IMG/VR virus record: IMGVR_UViG_3300007512_000010
Coordinates: 1 to 64,000 of that record
Strand: one strand, 5' to 3'
Origin: a virus
Length of the DNA stretch: 64,000 bases
Shown: positions 1-64,000 of the stretch, in pieces
Numbering within the stretch: the first letter of the stretch is position 1
How the letters are laid out: every line of letters begins with the position of its first letter
The notes under the pieces: model-generated
The model's database searches: none
What the model was told of the DNA's origin: nothing
Seen by the model: the letters and a program-made list of their open reading frames with translations, nothing else
Program-made: the position numbers and the translations under genes

Positions 1-1
1 G

Positions 2-952
2 GAGGATTATCGAATTACAGCGGCTGAGGGCCTAGAGGATATTCAGGGAATTCGATTGGCTCGGGACGCCTCGGCAAACCGGTTTGATAGTAATCGTCAG
101 AGCATCCTTAGGGGAGCAAGAGAAGCTTCCGAGATGAGTGGGGGTAGCTGGCGTTATACGAATAGGCTTAAACAAGCTGCCGAGAGATACCACACTGGGC
201 GAGGATCATCAACACGCGCTGGCCGTGGCCGGGAAGGGCGGAGCCTGGAGTATAGCGAAGATTGGCATATCGCTGGTAGGCAGGATTTCATGGATACCAT
301 CCAAATCCGCCTGAGAGGATCAGCGCCCGACGCCGAACCCGAAGATAGACGAGCCGCTATTGATGCTGGTGGCATCATGGATATGGATGACTTCTCTAGG
401 CTGTCCGCAGAGTTGTTGGAAGAAGATGATGCGGGCCTTCGGGATCTTGGTCAGGTGGCTGCACAGGCTGGCCGTTACCGACGAGCCTTCCGTACACGGG
501 GAGGAATGGGTAAAGGACGAGATCAGGTAACAGTGGCTGAGGCACTAGGAATTCGATTTACTGGCTCCTCGGCTACTAACGACAGAGCTTTCCTTCGTAA
601 TGAAGACGGCGGCGTCATGTCTATGCAGTTGGAAGGCCAACTAAGGACAATGGCCCGAGATGCTTTACGGGCTACGTCACCAGATGGTCAAGAGGTCACC
701 AACTCTCAGATCGAAACCCGTATGGGTCAGATGATGAGCGCTATCCGAAGCGGACAGGATGATGGTTACGAGACCCTTACCAGACTTCTGTCTACTCAGG
801 GCGCACCGAGCAATCCCAATGCGAGTGCTAATGCGCCTGGGGGTGCGGGTAATACTAGCCAACTGAGTGCACAAAACGCAGCACTTGCTGGTGAGGTCCA
901 GACGTTGATCTCGACCATCCGCTCAATTAACACACAGACAAGTGGGGGCTAA
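2..952 (+). CDS. Unknown virion-region protein, 5' end cut off by window
   Basis: The reading frame is open from the first bases of the window, so the true start lies upstream. A TTG at 56 is not a convincing start. The visible 316 residues are hydrophilic and rich in Arg, Ala and Gly, with no membrane segment. An internal repeat can be seen: a stretch near bases 14-60 (ITAAEGLEDIQGIR) recurs near 523-560 as VTVAEALGIR, and both copies share the DNA strings GGCTGAGG and GGAATTCGATT. The C-terminus (about the last 35 residues) is Ser/Ala/Gln-rich and probably helical. The next gene starts two bases after the stop, so they are probably co-translated. I do not recognise the family. Its position before probable ejected proteins suggests an internal or structural virion protein, but that is inference. 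Confidence 0.75.
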   Translation, partial: EDYRITAAEGLEDIQGIRLARDASANRFDSNRQSILRGAREASEMSGGSWRYTNRLKQAAERYHTGRGSSTRAGRGREGRSLEYSEDWHIAGRQDFMDTIQIRLRGSAPDAEPEDRRAAIDAGGIMDMDDFSRLSAELLEEDDAGLRDLGQVAAQAGRYRRAFRTRGGMGKGRDQVTVAEALGIRFTGSSATNDRAFLRNEDGGVMSMQLEGQLRTMARDALRATSPDGQEVTNSQIETRMGQMMSAIRSGQDDGYETLTRLLSTQGAPSNPNASANAPGGAGNTSQLSAQNAALAGEVQTLISTIRSINTQTSGG

Positions 953-954
953 TA

Positions 955-1311
955 ATGTTTAACCCATTAAAGCTATCTCTATCTGGCATTGACGCCATTA
1001 GCAGCATTCTTCAGAGCGAGAAGGATAGGAATCCCTCTGCTCCAAAGGAAGCGTTTGAGAACCAAGAGTTTGAGGGAAACCCCCTTGTCGAGTTTTTAAG
1101 TCACGGTGAGGGGCTTAATGAGATTTCGACAACGTACTCTTTTGGGGATGGTACACACCACATACGAGTTCTAAATCTTGCTTCTCCTGATATTATGCTA
1201 GTACATCAGAGTCGTATGGTGGGCTTCTATAAGAAGCTTGGCTCTGGGCGAGAGATTCGCGAAGTACAGCGGGATGTTAAGAACGTACTCGTGAAAGACG
1301 TGCGGTATTAG
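955..1311 (+). CDS. Unknown small protein (118 aa)
   Basis: This 118-residue protein starts at ATG two bases after the previous stop and ends nine bases before the next start. It is soluble and mixed-charge, with no signal peptide, membrane helix or repeat. The middle (residues 42-85) has alternating hydrophobic residues typical of beta structure (STTYSFGDGTHHIRVLNL), and the C-terminal 35 residues are basic and helical. It resembles small joining or completion proteins in size and place, but there is no family signature. The tight spacing and shared strand make it a real gene. Confidence 0.7.
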   Translation: MFNPLKLSLSGIDAISSILQSEKDRNPSAPKEAFENQEFEGNPLVEFLSHGEGLNEISTTYSFGDGTHHIRVLNLASPDIMLVHQSRMVGFYKKLGSGREIREVQRDVKNVLVKDVRY

Positions 1312-1320
1312 GAACTAATA

Positions 1321-3375
1321 ATGGCCACTAAGGAAGAAATACACCGCTTAGCGGACAAGAAGGGCATCCCTTGGGATAATGACCCTAAGTTCAAGAAGTG
1401 GTCTAAGGGCCTTACGGGCACAGCCTGCTTGGACAAGATGTCTCCGAAGCAGCTTGCTAGAGTAAAGAAAGCGTTATTAGCGGCTAGAGCTAGTAAAGAG
1501 AAAACGGCACTAGCTAACGAGACTAAAGAACATGCACTCATGGGTGCTGGCGCTACTGGTGCACTAACCGGGGCCAAGAAATTCCAGTTAGGAGATTTCA
1601 CTGGTAGGTATACGCTTTATCATGGGACTGACCCCCAAACTGCCGCAAGAATTAGAGCGGAAGGGCTCCTCCCGAAAGGGGCTACTGGCCAAGGGGGCAG
1701 TATCAGCAACATCCTCGACCCTGCTACACAGGGTAGGGGGAAGAACTTAGTCTTCGCCACCAATAGGAGCGGTGGGCTACTTAGCTCTATACACCCACTG
1801 GGGGGAGTAGGAACCGCTCGAACCTATGCGGCGCAGCAAACGGTAATAAAGAAGTATCTCGACAGAGGATTGTCCCCCAAAGAGGCCGTACAAAAGGCAA
1901 GAATAGAACTAGGGATGAACCCTGGGCAGTTCCATACCAAAGGTAAAGTAGTAAAAATGCGTGTCCCTCTAGAGGAGATGCGTGCTGCTGGTAGGATAGT
2001 CCCGAACCCCGAGGTGGTTGATCGGATAGCCGACACCAAACTCATGCATGGCGAGGGATCGGCTCTTCATCGGCTCAATAGGTTCTTCTCTGAGCGGATG
2101 ATGGGTGAGAAAGGCGGTACGTACGCCATTAAAGGCGGAGTTCCAACTAAGTACATCCCTGGGTCTGACGACTATAGTCGAGTCACACTAAAAGAGGTTG
2201 CTAAACATATAAGAGCAAACCCAAGGCTTGTTGCTAGGGGTTCTGGTTCTATCGCTTTGGGTCTCGGTGGGACTGCTTTGCTAGCGTCTCAACTAAAAAA
2301 GCGGTCGGACAGAATCAAAGCGAGCAAGGAGAAGACAGCCGGTAGGCTTGCCGAGGTAATTAAAGCCCTAAAAGGGATGCCTAAGGATGAAGCGGCTGTC
2401 ACCGCGCTTGGCGTGGTCGCCCCAGCGCCAGGAACAAGCGTTGTTTTCCCGGCAGTGTACAAAGGTGTTAAAAGCACAATCAAACATGGCCCCCCTGGAT
2501 CTTCACAGCGCGGGATGCACGACGCTATGAAGAAGTTGTTGGCGCAAAAGCAGGCAGACAAGGATTGGGCAGACCTCCTAACTTGGAAGCTAGGTTCTGT
2601 TACCAAGATGGCAGCGACGGAGAGGGTGCCTATTCCTCGGTTTGAGATAGATATGGACGCTATCATGGCACCCCTGCGGGATAGTCTAAATGAGATCACT
2701 ACATCCGCAAAGCCCAAGAAAGCACCTAAGGTAGATCTAAAAGACATCACTGTTGAGCCTAAGTATCGTGGGCGTACCTGGGCTGGGGGCACAGTCATTT
2801 GGAGGATGAAGCACAAGGGCAAAGAGATTGGCAGCATCACTACAAAAGGCAATCAAGTAAGTTTATCTGGTCTTGATGAGGCTTACCGAGGCCAAGGGCT
2901 TGGTCGGCATATGTACAAAGAAGTCTTACGGAATATGCCGGAAGGCAAGATGTACAGCGACACAGTCTTGTCTGACCAAGGAAGGCGTGCGTGGCGGTCT
3001 CTTCATAATAAGGGGGACGCTAAGGTTCTTCGACAACGACAGTGGCTCGGTGTATCGCGTAGTCCGACGAACTTTGGAGGTAGCCCCCAGCACTTTAATA
3101 CCGGGCTTCGGGCTCACTATCGGGCACGCATCCCCAAGGACCAGATGGCGAAACTTGTCGCCGGATCTCCTGAAGCGATTATTCGTTCAAAGATAGCGCC
3201 AACGCTTGGGGAGAACGTTAGACGGATTGGTACAAAATCGCTTATAGGCGCTCTTGCCGCCTCTTATCTAGGTGCTGCTGGTTACGGTATGTACAACGAG
3301 CTTAAACCTAAAAAGAAGCGTAAGACAAAGCAAGCCTCTGGCATGTGGGCTGTTCTGACTGAGGGGGCCGCATGA
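1321..3375 (+). CDS. Multi-domain protein: ADP-ribosyltransferase-like + GNAT acetyltransferase-like
   Basis: This 684-residue protein has an AGGA ribosome site just upstream. Residues 1-55 form a small basic helical domain (IHRLADKKGIPW). Residues 97-283 look like an ADP-ribosyltransferase of the H-Y-E/Q class: LYHGT (His101), GLLP, VFATN near 144-148, a Tyr at 169, FHTKGKVVKMRVPLEE at 204-219 and a closing GGVPTKYIPG at 272-281. A Gly/Ala-rich hydrophobic helix at 308-325 leads to a basic linker and KASKEKTAG (333-341). RASKEKTAL also occurs at 56-64. Residues 475-580 contain a GNAT acetyl-CoA loop, YRGQGLGRHMYKEVL (522-536). A second hydrophobic helix at 640-658 is followed by a lysine-rich tail with KTKQASG. 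Transfer of ADP-ribose or acetyl groups to host proteins is likely from family knowledge. T4 Alt is a precedent for a virion-packaged ART. Targets are unknown. The 3' end overlaps the next gene by four bases (ATGA). Confidence 0.8.
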   Translation: MATKEEIHRLADKKGIPWDNDPKFKKWSKGLTGTACLDKMSPKQLARVKKALLAARASKEKTALANETKEHALMGAGATGALTGAKKFQLGDFTGRYTLYHGTDPQTAARIRAEGLLPKGATGQGGSISNILDPATQGRGKNLVFATNRSGGLLSSIHPLGGVGTARTYAAQQTVIKKYLDRGLSPKEAVQKARIELGMNPGQFHTKGKVVKMRVPLEEMRAAGRIVPNPEVVDRIADTKLMHGEGSALHRLNRFFSERMMGEKGGTYAIKGGVPTKYIPGSDDYSRVTLKEVAKHIRANPRLVARGSGSIALGLGGTALLASQLKKRSDRIKASKEKTAGRLAEVIKALKGMPKDEAAVTALGVVAPAPGTSVVFPAVYKGVKSTIKHGPPGSSQRGMHDAMKKLLAQKQADKDWADLLTWKLGSVTKMAATERVPIPRFEIDMDAIMAPLRDSLNEITTSAKPKKAPKVDLKDITVEPKYRGRTWAGGTVIWRMKHKGKEIGSITTKGNQVSLSGLDEAYRGQGLGRHMYKEVLRNMPEGKMYSDTVLSDQGRRAWRSLHNKGDAKVLRQRQWLGVSRSPTNFGGSPQHFNTGLRAHYRARIPKDQMAKLVAGSPEAIIRSKIAPTLGENVRRIGTKSLIGALAASYLGAAGYGMYNELKPKKKRKTKQASGMWAVLTEGAA

Positions 3376-5846
3376 GCAAATCCGATAATAACGATAGTGC
3401 TGCTCCCGCATTAGTGGGTGGAGTAGCGGGCGTACTTCCCTTTGCTGGGGCAGTTGGTGACCGGAATGTAATGAGCCCCGCACAGGGTCCACAGGTTAAA
3501 TCGCTTAAGCAGTTGGCTAGTAAGGCCAAGCCCGGTGATGTTCTTATGGCTGGAGCGCCAGGAACAACTGTCCGAGGAGCCTTCAATAAGGCGTTTATCA
3601 ATTTAGGTATTGGTCGACCTGCTGCGTATCACCCCACTATTGTGGAAGGCATTTCTCCTGATGGTCGCCTTACTATTTTGGAGCACGGGCCAAAGGGTGG
3701 TTGGCAACGCAAAACATTATCGGCTAATAGCGCTTCAAGCCTAAGCCTACTTAGACCAAAAGATGGAACGCGTGCCTTAGGCACCGTCCAAACTGCCCAA
3801 CGATACGTCGCTGCCAATGAAAGCTTGGGCAAAGCCCTGGCAGCTAGAGGGTTGTCACCTGAGCAGGTGACTGCTGTACAAAAGAAGGCGTACTCTCACC
3901 GGTTAAATCCGGCCATCGGCTTTAGAGAACTCTTTTTACCTAAGGTTAGTGAGACAGGGCTAAAGGTTCGTGCCCAGCGCAAGGGGGCTGATCAGGCTCT
4001 TCTACACTTTGAGCAAAACATCGACAACATTGCCGATGAGCTTGCTGGCAAGGTGAAGGCTGGAAAGGGCATTAGTGTTTCTGACCTCAAGTGCCTTGGT
4101 GGTGTGTGCACAACGACAGCCGCTAAAGCAGGAGTTCCGGTAAGAGGTGGAACAACACTGTCTCATGCTTCCCCACGGGATATCCTTGCTTCCGGCCAAC
4201 TTACGAATATTGGTCATAAGCCTGCGGAGGGCTCAACTAGATTGTCCCGCAGGATTTTCCACAAGGCACTTCAGCATGGACCCACTGCTGTTCGTGCTGG
4301 CGCTGGGATTGGCTTGGGAACTTTGGCTTACAAAGGGGCCAAGAAGCTTTGGGGTAATGACGCTAGTAAAACAGCGGCTGTTGCTGCCGCCGCTCCTGCT
4401 GCCGCTGGCGCAAGCTACGGTGGTGAGCTTACTGCTGCGGGTGTTGGTGCTGGCTTGATAGCCCCAAGGGCCACGCAACCATTATTTAGTAAAGAAGTAA
4501 CTCGGTACACACCGGGTAAGCCCATTAATATTTATTACACTGATCCTGCACGGGGTAGAGGACACTTCCAACAAGCGCAGAATATTGCCAAGGCACTAGA
4601 GGCTAGAGGGGTTCCCTACAATCTAGTCAATGTAGAAGAGAAGTTCACGTCGCCAGCAGCAAGAAAGAAGCTGATTGAAACCTACGATAAAGTACGAAGG
4701 GGCGAGATATCTCAAGGTGAGTGGAAGCGGGCTTGGACCCAGTTCTATGCGAAAGAGGTAGATAAGGGTGCTTTGAAAGCACACGCTAAAGCGGGTGGTG
4801 GAACCATCCTGACCAATCCCGGACTTGCTCCTTGGATGCGTGGCGCAGGACCGGCGAACGTTGTTATCTCTGATCCTAGTAAGGCGATGATGGAAACGCC
4901 TTTAGGGACCTCTTGGTCTAGAGCGCAAGACATTAAGTATGTGCCCAAGGGGGTTGAAGGCTATACCGGACAACATGTTCGAAGAGTAGCTAACGTCCCA
5001 GTTGACCCAGGCATGTTCCAGAGAGGAACTACGCCCGTCTTTGGTGCGGGAACAGCAAACGTTACTGTCTCTGGTGGTGGCACAGGAACAGATGTAGTCA
5101 AGCAGGTTCAGCAACTACTTCAGTCAAAGACACAAACCATTGGTGGTAAGCCAATCACCATCCACGCGTTATCGGCAAATATGGCCAAACGCGACCCTAA
5201 ACAGTTTGCTGCGCTGCAGGATCTTGCCAGACAAAATCCGGGCAGGATCAAGGTGCATGGGCTGTTGGAGCCAGAGCAGATCAGGAATGTATTCCAACAG
5301 GCCGACATGAATGTTCTTAGGCCTCATGGAACTATGGGCACTGAGGCTATGCTGGCTAAGAAGCCTATGATTCTTACTGCGCGTGGCGGTGTTGGACCCG
5401 GAGGAAATCTCGCGTGGGCACCGGGCATGAACCTTTCCAATGCACGGAGGTTTCAGCAGTTAACTGATGCACCTATGGCGGGACTTGGTGGGCAAACGAC
5501 ACAAGCGAACCTTGGTCAAGTGTTTGATGAGAGCCTTGGAAAGACAGACGAGCTTGCTAAAGGTGTTCAACGAGGAGCTTCTGGAGTAAAAGACACTGCT
5601 ACTGGAATCGTTGATGATATTATTAAAAACCCTAGAGTAAAGGCTCGTGGAAGGATACCCTTCTCCAAGCCGGTCGCTATGGCTGGTGGTGGTTTGATAG
5701 CCGCTGCTGGAGCTAAAGCGCTGTGGGATAGACATCGAGCTAAAACTGCTGAGGTTTATGAGCTAGATGCTGATATGACTGTCGAAGGCTACCAGAGAGG
5801 GCTGAATAAGGCCTCTGCTGTTATGTCCCTTATTAGTGAGGAATAA
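3372..5846 (+). CDS. Multi-domain protein: permuted papain-like hydrolase + GT-B glycosyltransferase-like
   Basis: This 824-residue protein is translationally coupled to the gene before it. Residues 40-260 look like a circularly permuted NlpC/P60 (YiiX/LRAT-type) domain: KPGDVLMAG (53-61), a His in YHPTIVEG (His87) and, much later, a Cys in GGVCTTTA (Cys246; Cys241 is close by). Residues 383-720 fit a GT-B fold of the MurG/diacylglycerol glucosyltransferase type: INIYYTDPARGRGHFQQAQ (385-403) matches the N-terminal glycine loop. VTVSGGGTG (564-572) matches the start of the second Rossmann domain. RPHGTMGTEAMLAKKPMIL (650-668) matches the nucleotide-sugar binding motif. Gly/Ala helices near 309-322, 335-363 and 768-784 are followed by ASKTAAV (331-337) and RAKTAEV (789-795). 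Acceptor and donor are unknown. Amidase, peptidase and acyl-transfer activities are all possible for the first domain. The GT call is the stronger of the two. Confidence 0.78.
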   Translation: MSKSDNNDSAAPALVGGVAGVLPFAGAVGDRNVMSPAQGPQVKSLKQLASKAKPGDVLMAGAPGTTVRGAFNKAFINLGIGRPAAYHPTIVEGISPDGRLTILEHGPKGGWQRKTLSANSASSLSLLRPKDGTRALGTVQTAQRYVAANESLGKALAARGLSPEQVTAVQKKAYSHRLNPAIGFRELFLPKVSETGLKVRAQRKGADQALLHFEQNIDNIADELAGKVKAGKGISVSDLKCLGGVCTTTAAKAGVPVRGGTTLSHASPRDILASGQLTNIGHKPAEGSTRLSRRIFHKALQHGPTAVRAGAGIGLGTLAYKGAKKLWGNDASKTAAVAAAAPAAAGASYGGELTAAGVGAGLIAPRATQPLFSKEVTRYTPGKPINIYYTDPARGRGHFQQAQNIAKALEARGVPYNLVNVEEKFTSPAARKKLIETYDKVRRGEISQGEWKRAWTQFYAKEVDKGALKAHAKAGGGTILTNPGLAPWMRGAGPANVVISDPSKAMMETPLGTSWSRAQDIKYVPKGVEGYTGQHVRRVANVPVDPGMFQRGTTPVFGAGTANVTVSGGGTGTDVVKQVQQLLQSKTQTIGGKPITIHALSANMAKRDPKQFAALQDLARQNPGRIKVHGLLEPEQIRNVFQQADMNVLRPHGTMGTEAMLAKKPMILTARGGVGPGGNLAWAPGMNLSNARRFQQLTDAPMAGLGGQTTQANLGQVFDESLGKTDELAKGVQRGASGVKDTATGIVDDIIKNPRVKARGRIPFSKPVAMAGGGLIAAAGAKALWDRHRAKTAEVYELDADMTVEGYQRGLNKASAVMSLISEE

Positions 5847-5847
5847 G

Positions 5848-6363
5848 ATGAACCCTTTAGAGAAATACACGGCCAAGAAGAAGCTTATCGAGAAGCTTGC
5901 CGACATAATGGTTGGTCCACGGAATGACAAGGGTGCTGTAACGACCGCTGGCGGAATATTTATCGGCGTTCCCGGAGACAAGAAGGACCCAGGATACGGA
6001 GCAAAAACCCGGAAAGCGGCTGAGAGAATCTCCGAGCTTATAAAAGAGAAGGGTTCGATCCAACGTGCTAGGCAGGCATACGCCAAAGAGAACCCGTCCC
6101 ACTACATTACAGCGGCGTTTAAGCGCGAGAAGAAGCCCTCGTCAGGGTTCCTTGGGTACAAGAAGTTATTCGGCGGGAAGAAATATAAGTCTTCGGTAAG
6201 CTCGTACGCTGACCGGTCCAAAAAACCAAGGATTTTCGTACGGGCTGGCCAAAGTGCGGGCTACCAGCAAAGATCTCTCTACAGAGAGGTGGCCCGAGGT
6301 TTAAGAGACAACGAACTAAATCAACCCCACGTGGCTAAAAAAGACAGGGTGGTATACGTATGA
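5848..6363 (+). CDS. Unknown basic protein with LEKY-x-AKKK N-terminus (171 aa)
   Basis: I start it at the ATG at 5848, not the in-frame GTG at 5836. GAGG at 5838-5841 is correctly spaced for the ATG, and the resulting N-terminus MNPLEKYTAKKKL matches two other small proteins nearby (at 7013 and 7327). The protein is strongly basic and rich in Lys, Arg, Ser and Tyr. It has no catalytic motif and no clear membrane helix. Residues 95-130 (RKPSSGFLGYKKLFGG-like region) and the C-terminal YREVARGLRDNEL suggest a folded domain of unknown type. It overlaps the next start by four bases. The function is unknown. Shared N-terminus and company suggest a virion internal protein. Confidence 0.75.
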   Translation: MNPLEKYTAKKKLIEKLADIMVGPRNDKGAVTTAGGIFIGVPGDKKDPGYGAKTRKAAERISELIKEKGSIQRARQAYAKENPSHYITAAFKREKKPSSGFLGYKKLFGGKKYKSSVSSYADRSKKPRIFVRAGQSAGYQQRSLYREVARGLRDNELNQPHVAKKDRVVYV

Positions 6364-7016
6364 GTACCCCAGAACAATACAACGAACACCAGCAAAAGCT
6401 GGGTCTATTTACAAGTAGTCAGGTTGCACATCTTGTCCGGTTTTGGCAGGAAAACCACAATCTCGAAGCAGATGGGTACTGTGGCCCCAAAACACAGGGT
6501 TCTCTTTTAGACGCTATGTACGACACTACCGAAGAGCCAAGTAGTCTTGGTGCTCTGGCGCTCAATGTAGCGATTGGAGAGATCGGTAATGGCGAAGAAG
6601 GAGGAAATAACTCTGGACAGCATGTGGCAAGATATCACGGAATCGATGATGACGGCGATGATGATGACGATGGTGCTTGGTGCGCTAGCTTTGTTAGTTA
6701 TTGTTGCCGCACTGCGGCTTCTCGGCTCGATATTGATCTTCCCTTTCGCTCTTCCCGTGGTGCTAAGTCGTTGTATAAGAAGATAGGCGAGGCAGGCAGC
6801 TACACAACCAATCCGTTACCGGGTGATGTTGTGTGTTGGGATCGGGGCAAACCGGGTTCTTGGCAAGGCCACATAGGCTTCGTCGAAAAGGTAGAAAACG
6901 GTATTCTATACACTATAGAGGGTAATACAGGTCGTTTCCCTTCAACTGTACATCGAATTAAACATGACTTAGATAGGGAAGACCGCCTTATCGGATTTGC
7001 GAGGATGCCAGCATGA
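6360..7016 (+). CDS. Peptidoglycan-binding + CHAP/NlpC-type cysteine hydrolase (endolysin or tail lysin)
   Basis: This 218-residue protein likely cuts cell-wall peptide bonds. Residues 12-52 form a PG_binding_1 repeat (VRFWQENHNLEADGYCGPKTQ). Residues 65-215 are a cysteine amidase/peptidase core: WCASFVSYCC carries the nucleophile Cys108, GDVVCW (155-160) is the usual second strand, HIGFVE gives His171 and IEGNTG (186-191) the third polar residue. Just before the nucleophile lies an Asp-rich loop, DDDGDDDDDGAWC (residues 96-108), reminiscent of the calcium-binding D-x-D-G of CHAP lysins but longer. There is no signal peptide or membrane anchor, so release would need a holin, or the protein could act as a tail-tip lysin. 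It overlaps both neighbours by four bases, which ties its expression to the putative ejected proteins rather than to a separate lysis unit. Confidence 0.88.
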   Translation: MSTPEQYNEHQQKLGLFTSSQVAHLVRFWQENHNLEADGYCGPKTQGSLLDAMYDTTEEPSSLGALALNVAIGEIGNGEEGGNNSGQHVARYHGIDDDGDDDDDGAWCASFVSYCCRTAASRLDIDLPFRSSRGAKSLYKKIGEAGSYTTNPLPGDVVCWDRGKPGSWQGHIGFVEKVENGILYTIEGNTGRFPSTVHRIKHDLDREDRLIGFARMPA

Positions 7017-7327
7017 TGACTGCCTTAGAAAAGTATGCCGCTAAGCGAAAGCTTGCCGCCTTGCTCAAGGAAGCGAAGATCCCTGGCTGGGCTAAGCAGT
7101 TCGCAGTCCAAGATGGAAACATTATTAACATTATCAAATGGCCGAAGTCCAAGAGGTTACAGGCTAAGCTGAAGATGCTTCAGCGTGGTAGGGCTAACGC
7201 ACCCCGACACAGGAAAGGCGGATTTAACCCCTCCTTTGCAGGAAAGCCGGGGTCTGGAAAACCGGAGGGCGGTTGGCCAAAGGGTAGCATGATGGACGAA
7301 TGGCGAAGACAGGCGGGTAGACAATAA
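7013..7327 (+). CDS. Small basic protein with LEKYAAKRKL N-terminus (104 aa)
   Basis: It starts at ATG 7013 (a second ATG follows at 7016), with GAGGA at 7001-7005 and a four-base overlap with the lysin gene. The N-terminus MMTALEKYAAKRKLAALLKEA is closely related to those of the genes at 5848 and 7327. After residue 25 it becomes a Lys/Arg/Gly-rich, low-complexity, probably disordered or nucleic-acid-binding segment (RRGGFNPSF-like, PGSGKPEGGWPKG). There is no enzyme motif. It shares one base with the next gene (TAATG). The role is unknown; a virion-packaged DNA-binding or cargo protein is possible. Confidence 0.72.
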   Translation: MMTALEKYAAKRKLAALLKEAKIPGWAKQFAVQDGNIINIIKWPKSKRLQAKLKMLQRGRANAPRHRKGGFNPSFAGKPGSGKPEGGWPKGSMMDEWRRQAGRQ

Positions 7328-7614
7328 TGAACGCTCTAGAAAAATACGCCGCTAAGAAACACTTAGCGAAGGAACTCCAAAAGGTTGCCTTCCTCGGTGC
7401 TGTCATGAAGGGTGTGAAGGCCGCACGCCATGGCCTGACCCGCGCTCTTCCTCTCACCTCCCCTCTTTCTCGGGGCGCAACAAAGGCAACCGCTGCTGCA
7501 GCCGGGGCGACCGGTGGCGCTGCTGCTGTTGGCGCTGCTGGAAAGGCCGGTGACGCCGTGCTTCGTATGAAACGACGCTGGCAACCTGCGAAGCCACCTG
7601 CGGTGGGGAAGTAG
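7327..7614 (+). CDS. Small Ala/Gly-rich protein with LEKYAAKKHL N-terminus (95 aa)
   Basis: It starts with MNALEKYAAKKHLAKELQKVAF, the third copy of the shared N-terminal motif, here ending in QKVAF (a K-x-A). Residues 52-80 are almost entirely Ala and Gly with a few Thr and Val, so they form a weakly hydrophobic helix like those in the large proteins at 1321 and 3372. A basic tail (RMKRRW, residues 81-86) follows. This gives the order leader, Gly/Ala helix, basic end, which is a minimal version of the cassette found in larger proteins of the window. The stop is followed by an 80-base gap holding a candidate promoter. No function is recognised. Confidence 0.72.
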   Translation: MNALEKYAAKKHLAKELQKVAFLGAVMKGVKAARHGLTRALPLTSPLSRGATKATAAAAGATGGAAAVGAAGKAGDAVLRMKRRWQPAKPPAVGK

Positions 7615-7629
7615 TGATTAGGTATTTTA

Positions 7630-7658
7630 TTGATTGGTGTACGAACTTAACAAATAAT
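7630..7658 (+). promoter_or_regulatory. Candidate sigma-70-type promoter
   Basis: TTGATT (7630-7635) and AATAAT (7653-7658) are separated by exactly 17 bases. This matches TTGACA at four of six positions and TATAAT at five of six. It lies in one of the few real gaps and points at the small-protein/histone/adhesin genes. It may be read by the host sigma or by the phage factor encoded at 21468. Confidence 0.45.
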
Positions 7659-7671
7659 CACGTAACGTGAT
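7657..7671. promoter_or_regulatory. Perfect 7-bp dyad, possible operator
   Basis: ATCACGT, one A, then ACGTGAT form a perfect inverted repeat. It overlaps the last two bases of the candidate -10 box and covers the expected start point near 7665, which is a typical place for a repressor site. With a one-base loop it cannot form a good RNA hairpin, so a protein-binding site is the better reading. Confidence 0.4.
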
Positions 7672-7694
7672 ATACAACAAAACAGGAGGACAAT

Positions 7695-7805
7695 ATGTCT
7701 GAATTTATGTGGGGCGCAGCTACAGGAGCGGTACTTTCTCCCTTTGCTTGGGAAGGTATCAAGTGGTGTTGGCGCAAGTACACGGCTTTACTCGCTAAGA
7801 AGTAA
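7695..7805 (+). CDS. Tiny membrane-associated peptide (36 aa)
   Basis: It reads MSEFMWGAATGAVLSPFAW and then EGIKWCWRKYTALLAKK. A near-ideal ribosome site, AGGAGG at 7684-7689, lies five bases upstream. Residues 5-20 are hydrophobic and Gly/Ala-rich, followed by an amphipathic, Trp- and Lys-rich end. That pattern suits a membrane-binding peptide such as a small holin-like or host-membrane factor. No family is recognised. It is the first gene after the candidate promoter at 7630-7658, so it may be strongly expressed. Confidence 0.6.
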   Translation: MSEFMWGAATGAVLSPFAWEGIKWCWRKYTALLAKK

Positions 7806-7832
7806 AGACCCTTTTTATTAGGAGATAATACT

Positions 7833-8021
7833 ATGGCTATCAAAGATGCAGTTTCGGCACTAGCGGAAGAGCTAGACAACGCTTTAAGCGATTGTGAAAA
7901 ATTCGAGCGAGGCAACGATGCGGCTGGCCGTCGTGTCCGTTCTACCTTGATGAGCATTTCAAAGGCTTGTAAAGAGTTACGCACGGTTATTCAAGAAGAA
8001 CGAAACGCCCGCAAGGGTTGA
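7833..8021 (+). CDS. Histone H1-like protein (Hc1 family)
   Basis: This 62-residue protein is preceded by AGGAGA. Its pattern is that of the N-terminal domain of bacterial histone H1-like Hc1: residues 1-25 (AIKDAVSALAEELDNAL), an FERGNDAAGRRVRSTL core (about 24-39), then ISKACKELR (42-50) and a basic end. Hc1 proteins condense DNA in chlamydiae and occur in other bacteria. This copy lacks the long Lys/Ala-rich C-terminal tail, so it is only the folded helical part. It may bind phage or host DNA, or act as an assembly protein with a borrowed fold. It lies between the 36-residue peptide and the giant surface protein, downstream of the same candidate promoter. Confidence 0.7.
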   Translation: MAIKDAVSALAEELDNALSDCEKFERGNDAAGRRVRSTLMSISKACKELRTVIQEERNARKG

Positions 8022-8040
8022 TTTATTGTAGGGTGTCGAA

Positions 8041-11000
8041 ATGGCTAATGTTCAGTTTTCGTGGCAGAACGTCTCCGAAGGCGTTGCTGATATTTACTAT
8101 GTCAGCGACACCGAGATGGGGTCGTTCTTATTAAAAGTACAGAACGTCACCCTTACGTCTGCTGCCGGTGGAGCAGTCTACGATAATATCGAAGACTCTG
8201 GTGTCGATGTACAAAGCACCCTTATCAGGGTTATGGACAACTCTGCACAGGGGCAGACCATTCCGAAAACGGATGGGGCCAGTCAACACTTTATACGACT
8301 CAATTTTACGCCTGATAGCGGTGCTACAGACATTTGCTTTATGGGTGATTCGTCGTCTGCGGCTACCCCTGGAGGTGAGTCCAGCTTCACTATCTCCTAC
8401 GGCCAAAGTGGAGGGGAGTTTTGTGCGTCTTGGGAGGGTGCGAACGCTAACCCTGACCCCACTGCAATCATCACTGCGCCTACGGCGGGTGCTAGCATTT
8501 CGTCTGGAAGCCCCTTAGGCTTCGATGGTTCAAGCTCCCATGACATGAATGGGGCCACAACGAATCTGAGCTATGCTTGGACTTTCGGTGATGGTGGGAC
8601 GTCAGCCGCTGCTACTGGAAACCACACCTATACATCTGCTGGTGACTACACCATATCCCTGACTGTTACTGACCTTGAGTTAAGCACAACAAACACTGCC
8701 CAAGTAAACATAACTGTTGCCGCTCTAGATTACAGCATCGCCGGTAGTGTTACTCCCAACGACAGTAAGGCTACCTTTTCGATCACTATTGGGGCTGATG
8801 TAGACCATGCCCATATTAACGTTTACAACAGCGATGGTGAGCATTTAGGCAATTACCATGTCGGGCAGACAGGGGAGTGGTCGGCAAACCTCTCCTATGA
8901 GGTTGAGGTAGGTTACGGAACCTTTACCGCGCAGCTTATCCCCACCAACGGTGAGCATCAGGTACTGGGCGACGACATTGAGAATCTTAGCTGGGACCAG
9001 GGCTCAGCCCCTGACGACGTAGCCCCGGTAATCACCCTTACCCACGGTGGTGAAATTTGGTACCAGAAGATTGGGACCGCTTTCAGTGAGCCTGGGTTTA
9101 CCGCAACGGATAACGTAGACGGCGATATTACCGGCGACGTTACGGTTACTGGTTGGGCAGATGGGTCGTCCCCGGCTGGAGATTACTCTGTAAAGTACAA
9201 CGTATCTGATGCCGCTGGTAATGCTGCTACACAGCAAATCCGTAACCTTACGGTCCACTCAGAACCCTCTGTGGATCAAGTAAACACCCAAATCCATGCT
9301 AGCCACATAAGGATTATTGAGGATTGGGATCCGGGAAGTGTCAACGCATACACCATCGTACTTAAAAATAGCGATGGCGGTGAAGTCGCTACTGAGAACA
9401 ACGCAACCGTAGAAAACGGCAACAATATCGATCTGGCTGATAAGCCGATTGGTAACTACACCGTAGACGTCATCCTCAATGTGTCTGCGGAACACCCACA
9501 GCACGACACGGCAGTCCTTCAGTGGACTACCGAGATTATGTGGGCAGGCGTTGTGGACTACACGGTCAGTGTGTCGCATGTCCAAAGCGGTGACGCGACC
9601 ACATTTACGTTTGTCAGAGCTAATGACAATGCCGACTACTCCGGTGGTGATGGTGTAAACCACGTTCACTGGATTTTGTCCGACCAAGAAGCGCAGGGCC
9701 ACGGTCACGAGGCCGGTGTCACGATGATTTACTTCGCACAGTACGCTTTAAGCGCCAGTGTAGAAGTAACCAGTGGGTACGGTGACCATAGGCTCACGTA
9801 TTACGCTGTCGATGGCTCTCACAACATGCTGGGCGATCAGCTTCAGTATGACTATGACGCTGGGGTAGAGAACCAACCCCCAGTTCTTTCACCTATTGGT
9901 GGTTTTCCCAATTACATCCTGAATTGGCATGCGTCAGACAGCTACGTAGACCCAGGGGCTACCGCTGTAGACGGCGAAGGCCATGACATTAGCAACTTCG
10001 TCGCTGTTAGTGGAGACATTCCTACGCTGGATAGGGCGGGTACATACGATGTTATTTACACCGTTTGGGACCTAGACCACAGCCCGTGGGGTACTACTTC
10101 AACTGATGAAAATTGGGCTAATCGCTTATTAAGCGATACTACGACTAGAACTGTACATGTTTCACTGTCCAAGCCAACGGTTTCTGCCGCAGCGGATGCA
10201 AACGACCCACAGGGTAAGATTAACGTTTCATATGTGCATGGTGAGTCTTGGGATGATGGCGATCATGCAGACGGTAATGGTGAGCCGAGCCTAGCGGACA
10301 TCTACCGTAAGAAGAACGTAACATGGCCCTATGACGCAGCTAATGATCCAGGGTGGGACTTAGTTGCTTCTGCGAACGCAGGGTCTTCGGGTACTGAAGG
10401 GAATCCCGTTGTATGGGTGGATACGGATGTAAATCCGGGTTGGACGCTCACCTATATGGTGAAGTCCCGGAGTGACGACTATCAGACATCTGAAGAATCA
10501 GATCCGAGCACACCTGTACAGATCCCGCCTGATCAAGCCCCCGTGTTTGAGTTCACAGCGGGAACGAGCGAAACCCTCGACAAGCAGGCAAATGGTACGT
10601 GGGCTACTCCTTCTGATCCGCCGTGGTCGGCTACTGACCCGGAGGGGTACACCAACTTTACGCTACACACCTCGTACTCAGGACCAGACACAGGGAACCC
10701 TAATTACCCATCAGAGACTGGGCCTGTATTTGGCACACACTCGTTCACGTACTGGGTAACGGAGGACACCAACGGGACCGCTTCTAATCAAGAGGTGTAC
10801 ACACTGTCCCTTATCGATCTTCAACTAGAGGTGGCCACTGGCCCCACAGTCGATGATTCGAGCCTCCCAGCATCAGTAGATTTCACTATCAACGTCGGTC
10901 AAAGCATTGATGGCTGGTTGATGACAATTTACGCCGAAGATGGCGTAACAGAAGTAGATTCGATTGGCGGGACCAATTGGCTGCAGGGGATCGCCCTGGC

Positions 11001-14000
11001 CTTCGATATTACCTCGCCAGGAGAGTACAGTTACATACTCACTGGTACCGGGAATAACTCAAGCGTAGCTGGTGGTACAGGCACGTTCACCGTTAACGCT
11101 GCCGCACTTGAGTTTCACAGCGTTGCGGTTACATCCGACGCCCTTCCTTGGTCGATGGCTAATGTTCGCTGGGGACTGCATGATGGGACCAGTTTGCCCT
11201 CTGACATGCGGGTACAGATTGAGCGAAAGACTGGGTTAGACGGTAATTGGACGGCGATTACCAGTAACCAGATGCCCGATGCAGGGGGTTTAAATGGTAG
11301 TACTGGAACTGGCTACTATGACGAGGGATTAACTCCAGCAACTACGTACTATTATCGATTAATATTCGTAGACACCGAAGGGACACAGAGCAGTTACTCT
11401 GTAGAGGTTGAATACGCCACTATTGCAATCCCCAACCTTGCAACAGCAGACGTAAATACCCGTGGAAAGGTACACCCAGAGTTAACTATTACTGGGGCTG
11501 AAGTTCACGATTGGTACTGGACAACAGAGGCTGTTGCTTCACCAGAACTACGGACCAAGGCCGATTGGGACGCAGACGCTAATGCTCACCATGTTTCACA
11601 GGGTACATGGGGAGTCGTTATGGACCACCTAGGCGCGGGCGCAGGCTCGTCTACAGGTGATCATGCCCCTGGCGCGTATACAGTAATTATTGCTGGCTTT
11701 TGGCATGATGGAACGCCACTAACCCCGAACATGGACCCAGGGAACAATACGGTTTTAGTTGTTCCGTACAATGTGTTTAGGGGCGGAGCCGCTGTTACCT
11801 CTGAGTTTACTTCAAATTTTGAGGTTGAGATTACAGTTACAGAGCCTAACGACTCCTTTGATTGGAGCGGGGTACGCTGGTCTACCCAATCTCCTGTTGG
11901 GGCCGGTCTATCTGATTGGCCAGGAACGTCATACTCATCATGGGGATCGGCATCTTCCGATGGGGCTATCGTAGCCCCAGACCCAGGTGGAACGGGCTCG
12001 GTTACTTATTATGTTGTTCCTGTAAGTGACGAGAACGATGAACGGATCGACGCTGTCTACACCACAACTATCTATAGGTGGTCTGGTCTTAATGGGGTTA
12101 ACGTTACCGTGTCTGGTAATAACCTTAGCGATAACAATGTAACGGCCACCGTTTCTCCAAGCCCAGGGTACGGGCCGCAATGGAGGTACTCCACCGAGTC
12201 GGCTCCTCCAGCAAACAGTTCTCTCAGTAATTGGGGGACACCGGTTACTGACGGAAACACAGTTACGTTTACCAGAAGAAGTCCTGGCGGGGCTACGTTA
12301 TGGGCGCACGCATGTTTCCCAGACGGAACTCCAATTGGCTCGACTATGTCGACCTCTTTTACAGTTTCACTTGCGCCCTACACAGGTTTGACGGACTTAA
12401 CATTTGCTATTGGTGGTGATGACGGAGGCGTAACCCTACAGGCACACGGGTACTTCCCCCAATGGCGGTACTACATTGGGGTACTCCCGATATGGACTGA
12501 GTATGGCCAGCCTATGGCTGGTGATATGGGCGGAACTCCCGTAGACGAAGATCCGGCAATTACTCCTGATGGGCCACCTAGTGAGGTTGGTATTACTGTT
12601 GAGGTAAACAAGCGGGTTGTCATTATTGGTATTGCTACGGATGGCACGCAGCAACAACACATTGTAGGAAAGCCCCTGATTCGGGTCTTGCACATCGCAA
12701 ACAGGACTGCTGCTGAAGAGTGGAAGGTTCGAAATAACAATAGGGCTGATTTCGATGGAAACGATATCCCTGTAGCTGTCCTTAACTCTAAAGAGGTCGA
12801 TGAAAACGGACAACCCACCAAAACTGTCGTCAGCACTACGCTAGACAGGCTGTCTGACGCACTCCCGTGGTGGAGCAGTAAGGGGCTTACGTCAAACGAT
12901 ATGGGCAATTTCTTTGTCCCCGGTGCCAGCACCGAGACCCTCAGAACGGTTGAGAATCTAACTTGGTTGATGCCAAGGGTGTCTGGCCTTGCAGTGAGGC
13001 TCGACGATGACGGGAACGAGATGGGTGTCCGAAACAGGACATTTATTGATTGGGCTAATGATGACGGCGTTACTGCACACATGGGAGTAGACATCAGTGC
13101 TGAGTTGGCTAGTAATTTTGCTGGCGTGGATGACGCACTAGCTACCGTGATCAACGCAGATTTTGGTACGACAATCACCACTATGAAGGACGTCGTAACC
13201 GCTACGGCTGCGATTGACTTGACTGGTAGCTCTACTGGTACAGAAAAATGGCCTGACCGCTTCGTAAAGGAGCGCGTCAAACAACTCAGATACGTCGGGG
13301 CTCTCAATAAGGATACTTACGATGGTCTTCTCTATGGAGCACGCGTGCTCAAACCCAGTACTGATGGGATTAATGCGGACGGGACTGTAGGCGCTGACTT
13401 TACAATCCCTTGGAAGCGTGCCGATATCAGCGAGTGGTACCCAGAGGCTTCCGCCACCATAACGGCGGGTAACCATACTCTTGGTAACGCTAGGGATTTG
13501 GGTGGAAGGATTACCGGCAAGGACGCCTACGAAAAAGGGTATATCTACCCGAAGTTACGTCACGACGGGTATGTAGACCAAGACAACTTCCACAAAAGAG
13601 CCCCGAAGTTTCCCGTAACGAACTTTGTGCGCCCCGACACAGGAATGAACAGAACCCCACCACGGACACCCCAGCAGGGTAATCGTGTGCTGGATATGCT
13701 TAATGATAGAGCCTCTGGCAAGTTCGGGTTTGATACACCAAAGACACCGTCTGAGTTTCTTTCTGACAACGTTCCGGCTGATGCTACCGCTCTTGCTTTC
13801 TTAACTGGCCCAACGCTTATTGTGGACTACACGGGCAGTGGTGACATTATTGAGAAAGTCTCCGACCCAAAAATGACTTTGTTCATTCGCTGGTCGACCA
13901 AGACAGACGATATGGTTCCTTTAGAGATCCTGGCCCGTTACTTGGAATACGGGAACGCTGTTACGGAAGAAACCCTGCAGGCCATCTATGATCTAGAGGT

Positions 14001-14103
14001 TACAGAGGACGTCACCGTACAGGGTACCGGTAGGAATCGTACCGAGTGGAAAAACACTATTACTGATTTTGCCGCGATTATCGGCGTAAATCTAACTACC
14101 TAG
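8041..14103 (+). CDS. Giant PKD/Ig-like/fibronectin-like surface protein (2020 aa)
   Basis: It has an ATG start with a weak site (TAGGG). It is a chain of beta-sandwich modules. Residues 140-225 are a PKD domain (LSYAWTFGDGGTSAAATG). About 325-410 and 620-700 are DUF5011/HYR-like Ig modules with the usual GYS-type ending (ATDNVDGDITGDVTVTGW; AGDYSVKYNVSDAAGN). About 770-860 and 1030-1140 are fibronectin III-like (PATTYYYRLIFVDTEG). The final 450 residues differ: they are less repetitive and contain a region rich in charged helical residues, perhaps the anchor or a trimerising end. There is no signal peptide, which fits a virion protein rather than a secreted bacterial adhesin. The likely role is virion decoration, or a fibre binding host sugars or surface proteins. 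Exact module borders need profile searches. Confidence 0.8.
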   Translation: MANVQFSWQNVSEGVADIYYVSDTEMGSFLLKVQNVTLTSAAGGAVYDNIEDSGVDVQSTLIRVMDNSAQGQTIPKTDGASQHFIRLNFTPDSGATDICFMGDSSSAATPGGESSFTISYGQSGGEFCASWEGANANPDPTAIITAPTAGASISSGSPLGFDGSSSHDMNGATTNLSYAWTFGDGGTSAAATGNHTYTSAGDYTISLTVTDLELSTTNTAQVNITVAALDYSIAGSVTPNDSKATFSITIGADVDHAHINVYNSDGEHLGNYHVGQTGEWSANLSYEVEVGYGTFTAQLIPTNGEHQVLGDDIENLSWDQGSAPDDVAPVITLTHGGEIWYQKIGTAFSEPGFTATDNVDGDITGDVTVTGWADGSSPAGDYSVKYNVSDAAGNAATQQIRNLTVHSEPSVDQVNTQIHASHIRIIEDWDPGSVNAYTIVLKNSDGGEVATENNATVENGNNIDLADKPIGNYTVDVILNVSAEHPQHDTAVLQWTTEIMWAGVVDYTVSVSHVQSGDATTFTFVRANDNADYSGGDGVNHVHWILSDQEAQGHGHEAGVTMIYFAQYALSASVEVTSGYGDHRLTYYAVDGSHNMLGDQLQYDYDAGVENQPPVLSPIGGFPNYILNWHASDSYVDPGATAVDGEGHDISNFVAVSGDIPTLDRAGTYDVIYTVWDLDHSPWGTTSTDENWANRLLSDTTTRTVHVSLSKPTVSAAADANDPQGKINVSYVHGESWDDGDHADGNGEPSLADIYRKKNVTWPYDAANDPGWDLVASANAGSSGTEGNPVVWVDTDVNPGWTLTYMVKSRSDDYQTSEESDPSTPVQIPPDQAPVFEFTAGTSETLDKQANGTWATPSDPPWSATDPEGYTNFTLHTSYSGPDTGNPNYPSETGPVFGTHSFTYWVTEDTNGTASNQEVYTLSLIDLQLEVATGPTVDDSSLPASVDFTINVGQSIDGWLMTIYAEDGVTEVDSIGGTNWLQGIALAFDITSPGEYSYILTGTGNNSSVAGGTGTFTVNAAALEFHSVAVTSDALPWSMANVRWGLHDGTSLPSDMRVQIERKTGLDGNWTAITSNQMPDAGGLNGSTGTGYYDEGLTPATTYYYRLIFVDTEGTQSSYSVEVEYATIAIPNLATADVNTRGKVHPELTITGAEVHDWYWTTEAVASPELRTKADWDADANAHHVSQGTWGVVMDHLGAGAGSSTGDHAPGAYTVIIAGFWHDGTPLTPNMDPGNNTVLVVPYNVFRGGAAVTSEFTSNFEVEITVTEPNDSFDWSGVRWSTQSPVGAGLSDWPGTSYSSWGSASSDGAIVAPDPGGTGSVTYYVVPVSDENDERIDAVYTTTIYRWSGLNGVNVTVSGNNLSDNNVTATVSPSPGYGPQWRYSTESAPPANSSLSNWGTPVTDGNTVTFTRRSPGGATLWAHACFPDGTPIGSTMSTSFTVSLAPYTGLTDLTFAIGGDDGGVTLQAHGYFPQWRYYIGVLPIWTEYGQPMAGDMGGTPVDEDPAITPDGPPSEVGITVEVNKRVVIIGIATDGTQQQHIVGKPLIRVLHIANRTAAEEWKVRNNNRADFDGNDIPVAVLNSKEVDENGQPTKTVVSTTLDRLSDALPWWSSKGLTSNDMGNFFVPGASTETLRTVENLTWLMPRVSGLAVRLDDDGNEMGVRNRTFIDWANDDGVTAHMGVDISAELASNFAGVDDALATVINADFGTTITTMKDVVTATAAIDLTGSSTGTEKWPDRFVKERVKQLRYVGALNKDTYDGLLYGARVLKPSTDGINADGTVGADFTIPWKRADISEWYPEASATITAGNHTLGNARDLGGRITGKDAYEKGYIYPKLRHDGYVDQDNFHKRAPKFPVTNFVRPDTGMNRTPPRTPQQGNRVLDMLNDRASGKFGFDTPKTPSEFLSDNVPADATALAFLTGPTLIVDYTGSGDIIEKVSDPKMTLFIRWSTKTDDMVPLEILARYLEYGNAVTEETLQAIYDLEVTEDVTVQGTGRNRTEWKNTITDFAAIIGVNLTT

Positions 14104-14136
14104 TTATTACAACGTAATTTATGAGGAATATTTTAA

Positions 14137-14247
14137 ATGATGCACTTTATTCATACACGGATGGGACGCGATGACGTCTTCTTCCTAAAGATCCTTATGG
14201 GGTCTTTTATCGCTCACGCCGTTCTCTATTTTGGGTTTGCCGTATGA
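14137..14247 (+). CDS. Tiny membrane peptide (36 aa)
   Basis: It starts at ATG 14137 (a second ATG follows directly), with GAGGA at 14123-14127, and overlaps the next gene by four bases (ATGA). It reads MMHFIHTRMGRDDVFFLKIL and then MGSFIAHAVLYFGFAV. Residues 14-36 form one hydrophobic helix ending at the C-terminus. It is probably an inner-membrane peptide. Coupling to the secreted Cys-rich protein downstream is the main evidence that it is real. Confidence 0.55.
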   Translation: MMHFIHTRMGRDDVFFLKILMGSFIAHAVLYFGFAV

Positions 14248-14600
14248 TCAAACTGGCGTTCATAGTCGCTGTACTAGCCTTTATCCCTGATGGATGTGCT
14301 TCTTATGAAGAGTCTCTTCATGCAGATGCACAGTGTCTTTCGTGGGATTGTGAGTATGGGTGCGGCTGTGAACTCTTTGTGGATCGGTCTGTACCCGAGT
14401 ACGACGGACAGTCATGGCACGAGCGTTATGTGGAAGACCACTGTAATGCGTGCCCAGAGTGCTGCACTAATATGGCTGACGAGGCTGTGTTCTGTACCTC
14501 TGATGTTTGCCCCGGAGTTGCCTGCCCTTGTGTAGAGGGCCTTGACGGGGAGTGGACAATTAACGCCACACTCAGTTTTGACGATTCGGAGGAACCATGA
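14244..14600 (+). CDS. Cys-rich exported protein, possible lipoprotein (118 aa)
   Basis: Residues 1-17 (MIKLAFIVAVLAFIPDG) form a signal peptide ending at Cys18. The box before the Cys (PDGC) is not a standard lipobox, so lipid attachment is uncertain. The remaining chain is acidic and has 12 more cysteines in three clusters (CLSWDCEYGCGC, HCNACPECC, CTSDVCPGVACPC). This suggests a disulfide-knotted domain outside the cytoplasm. Such a protein encoded inside a virion cluster could be a lysis-associated outer-membrane factor, a superinfection-exclusion protein or a secreted inhibitor. No family is recognised. Confidence 0.68.
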   Translation: MIKLAFIVAVLAFIPDGCASYEESLHADAQCLSWDCEYGCGCELFVDRSVPEYDGQSWHERYVEDHCNACPECCTNMADEAVFCTSDVCPGVACPCVEGLDGEWTINATLSFDDSEEP

Positions 14601-14782
14601 AACCTGATTTGCTTAGCCCCTCAACACTCATCGCTATGCGCGAAGAGTTTGAAAATATTTGGACTAAGGAGGCAGCGGAAGTCTCCAAGAAGGTGGCTTT
14701 TGCAAAAAAAGCATCCCTTATTAGTGCTAATATATCCACTGAATCCACTAATATAAGGCAAGCCAGTGTCCCACGTCCTTAG
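14597..14782 (+). CDS. Small helical protein with K-x-A motifs (61 aa)
   Basis: It has a good ribosome site (GGAGGAA) and a four-base ATGA overlap with the gene before it. Residues 10-45 are an amphipathic helix, EEFENIWTKEAAEVSKKVAF followed by AKKASLIS. The run KEAA, KKVAF, KKAS echoes the K-x-A motifs of the larger basic proteins in this window. The last 15 residues are Ser/Asn-rich and probably disordered. The function is unknown. Confidence 0.6.
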   Translation: MKPDLLSPSTLIAMREEFENIWTKEAAEVSKKVAFAKKASLISANISTESTNIRQASVPRP

Positions 14783-14801
14783 CGACCTTCCTCCCTACAT
14801 A

Positions 14802-14822
14802 ACCCAACTCATAGGATTGGGT
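14802..14822. other. Short inverted repeat upstream of a small gene
   Basis: ACCCAA (14802-14807) and TTGGGT (14817-14822) can pair across a nine-base loop in the 56-base gap between two small genes. No T-run follows. It ends just before the GGAGGTGAG ribosome site of the gene at 14839, so it may tune translation rather than end transcription. The evidence is weak. Confidence 0.25.
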
Positions 14823-14838
14823 ACGGAGGTGAGTCGCT

Positions 14839-14961
14839 ATGAACGGTGCGATAATAGTTCTCTTATGTGTAGCAATAGCGTTGCTGTACTGGGAGATGCA
14901 TTTAGAAGAAAAGAAACAGAAGAGTAAGAGCAAGCCTAGGAGAAGAAATAGATGGCCATAG
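14839..14961 (+). CDS. Single-pass membrane peptide with basic tail (40 aa)
   Basis: It has a strong ribosome site (GGAGGTGAG at 14825-14833). The protein is MNGAIIVLLCVAIALLYWEM followed by HLEEKKQKSKSKPRRRNRWP: one N-terminal membrane helix and a very basic cytoplasmic tail. This is the layout of many small phage membrane proteins, including some holin-like and inner-spanin-like ones, but it is too short for a periplasm-spanning coil. It overlaps the baseplate-like gene at 14952 by ten bases. Confidence 0.6.
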   Translation: MNGAIIVLLCVAIALLYWEMHLEEKKQKSKSKPRRRNRWP

Positions 14962-16691
14962 TCTTAATAGAACCTGATCCATTTATCGGTCTAGGCTCCG
15001 AGGTCGTTTCCTATATCCCCGATTACAGGAATGATAGTGGAGACACGTCAGGCATAAAGGCTGACATAGCCCAAGACACTTTTGGGTTTAACGCCGAAGA
15101 GATCCAGGCTGTTTCTAGGCCCCTTAATGGTATCGCTGTAAAGCCGAATACCCATGCTTTCGTGCAGGTTATTAAGTCTGATAAAACCGTTGTAAAGGTC
15201 TTTAACCAATTAGGCCTACCCGCGTTGTACGCTCAGTCAGGTGAGGGGGTGACTAGTGATGGTATTCAGGAGCTTTTGAAAGGGGGAACAGGCACGCACA
15301 GGCTACACGCAGGTGGCAAAGGCTCGGGCCTTGGGCAGAGCGGCCGTATCGGTGACGCCATAGCGATGAACGCCCGCCTCGCTGCCCAGTCCGGTGGTGA
15401 CAGCACGAAGATTAATTCAGCGAGCGGTATGGGTATCGATGCTGAGGGAAACCCGGCAGCGTCGGCGTGGACAGACTGGATTCTTCAGGGTGTCCGAGAA
15501 GCCCGTATGGAGAAGACCCAGGTCGTAGAGACCTTTGGTGATAGCTACTTGTACGCCTTCGGTGAGAAGCCGAGGGTTCTGGCGTTTCAGGGGCTCTTGA
15601 TGAATAGCGCCGATTACAATTGGCGGGCGGTGTTCTGGGAGAACTGGGATAAGTTCTTTCGGGCGTCCAAGCTTATCCAGATGGATGCTCGAATCTACAT
15701 TGGTTGGGAAGACATCATTGTTGAGGGTTACCCGCTCTCGGCTAACTGCCAAGAGTCGGCACAGAGCCCCAATGCCATGCAGTTTTCGTTCAATTTATAC
15801 GTAACGAACTACTTTAATATGTCCATGGCCAATCGTAGAACGATGGCCTCTCGATCAAAATTGTACTCTTTGGGGATGTCCCGAAGCAGGCCACAAGGCA
15901 CGGATGTCTTCGAAGCTACGTTAACGGATAAACGCTTCTCTACCTACGAGAACATCCTTGGCGCTAACGCAACAGGGTCGTTTTGGGGGAAGCTCGACAA
16001 CGTATCCAGCGATGGCTACGTTCTGGATGCCGATGGGAATAAGACCGATGAGAAGTTGGATGAGTGGCAATTGCTTGGGATACGGTCTGCTAAGAAGGTG
16101 GCGAGCATGGCCACGAAGGTTGCCTCTGGAGCACACATCAGTACGGGAGGCTCCCAGCTACTTAGTTTTTTGAACGCTAACCTTTTGCAGCTTGGTTATG
16201 ACGCAGCCAAGACTGCTTGGAAGGTTGCTGAGGATAAATTAGACAAGGGATGGGGGCCTTTTAGCTCATCGTCCGACTTTAACGCTTGGTTTGGGTACGC
16301 CGGGAACGTAGTTAACAACATCATGGACCAAACCAGTGGCCGTTGGGATGGTACTCGAACGGACTTCGGCGGCGTAGGCAGTAGCCTTTTGGACATGTTC
16401 CGTATGGGGAGCATGGACCGGATTGTCCAAAGGATGTCTTACCAAACGGTTGGTCTACTCGGAATCCCATCCGGTCGCGCACGGGCTTCAACGCTTAGCA
16501 ACGACAATACATCTTCTTTTGAAGCGTGGCCTGGGGCGGCAACCATTATTCACGAACAGACCCCTGATTTTGGGTCTAGTACAGTAGACCTTTCTTCGCT
16601 GTCTGATGCCTTAGACACAGATGTTACTGGGGCGGATCAAGATGCGGATCCACTTGCGGACCCCTTCGGGTTAATTGGGTTATTTGCGTAG
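14952..16691 (+). CDS. Putative baseplate/tail-tube-end protein (579 aa)
   Basis: The start is ATG 14952, inside the end of the gene before it, with AGGAG at 14939-14943. Residues about 185-290 form the most recognisable block: a GDSYLYAFGEKPRVLAFQG strand, then MNSADYNWRAVFWENWDKF, then IIVEGYPLSANCQESAQSP and VTNY. That pattern (structure name, short helix, 'in-plane' beta strands) is seen in LysM-type/gp53-like and tube-initiator baseplate proteins of large myoviruses. Residues 110-165 are Gly/Ser-rich. The C-terminal 150 residues are low in recognisable signal and end in an acidic tail. The neighbour at 16701 looks like a hub. I read this as a baseplate inner-ring component with moderate confidence in role and high confidence that it is a gene. 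Confidence 0.7.
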   Translation: MAIVLIEPDPFIGLGSEVVSYIPDYRNDSGDTSGIKADIAQDTFGFNAEEIQAVSRPLNGIAVKPNTHAFVQVIKSDKTVVKVFNQLGLPALYAQSGEGVTSDGIQELLKGGTGTHRLHAGGKGSGLGQSGRIGDAIAMNARLAAQSGGDSTKINSASGMGIDAEGNPAASAWTDWILQGVREARMEKTQVVETFGDSYLYAFGEKPRVLAFQGLLMNSADYNWRAVFWENWDKFFRASKLIQMDARIYIGWEDIIVEGYPLSANCQESAQSPNAMQFSFNLYVTNYFNMSMANRRTMASRSKLYSLGMSRSRPQGTDVFEATLTDKRFSTYENILGANATGSFWGKLDNVSSDGYVLDADGNKTDEKLDEWQLLGIRSAKKVASMATKVASGAHISTGGSQLLSFLNANLLQLGYDAAKTAWKVAEDKLDKGWGPFSSSSDFNAWFGYAGNVVNNIMDQTSGRWDGTRTDFGGVGSSLLDMFRMGSMDRIVQRMSYQTVGLLGIPSGRARASTLSNDNTSSFEAWPGAATIIHEQTPDFGSSTVDLSSLSDALDTDVTGADQDADPLADPFGLIGLFA

Positions 16692-16700
16692 GGGTTTATA

Positions 16701-19700
16701 GTGGGCGACGTCCGAGTACATGGCAGGTTTTTAAAGGTCAAATGCTTTCTTGAGGGCATTGACATCCCCGTTATATCTGCACAGGTACAGGGTGGTGTGG
16801 GGCAGGCATGTGTGTGCAATATCGTTATTCCCTTTAATGACTATGCTCACAAGCTAAAGCCTCGAACGCTTGTACACTTATTTGTGATGGATAGTAGGTG
16901 GGAGCAGGGACAGGTAAAGGGCGCAGGCGGCACAACAAATTTTAAGTCTGAAGAAGAAACAAGCGCGGCTATGCTTGTGGACGCAAACAACCTTCATAAT
17001 TACAAGCTAATGTTTGTTGGGGAAGTATTAGCCTATGAATACACGAAGGTGGGCTCGATCAGGCAGATCACCTTAGTATGCCAGGATTTCACTAAGTACT
17101 GGCAAGACGCCAAATTGTACTGGGGCAGGCGAAACACAAGCTTAACAAGCTACAAACAAGCAATCTTCTCTGGAGCAACACAGTTGTATAGGGGTCGAAG
17201 TGCTGTAGATAGTTCTAATGATTTGGTTACGCTGTTACGAGCACGCCCATCCGCAAACAAGGACATTCCGGGCCTATTGGGTGGTTTGTTAGCGGCCTTA
17301 GAATCAGTTACAGGCGTGTTCTCTCCAGATGCGACCCGTAAGTTCAGGGGCGTAAATGACTATATGAGTCAGGCCGAACTTAGGTTGCATCTTACCCGAA
17401 TGCTTGGCGCAAGTGAGCAGGATGACACTTCTACTACTTTTATTAATAGCCGTTCTTTTCGTCGCTATCTGCGACGGGTCACACGGCAAGTAAAGAGCAC
17501 AGCTTCTTTTTACGATTTGATGGGGTTGGTGCTTGGTAAGTGCTACCAAGTGTGGAACTCAGTTCCGTGCCCACCCTATATCTATGAATCCACAATGAAG
17601 TTCGAATACCTTCAAAGGATTGCGGGCTACAACTTCCGAAATGACCCCGAGGTGAATGCGCTGTACCAAGCCACAGAGGCTACATACAATCGCCTTACAG
17701 AGGAGACCCAAAACGCGTTAATGAACCGTCGAGGGACGGACATAGGCGAGGGCAGGATCCCGGCGAGTGCCGATATGATTCTGAATGAGTCAGACGGCTC
17801 GGGAGGTCGACAACGGGCAGACTCTTCCCACAGCGGCGTCCGTACCCACCTTGGCTCTAATTGGTCAGCAAACCCAACTGTTGCCAGCGGCAACACGGGA
17901 ATGACCGCCTTGGCGGATAGGCTGAACGGAACCACAGCCACCGGATCAGCCAGAAGAGCATCTCGGTTAGCTGGTGATGGTGTTCATCACGCCTCAAATG
18001 CCCTTGACGATCTAGCCACCCTGGAGGATGAGGATATTGAAGACGGACACACTTCAGCACGGTACTCCTCTATACGTAGTAATCTTGGGAACGCCCTAGA
18101 CTCTTTTAGAAGAGCCGCTGGGGCAACGTATAGTCGACAAGAGGTTGAGATGCAGGTCAACTCAAGACTGCATTGCTTCATGTTCCACCCGGACATCTAT
18201 ATGATGCCACCACCTAAATGCAACGTGGTCTTCCCAGACCAAGTACAGTCCATTAGGTTTTCTCGTAAGTGGATGAGCGAAGTGAGCCGTGTTTGGTTGC
18301 ATGGTAGAACGAGCAGTGGGAGCAATACCCGCACTTGCTATTTCTCCCCTAATACAAGCATTTTGGGGGTGGCCGATGCGAATGATGGATCTGATGTTGC
18401 TTCAGAAGCCGTGCGACAAGGGCAGGGGTTTCTTATGCCCCATGAGAAGTTTACCGGGGTTGTTAGCGCTATCGTTGGGTTAGGCGATAACGACATCTTT
18501 AGAAGGCTCCACGTATCTGGGCTGGCCGAGGTAAGGCGGGATGCGAGGGAGGAAGCCACCGCAGCGGGCGAAGATACAGAGGCAATTCGGGAAGCAGCAG
18601 ATCAAGCGCGTACAGAGTACACAGCTACGTCAGAGCTTTCCCCAACTCCGCATATGCAGCGGGCCGCGAACTACATGTTCTTTGAGAACAGGTACAATTC
18701 GAGGGAGCTTCAAGCAACGCTTCGGTACTCCCCACAGCTTGTTACAGGGATGCCCTGTTTGATCCTTGACCCAATGCACGGCGAAAAGAGTCGGATGGTT
18801 GCGGGGGAGTATTCAGAGACGTTCGAGCCAGACACGGCTAATTTTGCGTACAATCCCTATGACTCAAATGCGGCGGCGAGGCTCCAGTCTCGTAGGCCAA
18901 AAGGCACCCATTACGTGGGCATCCTCCATAAGGTGGCGCACGTTCTAAACTCTAGCGGCGGTGCCCAAACAAAGATTATTCTTTCGAAAGTAAGAGAGCA
19001 CAACGAGATACACAATATCTGGGCAACCGATTCTGCGGGCACCTCTTCAGCGAAGATGGTCGAGAGAAAGCGTAGGACCGCTAGAATTAGGCCCTCGGGC
19101 AGTGCCCCCGGAGGTCAGAACGGACTTTCCAATGACGGCAATTTTCTTGCAGCAGACATGGGCAGGGTTGTTGACGGCGAGACGGTTTACGACCTAGAAG
19201 CTAGCCAAATTCTTGGTGCGCAGTGGCGCTCGGGCGCTCGGTATGAAGTTAAAGTTATTCGAGACGACTCCGGTACACCCCTAACGACACACCCTGTGTC
19301 GGGACCGTCCGAAGACATGATGAGTATGACGTACCAGGAGCCAATCCAGCTTCCTTACGTAGTTGATCCGTTTAGTGGTGCGAACTATTGCGCGGAAGGG
19401 GAAGGTACTCCTGCCGTACAGGTTGTTGTGCGTCGAGTTTGGTACGACGCAATTCCACAGAACGTCAACTTTACCTTTGAGCAGATCGCCCGTCCTCCTT
19501 GGATGGCTAACATATATACCGCTAATAGGATTGGGGCTGACTACTATCAACCCATGTTTGGTTGCGGCTCAATCCTCGATGGCAACATCCCCATTTTGTC
19601 CCCAGAGGAAGATTTTACGGATTTTGAAGAAGATCTCCAGGAGCGGGAGGACACCACCAACGCCCCGGTTGGGGATCCGTACACCATGATAAAGATCGAG

Positions 19701-20333
19701 TTCAAAGTTGATGGTGGGTCAGAGGTTCAAGACGTCCTCGTACCATCAGACTTGATGCAGCCAGGGAACACGACACAGGCTGCTGCGGATGCGTTGGCAG
19801 AGGTGTGGATGGGGTTGAAGGAGATTGGCGCTGACGTAAATCGGTTTATCGATACGTACACGCAACGGTCTATGGCTGATATTTACGATATCCTTGGGAC
19901 AGTAAATAAAGGTATGACGTGGCAATCCGCTACCGATATGACAATGGCTAGTCCGGGTCGTTGGTATGGGAATATTAGTGAAACCGATGTAGCGGCTGGT
20001 GCTGGTGGTCCTGTTGAGGGGTTCCATTCATGGGCGTTTGGTCCTTTTACTAGCCTGATGAAAGAAGACACTAACGGTAACGAAGTGCCGATGACCGGGG
20101 CTGACGAGAGGTTGACCACGGTTGCCCCCGGCACAGAACAGCGAGAGGTTAGAGCAGAGACAGATACTAGGCTTGCGCGGCACACGGCGGTATCAGCCTA
20201 TGTTGCCGAAATGCGAAACCTTATGGGTAACCGCACCGGTATTGCTGGTAGTGGTGTTCAAACCGCTAGTGTAGCTACCCCCCAACCACCCGACGGCTGG
20301 GCCGACACCGGTGGCGACACCGAGCTAGCATAG
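16701..20333 (+). CDS. Putative baseplate hub protein (1210 aa)
   Basis: The start is GTG at 16701, with GGGG six bases upstream and no better ATG nearby. Residues 1-160 read like a gp27/late-control-D type beta-barrel start: IPVISAQVQGGVGQACVCNI, LKPRTLVHLFVMD and YKLMFVGEVLAYEYTKVG, then ITLVCQDFTKYW. Around residues 485-540 is HPDIYMMPPPKCNVVFPDQ followed by a beta strand set (SIRFSRKWMSE), and near 660-700 ENRYNSRELQATLRYSPQL. The acidic C-terminal third could be the spike-binding part. Hub proteins link the tail tube to the spike and the wedges. The length is about three times that of T4 gp27, so extra domains are present. The region 540-640 contains an Ala/Glu-rich coiled segment. Confidence 0.68.
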   Translation: MGDVRVHGRFLKVKCFLEGIDIPVISAQVQGGVGQACVCNIVIPFNDYAHKLKPRTLVHLFVMDSRWEQGQVKGAGGTTNFKSEEETSAAMLVDANNLHNYKLMFVGEVLAYEYTKVGSIRQITLVCQDFTKYWQDAKLYWGRRNTSLTSYKQAIFSGATQLYRGRSAVDSSNDLVTLLRARPSANKDIPGLLGGLLAALESVTGVFSPDATRKFRGVNDYMSQAELRLHLTRMLGASEQDDTSTTFINSRSFRRYLRRVTRQVKSTASFYDLMGLVLGKCYQVWNSVPCPPYIYESTMKFEYLQRIAGYNFRNDPEVNALYQATEATYNRLTEETQNALMNRRGTDIGEGRIPASADMILNESDGSGGRQRADSSHSGVRTHLGSNWSANPTVASGNTGMTALADRLNGTTATGSARRASRLAGDGVHHASNALDDLATLEDEDIEDGHTSARYSSIRSNLGNALDSFRRAAGATYSRQEVEMQVNSRLHCFMFHPDIYMMPPPKCNVVFPDQVQSIRFSRKWMSEVSRVWLHGRTSSGSNTRTCYFSPNTSILGVADANDGSDVASEAVRQGQGFLMPHEKFTGVVSAIVGLGDNDIFRRLHVSGLAEVRRDAREEATAAGEDTEAIREAADQARTEYTATSELSPTPHMQRAANYMFFENRYNSRELQATLRYSPQLVTGMPCLILDPMHGEKSRMVAGEYSETFEPDTANFAYNPYDSNAAARLQSRRPKGTHYVGILHKVAHVLNSSGGAQTKIILSKVREHNEIHNIWATDSAGTSSAKMVERKRRTARIRPSGSAPGGQNGLSNDGNFLAADMGRVVDGETVYDLEASQILGAQWRSGARYEVKVIRDDSGTPLTTHPVSGPSEDMMSMTYQEPIQLPYVVDPFSGANYCAEGEGTPAVQVVVRRVWYDAIPQNVNFTFEQIARPPWMANIYTANRIGADYYQPMFGCGSILDGNIPILSPEEDFTDFEEDLQEREDTTNAPVGDPYTMIKIEFKVDGGSEVQDVLVPSDLMQPGNTTQAAADALAEVWMGLKEIGADVNRFIDTYTQRSMADIYDILGTVNKGMTWQSATDMTMASPGRWYGNISETDVAAGAGGPVEGFHSWAFGPFTSLMKEDTNGNEVPMTGADERLTTVAPGTEQREVRAETDTRLARHTAVSAYVAEMRNLMGNRTGIAGSGVQTASVATPQPPDGWADTGGDTELA

Positions 20334-20352
20334 ATTATTACAGGAAAATATT

Positions 20353-20526
20353 ATGGATACGATTGAGAAAGAGTTGGTAAAAGAGGACATCCCTGATAAT
20401 AAAGACGAGAAACCTGATCCCGGTCTAGCTGCCATGGAAGTTACTTTTGGCAGGGGCCGGAATAAGCGGACTCTTCTTTGTTCCGAGGGATATACGTTGA
20501 AAAAGATTGTGGAGATCTCTAAGTAG
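20353..20526 (+). CDS. Small acidic/basic protein (57 aa)
   Basis: It starts at ATG 20353 after AGGAAAAT, 19 bases after the hub stop. Residues 1-24 are acidic and charged (MDTIEKELVKEDIPDNKDEK). Residues 25-57 hold a compact basic part (VTFGRGRNKRTLLCSEGYTL). The size and layout resemble small tail-assembly or chaperone-like proteins, but there is no signature. The gene is followed by a candidate promoter. Confidence 0.55.
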   Translation: MDTIEKELVKEDIPDNKDEKPDPGLAAMEVTFGRGRNKRTLLCSEGYTLKKIVEISK

Positions 20527-20530
20527 AGAG

Positions 20531-20559
20531 TTCTTAATTGATATATGTTAGGGCATAAT
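20531..20559 (+). promoter_or_regulatory. Candidate promoter before the sigma/basic-protein block
   Basis: TTCTTA (20531-20536) and CATAAT (20554-20559) are 17 bases apart. The -10 box matches at five of six positions, while the -35 box matches at only three of six. It lies in an 83-base gap in front of 20610 and is the second gap of this kind, after 7630-7658. Confidence 0.35.
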
Positions 20560-20566
20560 AAACTAC

Positions 20567-20586
20567 GAACAGTTAGCCTTCTGTTC
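20567..20586. other. Inverted repeat at the expected transcript start
   Basis: GAACAG (20567-20572) and CTGTTC (20581-20586) pair perfectly across an eight-base loop. The arm begins where transcription from the candidate promoter would start. It could be a 5' stabilising hairpin or a protein-binding site. No T-run follows, so a terminator is unlikely. Confidence 0.35.
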
Positions 20587-20609
20587 ATAAGTATTCGGAG
20601 GAATCATCG

Positions 20610-21452
20610 ATGCGTCAGTTAGAGAAAACAGCCGTTAAACGGGGTCTTAGTACCTCGCTTGGGGCAAGGATTATTGACATTAACGGAGGCCCTCTGGAGA
20701 AAGAGGCGGCGAATGCTGTCGTGGAGGCCCTAAAGGGAACCTTCAGAGCAGCCCTAAAAGAGGGCAAAAAGACCGTCGCTGTTATTAAGGGAAAGAACGT
20801 CGGCTCTGCCCAAAAGAACCTCTCAAAGTCGCAGAAGAAGTTTAAGGCTCATGAGACCAAGCGGGTTGCTGATTCCAAGAAGACCTCTTTGAAGGAAAAG
20901 GTCTTCGGCAAGAGCAAGGCCCGAGAAGCTGACGAGGCGGCGAGCAAGCAGCGAACTAAGGATCTTATTGGTAAGATCAAGTCCAAGGGCGACAAGATTG
21001 ACGTCGAGAAAGCCCGAACTAAGAAGTACAGACGCGTTGCTGGCGCTGGCGTAGGTGTTACTGGCTTGGGTGCCATCGGTTTGGCCGCTAAGGGCGGCAA
21101 ATCCAGCCAAGAAGATAATGCGCTCGCTAAGGCGGCTAGCGGTCGTTTGGCTGCTTGGCGAGAAGGTGCTGAGCAGTTTGCTAAGCGCGTTGTCGGCAGC
21201 AACCAGAAGGGTGCCAGAGAGGCACTAGAGACCGCTAAGTCAAAACGCCCTGTACCCAAAGCCAGAAAGAATAAAGCTGAGTTGGCGAAGGCTGAAAAGC
21301 GGCTTGCGAGCTACGACAAGAGGAGCGTAACGCCCAGAGAAGAGGCGCTCGCTGCTGAGGTGGCTAAGACGCGTAAAGCTCGGCTACAGACTGCTGTCGG
21401 TACGACTGGATTAGCTGCCCTTGGTCTCGGTGCGAAGAAACTTAGTGACTAA
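20610..21452 (+). CDS. Basic protein with two Gly/Ala helices and K-x-A motifs (280 aa)
   Basis: The start is well supported by CGGAGGAA. The protein begins MRQLEKTAVKRGL, a variant of the LEKYAAKK leader of the genes at 5848-7327, with LEKEA repeated at residues 29-33. Residues 45-140 are Lys-rich and probably helical. A hydrophobic Gly/Ala helix (143-160, AGAGVGVTGLGAIGLAA) is followed by a linker and LAKAASG (172-178). A second short helix lies at the C-terminus (260-275, AVGTTGLAALGLGAKK). The isoelectric point is clearly high. It fits an internal or ejected virion protein that can touch both DNA and membrane. The function is not recognised. Confidence 0.72.
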   Translation: MRQLEKTAVKRGLSTSLGARIIDINGGPLEKEAANAVVEALKGTFRAALKEGKKTVAVIKGKNVGSAQKNLSKSQKKFKAHETKRVADSKKTSLKEKVFGKSKAREADEAASKQRTKDLIGKIKSKGDKIDVEKARTKKYRRVAGAGVGVTGLGAIGLAAKGGKSSQEDNALAKAASGRLAAWREGAEQFAKRVVGSNQKGAREALETAKSKRPVPKARKNKAELAKAEKRLASYDKRSVTPREEALAAEVAKTRKARLQTAVGTTGLAALGLGAKKLSD

Positions 21453-21467
21453 GAAGCGCGTATAATT

Positions 21468-22367
21468 ATGGAGCTTGCCTTGAGTACCGACCCTGTAATG
21501 GATTTCCTGAAGTTCGCTGAACGCAGGACCCGTGTAAGTGCGCATACCCGGCGTACTGGTGGGAAGGTCGTTACCGTCGCAGAGCATGATCGGGCGACAG
21601 ATGACGAGGGGGCACCAACAGCCGCCGAAGCTGTTAGTGGCCACGAGCATCCGGAACTCCAACTCGATACTAAAAAGGCAAAAGAGTTGGAGATGTGGCA
21701 GGCGTGGAAAGATGGCGGAATGGATCCAAAGGATCTTGAACCGCTTCTTAAGAGCTTCCGACCCATGATTAGGTCCAAGTCGAACGTCTACAAAGGGAAG
21801 GTAAAGATGATTCCCGACTCAGCTATAGAGGCTGAGTTTCAACTTCGCTTTGTAGACGCCCTTCGGTCGTATGATCCGACTAAAGGTTCACTTGGGACCT
21901 ATGTGTACCGGTATCTAGACAAGTCGAAACGATTCATTGTCGAAAACCAAAACATCGGGCGCATCCCAGAGAACCGCGTTTACAAGCTAAAACTTTATAC
22001 GACGCGTAGAGATGAACTTACCGAGGATCTTGGTAAGATCCCCTCAGTATCAGAGATGGCTAAAAATCTCGGGTGGCCTCTTGCAGAGGCCAAGCGGATG
22101 GATGCCGAATTACGAAATGATCTTACTACGCAAGGATTTGAGGAAGATCCGTATGCTTTAACCCCGTCCAAGTCAGAGGAAGTTCTTCGTTTGGCGAAGT
22201 ACGAATTAACGGGTAATGAGCGTGCGGTGTACGAACACCTTACAGGGTTTGGGCGACCCCAACTTACGTCCACTAATGAAATCGCAAAGGCGTTAGGTAT
22301 GCCTGATTATCAAGTCAGTCGCCTCAAAAATGCCATTAAGAAAAAATTGGAGAGGTACCTACAATGA
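21468..22367 (+). CDS. Sigma-70-family RNA polymerase sigma factor (299 aa)
   Basis: Residues 88-160 match sigma region 2: LLKSFRPMIRSK, FVDALRSYDPTKG (128-140) and LGTYVYRYLDKSKRFI (142-157). Residues 164-215 match region 3: GRIPENRV, then LGKIPSVSEMAKNLGW (188-203). Residues 245-299 match region 4 with a helix-turn-helix: STNEIAKALGMPDYQVSRLKN (268-288). Residues 18-42 hold an unusual AHTRRTGGKVVTVAEHDR motif, not part of sigma factors. The protein would direct host core polymerase to phage promoters. Its place among virion genes suggests either late-gene control or packaging in the virion. The ribosome site is weak, and TATAAT lies right before the start. The stop overlaps the next start by four bases. 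Confidence 0.8.
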   Translation: MELALSTDPVMDFLKFAERRTRVSAHTRRTGGKVVTVAEHDRATDDEGAPTAAEAVSGHEHPELQLDTKKAKELEMWQAWKDGGMDPKDLEPLLKSFRPMIRSKSNVYKGKVKMIPDSAIEAEFQLRFVDALRSYDPTKGSLGTYVYRYLDKSKRFIVENQNIGRIPENRVYKLKLYTTRRDELTEDLGKIPSVSEMAKNLGWPLAEAKRMDAELRNDLTTQGFEEDPYALTPSKSEEVLRLAKYELTGNERAVYEHLTGFGRPQLTSTNEIAKALGMPDYQVSRLKNAIKKKLERYLQ

Positions 22368-23836
22368 CAAGCAAGCTGGCTAATGTAGCGAAAGTAAAGG
22401 CGCTCATGGCGAAAGGCATGGGAGCTAAAGAGGCTATTAAGGCCGCATACCCTGATTGGTCTGATGAGCAGGTTGCTGCTCTAGCTGCCAAGATGGGTGG
22501 CGGGGAAGAGAAGCAGGCGAGTAAGGCGACCTTCTCCCCTGCGATGGACAAGAGCCCTGCCCTTAAAGGCAAGCAGTCCAAGCTCCCTGACAGCATTCAA
22601 GCCGCTATTCTCAAGAAGAAGATGAAGAAGACGGCCAAGCTTAACGTCTCGGACATCGAGGATGAGATTGGTGCGTACTTTGGTGATAAGGATGAGGCTA
22701 AGGTTCGGAACCTGATTGGGAAAGCTCGGGCTAAAAGCTTCTCAATGCGCCACCCAATCCTTACTGGTATCCCGACGTTAGGGATTGCCCCCCACATGGC
22801 GAACGAGAAAGCCAAAGGGAAGATCCTACGCCAGCTTCTCCGAAGCGACCTAAAGCTGCGTAAGGCTCATGGAGCCAAACAGAGCAGAGCGCGTGCTGAT
22901 CGTATTGAGGCGCACAAAATGAATACAGAGCGTCTTAAGGCCACAGAAAAATCTCGTGCTGCTAGGCAGTACGCGATGGCAGCGGGTTCGATTGCATCCT
23001 CCGCTCTCGCACAACGCCAGCGGGAACAAGAGAAAAAGGGCTCCGTAAAGATCGCCAAGAGGGTTAAGTTAACCCAGGAAGAGAGAGATGCTTTGATTCC
23101 AGCCCAGATGCAGGGTCGGACGGACGATCCTCGCTCAAAGGAGCAGGTGATCAAAGACATCCATAAAAAGCGTAAGCAGATGAAAAGGAGAGGCGGTCTT
23201 GGCACCGGCACAAGCATAGCTGGTTTAGGGGCTTTGCTGGGTTCCTTCGTTCCGAAGAACCCTAAGGCACAGTTAGCGTTGGAAGCAGGTGGTCTTGCTA
23301 GTATGATTGCTGGGATAGGGCTGCAATCAAGCGCTAGAGGTAAGGCCCGCTCTCTTCACGGAGACAAGAAAACACTGCTAAACAAAATCATCCAAGAGCG
23401 TGGAAAGGGCAAAAAGAAGAAGGCTTCCGCAGTAGTACACATGGTTCCTGGACACGAGGTCTTGTTTACCAACGGCCTAAGCTTGGCGTCTGGAACGCTC
23501 TACACCCACTACATGGACAAGACCGCAGCCAGCCCGGTATTTCTCGCTAATCTAGGTAAGCGATTTGCTGGCTGGGGAGCTAAAGCTACCCCGCACATCA
23601 GTAAGGCCTGGGGTGGCGTGAAGAGCGGTGGTAGAGCGGTAGCAGAGGGTATTGAGAGCGGTGCCAAAGCAACAAGCGATGCGGCAGCAAGGAACTTCCC
23701 AGAAGCAGCTAAGAAGTGGGCTGCGATGCTTGAGCGTAATCCTGAGCTTGCCAAGACTCTCGCTTCTGCGAAGAAGAACTGGCGACCGCTTGCTGGCGGT
23801 GCTGCTGCTGGTGGTCTCGTAATGGCTGGAGATTGA
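22364..23836 (+). CDS. Large Lys/Arg-rich protein with hydrophobic segments and K-x-A motifs (490 aa)
   Basis: It is translationally coupled to the sigma gene. Residues 1-45 are a helical domain (VKALMAKGMGAKEAIKAAY, then PDWSDEQVAALAAKM). Four K-x-A sites follow: EKQAS (49-53), KKTAK (88-92), KKKAS (351-355) and DKTAAS (385-390). Residues 150-235 are an extended basic helix. Two hydrophobic, Gly/Ala-rich stretches lie at 278-297 and 303-324, and a third at 476-488 ends the chain. No enzyme signature is seen. It shares composition and motif set with the genes at 20610, 25332 and 27184, and is probably an internal or ejected virion protein. Confidence 0.72.
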   Translation: MTSKLANVAKVKALMAKGMGAKEAIKAAYPDWSDEQVAALAAKMGGGEEKQASKATFSPAMDKSPALKGKQSKLPDSIQAAILKKKMKKTAKLNVSDIEDEIGAYFGDKDEAKVRNLIGKARAKSFSMRHPILTGIPTLGIAPHMANEKAKGKILRQLLRSDLKLRKAHGAKQSRARADRIEAHKMNTERLKATEKSRAARQYAMAAGSIASSALAQRQREQEKKGSVKIAKRVKLTQEERDALIPAQMQGRTDDPRSKEQVIKDIHKKRKQMKRRGGLGTGTSIAGLGALLGSFVPKNPKAQLALEAGGLASMIAGIGLQSSARGKARSLHGDKKTLLNKIIQERGKGKKKKASAVVHMVPGHEVLFTNGLSLASGTLYTHYMDKTAASPVFLANLGKRFAGWGAKATPHISKAWGGVKSGGRAVAEGIESGAKATSDAAARNFPEAAKKWAAMLERNPELAKTLASAKKNWRPLAGGAAAGGLVMAGD

Positions 23837-23839
23837 TCT

Positions 23840-24091
23840 ATGGGCATTAAGATTCGATCAGAGACTAAAGCGGAATTCCTAGAGGATCTTCGTGTACAGG
23901 TCATTCGATTCTTAACTGCTGAGAAGATGCGACTTCAAATTGAGCGGGAGTTTTTGAAGAAGGTAGCAGAGAATATTAAAGAGGCTGATAGGAAGTATAA
24001 ACAGATAACAGAAGTAGATGTTTACGTGGACGTTGCCACGTTATTAGGCATCGAGAAGCCAGAAACAACGACGGGTGAGTTGGCAGAATGA
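23840..24091 (+). CDS. Small coiled-coil-like protein (83 aa)
   Basis: It starts at ATG 23840, three bases after the previous stop, and overlaps the next start by four bases. Residues 5-60 are a long charged helix (EFLEDLRVQVIRFLTAEKM; REFLKKVAENIKEADRKY) with hydrophobic residues at heptad-like spacing. The end is acidic. There is no known family. It may be an adaptor or assembly partner for the coupled beta-sandwich protein downstream. Confidence 0.62.
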   Translation: MGIKIRSETKAEFLEDLRVQVIRFLTAEKMRLQIEREFLKKVAENIKEADRKYKQITEVDVYVDVATLLGIEKPETTTGELAE

Positions 24092-25335
24092 AGGTTAAAT
24101 TAGGAAATCAGGCGGTTCTTCCGTTCTTTGACTCATCTAGTGTCATTGGGGCAGAAGCGTTTGTTGTAGCAGTCGTCGACCCGAATGGGGATGCCGTATC
24201 AACGGTGGACCTTGCAGCGGTTGGTGACGTTCCTGATTTGTACATAAGTGAAGCCGTTCTGTTTTCCTTAGCGGGCCAGTACGTCGCAACGTACACCTAT
24301 GGTGATGATGCTGACACCATCGTTCTGACCAAAACCATCGATGTTGGGAAAGACCCTGTTTCTGATTACCCGAGGGCTGAGGAAGTTACGGTTGCTGTAG
24401 ACCAGCGTGTAGCGGGTGGTGACAGTGAGACTGTAGAACTACTTATCATTGATAGTGATTCTGCTGAGTTTTTAGCCGCTGAAGAGGCTGCGTATGATGC
24501 TGACAGGTCGGATTACTCGACCACCGCCACCTTCAGCGTTGCTGGCCAGTACTTCCTCGTTTGGACCAAGGACGACGGTGGTGGAAACCAGCTACCGTTC
24601 CAAGTAGTTCCTTTACTGATTCTCACCCCATCCGGGGCAGAAACGGTAACGCTTACCGTTGCTACCGAAGAGGGTAACAACGGACAACCCCACACAGCGA
24701 CTACTGTGGTTGTAGCTACTTCTGGTGGCGTTCATGTAGAAGCCACAACCACAGACGTTGATGGTGAGGCGGTAGTAAACCTCGACCCAGGTTCCTACAT
24801 CATCTCCCTCCTTAAAGATGGCGTCGTATTTACAAATAATAACTTTGCCGTAGACATCGTAAATACTAGAGAAATCTCTAACGAGCCTATCTTCTACTCC
24901 GCGTCTAAGTCAGAGGCACAGGTATTTCAGTTAGTCACTGCCTCTGTAACCCCCACGTACACGGCCCCAGCGAAACCGGCAGATATGTGTACGCTGTTTG
25001 CCGACTTGTATATGATGGATGGAAAGCCCCTGATAAAGGCAAACATCCATGTACGACTAATACACACTCCCCAAATTTTTAGCGGTGCCGGTGTATTTGA
25101 TACTAATAAAACCTATAAGACAGATTCTAACGGTCACGTTGAGTTTGATTTGGTACAGGGCATAAAAATTGAAGTGTCTATTGCCCCACTGTCTCTACGG
25201 CGTATTATCGACGTCCCCACAGGAGATGATGCTGTGGCTGATGTGAACCTCCTGACCTTGTTGTCGGGGGCAGATGATGTATTTGATATTATCGCACCGG
25301 AAGTTCCTGCGGCCCCGAGGAGATCGTTAACATGA
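24088..25335 (+). CDS. Beta-sandwich (transthyretin/Ig-like) structural protein (415 aa)
   Basis: This is an acidic protein of several beta domains. Residues 1-90 and 90-180 look like two related sheets (FVVAVVDPNGDAVSTVDL; VELLIIDSDSAEFLAAE), each ending with a Gly-Gln-Tyr strand (SLAGQYVATYTY, SVAGQYFLVWTK). Residues 195-270 are a carboxypeptidase-regulatory-like domain (TDVDGEAVVNLDPGSYIISL). Residues 290-390 hold a Cys-led domain (CTLFADLYMMDGKPL ... YKTDSNGHVEFDL) that reappears in the gene at 28047. A decoration, neck or tail-completion role is plausible. It is coupled by ATGA to the basic protein at 25332. Confidence 0.7.
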   Translation: MKVKLGNQAVLPFFDSSSVIGAEAFVVAVVDPNGDAVSTVDLAAVGDVPDLYISEAVLFSLAGQYVATYTYGDDADTIVLTKTIDVGKDPVSDYPRAEEVTVAVDQRVAGGDSETVELLIIDSDSAEFLAAEEAAYDADRSDYSTTATFSVAGQYFLVWTKDDGGGNQLPFQVVPLLILTPSGAETVTLTVATEEGNNGQPHTATTVVVATSGGVHVEATTTDVDGEAVVNLDPGSYIISLLKDGVVFTNNNFAVDIVNTREISNEPIFYSASKSEAQVFQLVTASVTPTYTAPAKPADMCTLFADLYMMDGKPLIKANIHVRLIHTPQIFSGAGVFDTNKTYKTDSNGHVEFDLVQGIKIEVSIAPLSLRRIIDVPTGDDAVADVNLLTLLSGADDVFDIIAPEVPAAPRRSLT

Positions 25336-27155
25336 TCGGTAAACTAGAAGAGCTACGCCTTCGGACAGAGCAGGTGAAGGAACACAAGAAGACCGCCGAT
25401 ATCACCAAAGAGGCCGTAATCCAGCGTCTTGTTAAAATGCTTTCCCGCTCTAAGGCGGAGAAGACCGTTAAGCATGCTGGTAACCGGGGCACTAGTGCCG
25501 AAATGACACGGCAGAAGGAAGAGAAGAGGAAGAAAGCTGACATCATCAAAGAGGGCATCGCCACACAGACAGGGGGGCGTCCTGGTCAGGGAATAACTGC
25601 TATGGGTACCGGCATGGCTCCGTACCAGTTCATGGCACAGCCACAGGTAGCACAACAGTCCGTAGAGATTGCGGGACGAAATCTGAGAACAGCGTGGCCT
25701 GGATTGACCGCTGCAGCTAAGAGTACCTCCCCCATGAAACGAAACCAGGGAAGTATCAAGGCGTCTGTTAAGCGACAGAACCCGACAGCGGCGAAGGGTG
25801 AGCTTTTAAGCCGGTCTGCCGCGCTACAACAGAAAGACCCCGCGCAGCTAATCGACCAAGGCGGTCAGATGAAGGCGGCTTCTGTTAGTTTAGTAGTAAT
25901 GAACCAGCAGGCCGCTTCCGCATTAGCAGGTAATAGCGACATGGAGAAGGTGGCAATTGGTGGCCTTATCCGATTCGGAGGGGCTGCGTGGAAGGCTCTA
26001 CGTCGCGGTGGCGGTCTCAGACGGGCTATCAGTTCTGGCGGTGCAGCACGAACGCACGGTACGCGTGCAACGCGTGCGGCTCGGAGGGCAAGGCAGGCAA
26101 GGTCAGCGCACGACGCTTCGTACCTTCCACGCGGTCGAGAGGCTGCGGAAGCTCTTAGTGGGGCAGGTCACTCTGCAAATACTCTAGCGCACATACGACG
26201 TACCGGCAGACTTCCGGACGTAGTCCGTAATATTCCCGCCGTTCCCGCCAGGACTTCTAGGCTTCTTGATGCTGCCGGTAACCCAATAACCACAGCAGCG
26301 ACAGCAGCGCGTACCGTCACCACTAGAGGAGCTAAAGTTCCAGGGCTTGTTCGAACATCGACAGGCGCAACTACAGTAGCAAAAACCAACCCCGCAGCCA
26401 CTGCAGGTCGCCTTGGTCGAGCAGGCCACCGAATGAAAGAGACCCTAAAGGGCGCTAGACACCGTCTGTTTGGTGCCGGGACCGGAATGAGGAACGTCTA
26501 TAAAACCAAGGACGGCGTAGAGTTCCTAGGCTCTCGTACGGGCGGGCTGGCGAACCTAGTTCCCTTCGGAAGATCCATTCTTAGGCCGGGTAACACTAAG
26601 CGTGGTGTGGAGTTGGTTAAGCGTTGGGATGAGACTGGCGGTATTGTCCCTCGTATGCTTAAGGGCATGGGAAGAGGTGGCACCCGTGGAGGCCTTTTCG
26701 GGTATGGAGCTTCTTATGCGGCTAATCGAGAGGCTGATTGGAATGATCCAATGCGGATGAACATGGCCTTGGGCGGTGCGCTGCTCGGGACCACTTTCCA
26801 TGGCGGTAAGCTTCTTTCCCCGGCCTCGATAGGTGGTACGGGCTTGAATATCGCGGCGGATCAAGGACTTCTTGGTGATCGTGCGCGAAACGCAGCCTGG
26901 GGGAAAGGGCTCGCTGACGCTAGGCCGCTCTATGAACGCCAACAGATACACAACAGACAGCGATATGGAACCAGTGCGATGCGTGCCCTCAGGGGGCACC
27001 AAGGTACCCAACACCGCCGCCGTAACGCGGATCGGCTAGAGAGACAGGGCGTCGGGAACACCGCTGCACAGGCGAACTGGGAGGCACTCCAGCGCCAGCG
27101 AGCAGATAATCTAAATCAGATAGGCGCGGGCAGACAAACTCGTCTAACACGCTAA
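25332..27155 (+). CDS. Very basic Arg/Gly/Ala-rich protein (607 aa)
   Basis: It is coupled to the gene before by ATGA. Residues 1-75 are a helical region with HKKTAD (18-23) and KRKKAD (65-70). Residues 178-215 contain QMKAAS and DMEKVAIGG next to a hydrophobic stretch. Residues 215-420 are Arg/Ala/Thr-rich and low complexity (RATRAARRARQARS), suited to binding nucleic acid. Residues 430-510 are Gly-rich with weak hydrophobicity. Near the C-terminus, YGTSAMRALRG matches YGTGAMRSIR at the end of the next gene product, so the two are related or share a partner. There is no enzyme motif. It is probably an internal virion protein, possibly ejected with the DNA. Confidence 0.7.
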   Translation: MIGKLEELRLRTEQVKEHKKTADITKEAVIQRLVKMLSRSKAEKTVKHAGNRGTSAEMTRQKEEKRKKADIIKEGIATQTGGRPGQGITAMGTGMAPYQFMAQPQVAQQSVEIAGRNLRTAWPGLTAAAKSTSPMKRNQGSIKASVKRQNPTAAKGELLSRSAALQQKDPAQLIDQGGQMKAASVSLVVMNQQAASALAGNSDMEKVAIGGLIRFGGAAWKALRRGGGLRRAISSGGAARTHGTRATRAARRARQARSAHDASYLPRGREAAEALSGAGHSANTLAHIRRTGRLPDVVRNIPAVPARTSRLLDAAGNPITTAATAARTVTTRGAKVPGLVRTSTGATTVAKTNPAATAGRLGRAGHRMKETLKGARHRLFGAGTGMRNVYKTKDGVEFLGSRTGGLANLVPFGRSILRPGNTKRGVELVKRWDETGGIVPRMLKGMGRGGTRGGLFGYGASYAANREADWNDPMRMNMALGGALLGTTFHGGKLLSPASIGGTGLNIAADQGLLGDRARNAAWGKGLADARPLYERQQIHNRQRYGTSAMRALRGHQGTQHRRRNADRLERQGVGNTAAQANWEALQRQRADNLNQIGAGRQTRLTR

Positions 27156-27183
27156 CTATGTCTAAGGTTTATTGGAGAAAGTA

Positions 27184-28044
27184 ATGAGCGACATGATTAA
27201 AACAGCACAAGAGGAGACCTGGGGCGTTGCCCTAAATGATGGTATTCCTACTGAGTTGCGCCTTAGATTGGCGAGGGCTTTTAACAAGAAGGCCATGACC
27301 AAGTCTGCTTCCGTACAGGAGAAGGCTTTGGATTGGACTACCAAGGTTGCCTTTATCCAAGAGCTACACGACGTCGACCCAGAGTTTGTGAAGATGGCGT
27401 GGAGAGCGCCGGGTTGGATGAGAAGTGCTGGTAATTTCGTTAAAAATAACTGGGCTGACATTGCTCTCACCGGTGCGATGTTTGTTCCCGGCTTGAATGT
27501 GGCCGCTGGTCTTGGCCGCGCCGCAATGCTCGGTTATCGTGGATACAGAGTAGCAAGGGGTGTTCAAGCAGCCCGTCGCGCAAAACAGGGTCTAACGGGC
27601 GTTAGAGCGTTGTCGTCAAGTGTCCGTGGAATGGGCCGTGCTGCTAAAGCTGGTACACACACATTTGCGCGGGCTCCGGTGAACCCAATTAACCGTCAAA
27701 TCGGGATGCTTGGGTCTAGAGGAACTACTATGACTGGCCGCATCGCTTCCCCAGGTGCACGGACGTGGGGCAGAGGCGCTGGTGGTCAAGGAGCGCAGGC
27801 CTGGAACACCCTGAGCAGAGGTCGCAAGGCACTACGAGGCGGTGCGATAGGCCTTGCTGGGCTGGACTTAGCGATGGCTCCGGGACAAGCCCGAGACACA
27901 GCGAGGGGTCAAGGCGTCATGCGGCAGGCCCTGGGTGGTCGGGCTCCAGGAATCCCACAAGCGCAACAGCGCGGAGGAGCTTACCGACCTAATCAGTACG
28001 GGACAGGCGCGATGAGATCAATCCGGACTACTTCGGGGAGATAG
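27184..28044 (+). CDS. Basic protein related to its upstream neighbour (286 aa)
   Basis: I use ATG 27184. The in-frame TTG at 27172 overlaps the ribosome site GGAG (27174-27177). Residues 3-85 contain four K-x-A steps: IKTAQ, KKAMTKSAS, TKVAF and VKMAW. A hydrophobic helix follows (about 92-112, WADIALTGAMFVPGLNVAAG), then an Arg/Gly-rich tail. The end, NQYGTGAMRSIR, is shared with the 607-residue protein before it. It is shorter and less repetitive than that protein. A duplication followed by shortening is possible. The role is unknown, perhaps ejected or internal. Confidence 0.7.
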   Translation: MSDMIKTAQEETWGVALNDGIPTELRLRLARAFNKKAMTKSASVQEKALDWTTKVAFIQELHDVDPEFVKMAWRAPGWMRSAGNFVKNNWADIALTGAMFVPGLNVAAGLGRAAMLGYRGYRVARGVQAARRAKQGLTGVRALSSSVRGMGRAAKAGTHTFARAPVNPINRQIGMLGSRGTTMTGRIASPGARTWGRGAGGQGAQAWNTLSRGRKALRGGAIGLAGLDLAMAPGQARDTARGQGVMRQALGGRAPGIPQAQQRGGAYRPNQYGTGAMRSIRTTSGR

Positions 28045-28046
28045 GG

Positions 28047-29009
28047 ATGGCAGACGTATACGTACATTGCAGGTCAGAGATTGGTGGCGGTGGAGACCCG
28101 CTTGCCAATGTGTACGTATCTCTCCACCTACCTAGCACCTTTGCCGCCATTACAGGCGGATTAACTGATGCAGACGGCATAGTATTTTTAGGAGATCAGG
28201 CGGTAGATGAGTATGAGATTCATCTTACACCGCCCTCTGGAGCCACGATATCTGACGGGAATCTTCAGACCGTTGAGGTGGTCGATACAGATCCCCATGT
28301 ATTTGATGTTGTTATAAATGATACCGCGCTGGCCGTGGCTACAGATGAGCACTTATGTAGATGTTCAGGTTATTTTATCGACCCGTATGGGGTTCCTGTT
28401 CAGGAATTAACGATACGCTTTTCGGAAGCTGAAACAGCACTACCTAATTTAATATACTATGCGGGTAATAGTAGGTCTCACCTGCTCATTCCTCGTGTTC
28501 GGATTGTGAAAACAGACTCGGACGGGTTTGCTTCTGTAGACTTATTGAGGGAAAAATTTTATAGCGTTTACATGGAGGGGTACGAGAATATCTTGAGAGA
28601 GATTCAAGTCCCTGATGCCGCGTCGGCCCATTTACCAGATGTCATATTTCCCGTAGTGGACGGAATAGAGTATACGGTGGTGGACGCTCCAGGTGAAATT
28701 GTTGGGGCTGTATTAACCTATAATACCCCCACTATCGCTTTGAGTGTCGGCCAGACAGCCGAGCTTACGCTAAAAACTACGTATAGAAGTAATCTAAAAC
28801 TTGACGGCGTTCTAGATGTCCTGCTTAGTAACTCTGATGATGAAGTTATTAGCATGTCGTTGACAGACTCTACTCTTATAGTAGAGGGTCTGTCCGCAGG
28901 AACAGCAGAGGTTGAAGTTGCCCGAGTCGAGCCAGGAACAGGAAGTGGAATCACCATCTCCCCTGAGCCTACGATTCGGGGAGCCCTTGGTGTCACCGTC
29001 AGTAACTGA
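28047..29009 (+). CDS. Beta-sandwich structural protein, paralogue of the gene at 24088 (320 aa)
   Basis: It starts two bases after the previous stop with GGGGAGATAGGG upstream. Residues 1-85 are a carboxypeptidase-regulatory-like fold (PLANVYVSLHLP, LTDADGIVFLGDQ, YEIHLTPPSGA). Residues 103-215 match the Cys-led domain of the protein at 24088: C-x-C-x-G-Y-F, GVPVQELTIRF, VKTDSDGFASVDLL and REIQVPDA. The last 90 residues form a bacterial Ig-like (Big_2) type domain (PTIALSVGQTAELTLKT; TLIVEGLSAGTAEVEV). The protein is acidic and without a signal peptide. Decoration, neck or baseplate periphery are the likely sites. Confidence 0.7.
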   Translation: MADVYVHCRSEIGGGGDPLANVYVSLHLPSTFAAITGGLTDADGIVFLGDQAVDEYEIHLTPPSGATISDGNLQTVEVVDTDPHVFDVVINDTALAVATDEHLCRCSGYFIDPYGVPVQELTIRFSEAETALPNLIYYAGNSRSHLLIPRVRIVKTDSDGFASVDLLREKFYSVYMEGYENILREIQVPDAASAHLPDVIFPVVDGIEYTVVDAPGEIVGAVLTYNTPTIALSVGQTAELTLKTTYRSNLKLDGVLDVLLSNSDDEVISMSLTDSTLIVEGLSAGTAEVEVARVEPGTGSGITISPEPTIRGALGVTVSN

Positions 29010-29322
29010 TCTAACCGCAGAATACTCGCAGACCTATTCGGGAAGACCAACTCCTTGGTTTATTCGTTTATGGGCTGCTGTTGTGCGTAGAGCGGCGGTG
29101 GATTATGTTCTATACAAAGAACACGAGACGACTAAACTCCGAAAAATAGGTAAGGATGCAGAGCAGTGGATATTCTCAGACGAGACAGACGCGTTAAGTT
29201 CTTTTGAGTCCGTTTGTGACATACTGGACCTAGACTCTAGCTTGGTCAGAAGTAAGATCATGAAGCTGGGTGAGGATGACGCCCGGAGGCTACGCGGCAT
29301 GGAGTTTGGTGATGACTGGTAA
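28990..29322 (+). CDS. Small helical protein (110 aa)
   Basis: I choose GTG 28990, inside the end of the previous gene, because GGGGAG at 28978-28983 is properly spaced. A longer reading from TTG 28912 would overlap by about 100 bases and add a low-quality N-terminus. TTG 28987 is an alternative. Residues 20-110 form a compact helical unit: FIRLWAAVVRRAAVDYVLY, AEQWIFSD and FESVCDILDLDSSLVRSKI. The tryptophan-led WIFSD and SF-x-x-(V/I)-C-D-x-L-x-L-D pattern resembles a widespread small phage protein of unknown role. It overlaps the next gene by 11 bases. Confidence 0.6.
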   Translation: MSPSVTDLTAEYSQTYSGRPTPWFIRLWAAVVRRAAVDYVLYKEHETTKLRKIGKDAEQWIFSDETDALSSFESVCDILDLDSSLVRSKIMKLGEDDARRLRGMEFGDDW

Positions 29323-32269
29323 ATATTCAAGTGAGGAGCTAGATCAGGGAAGGGAAGCACTCTCTACGTCGCTAGAGATCCTAAATCGACGAGGTGTCCA
29401 AAACGCAGATGACCTCGTAGATAGCGCGAAAGACTACATCTACCGGTGTGTAAATTCAGATGTAGACTCTGTTTACGCTCTTTTGGGGCTACACAGAAAT
29501 CGTGAAGTAATCGCCTGCTCTAAGCTGCTTACAGAGCTTTTGGAAGCGGTGCGTTTGTCTTCGTACGCACACCAAGAGGAAGCCACTACAGACCCTAGAA
29601 AGCTTGCGGAAATAGCCTCCCTTATGGAGGAGATAACGACAGCGGGGGCAAAAAGGAGAGACCTGCTTATTGCAGAGCTTGAGACTAAAACTGCTGATAT
29701 GATTCGTAATAATCAGGCTTCCTCTGGGGCCTTGATTATGGGGACTAGCGCTTCTACGGCTAAGGCGAAAATAAAAGAGGTGGCGAGCAAAGTTCGACTC
29801 AACCTGCCGAGTATTGTCGCTGCGGCAAAGAGCTTTACTGGGGGCGTCTCTTCCTACATGAACGCAGACTATGAGTCGGTGAGTTCGTCGTTACAGACGC
29901 GAACCGCCCTCTCTCAAATGGATACTAATATAGTAAATGGGGGAGCAGACCCACAGCAGGTCTTGTTAGAGTCAGCGATCTCTTCGTCGCTTATTAAGCA
30001 CGCCGCTAAACCAAAGAGAGACATAACAGTACCGAAGTACGAAGGGGTGGTTACTACGCTTTCTGGGGACAGTGCTGTTCTCGATGGGGGGACCGACCCC
30101 TTTATCGTGCTCGACGTCGGTGACGCCATGGCCCAGATTTCTGCCGATGGCTCCGGAATACCAAACGTTCGTGTGGAGGCTGCGCTAGCCGGTACGGGTA
30201 GTTTGTCTTTTACGCCCACCCTTGAACGCTCGGAGTCTGGTGCGATGATTGAGGGTCTCGATGCGGTCGATAAAGTAGGTGAGCTACTCCATATGCAGCT
30301 TGTCTATTTAAAGACCCCCATTGTGCCGGGGACTGTCAGAATCATCATTTCAGTAAAGGACGAGGGTACTGGTGACATTCTCACATATGAAGCAATGGAC
30401 GAGTCTGATGGGGAAACCTATCCGGGCGTGCACACAGAAGGAAAGATAGTCTTGATGACGGATCCTTCCGTGAAGATCGGTGGCATCCAGTACCAATATG
30501 GGGCAGTAAGCCTTTCCATCGCCGCTGGTGACGGCGTCTACCAATCCCTAGAAGACATCACCCCCACACACGATTACTACTTTCACGGGAGCGTTCATTG
30601 TACGTATACCTACCTAGCGATAGGGTCGATGGTGAATTGGGAGGCGGCTAATATTACCTCTTGGGAGGACTACATAAACAAGTCTACGAGATTCAATACG
30701 TTTGAAGTTATTGTCGGTAACTACAGGTACGCCGCAGTGATGGACGAGCCTATGGAGGAAGACACTGACTCGTACCCAGTGATGATTAGTACTGTAGAAG
30801 AACTACGGACGCTGCTAAATGATTCGGTGGCAACAACGTGGTTTAAGACAACCTCTACCGGTACTTCTGAAGAAACGGAGTCTCCCGTAGAGTTTTCGGT
30901 CGACGGGGCTAAGTTGGTTGTTACAGCGAAACAGGCGTATGGGGGGAGTGCTGCGCGAGTCACCTTCCCAGAGATTACCCAGTTAGCTGTTAACACAGGA
31001 ATAGAGGCCCCAAGGTATGTGGGGGTTCCCACAACTATCAACGACTTTTTGGGCCTTTCGCATTCTTTGGTTGGCAACCACTTTGGGTCCGATACCCCGT
31101 TTTCTGCACTAGTTCTGGTTGATGCCGATGAGCTTACAAGGCTTACTGTTAATCGGGCCAGGGTAGGTTCTGGGGCTTATGGAACAGCGTATTCTTGGGA
31201 GGAGGGGCTTGATAGTGGTGTTGGGGTGTACTTGATAGAGATTCCTGAGGACACTGCTGTTGGGGATGATGTGTATGAGACCTCCGTTGGGTGGCACAGT
31301 AAAGTTTCCGCTATAGAGGAGGTCGTAGATAGCACCACAGGAGAAAGCACTAAGTACGCTAAGCTTTCTCCCGAACCCCCCTTGTCTATTTCAAGCTCAG
31401 GAACCGCTGTAAATTACTCTGCACAGGTTTCGTGCACGGTAAGGGTTACCAGAGATAAGATACGGCTATCTTCCGTTAACTCGGAATCTGAGAGTGCGTT
31501 AACGGTAGAGACAGAGGCGTTGGGGTTCTCTGGGTCTGAGACGGGGTTTTCTCTGTCGGTGTCCCTTGGGAGTACTGTCAGCTTAACAGACGTAGCAACG
31601 CTCCCCGCATATAACATCAAACCGAGAGACGTAGTATCGGAGGAGGTGGCTCCAGGCCAGTACCGGGAAATCGGTAGCGTTGGGTTTGTTGAGGGGACCA
31701 ATATTACCATTGTAATAAATGATGAGGTGTCCCACCAGTACCCCTTCCAAAATTTACGTATCGAGGCTTTAGGGGCAGCTAGCTTTAACGAGCTACGTCT
31801 GGGGATGATCCAGACCACGTCTGATTTAAGCCAGATCAGCGCGGAGGAGTATGCGGGGTTAGCTAACACATACGCCACTTCCGGTTCTGCGCAGGGACGT
31901 TTTGTAAGCCAAACACTCGCCTTGTTGGACACCATTTCCTCGCTAAGGAATACCTATCTAAAATATGATGCACACGTGGTAAACACGGTAAACATGCTGT
32001 TAGAGTACTTAAAGCAGGAAAAACTGACAGTAATGTCTGACCTGCTACTGGGAGCCAACTTTTCCAGAGTACCTCAGCTAACTCCGCAGGAGATTGCCAG
32101 TCAAGGAGACGTTGAATCTATGCTAGATCAAGCAGCTAATCTATTTGGATCAAATGTGGCTAGCGTTGAGACAAGAGCAGGATTTAATGTTCTTACGGAC
32201 TACGTCCAGAGGGGTGAGGACAATAACGTAGAGATCAAAGGCCCGCCCAGGGACGATTATTTGGGGTAA
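29312..32269 (+). CDS. Large virion structural protein (985 aa)
   Basis: I start at ATG 29312, which has GGAG seven bases upstream. The upstream in-frame GTG at 29270 would overlap the previous gene by 53 bases. Residues 1-170 are helical (EELDQGREALSTSLEILNRR; AEIASLMEEITTAGAKRRDLL). The middle 500 residues are beta-rich and acidic, with TFPEITQLAVN-like strands and an Ig-like feel. The last 150 residues are again helical (FVSQTLALLDTISSLRNTYLK; VNTVNMLLEYLKQEK). This helix-beta-helix layout, just before gp25-like and J-like genes, suggests a baseplate or tail-completion component. No family is recognised. Confidence 0.65.
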   Translation: MTGKYSSEELDQGREALSTSLEILNRRGVQNADDLVDSAKDYIYRCVNSDVDSVYALLGLHRNREVIACSKLLTELLEAVRLSSYAHQEEATTDPRKLAEIASLMEEITTAGAKRRDLLIAELETKTADMIRNNQASSGALIMGTSASTAKAKIKEVASKVRLNLPSIVAAAKSFTGGVSSYMNADYESVSSSLQTRTALSQMDTNIVNGGADPQQVLLESAISSSLIKHAAKPKRDITVPKYEGVVTTLSGDSAVLDGGTDPFIVLDVGDAMAQISADGSGIPNVRVEAALAGTGSLSFTPTLERSESGAMIEGLDAVDKVGELLHMQLVYLKTPIVPGTVRIIISVKDEGTGDILTYEAMDESDGETYPGVHTEGKIVLMTDPSVKIGGIQYQYGAVSLSIAAGDGVYQSLEDITPTHDYYFHGSVHCTYTYLAIGSMVNWEAANITSWEDYINKSTRFNTFEVIVGNYRYAAVMDEPMEEDTDSYPVMISTVEELRTLLNDSVATTWFKTTSTGTSEETESPVEFSVDGAKLVVTAKQAYGGSAARVTFPEITQLAVNTGIEAPRYVGVPTTINDFLGLSHSLVGNHFGSDTPFSALVLVDADELTRLTVNRARVGSGAYGTAYSWEEGLDSGVGVYLIEIPEDTAVGDDVYETSVGWHSKVSAIEEVVDSTTGESTKYAKLSPEPPLSISSSGTAVNYSAQVSCTVRVTRDKIRLSSVNSESESALTVETEALGFSGSETGFSLSVSLGSTVSLTDVATLPAYNIKPRDVVSEEVAPGQYREIGSVGFVEGTNITIVINDEVSHQYPFQNLRIEALGAASFNELRLGMIQTTSDLSQISAEEYAGLANTYATSGSAQGRFVSQTLALLDTISSLRNTYLKYDAHVVNTVNMLLEYLKQEKLTVMSDLLLGANFSRVPQLTPQEIASQGDVESMLDQAANLFGSNVASVETRAGFNVLTDYVQRGEDNNVEIKGPPRDDYLG

Positions 32270-32271
32270 TT

Positions 32272-32691
32272 ATGTCAGACGACGCAACACGACCAGAAGA
32301 AAACCAACGAGAAATTCTCGCTGGCGCATCGGCTGAGTACAAAGCTCAGATGAAAATTGCTTCTATGCTTGAAGACGCGCTCGCGTCAATTAGGGCATAC
32401 GCGAGGACACACGATTATTTCGTGGGGTACTCCTTGGCTGAAGTGATTGACGACAAGCTAAATGTTATCGGGTCAGATGATTCGAAAGACGAGGACTCTG
32501 ATGCCTTTATCCCAGGAACCATTGCCACAAGGACAAAGATATCGCAGGTGAATTATATTTGGGGCCTTCTCTTGGGAACTGATGAGGGGGCAAGCGCCGA
32601 GAGCGGCGGAGCCATAGGTTTAGCAGCAAATGCTGAGAATGTGAGTGACCTCGCCGTTACAGAAGATAACGAAGATTCGGGCGCAGTCTAA
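32272..32691 (+). CDS. Small acidic protein (139 aa)
   Basis: It starts two bases after the previous stop (GGGG upstream) and shares one base with the next start (TAATG). It is acidic at both ends (DDSKDEDSDAF; TEDNEDSGAV). Residues 20-60 form a helix (YKAQMKIASMLEDALASIRAY) and 78-100 a short beta/helix piece (TKISQVNYIWGLLLG). There is no cysteine and no membrane segment. It could be an assembly chaperone or a small baseplate subunit. The family is unknown. Confidence 0.65.
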   Translation: MSDDATRPEENQREILAGASAEYKAQMKIASMLEDALASIRAYARTHDYFVGYSLAEVIDDKLNVIGSDDSKDEDSDAFIPGTIATRTKISQVNYIWGLLLGTDEGASAESGGAIGLAANAENVSDLAVTEDNEDSGAV

Positions 32692-33698
32692 TGATTGATT
32701 TGCAAGCAGTTTATGTGCGAGAGGTGGCCGAGTTAACCTCAGTTCGGTTGGGGGTGATGGTTCGGATCGAGGACGTTGCTGTTGCTGGTGTTACTGACGT
32801 TCTTTTAAATGGGGTGTCTTCCGAGTTCTTCGCCCTGTCAGTTAGTTCTTTAATGGTTGCTATTCCGGCGTCTTTTTTGAAGAAAACAGAAGATCACGAC
32901 TTCAGTAGAACCGCTTACGGGTATGTGGCTAGCGGCATTAATAACGTTCAAATTATCCGGGCGTACACAACTGAAGAAGGGGAAGAGTACCAACAAACAA
33001 ATACGATTGTTTGGGATGAGGGGGAGACCGTGTCTACGATGTCTCCTGCTGGAACCCGGAGAATCACTTTGGACACAGGGGTTCTCTACGTAAATGGACA
33101 TAGCCTTGATAAGGCCGTGAGGGTCCGGGTGAATAATAAGGAGATGCCCTTCTTGATTAAGTCTCCATCACAGATTCTGACGACACTTCCGGAGAACGAT
33201 AAAGACATCCACGCTGTTGATGTTATCACTACAGCCAAGAGGATAAATCGAGAGACTTTCTTCGAGTACATGATGGGGGCTGAATTTAGGATTATTCGTG
33301 GCCCGTTTAAGCTGGTACAACAGTTCGTGAAATGTTTACTTACGACACCGGGGTCGGATGTATTTAACAAGAGTCTAGGCGGTAATATGCAGAATTGGGT
33401 GGGGCAACGAGTAAACCCTAAGTCTCCTCAAACGTTGGTAGCTAAAACGATTATGAACGTTGTTCAGGTTGGCCAGCAAATGTCGACAAGACAGATTATG
33501 TCTAATGCGCCTGCGGATGAGAGATTAAGTGATGTACAGGTTCTTAATGCACAGTTGGATCCAAATGATCCGACGATGATGAATTTGTCCATCAAACTCA
33601 ATACTTACGCAGGTAGGGCCGCTTTTTTCAGTATGATAATAAGCGAAGTTGCGGAGTTTGCAGAAAACTACGAATCTTCAGGACCGACCTATTTCTAG
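32691..33698 (+). CDS. gp25-like baseplate wedge protein with N-terminal IPT/TIG-like domains (335 aa)
   Basis: Residues 1-100 and 118-185 resemble two IPT/TIG-type beta sandwiches (AGVTDVLLNGVSSEFFALS; ITLDTGVLYVNGHSL ... VRVRVNNKEM). Residues 205-335 show the gp25/GPW pattern: RGPFKLVQQFVKCLLTTPGSD, VFNKSLGGNMQNWVG, then VQVLNAQLDPNDPTMMNLSIKL-type closing strands. In T4, gp25 joins gp6 at the baseplate wedge. Here it precedes a gp6/J-like gene by 12 bases, exactly the expected order. The extra Ig-like front half is unusual. Confidence 0.72.
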   Translation: MIDLQAVYVREVAELTSVRLGVMVRIEDVAVAGVTDVLLNGVSSEFFALSVSSLMVAIPASFLKKTEDHDFSRTAYGYVASGINNVQIIRAYTTEEGEEYQQTNTIVWDEGETVSTMSPAGTRRITLDTGVLYVNGHSLDKAVRVRVNNKEMPFLIKSPSQILTTLPENDKDIHAVDVITTAKRINRETFFEYMMGAEFRIIRGPFKLVQQFVKCLLTTPGSDVFNKSLGGNMQNWVGQRVNPKSPQTLVAKTIMNVVQVGQQMSTRQIMSNAPADERLSDVQVLNAQLDPNDPTMMNLSIKLNTYAGRAAFFSMIISEVAEFAENYESSGPTYF

Positions 33699-33710
33699 TG
33701 GGTAAAAATT

Positions 33711-36700
33711 ATGGCTATTAAAGATCTAAAAAGATTTATGACCGAGCGGTTGCTCGATTTGGACCCAAACCTGAGTGAGTCCGAGGGCTCGCTTATGTTC
33801 CAGAAGGTCATTAATCCTTTAATGCGGCGTCTAGCTACAGACCCCACTACCGTAAATATTGAGACGTACATCATCTCTAGGTTGGAGGATGAATTTCCTC
33901 ACCTAGACGTAAATTCTCCTGGGTCTGTTCTTAGGGACGTTTTGGTGTCTCCTTTGATCATGCTTATGGAGCCGTTGCGTAGGGAGATTTACTTTCTTAA
34001 GCAGCAGCAATCCTTAGCAAACGCGCCGAGTCTCAACGAGTTTGAGATGGACGCAATACTCTCCAATGTTCTCACAATTCGAAATTACGGAGCAGAGGCC
34101 AGGGGCACAGTAAGGCTTTTCTTCAATACTCCGAGAACCGTGGCTTTAGACTCGTCCACAGTATTTTCCACAGCATCAGGCATCAACTTCCAACCGGATA
34201 TCCCTAAAACGTACTTTAAGGAGACGTTTATTCGCTCTGGGAAGCATTGGTATATCGACGTAGCGGTTTCATCCTCTGCGCCGGATGTTCTTGCCAATGT
34301 GGACAAGAATAAGATTAAGTTCGCAAACGGTATTGATGGGGTAGTTCGGGTAACAAACCTAGCTGCTATGAGCGGCGGGGTAACTAAAGAGACCAACGAA
34401 GACTTTTTAGTCAGAGCCGAGCGCTCGCTGTCGGAACGTTCCCTGAATACCGAAAGGGGTATCGAGACAGAACTGTACAACCAGTACGCAGATTTAGTTT
34501 CTCTTAAAGTTATCGGTTACGGACAACCAGAAATGATGCGGGACATCCTTACGGGTGAACCCATGCTGGATCTTAGTGAGGCTGTCGGTGACTTGATCTA
34601 TATGACTATGGATTGGGCAACCGTGCCTTTGGTGGCCGAGGGGCATGGTTCTACGAGTGAGAGTCTGACCTTCCCCTTCACAAACACCTTTCTCATGAAG
34701 GCCCCTGCTTCCGGGTGGGATGGTGACCTCAAGAACGCGATTAAATCTGCGCGATATGTACGGCTCGCGGATGGGAATCAGTACTTCACGAACAAGCTTC
34801 TTGGCCGAGTCCGTGTGGTTGACGCTGTCGAGGAGCACACGAATGGGGACCTGTATGTTCGTGTAAAAGACTTTGAGATGTACCCCAGGCCCGACTCAAT
34901 ATTTACGTTTAATAGTGTGAACCCGATGCCGGTTTACACCAGTTCCGCTAAGCACGGACTGAACATGCACTCTAAGCAGGGGTCTGATTTCAAGCTAGTC
35001 GGTTCCAACGAGGACGTAGACTATGTTGTTGGCGCACACCTACCCTTTACGGATCACGTTACGACCGACTTCAATGTTTTAGATGTCCCCGCCTCTGTGA
35101 TCCCAGGAAGGGACTTTTTGGTTCTTAGTAGGGAAGACGGACCAGAAACCTCTGAACATCTCCATCCTTACAAGCTGGTCGTTTACCCACTTCTTGACCA
35201 TTACGGGGCAGAAGATTTAGGTATCGCTCGGCAGGACTCGTTCCTCACCAGCAAAGAGAGAATTCTGTACAAGGGTGAAGAGGCCTTTGCTTTCGATCCT
35301 GACCTTGAGTACTCCGCAATGCGGGAGTACACGCACATCTATGAGTTTGGTGGACCGAAGCTCTCCGTTCTTACAGACGAGGGCGAGGAGGTAGCGTACA
35401 GCGGGGTAGATTTCGAAACGTACGGAAGACGCCCAGGGGTTTCCTTAGAGGGTAAGCTGGTCAACGAGACTGGTGCTGGGTCAGCCCCTGACCCTGATGA
35501 CGTGGTTGACGTAAACGCGGACGCATACGAATGCGATCTCATTTTGCACTACAACCAACCAACGTGGGTCAATATGAACATTGACGTTGGCCACTACGTT
35601 GCGTGCACCGCGTACCCCTCCAGATACGCGTTAGCTGGTGACCCAAACAGCTTTTTTGACTACTTAGGCGAACTAGAAGACGCGGGAGACTTGCTCCAGT
35701 GGCAGGCGTGGGGTCGAGTAAAGGCTGTTGGTTACGGTGACCCTTGGAGACTCCGTGTCGAGGGGATGGATTGGTCCAACCTTCAGGAATACCATATCAA
35801 TAGCTTCTCTCCTCAGGCTGAGGCCGAAGTTACTATTGAGCAGCCCTTTTCTCACTGGGGCTATGATGCCAGCCCCTGGGACGTTGGGGCGAAGGTTTCA
35901 TTGCGGTCTGTTCTCAATGGTGTGCATGACGCTGCTGAAGCGGACATCGCGCTGGATCTTACAAGCCAAATTTCTTCTGAGGGGGCTCAAGGCAAAACCT
36001 TCGGAATCACCCTAGACGCGGACCACATCGCGGCACAGCTTGAAGTCCAACTTCCTTTTGGCGCTATTCCCGGTGCTGGGGAGGATATTGGTATTGCCAT
36101 CATTGTTGAGGATCATCGGGAACGTAAGTATGGCTACGTAAACCAAGACGACACTGATGAGTTTATAGTCTTAGGCACGCGAGCAGGTGACGGGGTTACC
36201 GCGATTACGGTAGACGACGTAGTGTCCCTTTTGGACCAAGCACGTGTTCAATTATCGGGTCATCTGGCTGGTGCTGACGGGCAGCACATCGTCACTTTAG
36301 AGTTCAACGAGGACGACACCAACGTATTGGCCGACTTGATCTCCACCGCCACCGTCGCCAGCGATGCAGTACCAATGGACCTTAGGTCTATCTTTTACGC
36401 AGCCTTCGCTGACTCCACCGGTGCTATGAAGGATCATGCCTTTGTAGATATCATCTTTTTTAGTACATCTGATCATAATGACCAGTATTCTTGCGTAGAC
36501 GACAGCAGCGATTCCAAGGTGGCGGCACAAGATTTAATTGATGCTGGTTCCCCCTCGCCTACGGCTATGTGTGAGCATATTATCGCGCAAATAAACGTTG
36601 CACCTCATGATACGTACTTTGAAGCAGAACTAAATAGACCAGTCCCTCTCACTTCGGACTCTTCCTATCTGACAGACCCGTGTGGCTTCATTGTTAAGTC

Positions 36701-39700
36701 CGCGCATCTTGGTGGTAAGGGGAATGGTGGGCACGTTTGGGTATCCCAAACAATGGGATCCACCGGGCCTTCGGATGAAGAAGAAGGTTTCGTCTCGCTG
36801 TCCCTCTGGAACGGGAGTTACACCTCTTACACCGATACCGCCGACTACGGGAACATCAATGGTGGGTTCTCCGGTGGTTTTGGGCCACGTAAACAGGTTG
36901 TTGGTAAGGAGGAATTAGACATAAACGACGCAGACGCAACCTTTGATAATGATGGAGTCGATCAGGTTGACCCCGACCCCGACAACGTCGACAACGTTTC
37001 TGTCCCCGCTCCGTACCTCCCTTTCTTAGATGATGAGGACGTATATGGAGAGGAGTCTCCTTATGAGTTAGCGGTGACAATGGTCGCCTCGGACGCAACA
37101 GCGCTAGACGGACAGATTGACGCGGAAACAAGCGTAATCACTTTCAGTCTTGCAAATACCCCTGTTGCATATCCACTCCTTGTGGGGGAGTCGCCAACTG
37201 TTCGAATCCTTGTTGAGATGATCCTTCCCAACAGAGACTCTGACTACGTTGACCCGACCAGCGCCGCGACTGTTCCACATAGGGTTCGATTGGTTATCGA
37301 GGACGACGGTTCCGGTAATTTGGTTGAGTCCTCTTATTGGACGAATGCTGGTGCTCTTGCAGGTGTCTACGACCTTACCGGTAAGTTCCTAGACACGACC
37401 GGGACAAACGAGATCAACTACGCCACAGGCCAATGCCGCCTGACGTTCCTCTCTACAGGGGACGATGGTTCCGACCCAGGCATCGTGCTTGATGGTTGGG
37501 ACATTACTGGCGGAGGGTCCGAAGACCTTGAAATTGGTGACCTAAAGCCCCTTTACAGCGGTGAGCATGCGGGGAGTACCATCAAGTTCTATGCCGCGTA
37601 CACCTATGTATTTAGTCCCTATAGGCTCTTCTGGACAGTCTATCGAGGCATGACAGAGATGCTGTCCCCTGACGGGGTTGTTCTGCCCTCGTGGGACGAG
37701 TTTCAGTTCCTACCAGCGGCTAAGAACCCCTCTGTAGACCTGGGGACCACTTATGCCCCAATCCACGCTCCCGTAAATGCCCAGTACTTTGGTGATATGA
37801 GCGAGCTAAGTTTAGGAGGCAGTCCTTCCAGCGGGGTTTGGGAAGGAGAGATAAGCGATTTTAGCGGCGGTGCAAACGTATACGCATATGCGAACAGGCC
37901 GATTGGGACACTTACCCCGTTCTCAGGCAACGATTTTAAGGCAGTATGGATTCGTCTGAACAAGCCGTTCAACCTAGACCACGCCAGCATCGGGGGAACA
38001 CCCGCAGAGGCGTGCCTTAGTGCATCGGTTGCTAATTTGGTGGGTACGGTTGGTGACGGTGATGAAGAGTTACGGAGGACTAATTATACGGCCAAGCGGT
38101 ATCTGTATGAGAAGACCGTAGATATCACGCCGTCTGACTCGGACGAAACGTCACTTGTCCAGCCGCTAAGTTTACCGCTAGTTGGTGGGTCAACACGGTT
38201 GTCCGATGTCGATGAGGACACACCAGACGTCGACTTGGCTACGAATTCTTTAGCAAACCTACAGGGCCACGGGGGGTTCCTCATTCCCCATCCTATGGGT
38301 AAGGACTACGACACCCACTTCTCTTCCCCTGCTGCTGCACCAGATTGGTGTGATGACGCAAATGATTTGCTAGAGAACCAAGTGGTCCAGCTATACAACG
38401 CGCACCCAACAACTGGAGATGATGCGCTTATCAATGTGTCTGGTATTCCTGGATCTACTCCGTTTCCGGGGTTCTTTGGTGGCGGTCTATTAGTAGCTAA
38501 TAATGAAGTCCATATCGGCGGAATGACCGATGTATACCTGAAGCCAAGCACATCGACAGATACCACTACGGCCCCTGTGTTCATGCAGCCCGAGGACCCG
38601 TCAACTCTCTTTGAAGAGGGGGGACAGATTTTGGTCGCTGCTAGCGACGGTGTTGTAAACCCGTCTGTACAGCTATCGCATTTCTATAGCGCAGAGCTAG
38701 AAGCCGCATTGGCGAACCAATTTGGGTCATCTCCAAGGCCATTGGACAACCTAGTTCTTGAACTCCTTGATCCACCTTCGGCAGAACTACAGCCTACACA
38801 CTTCAGAATTGTTCACTCTGTCGCTGGTGGGGTTAAGATCGATGGTGCGTTCCCCGAAAGCCTCGGTCTTGGCTTTGAACACCTACGCTTTCGCGTTGTC
38901 GCTGAGTGTTCTACGAACCTTGCAACACCACTGATCGTACTGAAAAAGGGTACGGATCTCATCGTTACTGAGAACTCTCAGTCGGCGTATAGCCCATCTG
39001 GGTACGATTTTGCTGCGGTTCCTGGCTCGGTAGAGATGTTTTTGTACATCGACTCCGAGAAGAATAGGGGTGAGTACAAGATTACGGCGATTAACCTGAA
39101 CACCTTGATTCTTGAGAAGGCAATCCAAGAGTCAGATACAGGAGCGTCTTACCGGATTTACACAAAGCAAGCGACCGCAGTGCAGTACCCGCTTGTTCGA
39201 GTTAAGTCCGTGTCGCTCTCCGACTCAGATAACTCCGGTGTATCCGTGCCGTATCGGCACCCGGTTGATGTTGTTTCCAGTGATTTCACTGGGCTCAATG
39301 ACGACCCGATGACCCAAGCTACCTTTGGTGTAGACGGTGGGCAGCTATCTCTAGAGGCTGTTGATCTTAATCTGGATGGGGAACTTGATACCGACCCAGA
39401 AACTGAAACAGAGTTGGTTAAGCGGGCGTGCTTTACCCTTGAGAACACCATTAACTTAGCCGAGTACGGCGTATCTCTTTATGATGTTCTTCGTCTCGAC
39501 AGCATGGATGAAGAGGACAGGTATTGGTATGTAGAGGGCGTTATCGACGGCCATTGGCCTGTAGATGATTACTTGGATGCGAGCACTACCCTAGCGGACG
39601 CAACCTCGACAGACGCAGGTGAGGTTTATGTATCTGGTGCTTTGACGGTTAGGTCAGTAGACGCGGCTGATTGGAGTGGGACAATTGGCGCAGGGGATTT

Positions 39701-41552
39701 ATTTGTTCTTGATGATTACGCCGAAAACGGGACCTTCTTAATTGAGAGCGTTGACGTGTCTGGTGGGTTCACCTTAATAACCATCGATATCACGAGCAAT
39801 CCAGAGTACTCCGATGATTTGAATGGTTGGGGTGTGGATGCGACCCACCGTGTTCTCCACTATCGCGCCCTTGGTAAGAACAATAAGCTGGTTCTAGACC
39901 GGTACAAAGAGCTTCCAAGGGCGACAGACGCGCTTGAGTTTACGTTAGGCCACCCCTCTATCGGCACAGGGAAAGTCTACTTCAGGGACAAGACGTACTT
40001 TTTGGCGGGACCAGACACTGTATTCACGTACACAAACCCGGCTACCCAGAAAAAGTCGTATTTGCGGCCCTCCCCTGCGGAAAGCGCTGGGGTGTTTAAG
40101 TCGTTGTACAACACCACAGACCTAACGATCAGCAACAGTTTGTTGGCCGACCCAGATGATACGACACGGGTAATCCAATCCGAGCTTGTGGACTTCTTTA
40201 AACACGGAATTCAGCCCGGAGATAAGATCCAGATTTCCTCTAAGGTGATCTGGTCTGACGTATTTCGTGGTGATACGGACCTAACGGGCGTTGAATACGA
40301 GGAAGACGAGAGCCTCATGGTCGGTGGAAAGACCATGGCCGTAGACGTCAACGGGTCAATGCGTACTTGTACGTTTAGTGGACCAAACCCAATGACGTTG
40401 GATGACGTTGTTGCGGATATGAACCGACAACTAGGTGATGTGCTGAGGGCGGATGTGTACGAGTTCGACCCAGAGGGGACGCCCGAGCAATACGTAATCC
40501 GCCTATCTTCCGCTAACGACCTAAAACTTCTTACGCAGGGAACGATTGGGATTCTAGAACAGGACGGTATCCGGTTCGTCACCCAGCGGGACAATACTCC
40601 GGACCCAAGACTCATTCGGGAGTTCACCGTTTCTAAGCTTGAGTACGAAGAGCCCTATACAGACTTTGTCACGGGCGATCTTGTTCCAGCCAAGTACCAA
40701 CTCTGGATGACGAAGGAGTCTGCGTACGGTGATGCCGGGGACGGTAAAATCAAAGAATACATGCAGAACGAGGTTACTGGTGGAGCCTGGGGAAGCTCAG
40801 GTGGTGGCCCAGGAGTCAAGGACTTTGAAGAGGTGTTTATCGAGGTTTATCGAGAGAAGTACCAGGGTGTGTTCCCATCCGAATTAGAATCAGACGATTC
40901 TGGTTTGTTTTCGGCTGTTTTTAGGCTCACTTCTTACGACCCGAACATCACTGGCGGTATCGTTCCAGACGATACGCAGTTAACAGTGGATGGGTACACT
41001 TCTCTTGGGTATGACATCGTAGTCAGCAACGATAACTACTCGTATTCGATGGGCGAGGACTCCAGTCTACGCGTGACGTCGGTCGTGCTTGATGTATCCG
41101 ATGACTCTTTTGAGTTTGTATACGAAGTGGCTGGGTCGTCTGTAGTCATCAATTACGACCGAGCACAGGTCGTACATGATGTACAAAACTACCTTCTCAA
41201 CAAAACGATGAGGGTCGTTTGTAACAACCCACTCGCTCGTCACTTTTTTCCGGCGTATCCGATGATGTCCATCGTCTGTTCTGGTGGGAAGTTAACAAAC
41301 ACCGAGCTAAAGGATTACATCTCTGAGTTTTTGTCATCTTTGTATCCGAACAAGCCTTTAGAGCTATTTGATCTATCGTCGGTTTTGACAAGGCGTGGTG
41401 TGACTTACACGAGGTTTCCGCAGGAGGCGTCTTTCTTGACGTACGGGGCGGATAGGAAGATTAGGGTTGCTCGTAGTAAGGACATCGTCTTTCTGGGAAA
41501 CCAGTACCACATAATGGAAGACCTCACGCTGGTTAAGGTTAACGGAGTTTAG
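33711..41552 (+). CDS. Giant baseplate J-like/gp6-like wedge protein (2613 aa)
   Basis: Residues 1-110 are helical (ESEGSLMFQKVINPLMRRL; LRDVLVSPLIMLMEPLRRE). Residues 125-270 carry the baseplate-J signature: ARGTVRLFFNTPRTVALDS, FATAS-like strand, ANVDKNKIKFANGIDGVVRV, then AAMSGGVTKETNEDFLVRAE (224-243), the usual GG-x-x-x-E-T-x-E-x-F-x-x-R. The next 2300 residues are acidic beta-rich modules of unknown type, far beyond the 300-700 residues of J/gp6. The last 120 residues return to a compact alpha/beta domain (LLNKTMRVVCNNPLARHFFP; ELKDYISEFLSSLYPNKP) also typical of the end of J-like proteins. So the extra mass appears inserted within the wedge core. The contractile-tail call for the phage rests mostly on this gene and its neighbour. 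Confidence 0.78.
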   Translation: MAIKDLKRFMTERLLDLDPNLSESEGSLMFQKVINPLMRRLATDPTTVNIETYIISRLEDEFPHLDVNSPGSVLRDVLVSPLIMLMEPLRREIYFLKQQQSLANAPSLNEFEMDAILSNVLTIRNYGAEARGTVRLFFNTPRTVALDSSTVFSTASGINFQPDIPKTYFKETFIRSGKHWYIDVAVSSSAPDVLANVDKNKIKFANGIDGVVRVTNLAAMSGGVTKETNEDFLVRAERSLSERSLNTERGIETELYNQYADLVSLKVIGYGQPEMMRDILTGEPMLDLSEAVGDLIYMTMDWATVPLVAEGHGSTSESLTFPFTNTFLMKAPASGWDGDLKNAIKSARYVRLADGNQYFTNKLLGRVRVVDAVEEHTNGDLYVRVKDFEMYPRPDSIFTFNSVNPMPVYTSSAKHGLNMHSKQGSDFKLVGSNEDVDYVVGAHLPFTDHVTTDFNVLDVPASVIPGRDFLVLSREDGPETSEHLHPYKLVVYPLLDHYGAEDLGIARQDSFLTSKERILYKGEEAFAFDPDLEYSAMREYTHIYEFGGPKLSVLTDEGEEVAYSGVDFETYGRRPGVSLEGKLVNETGAGSAPDPDDVVDVNADAYECDLILHYNQPTWVNMNIDVGHYVACTAYPSRYALAGDPNSFFDYLGELEDAGDLLQWQAWGRVKAVGYGDPWRLRVEGMDWSNLQEYHINSFSPQAEAEVTIEQPFSHWGYDASPWDVGAKVSLRSVLNGVHDAAEADIALDLTSQISSEGAQGKTFGITLDADHIAAQLEVQLPFGAIPGAGEDIGIAIIVEDHRERKYGYVNQDDTDEFIVLGTRAGDGVTAITVDDVVSLLDQARVQLSGHLAGADGQHIVTLEFNEDDTNVLADLISTATVASDAVPMDLRSIFYAAFADSTGAMKDHAFVDIIFFSTSDHNDQYSCVDDSSDSKVAAQDLIDAGSPSPTAMCEHIIAQINVAPHDTYFEAELNRPVPLTSDSSYLTDPCGFIVKSAHLGGKGNGGHVWVSQTMGSTGPSDEEEGFVSLSLWNGSYTSYTDTADYGNINGGFSGGFGPRKQVVGKEELDINDADATFDNDGVDQVDPDPDNVDNVSVPAPYLPFLDDEDVYGEESPYELAVTMVASDATALDGQIDAETSVITFSLANTPVAYPLLVGESPTVRILVEMILPNRDSDYVDPTSAATVPHRVRLVIEDDGSGNLVESSYWTNAGALAGVYDLTGKFLDTTGTNEINYATGQCRLTFLSTGDDGSDPGIVLDGWDITGGGSEDLEIGDLKPLYSGEHAGSTIKFYAAYTYVFSPYRLFWTVYRGMTEMLSPDGVVLPSWDEFQFLPAAKNPSVDLGTTYAPIHAPVNAQYFGDMSELSLGGSPSSGVWEGEISDFSGGANVYAYANRPIGTLTPFSGNDFKAVWIRLNKPFNLDHASIGGTPAEACLSASVANLVGTVGDGDEELRRTNYTAKRYLYEKTVDITPSDSDETSLVQPLSLPLVGGSTRLSDVDEDTPDVDLATNSLANLQGHGGFLIPHPMGKDYDTHFSSPAAAPDWCDDANDLLENQVVQLYNAHPTTGDDALINVSGIPGSTPFPGFFGGGLLVANNEVHIGGMTDVYLKPSTSTDTTTAPVFMQPEDPSTLFEEGGQILVAASDGVVNPSVQLSHFYSAELEAALANQFGSSPRPLDNLVLELLDPPSAELQPTHFRIVHSVAGGVKIDGAFPESLGLGFEHLRFRVVAECSTNLATPLIVLKKGTDLIVTENSQSAYSPSGYDFAAVPGSVEMFLYIDSEKNRGEYKITAINLNTLILEKAIQESDTGASYRIYTKQATAVQYPLVRVKSVSLSDSDNSGVSVPYRHPVDVVSSDFTGLNDDPMTQATFGVDGGQLSLEAVDLNLDGELDTDPETETELVKRACFTLENTINLAEYGVSLYDVLRLDSMDEEDRYWYVEGVIDGHWPVDDYLDASTTLADATSTDAGEVYVSGALTVRSVDAADWSGTIGAGDLFVLDDYAENGTFLIESVDVSGGFTLITIDITSNPEYSDDLNGWGVDATHRVLHYRALGKNNKLVLDRYKELPRATDALEFTLGHPSIGTGKVYFRDKTYFLAGPDTVFTYTNPATQKKSYLRPSPAESAGVFKSLYNTTDLTISNSLLADPDDTTRVIQSELVDFFKHGIQPGDKIQISSKVIWSDVFRGDTDLTGVEYEEDESLMVGGKTMAVDVNGSMRTCTFSGPNPMTLDDVVADMNRQLGDVLRADVYEFDPEGTPEQYVIRLSSANDLKLLTQGTIGILEQDGIRFVTQRDNTPDPRLIREFTVSKLEYEEPYTDFVTGDLVPAKYQLWMTKESAYGDAGDGKIKEYMQNEVTGGAWGSSGGGPGVKDFEEVFIEVYREKYQGVFPSELESDDSGLFSAVFRLTSYDPNITGGIVPDDTQLTVDGYTSLGYDIVVSNDNYSYSMGEDSSLRVTSVVLDVSDDSFEFVYEVAGSSVVINYDRAQVVHDVQNYLLNKTMRVVCNNPLARHFFPAYPMMSIVCSGGKLTNTELKDYISEFLSSLYPNKPLELFDLSSVLTRRGVTYTRFPQEASFLTYGADRKIRVARSKDIVFLGNQYHIMEDLTLVKVNGV

Positions 41553-41554
41553 TA

Positions 41555-44500
41555 ATGTCGTTACCGGTCTCAACAAAATGGGATAGGATCGATTACTCCT
41601 TCCGAGCCGAAACGGGTGGTGAGGGGTACACCGAAGGCTCCCGCCTGTTCTCAGATGTGGATTATCATCTAGAGGCAGAGTCCTTTATCCAGTACCCCAA
41701 CGTGCTTATCGAAGAGGGTTTTGTTTATCTAAACGCGTTAACCTCGGAGAGGATTAATGCCGTAAAGGAAGTTTCCTCGGTCGTAACTAGCGCGGAAATT
41801 GTTGGCGGAATCCCCGAGAACTTCACTATTGAGTTCGACATCTATCTCACAGATGACGCGCTACCTAAGTCTTTTACCGACACAGAGAACCGCTTATTTG
41901 TGGGGGCGATAAACGTTCAGGGGTCCTCTGCTGGGTTCTTGTTTTCATACGATGGGATTGCGTACGCGACACACCCTACGGACCCAGCACCTTCCATATT
42001 AGCTGGTAGTAAAAACCTACTGTTCAGTGATGACGGTACGGTAAGAGATGGTGTTTTTCTTCGGGCTGTCCTGAATGGTGAAGATGACAGGATGTATGTG
42101 TACACATCGTCCTCGGACTCCGCCTATCTAACGGCTTCCCCAGAGCAGACAGAAGCTTCATTGATGTGGTCTGTGAAGGCCAGGGCTGCGGGGGGCCAAT
42201 ATTCTGATGCGGTAATCTTTCACGCATCGAGTAGGTCGGCAGCACAGCAGTTGTTCGACAAGCCTGATTTGGTGGAAGCAGAGGGCCAAGACGTATCCTT
42301 TGCCTTGGGCTCCTTCCGTATGTCTGGGTCCAAGGTTCTTCCGGTTGACAGGCCAACAGCCGTTGCAACGGGAGATCTACAGGTTGTGGTCGGTTCCGCT
42401 CTACAACTAGACGGGTTGGGAAGTTTTGACTCGGAGGGGCGACAACTTACCTATGATTGGGAGTTTGAGCTAAAACCTACCGGGAGCAAGGCGCGTATGC
42501 AGGGGGCGGCGTACGCCTCTACGGTTTTGTATCGAGTAGAGGAGGATGAAAGCACCACTGATGTGGTAACGCTTACTTTTGATGAGCCTTCGTCAAAGTA
42601 CAATACCTACAAAGCCGTTGTTACAGTTGGGGAGCCCAACAGTCTGCTGACCATGGATTTAGACCATGAAGCGGAGACCCTTTACATAGTTCTTGGGGCC
42701 GACTCTGACGGCGAAGTCAATGTGTCTGGTTCTGATCTCGTTGAGGGGTTCTATAACTCTAAAGCAGCCGGGTTCAACATAACTATCTCTGGGGGAGAGC
42801 TTTCAGAGGTTGATAGGTCTTCTGAAGATGGCGCAAAGATAGTCGTAAGGCAGTACCCAAGAGAGGTTCGGGCATCCTTAACCGCACCAGAGTCGTCTGG
42901 GCTGGAGATGCTTCAAGCCGGGACGTTCTCTTTCTCCGGTGGGGCGGGGTCTCGGTTGTCGACCCCACTGGTTATTCCGGACGTGGTTGGCTCATATATT
43001 GTTAGCCTCACGGTCTATAACAATGTTCGCTACAGCGATAAGACCAAGCTGGCCTTTTCTGTAACGCTCACAGAGCAGCTTTTAGGGCACAGGCCGAATT
43101 CGGAGTACATTTTTAAGTACCTCCCCGACTTCTGGAACATGGTTAAGGATAAACAACATTTAACCGCGCTTTGGTCGTCTATTACGCAGGTTCTTTCATC
43201 AGAGATGATGTCTCTTTGGCAGAATGATTACGCAAAGGCGCTAAAGGACACTGTCAGAAAGTACCAGCGGAGGTGGATACAGCACGAAATTTCTGAGTAC
43301 TGGCCTGCGGATGAGCCAGCCACGCTGAGCGAGTTCGACGAGTCTATTCTACTAGACCTATCGGTCACTGAGCCGATTGAGGGAACCCACAACACCCTAG
43401 CTACAGTTAGTAGCGCAGAGATTTACCAGCCACTTGTTCCCGGCAAGGCGCTCCTGTACAGCGACATCTCTCCACCAGAGGTAATCGATATTACCAGCGT
43501 TACCTACACAGAGGATGATGATTCTACTTGGGAGATTGTCACCTCTCTCGCTAGTTTCCCTGTGTACAAGCTGATTGATGACCGTACCGGAGGGTACTTC
43601 GTTCGAGACCTGGAGGACATAACGCCGACCACGCCCCTTGTAAGCTCAGTACTGTACGACCCCACTTATCCTTTTGTTCAGATCAATAGTGAGGTAGACC
43701 GGGTTCGTTTGTATAAGACGGATGGGTCCGATGTTGTGGTTTCTGTGACCGCGTACGATGTGGGTGGTGTGAAGAACACCATACGGTTGGATTTGGAAGA
43801 AGATGAAGCCGTTGATGGTGTTGCTAGGAGTTGGGAGCACCTGCGCGTCGCCCAATACACAAAGGTCATCCAGAGTTCCTACATCACCCTCCCCGACACC
43901 AGTTCGTTAAAGGAAACTTACGTAGTTGGTGATTACGTGACTCTCCGAGTTGTCGATCCGTATACCAGTGGGGACATCGATGTAACGTTAACGATCCTCG
44001 CGATAGACGGCCAGGACATCTTTGTTGAGTGGTACGATCTTCTTGTGGCGCTTAATGGGGCTGCGTTGCTTAATGGGGATGAGCGTGTATGGGTCCATGC
44101 CGACCTGCCTGAATTGGACTGGGTTTTTCGGAAGGTAACTATGCACAATCGGACGCACGCGTCTGAGGACCTAGTCAATATCCCCTTCCTCGGCACAGAC
44201 ACGGTGAAAAACGCGGGCGTGTATCGAGAGTTTCTGGATTATGACGTCAAAGACACCCGGATCTATTTTGACAATTTGATTGAGGGGACGGCTTCAATCT
44301 CTGATGGGACCAGGGTTAAGTTGGACCCAAACTTCCTTCAACATGCGCTTATTTCCCCGTACTGCGACACCAAGAAGGTGCTCGATTTTGAAGAAGCAGC
44401 GGGGCTGGGGTTATCCTGTCTAGTTATAGAGAACGGTCCTGCCGGGGTTTACCAAATTCTTGGGTATGACGAGGATACCGGTGAGTTTATTATTAATTCG

Positions 44501-47500
44501 CCTGATTTGAGTAACGTGTCTGATTTGCGCGTTTACGCGCCTAGAATGTGCTCTTACTACCCAGGCCCGGAAAGATTTTGGGCGGAACTTTCCTACTACG
44601 ATAACTCTCAGACGGTAGAAAATAACTTTGGGTTGTTCGTTGGTTTCCCTAAGGAGCTTGTTGATGAGTACGACCCCTCGCTTGATTATTTAAGTGTAAT
44701 AAAATCGATGTGGTTTGCTTTCATGAGCGGCCCGCACTTCGATAACCTACAGCTAGCTGTACAAGCTCTATTCAACCTCCCGTACACAGAACAACCCGGC
44801 AGGGTTTTGTACGCTCAAGAGGCGACTTCTGAGACTGAGGGGCGAATTATTCTTGTAGACGAGGATGAACGGCAACAGGTCTTTGTGCTCCCTGCTGGGA
44901 CCTCGCTAGCGACAAACCCACGGACGGGGAGAACGATTAAGGGCTTTACGTTTACCGATGATCTTGAGGGGCTTACAGACGAGCAGCTAGAAGATAGAGA
45001 GGATTCGATTTTAGACGCTTACGTAAAGCTTGTAGACGTCGTTAAGATTGATGACTACATCTCCGATGAGGACATAATAAACAAGCAGTTCGGCGGGAAC
45101 GTACGACAGTTTGTAGACGACGATGGGGTTATTCATGAGGTGGATATTTCCCCGACTATTATCGAGAAATATCATACCTTTTTAGTAAACGTCCCTCTGG
45201 AAATCACCCACAGTACGTCTGTGTTTCCGCTGGTTCAGCAGTTTCTTAATGAGGCCAAGCCTGCGTACACCAACTTCATTCTTGTTGGCTCATTAAACTT
45301 TGTGGACGAGGTGAGTGTGCTTGAAGAAGCCATTCTCATGCCCACAATTATCCTGCGAGATACGCCGCACACTGCCCCTTTTATGGCTCGATACGACGGA
45401 GAAGGGTTGTCGTACACAACCATCCTTCCAGCATTGGACGAGACCGGTGCACCCGTTATTGACGCAGATACCGGCCTACCTACCTACACAGAGCAAACAG
45501 TTGCACAGGCAATCGTTACCGCTGAACGACAGGCTAGTTTGTGGCCCACCTATAAAACTCTTGAGAAGGTGGCTGTTATTGATGACTCACCCCTTGTTGA
45601 CGAGTTTGAGTACAAGGTTTTAGGCAGGATTGGTCGCGGAGATATGCTGGACTGGCCCTATGAAACGTACAGCACCCCCGAAGAGGAGTTGAATAATTCC
45701 TGGACTCCTTCGACTGGGTTTTTCACAGAAGACCCTACGTTGGCAGGCCTAACGCTAGGGGAGGCTGGCGTTTCTGAACGTACAATAGACTTTTGGCGTA
45801 GCTCACACTGGGATGTGTGCTTCGTGGTCATGAAAGATGATCTTCCGTACGAGTACACAACAGAAACACCCGTGCTGGGGTATAGAGTTACAGATGCGTC
45901 TGAGGGGACGGTCTCCTGGGTACTTTCGGAGATGTTTGCGAATTTGGTGGGTAACAACACCGAGTTTACGACAACCTTTAACCACCAACAGATTTTCGCT
46001 TTACGGATAAAAGACACCCCGCACTTTATGTACGTCACCCCGGAAGGCGGCGCATTTATCCTTGATTTTGATAATGCCATTACAGACGGGGATATACAGA
46101 CAATAGAGATCGTTGGGTACCGTTTCGGCCTTCCGCTCGGTAGGAACTTTTATCAGGACCCAGACACCGAATTAGCTGATGGGGAATCTCCTTCTTTAAA
46201 CCCCCTTTCTAGGTGGTATCGGGAGGGTGAAGGTGCTTTAGCCCTTTGCGATGTCTACTTTTGGGGCGACGTAAACGGGGACGGAATTCATGATCGCTTC
46301 GTGTTGGACGAGGATGGGGTGTCTACAGGTGTTGCGAAGACTATCGAGGATATACCCAAGCCTGAAGTCACTTACTGGGACATGGATGATGTCTTTGAGA
46401 AGTATGAGGCTGGTTACTGTGAAGGCGTTTTGGATGATTACTCTGGGGATGGTTCATGGAACAAGGCGCGTACGACTCTTGACATGGTCAACACTTGGAA
46501 TTCGGATCTCGACGTGGTCCGGTCCAAGGTATGGGTTCCTGTAGAAAAGACCATCACTAGCGACGAAGATGCTGAATTTGTTCTCGGGGAAAAGCTCTCC
46601 GTTAGGTTTCAAGGCGCGGAGGTGGAGGGACATATTTGGAATGCTGCCCCGCCCGTGGTGGACCATGTAGGCTCTGGAGGGCATCCCAAGGTTCCGTTCG
46701 GCGTGGTCTCCCCACAGAATGCGCACGTACACACGTATTTATTGTTTGGGTTTGAGGCTACGTACGAATTCACTCAAGAGGCGTTGAGCCTTAAAGAAGA
46801 CGAGTCTGAGGAGTTACTTCCCAACAATTATGCGAACGAGTCCAGGCTTGATTGGTACAACCATCTTTACCAATGCTTGGTTGATGCTGAGCTACTTGTC
46901 GCCCCTGATCCGCTTGACCCGACAGACGTCACTTTTGTGGGGCTCACGTCAGGGGCAGTAGCAAAACTGGCTGTAGATGGGATTGCAGCGTTTGACACGT
47001 TTGGCCCCGACGAGGATGCAACAAAGAGTTACTACCATCTAGAAACCATCTGGCAGCAGGACAAGCTTATTGAGTACGGCCCTGTATCCGACCCAGACAT
47101 TATTATCACAAAATATATCCCTCTCGGAGGAATGACCATTGCCGACTATCAAGCTTCTAGTTTTTGTTTTAATCCTGGCGGGGGAATTTCAGATGATCCT
47201 TCTGTCCCTCCTGCGTTCGTGCCGGTCGTTCCTTTTACGTATAAAGAAAATCCTCATTGGTCATATGGTGACGAAGACGACGACGGCGTACTAGATTTAG
47301 ATCACCATACTCGGACAAGAATTTCCGAGGCACAAGCGCACTACTACAACCTTGAGGCGCAGTGTCACGTACCCGACCTAACCATCTCTTCCAATGAGCA
47401 GTTCTCACCAAGCTTTAGCCCCGGCTACTTTACTTGGTGGGATAATGTTCCTGTACCGACTACGGTAGATGGTGTTGGCTCCGGGATTGTGCCCGCTTCA

Positions 47501-48232
47501 GAGGTCCTTCCTCTGTTAGTTTGGGGGTACGCAGACCAAGGGAAACTATCTGCGGCTAATCCTGTAGCGCATACAGGCTGGGAGCCCCCCGCTGAAGCGA
47601 CCGCATTGCAGAATGTTCATATCGGGATGAAGGTAAAAGCCCGTAAAACAAAGCACCTTACGCACGGGTTCACAGAGTTTTACATCCCTGCCCCAACGAT
47701 TAAGATGATTGTACCGGCGTCCTCTGGTTACGACCTTCGTGTCTGTGGCTTCTATTTCTGCAATGACGACCCAACCAGGGTTGAACTACCGACAGAAACT
47801 ACACACGATGGCAGTATCGGGGGTAGTTGGGTATTTATGCGTAATTCAGTAACCAAAGATGAATTTTTAGTTACGGACTGGAGCTTTGAGACAGGTGTAC
47901 ACGAGGGTAGACATATCGTCCCAAAAGGCCCTTTACGGGACGGTCTATCGACGTGGGTACTTGGCAGAGAGCCAGACCCAGCAGATGCGAGCGATCCCGG
48001 ACAAAGAAGTGATGGTCACATCATTGAGTTCAACATTCCAACACTGAGTGAAGAAGGATATTATGATGTCATCGTGCGAAATTATAGGCCTTGGTACATG
48101 GGGTCTGATGTTTCCGAGGAAAAGCGTAATGTCCACATCGATACAGTTATTGCAGAACGTGCATATTACTATTCAACTGAAGGATTCGGAGGAGCCTCGT
48201 GGGGTACTTCGCCTTGGGGTAGCACGGAATAG
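41555..48232 (+). CDS. Giant baseplate/fibre-attachment protein with PKD and tail-I-like parts (2225 aa)
   Basis: It begins two bases after the wedge gene. Residues 80-200 look like a LamG/concanavalin-type sandwich (FTIEFDIYLTDDALPKS). About 265-320 is a PKD domain (SFDSEGRQLTYDWEFEL). Residues 505-580 hold a tail-protein-I/gp7-like helical part: YIFKYLPDFWNMVKDKQHL, LSSEMMSLWQNDYAKALKD. Near residue 1570 there is a calcium-loop-like DVNGDGIHDRF, and near 1910 DEDDDGVLDLD. The tail ends in GGASWGTSPWGS, a Trp/Gly motif common at fibre ends. It likely links wedge to fibre. The order gp25, J, I-like, fibre matches P2/Mu-like tails. Confidence 0.7.
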   Translation: MSLPVSTKWDRIDYSFRAETGGEGYTEGSRLFSDVDYHLEAESFIQYPNVLIEEGFVYLNALTSERINAVKEVSSVVTSAEIVGGIPENFTIEFDIYLTDDALPKSFTDTENRLFVGAINVQGSSAGFLFSYDGIAYATHPTDPAPSILAGSKNLLFSDDGTVRDGVFLRAVLNGEDDRMYVYTSSSDSAYLTASPEQTEASLMWSVKARAAGGQYSDAVIFHASSRSAAQQLFDKPDLVEAEGQDVSFALGSFRMSGSKVLPVDRPTAVATGDLQVVVGSALQLDGLGSFDSEGRQLTYDWEFELKPTGSKARMQGAAYASTVLYRVEEDESTTDVVTLTFDEPSSKYNTYKAVVTVGEPNSLLTMDLDHEAETLYIVLGADSDGEVNVSGSDLVEGFYNSKAAGFNITISGGELSEVDRSSEDGAKIVVRQYPREVRASLTAPESSGLEMLQAGTFSFSGGAGSRLSTPLVIPDVVGSYIVSLTVYNNVRYSDKTKLAFSVTLTEQLLGHRPNSEYIFKYLPDFWNMVKDKQHLTALWSSITQVLSSEMMSLWQNDYAKALKDTVRKYQRRWIQHEISEYWPADEPATLSEFDESILLDLSVTEPIEGTHNTLATVSSAEIYQPLVPGKALLYSDISPPEVIDITSVTYTEDDDSTWEIVTSLASFPVYKLIDDRTGGYFVRDLEDITPTTPLVSSVLYDPTYPFVQINSEVDRVRLYKTDGSDVVVSVTAYDVGGVKNTIRLDLEEDEAVDGVARSWEHLRVAQYTKVIQSSYITLPDTSSLKETYVVGDYVTLRVVDPYTSGDIDVTLTILAIDGQDIFVEWYDLLVALNGAALLNGDERVWVHADLPELDWVFRKVTMHNRTHASEDLVNIPFLGTDTVKNAGVYREFLDYDVKDTRIYFDNLIEGTASISDGTRVKLDPNFLQHALISPYCDTKKVLDFEEAAGLGLSCLVIENGPAGVYQILGYDEDTGEFIINSPDLSNVSDLRVYAPRMCSYYPGPERFWAELSYYDNSQTVENNFGLFVGFPKELVDEYDPSLDYLSVIKSMWFAFMSGPHFDNLQLAVQALFNLPYTEQPGRVLYAQEATSETEGRIILVDEDERQQVFVLPAGTSLATNPRTGRTIKGFTFTDDLEGLTDEQLEDREDSILDAYVKLVDVVKIDDYISDEDIINKQFGGNVRQFVDDDGVIHEVDISPTIIEKYHTFLVNVPLEITHSTSVFPLVQQFLNEAKPAYTNFILVGSLNFVDEVSVLEEAILMPTIILRDTPHTAPFMARYDGEGLSYTTILPALDETGAPVIDADTGLPTYTEQTVAQAIVTAERQASLWPTYKTLEKVAVIDDSPLVDEFEYKVLGRIGRGDMLDWPYETYSTPEEELNNSWTPSTGFFTEDPTLAGLTLGEAGVSERTIDFWRSSHWDVCFVVMKDDLPYEYTTETPVLGYRVTDASEGTVSWVLSEMFANLVGNNTEFTTTFNHQQIFALRIKDTPHFMYVTPEGGAFILDFDNAITDGDIQTIEIVGYRFGLPLGRNFYQDPDTELADGESPSLNPLSRWYREGEGALALCDVYFWGDVNGDGIHDRFVLDEDGVSTGVAKTIEDIPKPEVTYWDMDDVFEKYEAGYCEGVLDDYSGDGSWNKARTTLDMVNTWNSDLDVVRSKVWVPVEKTITSDEDAEFVLGEKLSVRFQGAEVEGHIWNAAPPVVDHVGSGGHPKVPFGVVSPQNAHVHTYLLFGFEATYEFTQEALSLKEDESEELLPNNYANESRLDWYNHLYQCLVDAELLVAPDPLDPTDVTFVGLTSGAVAKLAVDGIAAFDTFGPDEDATKSYYHLETIWQQDKLIEYGPVSDPDIIITKYIPLGGMTIADYQASSFCFNPGGGISDDPSVPPAFVPVVPFTYKENPHWSYGDEDDDGVLDLDHHTRTRISEAQAHYYNLEAQCHVPDLTISSNEQFSPSFSPGYFTWWDNVPVPTTVDGVGSGIVPASEVLPLLVWGYADQGKLSAANPVAHTGWEPPAEATALQNVHIGMKVKARKTKHLTHGFTEFYIPAPTIKMIVPASSGYDLRVCGFYFCNDDPTRVELPTETTHDGSIGGSWVFMRNSVTKDEFLVTDWSFETGVHEGRHIVPKGPLRDGLSTWVLGREPDPADASDPGQRSDGHIIEFNIPTLSEEGYYDVIVRNYRPWYMGSDVSEEKRNVHIDTVIAERAYYYSTEGFGGASWGTSPWGSTE

Positions 48233-48246
48233 AGGAGTTTCTAACT

Positions 48247-51200
48247 ATGGCTAAGCTTTATATCCAACACCCCCTGGGCTCGAAAGATCGCGTACTTTAC
48301 GACGTTAACGCGACCGTTTCGAGCCAATGCCTCGTCACCTTCGAAGACGACGAAGGAAACCAAGCGGAGTGGACAGGGTCCTCTACAACAATAGATGCGG
48401 GTGGCGACATCGGCTCGATTGAGGTTTACGAGGACGTAGGTGGGGAGTCGGCTCTAGGTAAATACGTCCTTGACGCAGACTCATGGAAGCTCTTCGGCCC
48501 AGATGGGCCTGCCAGAGTTTTGTCCGACGCGGGTCCGACAGATATCGATGGCGTTGAGTGGAACCCTAAACAGTTTCAGGCCGTCACCCCCGGTCGTTGG
48601 CTTATTCGAGTACACGGCCATCTGATTGAGCAGGAAACCGATACAGGCGCTGGGTACAACGTGGCCTCTGAAGAGGTAACGGCGTTTACTGCGCTTCTTG
48701 AAATCGAAGACCCCCATGTAATTGGGAACATCGATGGTGGGCACCTAGAGACGAGCAGCGGTTCAATTGGAACCTCGTATGTTGCCCCAACCGAAGAGGT
48801 TGAGTACGACGCTGACGAGGGTTGGTCTCGCAGCGCGGAGCGTTATTTTTCTACGCTCTCAAAGGGGATGAGTTTCCGTAAGATTGCTTCCGGGGCGGTC
48901 ACAACGAGTACGGTGTCCTTTGGGACCTTGCTTACGGTGACTAACGAGGAGGAATATAAGCAATGGCATGACTCATTGGTTGGGACAGACTTAGTTGATG
49001 GTGGTGAAGAGGTTTATTACTACAACTATGCTGTACAGGTTCGGCCCATTGTCGCGGCTGACTTAGAGAGCCCGTCGTTGGCGGAACTCCCAATCTTCAT
49101 TAGTTTAGGGACGACGACTTCGATTGGGGATCGGGTGTACATGTTGGTAGAGGGAACCCTCCCAATGGACACCAGTGGTATCCCTACCATCGACGCCATT
49201 ACAGGTAATAACACTAGGCTGTTTATTCAGCCTACGGCTGTTCTAGGGGCTACGCAGCCCAGTACGATGGGCCTTGGCTATTACGACCGTTATGTCGGAC
49301 ACGTACTACGGGGCCAGACCTCGGACGATGTTGAGACCCCTGGAGCCGTTTACTTCCATGGACACACTTCATGGTTGCCTGGGGTGGTTACTGGCCCATT
49401 AGAGAGCACGGATAAGGCCCTTGTTCGGTGGGATGGCACCACTGGGGAATTGATCCAAAATAGTGCTGTACAGGTTCTGCACTACCAAACGACAACAAAC
49501 ACCACAACAACTGACGACTACGACGATATTGGTTCTGTTGAGCTTGTCACCGTCGATCACAGAGACGCTGGCGAAGCCACGGACACCGACCTACGAATCA
49601 CTACTCAACCATCGGAGGGTAGACAGGCTGGTGGGATCCACATCCTCCCCGGAGAGTCCTCCACAGGCTCCCCTGCGGAGGTGTACATCACTAGTGGTGT
49701 TGGGGGAAGCGCTGGTGGGGATCTTCACCTATCCGCTGGTGCGCCAGTAGACCCCACAAGCCCCGCGACGGCTTCTGGTTCTGTAAACATAGGTACGCAA
49801 GCTTGTATGCAAGCCGGTGATATAAACATCAACGCAGGCTTGTCAGACGATATTCCTGGCGGAGATATACATCTTACGGCTGGTGGTGCTACTCGCGCTG
49901 ACGCGGGCAACTTAACCGTTACAGCAGGAAACTCTGCCGACGCCGATGGTGCTGGGACAAAGGGAGGCGATGTAACTATCGCCGCAGGAACAGGGAATCC
50001 AGGCGGGACTGTCTTCATAGACGGCGGTGCGAAGCTAAGCCCAGGCTCCCTGGATGGAGACGTGTTGCTGGCCAATACCACAGGGAAGGTTGGTGTTGGT
50101 GGCGCTGCCCCGCTGGATGCGGATGATGAGGTTTTTCAAGTAACCGGGGATTCCAAGTTTATCGGAGATCTCCATATTACTGAGAAATTAACGGTAGACG
50201 GGGTCATTGACCCGATTGCGCTCATCTTGACCACTGACGCAGCGGATATGATGGAGGCGGCACCTACGACGGAAATAGCTGCTGATGAAGGTGCCCTCTT
50301 TGTTTCTTCTGGTTCTGGGCAGGATCACCTTGGTGACGCCTTGGTGGCCAACGAGTTGTATTACAAGTACGCGCATGGGCACGATGGGGTAGACGAGAAG
50401 ATTGTAAGCCTCTCGACGGGCGCAGGACTGACAATTCCAGGGCCTCTTGCTAACAGCACGTACGCTCATGCAATCGCTAAGTGGGCAGATATTAATGGGG
50501 ATACCTTAGAAAATTCTAAGGTTCTCGTGGACGCAGAGTCTGGCCCGTTTACGGTTGAATTTGCGGATATGTCCTCACTCTCAACTGTTGTTGACGCGAC
50601 TACACGAACTATAGAGGGCGTTCCTGTTACAACAAGCTTTCCGTTGTTAATTACAACAGGCTCTTCCCCTGCGGCTTCTGGTACCACAGCGGGGTCTATT
50701 CGAATTCAGCCGGGGTCGTCATCTCATGCGCATTCCGGAAATGTGTACGTTTTTGGGGGCGAGTCTGAAGTTGATGGCAGTAACGGGGGGTTTGTTGATT
50801 TAGTCGGTGGTGCTGTGGGCAAAACGGCTGCTGATTTTACTCACGCCGGTGGGTACGTCCACGCAATTGGTGGGCAGAACCACTCCGGAACCACCCCAAG
50901 CCCCAACGATTGGGAGAGGCGTGGCCGAGGCGGAAACGCCGATATGCATGGTGGAGACGGTAACGATGGTGGCGCTGTCTACATTGGTGGGGGAAATTCA
51001 TACGACTTCACTGGCTCTATGCATGGGCACGGATTCGGCGGCTCCGTCGACATCACAGGCGGTATAGCGGGCCTCGATACGACTGGGACTAAGGCATCTT
51101 TAGAGGCGGGAATTACAGACATCGCTGTTCGTGGTGGAGACATCACGCTTGCGGGCGGCAGTACTTACCAAGCTCCCAACGGCGACCCTGGAGATCCGAC

Positions 51201-52845
51201 TTGGACCGTTCAAGGGCCTAGTGGTGGTGACGTTACCATTTCTGGTGGTAGCGCAGGCGTTGGAACAGGCGGAGGAATGGCTGGCGGCACTGTCCGTGAA
51301 CACACGCTGGGGGCGTTTGTTGACGAGTCGCATATCTTATACAAGAACGCGGGAAATCATCAGTTCCACGGGAGGGGTGGAAGCGTATTCATCACAGGAG
51401 GTGCTGGTGATCATACAGGCGGCTCGGGCTCAATCATCATCCAGACGCTTCACTCTAATGAGGGCTGGGATGCTGCATCAGGCGCTCCTGACTATGACGG
51501 CGGGTTAGGCCATGATCCTCTTGCTGGGCATGGCCCCGTAGGGGACATCTTAATTAGAGGTGCGGACTCTATTGCACGAGTAAACTCAGGGGTTGTCGGC
51601 GGTAATGTAACCATCCAATCTGGTGTAGCTGGTGTAGGGACAGCAGCAGACCCCAGTCATGTCACTATCATCCCTGGTGAGCCTGATTGGCCCCGGCATA
51701 TGGTCGATACTAGCGACCCTCCTGACGGGAATCCTGACACGGAGGTGGTACAGACTGGTCCCGACGCCCAAGAGTGGGACCTCCCCGCTGGGGCGATGGT
51801 TTCTATCCCGTGGCCAGTTGACTTAGCCCCAGGAGGCGGTGGACCTCCCGAGCTAATTGGCCCAGCCCCAGGAACGGTATCTATAGACCCGGATAAGCGC
51901 GGTGTCCTGATGGTAGGGGCCATGTCGTTCGACAAGTCCGCTCACCTCTGTCTAGCTGCGACTATGCCGCAAATGGTGGTGGAGGGTGACCTCAAAGTCA
52001 CCGGGATCGTAGACCCAACGGGCCTACAACTTACGAAGACTGCAGATAATCCAGGTAAGGCCGCTATTATTGCCAACGGGGGAGATCCGGCAGACTGGAC
52101 AGACCTACTGAATACGGTCGTCTGGCTTCGAGACCCTGACGGGGCTTTGATGCTTGGTGACGACCTGCTCACCGCGTCAGGCTCGACGGTGGATAATCCA
52201 GACGACGCAGTTGATTACGAGGTTCCGTACTTAGCGTCGGATGGGTCGCTTCAAGCCCCAAAAATTGCTGATCCTAAGATCAAATTCTTGTCCGACCCCA
52301 ATGGTACGCTTACCGGGGTAATCACTAGTGGCTCCTCCTCGGTGTCACTTACGATGCATTTCTTTGATTCCGCGAACAACCAGAAGGTAGACCGTTTTGA
52401 CAATGACGGGAATCTACTTGGGGTCGATTTCATTCGTGATATTGGGGCGTCAGAGAACATTGTTAAGGCAGACCTAGTTTCTGTCATTAATGACGACGCT
52501 GTACGTGGAGGAGACTTTGATCCCTTCACAGATGAGTGGGGGAATTTCCCAGCTTCGGGGGCGAGACTTGTGCTTGTTCTTCCGCCAGTAGCAGACAGCT
52601 TTGATACGGTTACGAACACCGGCCGAAAGATCGTGATCAAGGATTCCCAAGGATTTTCCAATAAGGATGGGGTCTATCCGATGGTTGTGGTGAGAGCGTC
52701 CGTAGGAGATGATGGGACCGGAGAGTACATTGATGATATTGGATCTGTACAGACCAGCGGTGATATTCCTGATGCAGCGTTATTGCCTGACCCTTGGTCG
52801 TCTTTGACGTTGGTTTGTGATGGGGAACGATGGCTTATTATCTAA
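48247..52845 (+). CDS. Tail fibre with two glycine-rich stalk units (1532 aa)
   Basis: It has a strong GAGGAG ribosome site. Residues 1-390 are mixed beta with a globular N-terminus (IQHPLGSKDRVLYDVNAT). A fibre signature starts at about 391 (VRWDGTTGELIQNSAVQVL). It continues as Gly-rich repeats (GGDLHLSAGA, GGDIHLTAGG, GGDVTIAAG, GGTVFIDGG) and ends in ITEKLTVDGVIDPIALIL (near 645). A second unit begins near 742 (KWADINGDTLENSKVLVD), has longer Gly/His-rich repeats (GGDVTISGGSAG; HGHGFGGSVDITGG) and closes with VEGDLKVTGIVDPTGLQL (near 1242). The C-terminus has LVLPPVADSFDTVTNTGRK (about 1438-1456), a known end of phage fibre domains. It is likely a trimeric receptor-binding fibre. Confidence 0.82.
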   Translation: MAKLYIQHPLGSKDRVLYDVNATVSSQCLVTFEDDEGNQAEWTGSSTTIDAGGDIGSIEVYEDVGGESALGKYVLDADSWKLFGPDGPARVLSDAGPTDIDGVEWNPKQFQAVTPGRWLIRVHGHLIEQETDTGAGYNVASEEVTAFTALLEIEDPHVIGNIDGGHLETSSGSIGTSYVAPTEEVEYDADEGWSRSAERYFSTLSKGMSFRKIASGAVTTSTVSFGTLLTVTNEEEYKQWHDSLVGTDLVDGGEEVYYYNYAVQVRPIVAADLESPSLAELPIFISLGTTTSIGDRVYMLVEGTLPMDTSGIPTIDAITGNNTRLFIQPTAVLGATQPSTMGLGYYDRYVGHVLRGQTSDDVETPGAVYFHGHTSWLPGVVTGPLESTDKALVRWDGTTGELIQNSAVQVLHYQTTTNTTTTDDYDDIGSVELVTVDHRDAGEATDTDLRITTQPSEGRQAGGIHILPGESSTGSPAEVYITSGVGGSAGGDLHLSAGAPVDPTSPATASGSVNIGTQACMQAGDININAGLSDDIPGGDIHLTAGGATRADAGNLTVTAGNSADADGAGTKGGDVTIAAGTGNPGGTVFIDGGAKLSPGSLDGDVLLANTTGKVGVGGAAPLDADDEVFQVTGDSKFIGDLHITEKLTVDGVIDPIALILTTDAADMMEAAPTTEIAADEGALFVSSGSGQDHLGDALVANELYYKYAHGHDGVDEKIVSLSTGAGLTIPGPLANSTYAHAIAKWADINGDTLENSKVLVDAESGPFTVEFADMSSLSTVVDATTRTIEGVPVTTSFPLLITTGSSPAASGTTAGSIRIQPGSSSHAHSGNVYVFGGESEVDGSNGGFVDLVGGAVGKTAADFTHAGGYVHAIGGQNHSGTTPSPNDWERRGRGGNADMHGGDGNDGGAVYIGGGNSYDFTGSMHGHGFGGSVDITGGIAGLDTTGTKASLEAGITDIAVRGGDITLAGGSTYQAPNGDPGDPTWTVQGPSGGDVTISGGSAGVGTGGGMAGGTVREHTLGAFVDESHILYKNAGNHQFHGRGGSVFITGGAGDHTGGSGSIIIQTLHSNEGWDAASGAPDYDGGLGHDPLAGHGPVGDILIRGADSIARVNSGVVGGNVTIQSGVAGVGTAADPSHVTIIPGEPDWPRHMVDTSDPPDGNPDTEVVQTGPDAQEWDLPAGAMVSIPWPVDLAPGGGGPPELIGPAPGTVSIDPDKRGVLMVGAMSFDKSAHLCLAATMPQMVVEGDLKVTGIVDPTGLQLTKTADNPGKAAIIANGGDPADWTDLLNTVVWLRDPDGALMLGDDLLTASGSTVDNPDDAVDYEVPYLASDGSLQAPKIADPKIKFLSDPNGTLTGVITSGSSSVSLTMHFFDSANNQKVDRFDNDGNLLGVDFIRDIGASENIVKADLVSVINDDAVRGGDFDPFTDEWGNFPASGARLVLVLPPVADSFDTVTNTGRKIVIKDSQGFSNKDGVYPMVVVRASVGDDGTGEYIDDIGSVQTSGDIPDAALLPDPWSSLTLVCDGERWLII
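49411..52050 (+). repeat. In-frame tandem duplication of a fibre stalk unit
   Basis: Two units inside the fibre gene share order: an 'RWDGTTGELIQNS / KWADINGDTLENS' opening, a block of GGD-(V/I/L)-(T/H)-(I/L) repeats, and a 'LTVDGVIDP / LKVTGIVDP' closing. Unit one covers about 49411-50230 and unit two about 50460-52040. Unit two is longer and richer in Gly and His. Confidence 0.55.
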
Positions 52846-52884
52846 TAATATTTGTACTCTATTGTTTATTGGGAGACACCAAGA

Positions 52885-55377
52885 ATGACACTCAGACAGA
52901 GAGCGCTGACAGTCGGGAACCGACGAGTTGCCTCTCTTGAGGCGTTAAAAAAGCTCCCGACAAAAGGAATCGCAGACGTAACCGATGGGCAATTTGTCAT
53001 TGTTTCCACTGTTGAGTATTCAGCAATGGTTGGGGCGACGAACTACGTCTCACTTCCTGAACAAAGCACGGTATGGTCTGGGCCTAGTTCTGGGTACGCC
53101 TCTTTAGACGGGGGCTCCCAAGATTTAGCGGCCTCTTGGACAAAGGATGAGGTCTCCCTTGTTGGTGGTGCTGGAAACGTAATTTCGGTGTGGTTCAAGT
53201 TAGACGAGTTGGTTGACTCTACGCTGTTGCATATACCCACCCTTGAATCGGCGGGAACGGGTAACACAAGTAATCCATACGGTATTCGCGGGCTGTCTCT
53301 AAATGTTGGGAACCCTGTAGACCTGAACCCTAATTATGACATGCCGGGTAACCCAACGAACGTATTCAACCTTTACGTTTCTGCGAGTCTTTCGGTTGTC
53401 GCGAACAACCAAACGTCAGCCATCCAGTTTTCCAGGCAGACCGGATATGAATTATTATCGGATAAATGGTACAACGTTGTACTAAAGATGGACAACGCAG
53501 CTAAGACGTTGACCATATTTATTAATGGTAATGAGGTGTATTCGAATAACTTAGCGTACGACGCAGAGTTATCGGCAGTGTATGAGCTTTTGGGAATTCC
53601 GCAGGTAGATATTGAGCAGATTAAATTCAACGGCGAGAACTTAATAAATACGCATAATCTATATCTGGGCTCTCATACAGACGAGGAGGGTACCAAGGGT
53701 GGGTTTTTTCCTGGCTCCATTGATGAGTTTTTCTATTTTAATAGAAACGTAAGCGCCGATGAGGTCTCTACGTCTTTTTGGGCGAATGGCTCACCTACCA
53801 TCGGCATGGTGGATTTATCACAGTGTGCACATTATTGGTCCATTGGCGACACACTCCCTATACCAACAGAGACGAACAAGGTCAGATTTGAGGGGTTAAC
53901 CTCTTCATCGGTATTTCTAGAAACGCAAGAAGAGACCAAGGTTTACAGGGAAGAGACGTTTGAGACACAAATTGTTGTACGCACTTTGGGAGAAACACCG
54001 GCTGATGGTTTTGCGGAGACCAAGTCTTACGTCCCGTTGTCAGCCAGCTTTAAGGGAACAGAGTTCTCGTTGGGGTCTGATGGCGGGTTCGGCGTATTAG
54101 TCTCTAATAGTTCCTCATCTGATTGGGATAACTTTACGGATTGGACCAAGGGGACGATAGCTATCCCCTTTTATGTGGATGCTTCTACTCTTGTGGGTAA
54201 TCAGCCCACAGGAAAGTCGTGTTTGTTTAGTTTTGGGTATGAGGCGACTACCTCTAGCGACGAAAACGGGATCAGGGTGTACCTTTCTGGTACTTCGGCT
54301 GGTGGGTTGTCTCTCCATGTTGAGTTGGTTGATACAGGGGGAACCGTTTGGTCGTTAAGCGCACTGAATAAAATTGAGAATCTAGCGTGGAACTTCTGTG
54401 TTCTAAGCTTCGATTTTACTAGGGACGATATTCCTGAAGCGGTGTCTTTGTACCTGAATAAAGAGGTGGCGGATGTCCGATACTCCGCTTCTACAGATAC
54501 GTCCGTGCGAATCACCACGTCAGCACCCACGTTTAAGCGTATTTGTTTGGGCGCGATACCTACCGAGGATAATGGGTCAATTACCTATAAGAGCCCCTTC
54601 TACGGGAAGCTTGATCAGGTTATTCTTTCTGCGCACGGTGACCCAAGTGAGCACGGAACGAACATTTTGTTTTCTGAATCTGATACAGCGTTTGAGCCGG
54701 GAAATCTTCTTAGCCACTGGAAGTTCACCGGCCAGGATTCTCTGGGTATCAACGGGGTATATGGGCCGGAAAATCGTGTAGAGAACAGTGTGTACCCAGG
54801 CACGCCGAACACCATCGAAGGCCCAGACTCTTTTGGTTTAGATCTGTTTGGTTTGGGCGTAGATACCGTTGATACGACAACATTGGTGGTCTCTGAGGGA
54901 CACAGTGGGACTACTCTCCCTGTTCCGAGGGCGGTTCCCGACAACTGGGGAACTTATTATTTCGACAAAGACCGAAAAGATTTTTCAGAGGAGTATTCCA
55001 ATGAACCCGACTATGGCTTTATAGTAGTAAGACCAGACGACAGAGATTCCGAGCAATCGGGGCGCTGGGTCTCGGTTATATCCTACTCCGTATGGACTGC
55101 ATATCTATTTGGGTCTTCACAAGCTGACCTCCGAATTGAGGAGGGTCATTTAGCTAATGTAGAAGAGGGCGACTTAGCGGTTTTTAATCGCGACGGTAAT
55201 ATCGTTCCTATCGAACCAGTAGAGCAGTGGGTCAGTCCAACCTTTTTCGCAAATGCGGTACCTCTCCCGAATAGTTCGGGGTTAAAAGGTCAACGGTGTT
55301 ATGACGGCACATATATGTATGAGTGCGTAGCTCCTAATACGTGGGTGCGTTATCCAATCACGAACGGTTGGGAATAA
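52885..55377 (+). CDS. LamG-like fibre/adhesin protein (830 aa)
   Basis: I use ATG 52885 with GGGAG at 52871-52875. The in-frame TTG at 52852 has no ribosome site. Residues 1-45 are a fibre-type N-terminus (ASLEALKKLPTKGIADVTDG). Two concanavalin-like (LamG/Laminin_G_3) domains follow: about 80-300 (ISVWFKLDELVDS; WYNVVLKMDNAAKTLTIFI; GSIDEFFYFNRNVSADEV) and about 420-620 (GTIAIPFYVDASTL; FYGKLDQVILSAHG). The last 50 residues, GLKGQRCYDGTYMYECVAP and NTWVRYP, form a short end module common on phage fibres. The protein likely binds host glycans. Confidence 0.78.
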   Translation: MTLRQRALTVGNRRVASLEALKKLPTKGIADVTDGQFVIVSTVEYSAMVGATNYVSLPEQSTVWSGPSSGYASLDGGSQDLAASWTKDEVSLVGGAGNVISVWFKLDELVDSTLLHIPTLESAGTGNTSNPYGIRGLSLNVGNPVDLNPNYDMPGNPTNVFNLYVSASLSVVANNQTSAIQFSRQTGYELLSDKWYNVVLKMDNAAKTLTIFINGNEVYSNNLAYDAELSAVYELLGIPQVDIEQIKFNGENLINTHNLYLGSHTDEEGTKGGFFPGSIDEFFYFNRNVSADEVSTSFWANGSPTIGMVDLSQCAHYWSIGDTLPIPTETNKVRFEGLTSSSVFLETQEETKVYREETFETQIVVRTLGETPADGFAETKSYVPLSASFKGTEFSLGSDGGFGVLVSNSSSSDWDNFTDWTKGTIAIPFYVDASTLVGNQPTGKSCLFSFGYEATTSSDENGIRVYLSGTSAGGLSLHVELVDTGGTVWSLSALNKIENLAWNFCVLSFDFTRDDIPEAVSLYLNKEVADVRYSASTDTSVRITTSAPTFKRICLGAIPTEDNGSITYKSPFYGKLDQVILSAHGDPSEHGTNILFSESDTAFEPGNLLSHWKFTGQDSLGINGVYGPENRVENSVYPGTPNTIEGPDSFGLDLFGLGVDTVDTTTLVVSEGHSGTTLPVPRAVPDNWGTYYFDKDRKDFSEEYSNEPDYGFIVVRPDDRDSEQSGRWVSVISYSVWTAYLFGSSQADLRIEEGHLANVEEGDLAVFNRDGNIVPIEPVEQWVSPTFFANAVPLPNSSGLKGQRCYDGTYMYECVAPNTWVRYPITNGWE

Positions 55378-55380
55378 TAT

Positions 55381-58377
55381 ATGGCCCCAAAGCTAGACAG
55401 CGTAGAATTTTATTCGAGTAACGACCGAGCACTTTATACGAACGGGAGACCGTTTTTTGTTGCCCAAACCCCCCTAATATTAGGGTTCGTTGAGATAGTA
55501 GGTCTTTCTCCTGCTGTCTTGTTTGTAAACGGCCTTGAATCAATAACACAGGAGATACAACTCATGGCTTTTAATTTAGCGGACTATTCAGTCCAAATCA
55601 AAGACCAGCTAGACGACGCGGTTGGGGGCATTACAGTAGCCTCAATCGACGAAGTCAGCTTAGAATCGGCAGACGTACACTGCTTGATCGATCCGAGTAC
55701 CAAACTCGGAACGAAGAAGCTTGTTATTACCACGCAATCAGGCGTGTTTAGCAAGGATCATGCAGCGATCTGTATTCCCAATGACCTTCGTTCCTTTTTC
55801 CCTTCGGAAGCTGGCGCTCGGGATGGTGCCCCCGGTGGTGATGGCGTTCTTCCATACCAACCCGGTGGGAGCCCCACTCTCTCTTTGAGTGGTTTCGGGA
55901 TGTACCACCTCAACAACGGCATCTTTTCTGCCGCTGGCTTGGGTATTCATCAGCCAGGGGTTTCTGGCCAAGCCCAGGGTTGGGTATCCGGGGCCTTGTC
56001 GGCCGGGAGCCTTGACTTTGCCGCTGGTGCTCAGATCCCGCTTATGGTCGATATTATGGACCACGCGACTGGTAACCTAAATACACTCATTGAGGTTTCT
56101 AGTGTGACCGTAGCTGGTAGGGATCAGGCTGATCGCCTCGCGGCATCTGCTGCGCTGAGCATCCCTGCTTCCGACGCGATGGCCAACTCACTGCTTCCAG
56201 AGGGCAAGAAGGACTACTCTGTCCGTCTTCGCGCTTGGGACGGTAATACTGCGTTAAGAACGGCTGTTTCGAAGAATGCGGGTGATCCCGGTGATGCACT
56301 CGCGTTTCAGATTGCTCTGGAGCCGATTGCTTCGGCTACTGCAACGATTGTTGACGCGACTGGTAGTGCTGTTGCCCTTGCGGCGGCTGATCTGACTGCG
56401 GGCGTAGGTGGAACTAGAGACCTCACGGTCACATGTGCTGCCGCTGGTTCCCGTGCGTGTCTGGGGACTCAATTGGGTCACGGTGTTACCATCACTCACG
56501 ATGTGTTCACTAGTAAGGCGTTCAACGTCAGTAACAAAGCAGTGGACCCTATTGATGCGACCGGTAAGATCCTGTCGTGTGAGTACAGCATCCCAGCCGA
56601 TTCCCCTCAGGGAACTTGGAACGTTAAGGTCTTTGGTGACCAAAACGGTGCTGGTATTGGGGTAACGGTTGGTCAGGTAACGCTGTCGGCGCAGGATATT
56701 GTCGTTAACGTCACTTCTCTCAACATCGCTTCGGTGGCCCCTGGTCCATTTGACGCTGCTGATAACCAAGCCCAAGAATGGGGCGAGATGGCTTCGTGGG
56801 CACTCGAACTGGCTGCTGGGGCAAACCTTCCCGGCGCTGGAGAGGGAACCGCTCTTTGGGGTTATCTCAAGAAGGAGTCGGGTGGAGCTACGTTCACACT
56901 ACCTCTGGAAAATGTTGCCATCATTGATGATGACTCCATGACCTTTGACGTAGACCTTCGTGCCGCTAACGATGCAAACCATCTGAATGGCGCGGACCTA
57001 GATCGTCTGAAGCACACCGGTGTCTTTACGTTGGTACTTGATGTGTATGAGCACGAAGACACTGACGCTGCTGCGGAAGAATTGTGGGGCGAGCCTGATG
57101 AGGGCGCAACCGCACTGTCTTCGGGATCGTATGATTCGGTGTTCATCACTTGTGAGAAGCCTGCTCCTCTTAATATTGCTGATACCACCCTTATGAGTGG
57201 CGCTGCAGCAGAGTACGCTGGTGTTCGAACTGCTGAGGCCGACCGTTGGGTTCAGGCGGGAACTGATTCCGCACTGGGTGCTTCTCATGATTTCGTCTAC
57301 GTTGGTGTCAACATGGCGGAAGCCGCTTACGAGGCTGGTGTAGATAACGACCCTGTTGCTGAACTTATCCAGGTCGGTTGTGAGATCACGAAGCAGGTCG
57401 ACGATGGTGCAGGCGGATGGACCACGGAAGTGGTGTCCTGTACTGTGGCTGATGACTTGGTTGCACCGCACGGTACGGGAGACAAGCTCTTCCTTATCAA
57501 TTCGGTGTTTGCTAGTGATGGCTCAACCTACAAGGAAGTCGATGGTCGGGAGCAGCGGGGTCTGAAGACTCAACTGACCCTGTCCGTGCAAGCGGTACAC
57601 GAAGTAGGCCAGTACGCGGCCAACGTCAGTACTGGTATTGAGTCTTCGCTTGACGGTGCCGGTGAAGAGGTAGAGGGTTCTCGATACGATGTTCGTATCA
57701 TGACTCGTGCTTGCGACTCCGACCAGTTCGCTGACAATGAGGCTTTGTTCTTTTCGGGAGACCGCTCGTTCTACACCTTCCCGTCCGCTATCCAGGGCGC
57801 TGATTTGGTTGATGCTTTGCTTGAGGTCGACGAGAGCGCCGCTCTTGAAGAGATCATTCAAATCGTCAGTGCACGCGGCCTCTACCCGGCACACGGCAAC
57901 GTGTTGCGGATTGCGGAACTCGCAAACACTGATATGCGTCTTTCTGGAGGAGCACCTTCCAAGATTGTCGGTGACGGCAGCGATCCCGTAAATGTTGCTG
58001 TTTCAGATCTCACCGGTGCTGTCAGCGCGGGCGTTGCGGATGTCGTTGATCTCTTTGCGCACGTTAGTGGTATCGAGATTGATTTCGTAGAAGCTGCGTC
58101 TTATGAGACTGAGGCTGGAAATCAGTTTGACGACGTTGTGAAGATGTGGATCCTTGATGTCGACACGGAGGGCTACACCGATGGTGAGCTTCTGACGGCT
58201 ATCAACGGAATGGCAGAGTACACCGGCCTTACGTCAGAGCACATTCTCCATGAGGATGCTGGCGGTAGTGAACTCATCACCTTCCAAACCAACCCGCAGG
58301 GTCTTGAGGATATTCGTATCGTCATGTTCTGCGATGGTACGGGTGGTGCCAACAGCGGTGGTGACAACATTGCGTAA
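55381..58377 (+). CDS. Large acidic structural/fibre protein of unknown family (998 aa)
   Basis: It starts three bases after the LamG-like gene; a weak GGGAAT site is present. Residues 1-60 hold a hydrophobic stretch (FFVAQTPLILGFVEIVGLS) followed by an Ala/Gly/Asp-rich body of likely Ig-like sheets. A collagen-like GAPGGDG (about 147-153) leads to SLSGFGMYHLNNGIFSAAG. The C-terminal 180 residues are helical and acidic (ADLVDALLEVDESAALEEI; DVVDLFAHVSGIEIDF). Codons appear more uniform than in neighbouring genes, consistent with high expression. It is followed by a strong hairpin, so it may be an abundant virion protein. No family is recognised. Confidence 0.68.
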   Translation: MAPKLDSVEFYSSNDRALYTNGRPFFVAQTPLILGFVEIVGLSPAVLFVNGLESITQEIQLMAFNLADYSVQIKDQLDDAVGGITVASIDEVSLESADVHCLIDPSTKLGTKKLVITTQSGVFSKDHAAICIPNDLRSFFPSEAGARDGAPGGDGVLPYQPGGSPTLSLSGFGMYHLNNGIFSAAGLGIHQPGVSGQAQGWVSGALSAGSLDFAAGAQIPLMVDIMDHATGNLNTLIEVSSVTVAGRDQADRLAASAALSIPASDAMANSLLPEGKKDYSVRLRAWDGNTALRTAVSKNAGDPGDALAFQIALEPIASATATIVDATGSAVALAAADLTAGVGGTRDLTVTCAAAGSRACLGTQLGHGVTITHDVFTSKAFNVSNKAVDPIDATGKILSCEYSIPADSPQGTWNVKVFGDQNGAGIGVTVGQVTLSAQDIVVNVTSLNIASVAPGPFDAADNQAQEWGEMASWALELAAGANLPGAGEGTALWGYLKKESGGATFTLPLENVAIIDDDSMTFDVDLRAANDANHLNGADLDRLKHTGVFTLVLDVYEHEDTDAAAEELWGEPDEGATALSSGSYDSVFITCEKPAPLNIADTTLMSGAAAEYAGVRTAEADRWVQAGTDSALGASHDFVYVGVNMAEAAYEAGVDNDPVAELIQVGCEITKQVDDGAGGWTTEVVSCTVADDLVAPHGTGDKLFLINSVFASDGSTYKEVDGREQRGLKTQLTLSVQAVHEVGQYAANVSTGIESSLDGAGEEVEGSRYDVRIMTRACDSDQFADNEALFFSGDRSFYTFPSAIQGADLVDALLEVDESAALEEIIQIVSARGLYPAHGNVLRIAELANTDMRLSGGAPSKIVGDGSDPVNVAVSDLTGAVSAGVADVVDLFAHVSGIEIDFVEAASYETEAGNQFDDVVKMWILDVDTEGYTDGELLTAINGMAEYTGLTSEHILHEDAGGSELITFQTNPQGLEDIRIVMFCDGTGGANSGGDNIA

Positions 58378-58401
58378 GTGATGTAGCCATCTAATAAAAC
58401 C

Positions 58402-58429
58402 GGGGAGGGGGGATTTTTCCCCCCTCCCC
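58402..58429. terminator. Perfect 11-bp GC hairpin, probable transcription terminator
   Basis: GGGGAGGGGGG (58402-58412) pairs perfectly with CCCCCCTCCCC (58419-58429) across the loop ATTTTT, 24 bases after the stop of the 998-residue gene. On the + strand the bases after it (AACCTTATTATCTTG) are only partly T-rich. On the - strand a GGTTTTATTAG follows. It may work in both directions. Confidence 0.65.
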
Positions 58430-58478
58430 AACCTTATTATCTTGTAATGAAAGACTGAGACCATTTTTATACTGCTGC

Positions 58479-58507
58479 TTTTCAACCCAGGTCTTGGGAT
58501 ATATGAT
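58479..58507 (+). promoter_or_regulatory. Candidate promoter for the last fibre genes
   Basis: TTTTCA (58479-58484) and TATGAT (58502-58507) are 17 bases apart, with four of six and five of six matches. They lie between the hairpin at 58402-58429 and the gene at 58571. The rest of the 193-base gap shows no open reading frame of note. Confidence 0.35.
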
Positions 58508-58570
58508 AAAAGCTGTTAGAGAAATAGGTACTTCACGCGCAGTATCTAAGTTATTTACAAGGACGCAACT

Positions 58571-59227
58571 ATGCTGTTATCCGATAAACTCGACCCGACA
58601 ATAAACGTAGCGATCGCTGTTATTAAGGATGGGAAACTAATTGAAGAGCGTTTTGGGCACAACGTCTTCACAAACACCGGGCGCAGTTGGTTGGCCAAGA
58701 TCATTGGTTCCGATAATTACAGCCAAGACCCCCCGAGCCCACACAACACAGACAAGATCAAGTACATCGGTTTCGGTTGTGGTGGAGCCCTACAAACAGA
58801 CACCGACTTTGCGACAGGCCAGACTGAATTAGTTACAGTAACGGCTATCCAAGACCCAATCCCGATTAGCGTTGATTTCGACCAGAGGCTATACCTGAAA
58901 CAGGTAGACAATCAATCGAATGATAGTGTCTATTTTCCGGGTGATTTTCGTACTAGGTTTATCTGTGATATTGCTGAGGATGAGCTATCTTTTGCTGGGA
59001 ACGTTACGAGGGTGTCTAATGTGGAAGTGGGAACGAGCGTTCCCATCACAGAGGCTGGCTTGTATTTGAGTTCCGCAAATCCGAGGTACACGCATGAAGC
59101 CAACCCGCCTCTCCCAGAAGAGGCAGATCCTGCAGCGTCTAATTACCTAGTCGCGTACAATATCTTTGATCCTATTCACGTGACGCCAAATGTTATTCTT
59201 CGCGTAGAGTGGGAAATTCGTTTCTAG
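58571..59227 (+). CDS. Small beta-rich tail/fibre-associated protein (218 aa)
   Basis: It begins at ATG 58571 with AAGGA upstream. Residues 10-35 (INVAIAVIKDGKLIEERFG, HNVFTNTGRSWLAKII) open a beta-rich fold. Residues 60-80 have KIKYIGFGCGGALQTD, a turn seen in small phage tail proteins that carry 'x-x-I-G-x-G' loops. The last 25 residues return to strands (VTPNVILRVEWEIRF). It is acidic, with no membrane helix. The place just before a giant fibre suggests a connector, adaptor or fibre chaperone. Confidence 0.68.
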   Translation: MLLSDKLDPTINVAIAVIKDGKLIEERFGHNVFTNTGRSWLAKIIGSDNYSQDPPSPHNTDKIKYIGFGCGGALQTDTDFATGQTELVTVTAIQDPIPISVDFDQRLYLKQVDNQSNDSVYFPGDFRTRFICDIAEDELSFAGNVTRVSNVEVGTSVPITEAGLYLSSANPRYTHEANPPLPEEADPAASNYLVAYNIFDPIHVTPNVILRVEWEIRF

Positions 59228-59236
59228 GAGCATATG

Positions 59237-62200
59237 ATGTCCTATAAGTATTTTGGGCGGTTAGTTGGGAAGGTATCTACGGGCGAGAAGGCACTAACCG
59301 AGTCTGCCCCAGCAAATACACTTACCCCGTTCGACCCACAGCAACCGGCCACAAAGTTTATGGCCTATGGGGAAGACGCTACTAGTCTAGCGTTTAACCG
59401 GGCTCTTGCAGCATTAGCGACTAATATCGAATCTATTAGTTCGGTACTAAATGCGATCACGCTAAAGAGCGCCGTGATCTCTCCCATGCAACTCTGGAAC
59501 GACGACGATTTCATGTCCGGTGGTTGGACCGGCGAAATTCTGTGGATGCGGGGCTCAGTCGTACTTAGCGATAATCACGATGTTGGTGATCAAGCCGACA
59601 TGATGAATGCGGCACTTACCACCAGCGATGATTTGGTAAGAACCGGTAAGACGGATTTACACCTTTCTGGTGGGACTAACGCAAGCGGAAGAGTCCCCGC
59701 TCAGTGGGTATACGTTGGGCAGACCCCCAACGAACTTCAAAGGCACGTCAAATTCCATAGGGTAGAAGGACAGTACGGTGGGGGAGTCCCCGGTGGCGGA
59801 GGTGCCGTACACCCAGAAGGGGCCACGGACTTATCTGTAGTTGCGAACCCCAATGAGACTGGTGGCCTCCAGCCTATCCAAGATACGCACCACACAGTTT
59901 GTCCTAGCGACGTATTTGAGAACGATACCGAGTACAACAGCGGTACAGGGTATTCGTACCACCAACCAAAGTACAAGAATCAAGAACAGCGCTTTTTGAC
60001 CAGCCAAGCTGCGTCAGGAATACCGCTGTATATCCCCCCAGTTAAGCGCATTAAAACAGACCTTCCGCCCTATAGTGGAAACGAGCGATATGCACGTATT
60101 GCCGAATGGGACACAGACGGCTTGTACATCAAAGACTACTCCTTTGATGAGTTGTATCTGAAGCCAGGGTGTTTCGTTGAAATCACCGGTGACGGTGCTG
60201 AGGGAGCCCAGGCAGGTAATAATGGACTTTTTCAGATTGCCGAAATTGTACCGGCTGACGCGAAACCGCCTACCGGAACCGGGTCAAAGGTCATCCTTAC
60301 ACGCGGGGGCCTCCATAAAGTAACTGTTCGAGATTACATGCAGTTTATGGAGGGGGAGTTTGTCTCTTGGAGAACCGCCCCGTATCACCAAGATTCGGGT
60401 GATCCTACAGATCCTGAAAGTACGGCGCTGAACCCGGCGCTTAGATCGAACTTTGCGCACATCGCGTTTGTCGTCCCACGCCCCGATCTCCTCAGAGATG
60501 ATCGCCCCGATGAGCGACCTGGAGACCTGTACCTGTCCGCAAGTACGGATACCACCAGATTCGTAACGAAAAACTACGACGGTGCTGACGGTTCTTACGA
60601 TTGGTCTCGCGGTGTTGCTCATGCTAGCGGTGGGGTAACGACGTACAACAGGTACGGCGGGCAACGCTCACGAAACAGCGTCGGCCTCCCCGATAAGGAG
60701 GACGGCGCGGAACAAAACTGGGGCCTCCTTCCCGGCACCTTCTTATTCCACGGACACGCACACATCTGGCCAGAAGACCACTCCGCAGGAGAGTGGGGCA
60801 TGGCCGCAGCTATCGGAGATATCAAGTTTGGCTCCGATGTTTTAGGTCCAGATGATGGTGTTCATAATGGCGTTGTTGCTGCTGGTGAGCCAGTCCTGTT
60901 CTCTTTGGAAACTGCTCCCGGCCTAATCTATGGTTGCGCTCCGTCTGGGTTTATTCTGAACCCTGTCCTTACCTTCCAAGACGGGAAGTCTTTTTATAGT
61001 GGTTCGTACCAAGCGCACATCAAAACCCTAAGCACCGTTCGAGAGAACCTGCTGTCAGCGATTAAGCCTGACTTCTTTACTGAGGGTCTAAACTTAGACG
61101 CAGGGCTTGATTTTGCGGACGCTATGAAGCTCCGAGGGTGGCAGTCGTTTCTACGCACAGGAACAGACGCCGAGATTGATAAGCAAACTACCGTAGAGCT
61201 TCCTTTGGGCGTTGGGCCTGGGATACCACACCCAAGAAATGATGGGTTGAACACGACGGACTCCCCAACCGCCCAGATACTTGGGAGTAGTTTGTGGGAG
61301 CTATACGTCGAGTGCACGGTTGCCGGTAAGCCTACGCTCACAGAAGCTTGGGAGGATAGTACGTGGGGCTGCTGGGGTGACTGGGTTCGGTTTGAGCACC
61401 CAGATAGTAATGTAGGTACTCATAAATTCCGCAGATATGCCGGGAAAATAATTTCAGCCGTCGCTGATCCAAACAACGATCAATGCGGAACAATCATTGT
61501 CGGGAGCGTTCACGCAGAACCTGAAGACGATGGCCCCGAACACGATCACCTAACTTTAGTGGGTCCAGGCGGATACCCATTCCAGGCTACTGACCAGAAT
61601 GGTACGCATGGTGATGCCGCTGGCGGCAGTACTTTTTACACAGATGGTGGCGATACTTGGCAGGTTAAGTACATCACCAAGGCCCCCGTTGTAACTAATT
61701 CTGAGGGTGTTAGTTTCGTTCCGTCACACGGACTGAATGCTGCTTACCACAACAACTTCTCTGCTAACGAGAATATGCGGTATTCGGGGCTAGTGAGCCC
61801 CGTGGACGGGCGAGCGGTTCAGTCTGCTACCGGTAACACCATCTATGAAAACCCGATGCGGCCGTTCACACTTGTTTTGCCAAACTGGCAGGACTGGGAA
61901 CGCTTTATCTGGCTTAGGTCCGATGCTGACCATGTCACCTTGGTCCGTTTGGACAGCAAACACCATGACTATGACGACGTTTGGTCTACCAACACCGAGC
62001 GCGAACAGGGGGCTCGGGTACGGATAGGGTACGGAAGGCTTAACGCTATTGCTCCACGGAAACAGGTGGATGATGACGGGGATAGCGAGATCGACACGAT
62101 CAAGTCCCAGGACGATTCCCTGACCTGGGCTAGTTCTACAGGTTATCACTACAACGTCTTTGGATTGGATAATTGGTACGCCTGGGCGCATGGCACTGTT

Positions 62201-64000
62201 TTTGGTAGTGAAACCATTACCGCTACACCCCCATGGTACGACGAAGATATTGGTTGGAATGTATACGATAGCGAGGGCGTCACCCTTGAGGTTGGGGGAA
62301 TAGACCCAGACCTCGTTCGAAGAGATATCCCTTTAGAAGGGATGGTCAGTGCGGCAGCTAGAGATGATGGTGGCGATAAAAACCCATCTTTAAAGCAGGC
62401 AGCTTTCGACCACTCTACGACGCCGCAAGAGAGCCAAGACAGGTCTATTCTTGGATCTATCGAAGCCACGGTGCTCGGTAACTACAACCACGACCTTGTA
62501 AATGAGGCAACCAGGAAGCTATACGGGCATGAGACAGTAACTATTGGCGAAGCCTACATGAAGACAGAGCACCAATTTGGTGTTCTTTCTAATGGTGTTA
62601 TTACCGGTGGATATTGTTTTTCTTTGGTGAATGAGAATGCCGGGGAAATCTTCCCTTCGGACACTTTGTTTGACCGGCTAAGTTACCATGATTTTGGTGA
62701 TTGGACTGCGGATGACGCGGATGGCGCTAAGCGTGGGCTTGTGTTTTGCGAAGCTTACGTTCTTCTTGGTGGGGCGAAGTGGCATATTCCTGCTGACGTG
62801 TACAATCTAGAGGATTACTCGGACGACCTAGATAGCCGGGAGTTCATGGTTTGGTTTGACGCACGAGCCCGAAAAGTTCTAATTAAGCCAATTGGCTCGG
62901 CTGCTGATATGCACTCATCCCCAGCCGCTGCTGACCCCTGGTTGTGGAGTCAGTACGATGAGGCGCATATTGTCCCGTTTGCAAAGGTGGTTACGGATAA
63001 CGACGGTTTTATCGAGGCCGTAATAAACCTTAGAAAGCCGATTTCGCGTGTCGATGAACGAACCAACCTATTGGTGGGGACCACCTCTACAGAAGAGCTA
63101 GCTTCACACATGAAGTTGGTGGATAGCGCTCCGGGCGAAGGCCACTCCCAGTTTGGTGTAGACGCACACACACAGGCACAGCTTCATTTTAAGAACGTAG
63201 GTGAGGCCCTTGTTTACATCGAGCACATGGATAACACCCAAGCGTACAAAGGGCGTAAGTGGACAATTGAGGTAGTTGGCTCTTGCCATGAGTTCGATCA
63301 CGAGGCCAGAGGGATCACGCTCCCCATGCGGTTCCCTGTGCACGGTATCAATCTCATCGGGCACAAAGGCGCAGACCAGTCCTGGCTGCATAACCGGGAA
63401 ATGAGGACAGCATATACCCACCCGACAGAACCAGCATCAGCGGAAGGGGTGTGGATGTCTTGGTGGCATGGTGCTGCAACCCCGACCGATGACGCAGTAA
63501 ATGACGACGGATGGCTCAGAATCCACCCAGGACATGGACCAGTAATTTATTGGTCTGAGGGTAAGCCGCTGTTCGATCTAAACAGCCGACAAGGTGTCAC
63601 TGTTAGAGATGTCAATCTCCGCTTCATCGGTGTAGACCACGGTCTAGACGAAGAGGCGTTTGCTGGGAACTATTGGGACACCGGCTGGGACACCGGTGTC
63701 GAGGACGGCCATAACACTCGGCCGAATGTTGCCGCCTTCATCTGCACCCGCAAGGATGGGGACCTGTCCATCCCAGCCATGGATCAGGATCGGGGAGGCA
63801 TGTGGACGGCTATTTACGGGTTACAGAGGCCCAACGCCGCTTTCTCAGGGAACTACTTATTTGAGGGGGTCACCCTCCACAATGGTGGAATCCTTTGTGA
63901 TTTCTACAACCCCACGACGTACACAAGAACCACCGCATCGTTGGACAACATTACCCTACGGAATTGTCGGGCTATCAATGTTACCCACGGTTTAGCGGCC
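59237..64000 (+). CDS. Giant beta-helix tail fibre/tailspike-like protein, 3' end beyond window
   Basis: I translated this frame through to the window edge and found no stop. At least 1588 residues are visible and the gene continues. AGGAG at 59226-59230 supports ATG 59237 (spacing six), and ATG 59234 is an alternative. Residues 1-80 are helical (SLAFNRALAALATNIESIS). The next 1300 are mixed beta with many Trp, Asp and His residues, a glycine loop near residue 180 (GGGVPGGGG) and a calcium-loop-like VDDDGDSEID near residue 945. The visible C-terminal part has beta-helix rungs: GVTVRDVNLRFIG, NYLFEGVTLHNGG and ASLDNITLRNCRAINVTHG. Such folds form receptor-binding or sugar-cleaving tailspikes. 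No catalytic residues can be assigned yet. Confidence 0.8.
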   Translation, partial: MSYKYFGRLVGKVSTGEKALTESAPANTLTPFDPQQPATKFMAYGEDATSLAFNRALAALATNIESISSVLNAITLKSAVISPMQLWNDDDFMSGGWTGEILWMRGSVVLSDNHDVGDQADMMNAALTTSDDLVRTGKTDLHLSGGTNASGRVPAQWVYVGQTPNELQRHVKFHRVEGQYGGGVPGGGGAVHPEGATDLSVVANPNETGGLQPIQDTHHTVCPSDVFENDTEYNSGTGYSYHQPKYKNQEQRFLTSQAASGIPLYIPPVKRIKTDLPPYSGNERYARIAEWDTDGLYIKDYSFDELYLKPGCFVEITGDGAEGAQAGNNGLFQIAEIVPADAKPPTGTGSKVILTRGGLHKVTVRDYMQFMEGEFVSWRTAPYHQDSGDPTDPESTALNPALRSNFAHIAFVVPRPDLLRDDRPDERPGDLYLSASTDTTRFVTKNYDGADGSYDWSRGVAHASGGVTTYNRYGGQRSRNSVGLPDKEDGAEQNWGLLPGTFLFHGHAHIWPEDHSAGEWGMAAAIGDIKFGSDVLGPDDGVHNGVVAAGEPVLFSLETAPGLIYGCAPSGFILNPVLTFQDGKSFYSGSYQAHIKTLSTVRENLLSAIKPDFFTEGLNLDAGLDFADAMKLRGWQSFLRTGTDAEIDKQTTVELPLGVGPGIPHPRNDGLNTTDSPTAQILGSSLWELYVECTVAGKPTLTEAWEDSTWGCWGDWVRFEHPDSNVGTHKFRRYAGKIISAVADPNNDQCGTIIVGSVHAEPEDDGPEHDHLTLVGPGGYPFQATDQNGTHGDAAGGSTFYTDGGDTWQVKYITKAPVVTNSEGVSFVPSHGLNAAYHNNFSANENMRYSGLVSPVDGRAVQSATGNTIYENPMRPFTLVLPNWQDWERFIWLRSDADHVTLVRLDSKHHDYDDVWSTNTEREQGARVRIGYGRLNAIAPRKQVDDDGDSEIDTIKSQDDSLTWASSTGYHYNVFGLDNWYAWAHGTVFGSETITATPPWYDEDIGWNVYDSEGVTLEVGGIDPDLVRRDIPLEGMVSAAARDDGGDKNPSLKQAAFDHSTTPQESQDRSILGSIEATVLGNYNHDLVNEATRKLYGHETVTIGEAYMKTEHQFGVLSNGVITGGYCFSLVNENAGEIFPSDTLFDRLSYHDFGDWTADDADGAKRGLVFCEAYVLLGGAKWHIPADVYNLEDYSDDLDSREFMVWFDARARKVLIKPIGSAADMHSSPAAADPWLWSQYDEAHIVPFAKVVTDNDGFIEAVINLRKPISRVDERTNLLVGTTSTEELASHMKLVDSAPGEGHSQFGVDAHTQAQLHFKNVGEALVYIEHMDNTQAYKGRKWTIEVVGSCHEFDHEARGITLPMRFPVHGINLIGHKGADQSWLHNREMRTAYTHPTEPASAEGVWMSWWHGAATPTDDAVNDDGWLRIHPGHGPVIYWSEGKPLFDLNSRQGVTVRDVNLRFIGVDHGLDEEAFAGNYWDTGWDTGVEDGHNTRPNVAAFICTRKDGDLSIPAMDQDRGGMWTAIYGLQRPNAAFSGNYLFEGVTLHNGGILCDFYNPTTYTRTTASLDNITLRNCRAINVTHGLAA

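What the first reader, a model, noticed from the sequence alone, without database searches (positions are those of the whole stretch)
1321..3375. ADP-ribosyltransferase-like and acetyltransferase-like domains fused in one probable virion protein
Seen: LYHGT...GLLP...VFATN...Tyr169...GGVPTKYIPG in residues 97-283 and a GNAT loop YRGQGLGRHMYKEVL at 522-536, separated by a hydrophobic helix. Known: T4 packages the ART Alt in its head and injects it to modify host RNA polymerase. Inferred: this phage injects a two-headed protein that could place both ADP-ribose and acetyl marks on host targets. I do not know of this exact pairing.
Basis: partly seen in the sequence, partly recalled or inferred. 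Interest (0 to 1): 0.85.

Follow-up and report, generated by a model that had tools for sequence, protein, structure and literature searches.

The report
Phage ADP-ribosyltransferase-like plus acetyltransferase protein
A large uncultured phage encodes, among its structural genes, a 684-residue protein that joins a small shared front module, an ADP-ribosyltransferase-like part and an acetyltransferase part; it probably travels in the virus particle to modify the host, a kind of multi-tool protein that is already known.

Summary
The GNAT half is well supported: weak Pfam hits here, a stand-alone relative above Pfam's cut-off, and the R-x-x-G-x-G loop. The ART half is probable, not proven: no Pfam ART model hits it and its own AlphaFold model failed (pLDDT 43.5), but its first 40 residues (LYHGT..GLLP) resemble, far above shuffled controls, a stand-alone protein of seven related phages whose confident model (pLDDT 91) matches ART structures, DarT1 first. 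An acidic third catalytic residue is not evident. The pairing is not new: Iyer et al. 2017 describe phage polyvalent proteins in which a GNAT typically neighbours an ART, and Myxococcus phage Mx1 has GNAT, ART-PolyVal and NUDIX in one protein (found here). Virion location, cleavage and injection are inferred.

The parts
1321..3375 (+). 684-aa ORF: N-module, ART-like domain, linker, GNAT domain, C-terminal tail
   Evidence: no relative over its full length found
1321..1509 (+). N-module (residues 1-63), a shared domain ending in KEKTA
   Evidence: same module at the N-terminus of different proteins in G005, G008, G011, G020, inside a 1877-aa protein of G006, and inside 2.6-2.8-kaa polyvalent proteins L124, L126, L127; phrog_286 E 3.3e-5 for the G005 copy; GemA PF06252 only weak
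1588..2163 (+). ART-like domain (about residues 90-281): LYHGT 99-103, GLLP, VFATN, Tyr169, GGVPTKYI
   Evidence: hhalign to stand-alone ART family A8, prob 91, score 46.8 against at most about 22 in shuffles, aligned residues 96-135 only; that family is ART by profile and fold
2239..2295 (+). Gly/Ala-rich weakly hydrophobic segment, residues 307-325
   Evidence: sequence; below the hydrophobicity threshold used
2362..2535 (+). linker module (residues 348-405), homologous to the C-terminal part of an N-module protein in G005
   Evidence: phmmer E 4.6e-8
2731..3130 (+). GNAT domain (about residues 471-606) with acetyl-CoA loop YRGQGLGRHMYKEVL (2884-2928)
1495..1509 (+). KEKTA word 1, end of the N-module (residues 59-63)
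2326..2340 (+). KEKTA word 2, after the ART-like domain (residues 336-340)
2602..2616 (+). TKMAA word, before the GNAT domain (residues 428-432)
3325..3339 (+). TKQAS word, at the C-terminus (residues 669-673)
3372..5846 (+). next gene, 824 aa: an unassigned N-terminal domain (NlpC/P60-like by eye) plus a glycosyltransferase-like domain; fused around an N-module in G006
   Evidence: Pfam Glycos_transf_1 E 0.006, below cut-off
2..952 (+). C-terminal part of a large (1287-1404 aa in relatives) tape-measure-like gene
   Evidence: homologues in G005, G006, G008; the name tape measure is inferred from size and position
6360..7016 (+). CHAP-domain cell-wall hydrolase, conserved landmark of the zone
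   Evidence: PF05257 E 1.5e-12

Best explanation
The ORF encodes a polyvalent-type phage effector made late and, most likely, packed into the virion. Residues 1-63 are a shared module that marks or holds cargo. The ART-like domain (about 90-281) would transfer ADP-ribose from NAD, and the GNAT domain (about 471-606) an acetyl group from acetyl-CoA, to host molecules after injection. KEKTA-type words between the domains may be cut by the head maturation protease, so the two enzymes might act as separate pieces. Shown: the ORF, the module sharing, the GNAT assignment and the gene setting. Probable: the ART assignment. Inferred: packaging, cleavage, injection, targets and activity.
For: GNAT Pfam hits and a relative above cut-off. 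Local ART similarity far above shuffles, with the window ORF the best non-member among 2351 ORFs, E 0.0017. The stand-alone family fits ART structures: DarT1 in profile search E 2.4e-4, model pLDDT 91.4, all 50 listed Foldseek matches in the PDB ART-superfamily entries by name. N-module shared with other late proteins and with polyvalent proteins carrying SNF2, methylase and ddrB-ParB domains. Position between a tape-measure-like gene and a CHAP gene, an order conserved in G005, G006, G008, G011. Precedent for ART plus GNAT in phage polyvalent proteins and for virion packaging of ARTs in myoviruses (PMC9503650). KTA 24 times on the late strand against 9.6 +/- 3.1 in shuffles; GKEKIA invariant near the N-terminus of 13 distinct capsid proteins.
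Against: No full-length homologue, so the fusion cannot be tested for conservation. AlphaFold on the ART region gave pLDDT 43.5. ART-PolyVal (PF18760) and all other Pfam ART models miss it. Only residues 96-135 align to the stand-alone family. No acidic third catalytic residue evident. No virion proteomics. The role of K-x-A words as cleavage sites is untested.
Confidence: 0.55

Rival explanations
1. The ART-like domain is a decayed or non-catalytic NAD- or nucleotide-binding domain (for example one that binds NAD-derived immune signals), and only the GNAT is an enzyme.
For: No acidic residue evident near GGVPTKYI; the residue aligned with the E of IPPEAI is K here and R or K in several stand-alone relatives.
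Against: The strand-1 His (LYHGT) and a Tyr after the second-strand motif are kept; some ARTs use other third residues (general knowledge).
Confidence: 0.2
2. The protein is not in the virion but is made in the infected cell and modifies host or phage proteins late, or aids assembly.
For: No proteomics; the related stand-alone ARTs lie outside the late cluster, beside non-structural genes.
Against: Late-strand position in a zone flanked by virion genes; N-module shared with polyvalent proteins; literature on packaged phage ARTs.
Confidence: 0.2
3. The ART call is wrong: LYHGT..GLLP is a convergent motif in an unrelated fold.
For: No Pfam hit; failed fold prediction; only 40 residues align.
Against: hhalign score about twice the best shuffle; order of motifs fits the ART strand order; same kind of partner domain as in known polyvalent ARTs.
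Confidence: 0.2

Closest known systems
Phage polyvalent proteins with ART and GNAT domains (Iyer et al. 2017, PMC5512222)
   Same: ART-like and GNAT domains in one phage polypeptide, encoded with late genes, predicted to be injected
   Different: Here the ART is not matched by PF18760 and resembles a DarT1/KptA-like stand-alone phage family; only 684 aa; a distinct N-module
WNM70333.1 of Myxococcus phage Mx1 (1479 aa)
   Same: GNAT (PF00583 above cut-off) and ART-PolyVal in one protein; GNAT regions align at 33% over 54 residues
   Different: Has NUDIX and further regions, an ART of the ART-PolyVal family, opposite domain order (GNAT before ART), no N-module seen
T4 Alt
   Same: Idea of a head-packaged, injected ART (literature)
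   Different: Alt belongs to another ART clade (R-S-E, PMC5512222) and is not paired with a GNAT; no sequence link found
DarT and KptA/Tpt1 ARTs
   Same: Closest solved structures to the stand-alone relatives of the ART-like domain
   Different: No toxin-antitoxin or RNA-repair context here; similarity of the window domain itself is indirect

Membership tests
GNAT acetyltransferases | Pfam GNAT profile match above cut-off | tested here: inconclusive
   E 0.0029 whole protein, 0.00046 excised domain, both below cut-off; the relative in G027 is above cut-off
GNAT acetyltransferases | motif A acetyl-CoA loop R/Q-x-x-G-x-G/A | tested here: met
   RGQGLG within YRGQGLGRHMYKEVL 522-536; QGMGLG in the relative
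ART superfamily | ART fold (beta core) | tested here: inconclusive
   own model failed, pLDDT 43.5; the locally similar family has the fold
ART superfamily | His in strand 1 | tested here: met
   His of LYHGT aligned with the invariant His of the stand-alone family
ART superfamily | Tyr after strand 2 | tested here: inconclusive
   Tyr169 fits by motif order only; the region does not align
ART superfamily | third catalytic residue (E/Q/D) | tested here: inconclusive
   no acidic residue in GTYAIKGGVPTKYI; the position cannot be fixed without a model
ART-PolyVal (PF18760) | profile match | tested here: not met
   no match at E <= 10 in G000 or relatives, none
Polyvalent proteins | two or more disparate enzymatic domains in one polypeptide | tested here: inconclusive
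   GNAT firm, ART probable
Polyvalent proteins | encoded among late genes, with a domain shared with other polyvalent proteins | tested here: met
Polyvalent proteins | delivered into the host with the DNA | not testable with these tools
   needs virion proteomics or an injection assay

The most novel reading that the evidence does not exclude
This phage group keeps a bank of fast-changing virion cargo: unrelated enzymes are joined to one shared N-module (or to a LEKYAAK N-terminal tag) and separated by K-x-A sites that are cut by the same protease that matures the capsid, so that the N-module and tags act as a packaging code and the particle delivers the enzymes as separate pieces.
Probability: 0.25. 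Interest if true: 0.7.

Novelty: new member of a known kind. Interest (0 to 1): 0.42.

Why it matters
As a member of a known kind it adds a probable ART of another lineage (DarT1/KptA-like rather than ART-PolyVal) to the known ART plus GNAT pairing. The shared N-module gives a 63-residue handle with which to test how large phages load effector cargo into their particles.

Tried and rejected
Full-length and ART-only searches of viral contigs, genome contigs and phage records found no relative of the ART region; the plasmid hits (E 0.1-0.9, mostly lipid-transfer proteins) are chance. Pfam, PHROGs, NCBIfam and PDB by sequence on the ART region gave nothing usable. AlphaFold on the ART region with 8 distant rows failed, so that model was not searched. 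ART-PolyVal membership rejected. N-module: none found in genome contigs or phage records; GemA membership too weak to claim. Contigs reached through the CHAP gene beyond the close group did not hold the N-module.

Full report
Observation. The window is bases 1-64000 of a 118,970-base viral record.

GNAT half. Residues 483-539 match Acetyltransf_10 at E 0.0029 in the whole protein, and 0.00046 in the excised domain, below Pfam's cut-off. A stand-alone relative in phage record G027 shares 39% identity over about 82 residues, keeps the loop (QGMGLG) and passes the cut-off for PF00583 (23.4 against 20.7). A two-row profile finds almost only acetyltransferases in the PDB, best E 0.013. I regard GNAT as established at superfamily level.

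ART half. No Pfam ART model, ART-PolyVal included, finds it. Weak phmmer hits (E 0.005-0.02) led to a stand-alone family found in seven related phages: G001, G004, G005, G007, G008, G011 and G020. G001 is the same phage; its proteins are identical or nearly so over the shared region. Extended to 16 sequences, that family's profile finds DarT1 of E. coli at E 2.4e-4, and the remaining matches are Tpt1/KptA apart from one unrelated chain. Members hit PARP, KptA and DarT weakly in Pfam. Its AlphaFold model has pLDDT 91.4, and the 50 PDB matches listed by Foldseek are all ART-superfamily entries by name, DarT1 first at E 4.2e-4. Against this family the window domain scores 46.8 in hhalign and shuffles at most about 22, but only residues 96-135 align. 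Later motifs come in the order expected of an ART (VFATN, Tyr169, the strand-like VVKMRV, GGVPTKYI); that is my reading, not a test. An acidic third catalytic residue is not evident. AlphaFold of the window region failed at pLDDT 43.5. My estimates: ART fold about 0.75, active ART about 0.5.

N-module. Residues 1-63 recur at 40-70% identity in front of different C-termini: a short basic domain in G008, G011 and G020, and in G005 a tail homologous to window residues 348-405. In G006 it lies inside a 1877-aa protein, between the two domains that make up the next window gene, 3372-5846. It also occurs inside 2.6-2.8-kaa polyvalent proteins with SNF2-helicase, methylase, ddrB-ParB or lytic transglycosylase domains. 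Its place in the genome changes between relatives: after the 118-aa gene here, upstream of the tape-measure-like gene in G008, G011 and G020, downstream of the CHAP gene in G005. That is how a movable module behaves. In G020 a short ORF with a YYHGA start, weakly ART-like, lies two genes from the N-module gene (L035:195-761).

Setting. Gene order from the tape-measure-like gene through the CHAP, baseplate and tail genes is conserved, with a variable zone between. Small ORFs that begin with a LEKYAAK-like tag cluster near the CHAP gene: 3 of 93 ORFs here, all within 0.4 kb, and 6 of 202 in G005, all within 2.8 kb; in G008 and G011 some lie elsewhere. KTA occurs 24 times in late-strand proteins against 9.6 +/- 3.1 in shuffles. 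KEKTA stands at the end of the N-module and again after the ART-like domain, with TKMAA and TKQAS further on. TEKTA occurs three times in a putative core protein (114460-115113), and GKEKIA is invariant at residues 22-27 of 13 distinct capsid proteins, the most distant 47% identical. This suggests head-protease sites; no cleavage is shown.

Comparison. Iyer et al. 2017 (PMC5512222) state that in polyvalent proteins one GNAT family typically has the ART domain as a neighbour in the same polypeptide. Here I found an example in an isolated phage, Mx1 WNM70333.1, with GNAT, ART-PolyVal (E 2.8e-16) and NUDIX. ARTs packaged in myovirus virions are a described theme (PMC9503650). So the kind is known; the probable lineage of the ART and the N-module are the new parts.

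Noticed in passing
window 5836-6363, 7013-7327, 7327-7614; L035:773-1237; G005 98046-101318: Short ORFs with different bodies share an N-terminal tag like MNALEKYAAKKxLxxKLA and many cluster beside the CHAP gene; possible packaging tag.
   Followed up: partly
L004:12988-14178 (residues 22-27); L004:10460-11110: GKEKIA is invariant in 13 distinct capsid proteins and TEKTA occurs three times in a putative core protein; possible head-protease recognition word.
   Followed up: partly
L054:1259-2635 (G001 21259-22635) and L159-L177: A stand-alone DarT1/KptA-like ART family in large uncultured phages, without a model above cut-off in Pfam, NCBIfam or PHROGs.
   Followed up: yes
window 3372-5846; L046:12449-18082: The neighbouring protein joins an unassigned N-terminal domain and a glycosyltransferase-like domain; in G006 the N-module lies between them.
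   Followed up: partly
L178:2870-7306: A Myxococcus phage Mx1 protein annotated only as NUDIX hydrolase also holds GNAT and ART-PolyVal domains.
   Followed up: yes
L046:18986-20134; G011 122816-123733: Other cargo-zone ORFs carry HELGH-type zinc-peptidase motifs (by eye).
   Followed up: no
L002:4817-5812 (G000 68817-69812): A 331-aa VWA-like lipoprotein of a style seen in Myxococcota (from memory); a possible hint to the host.
   Followed up: no
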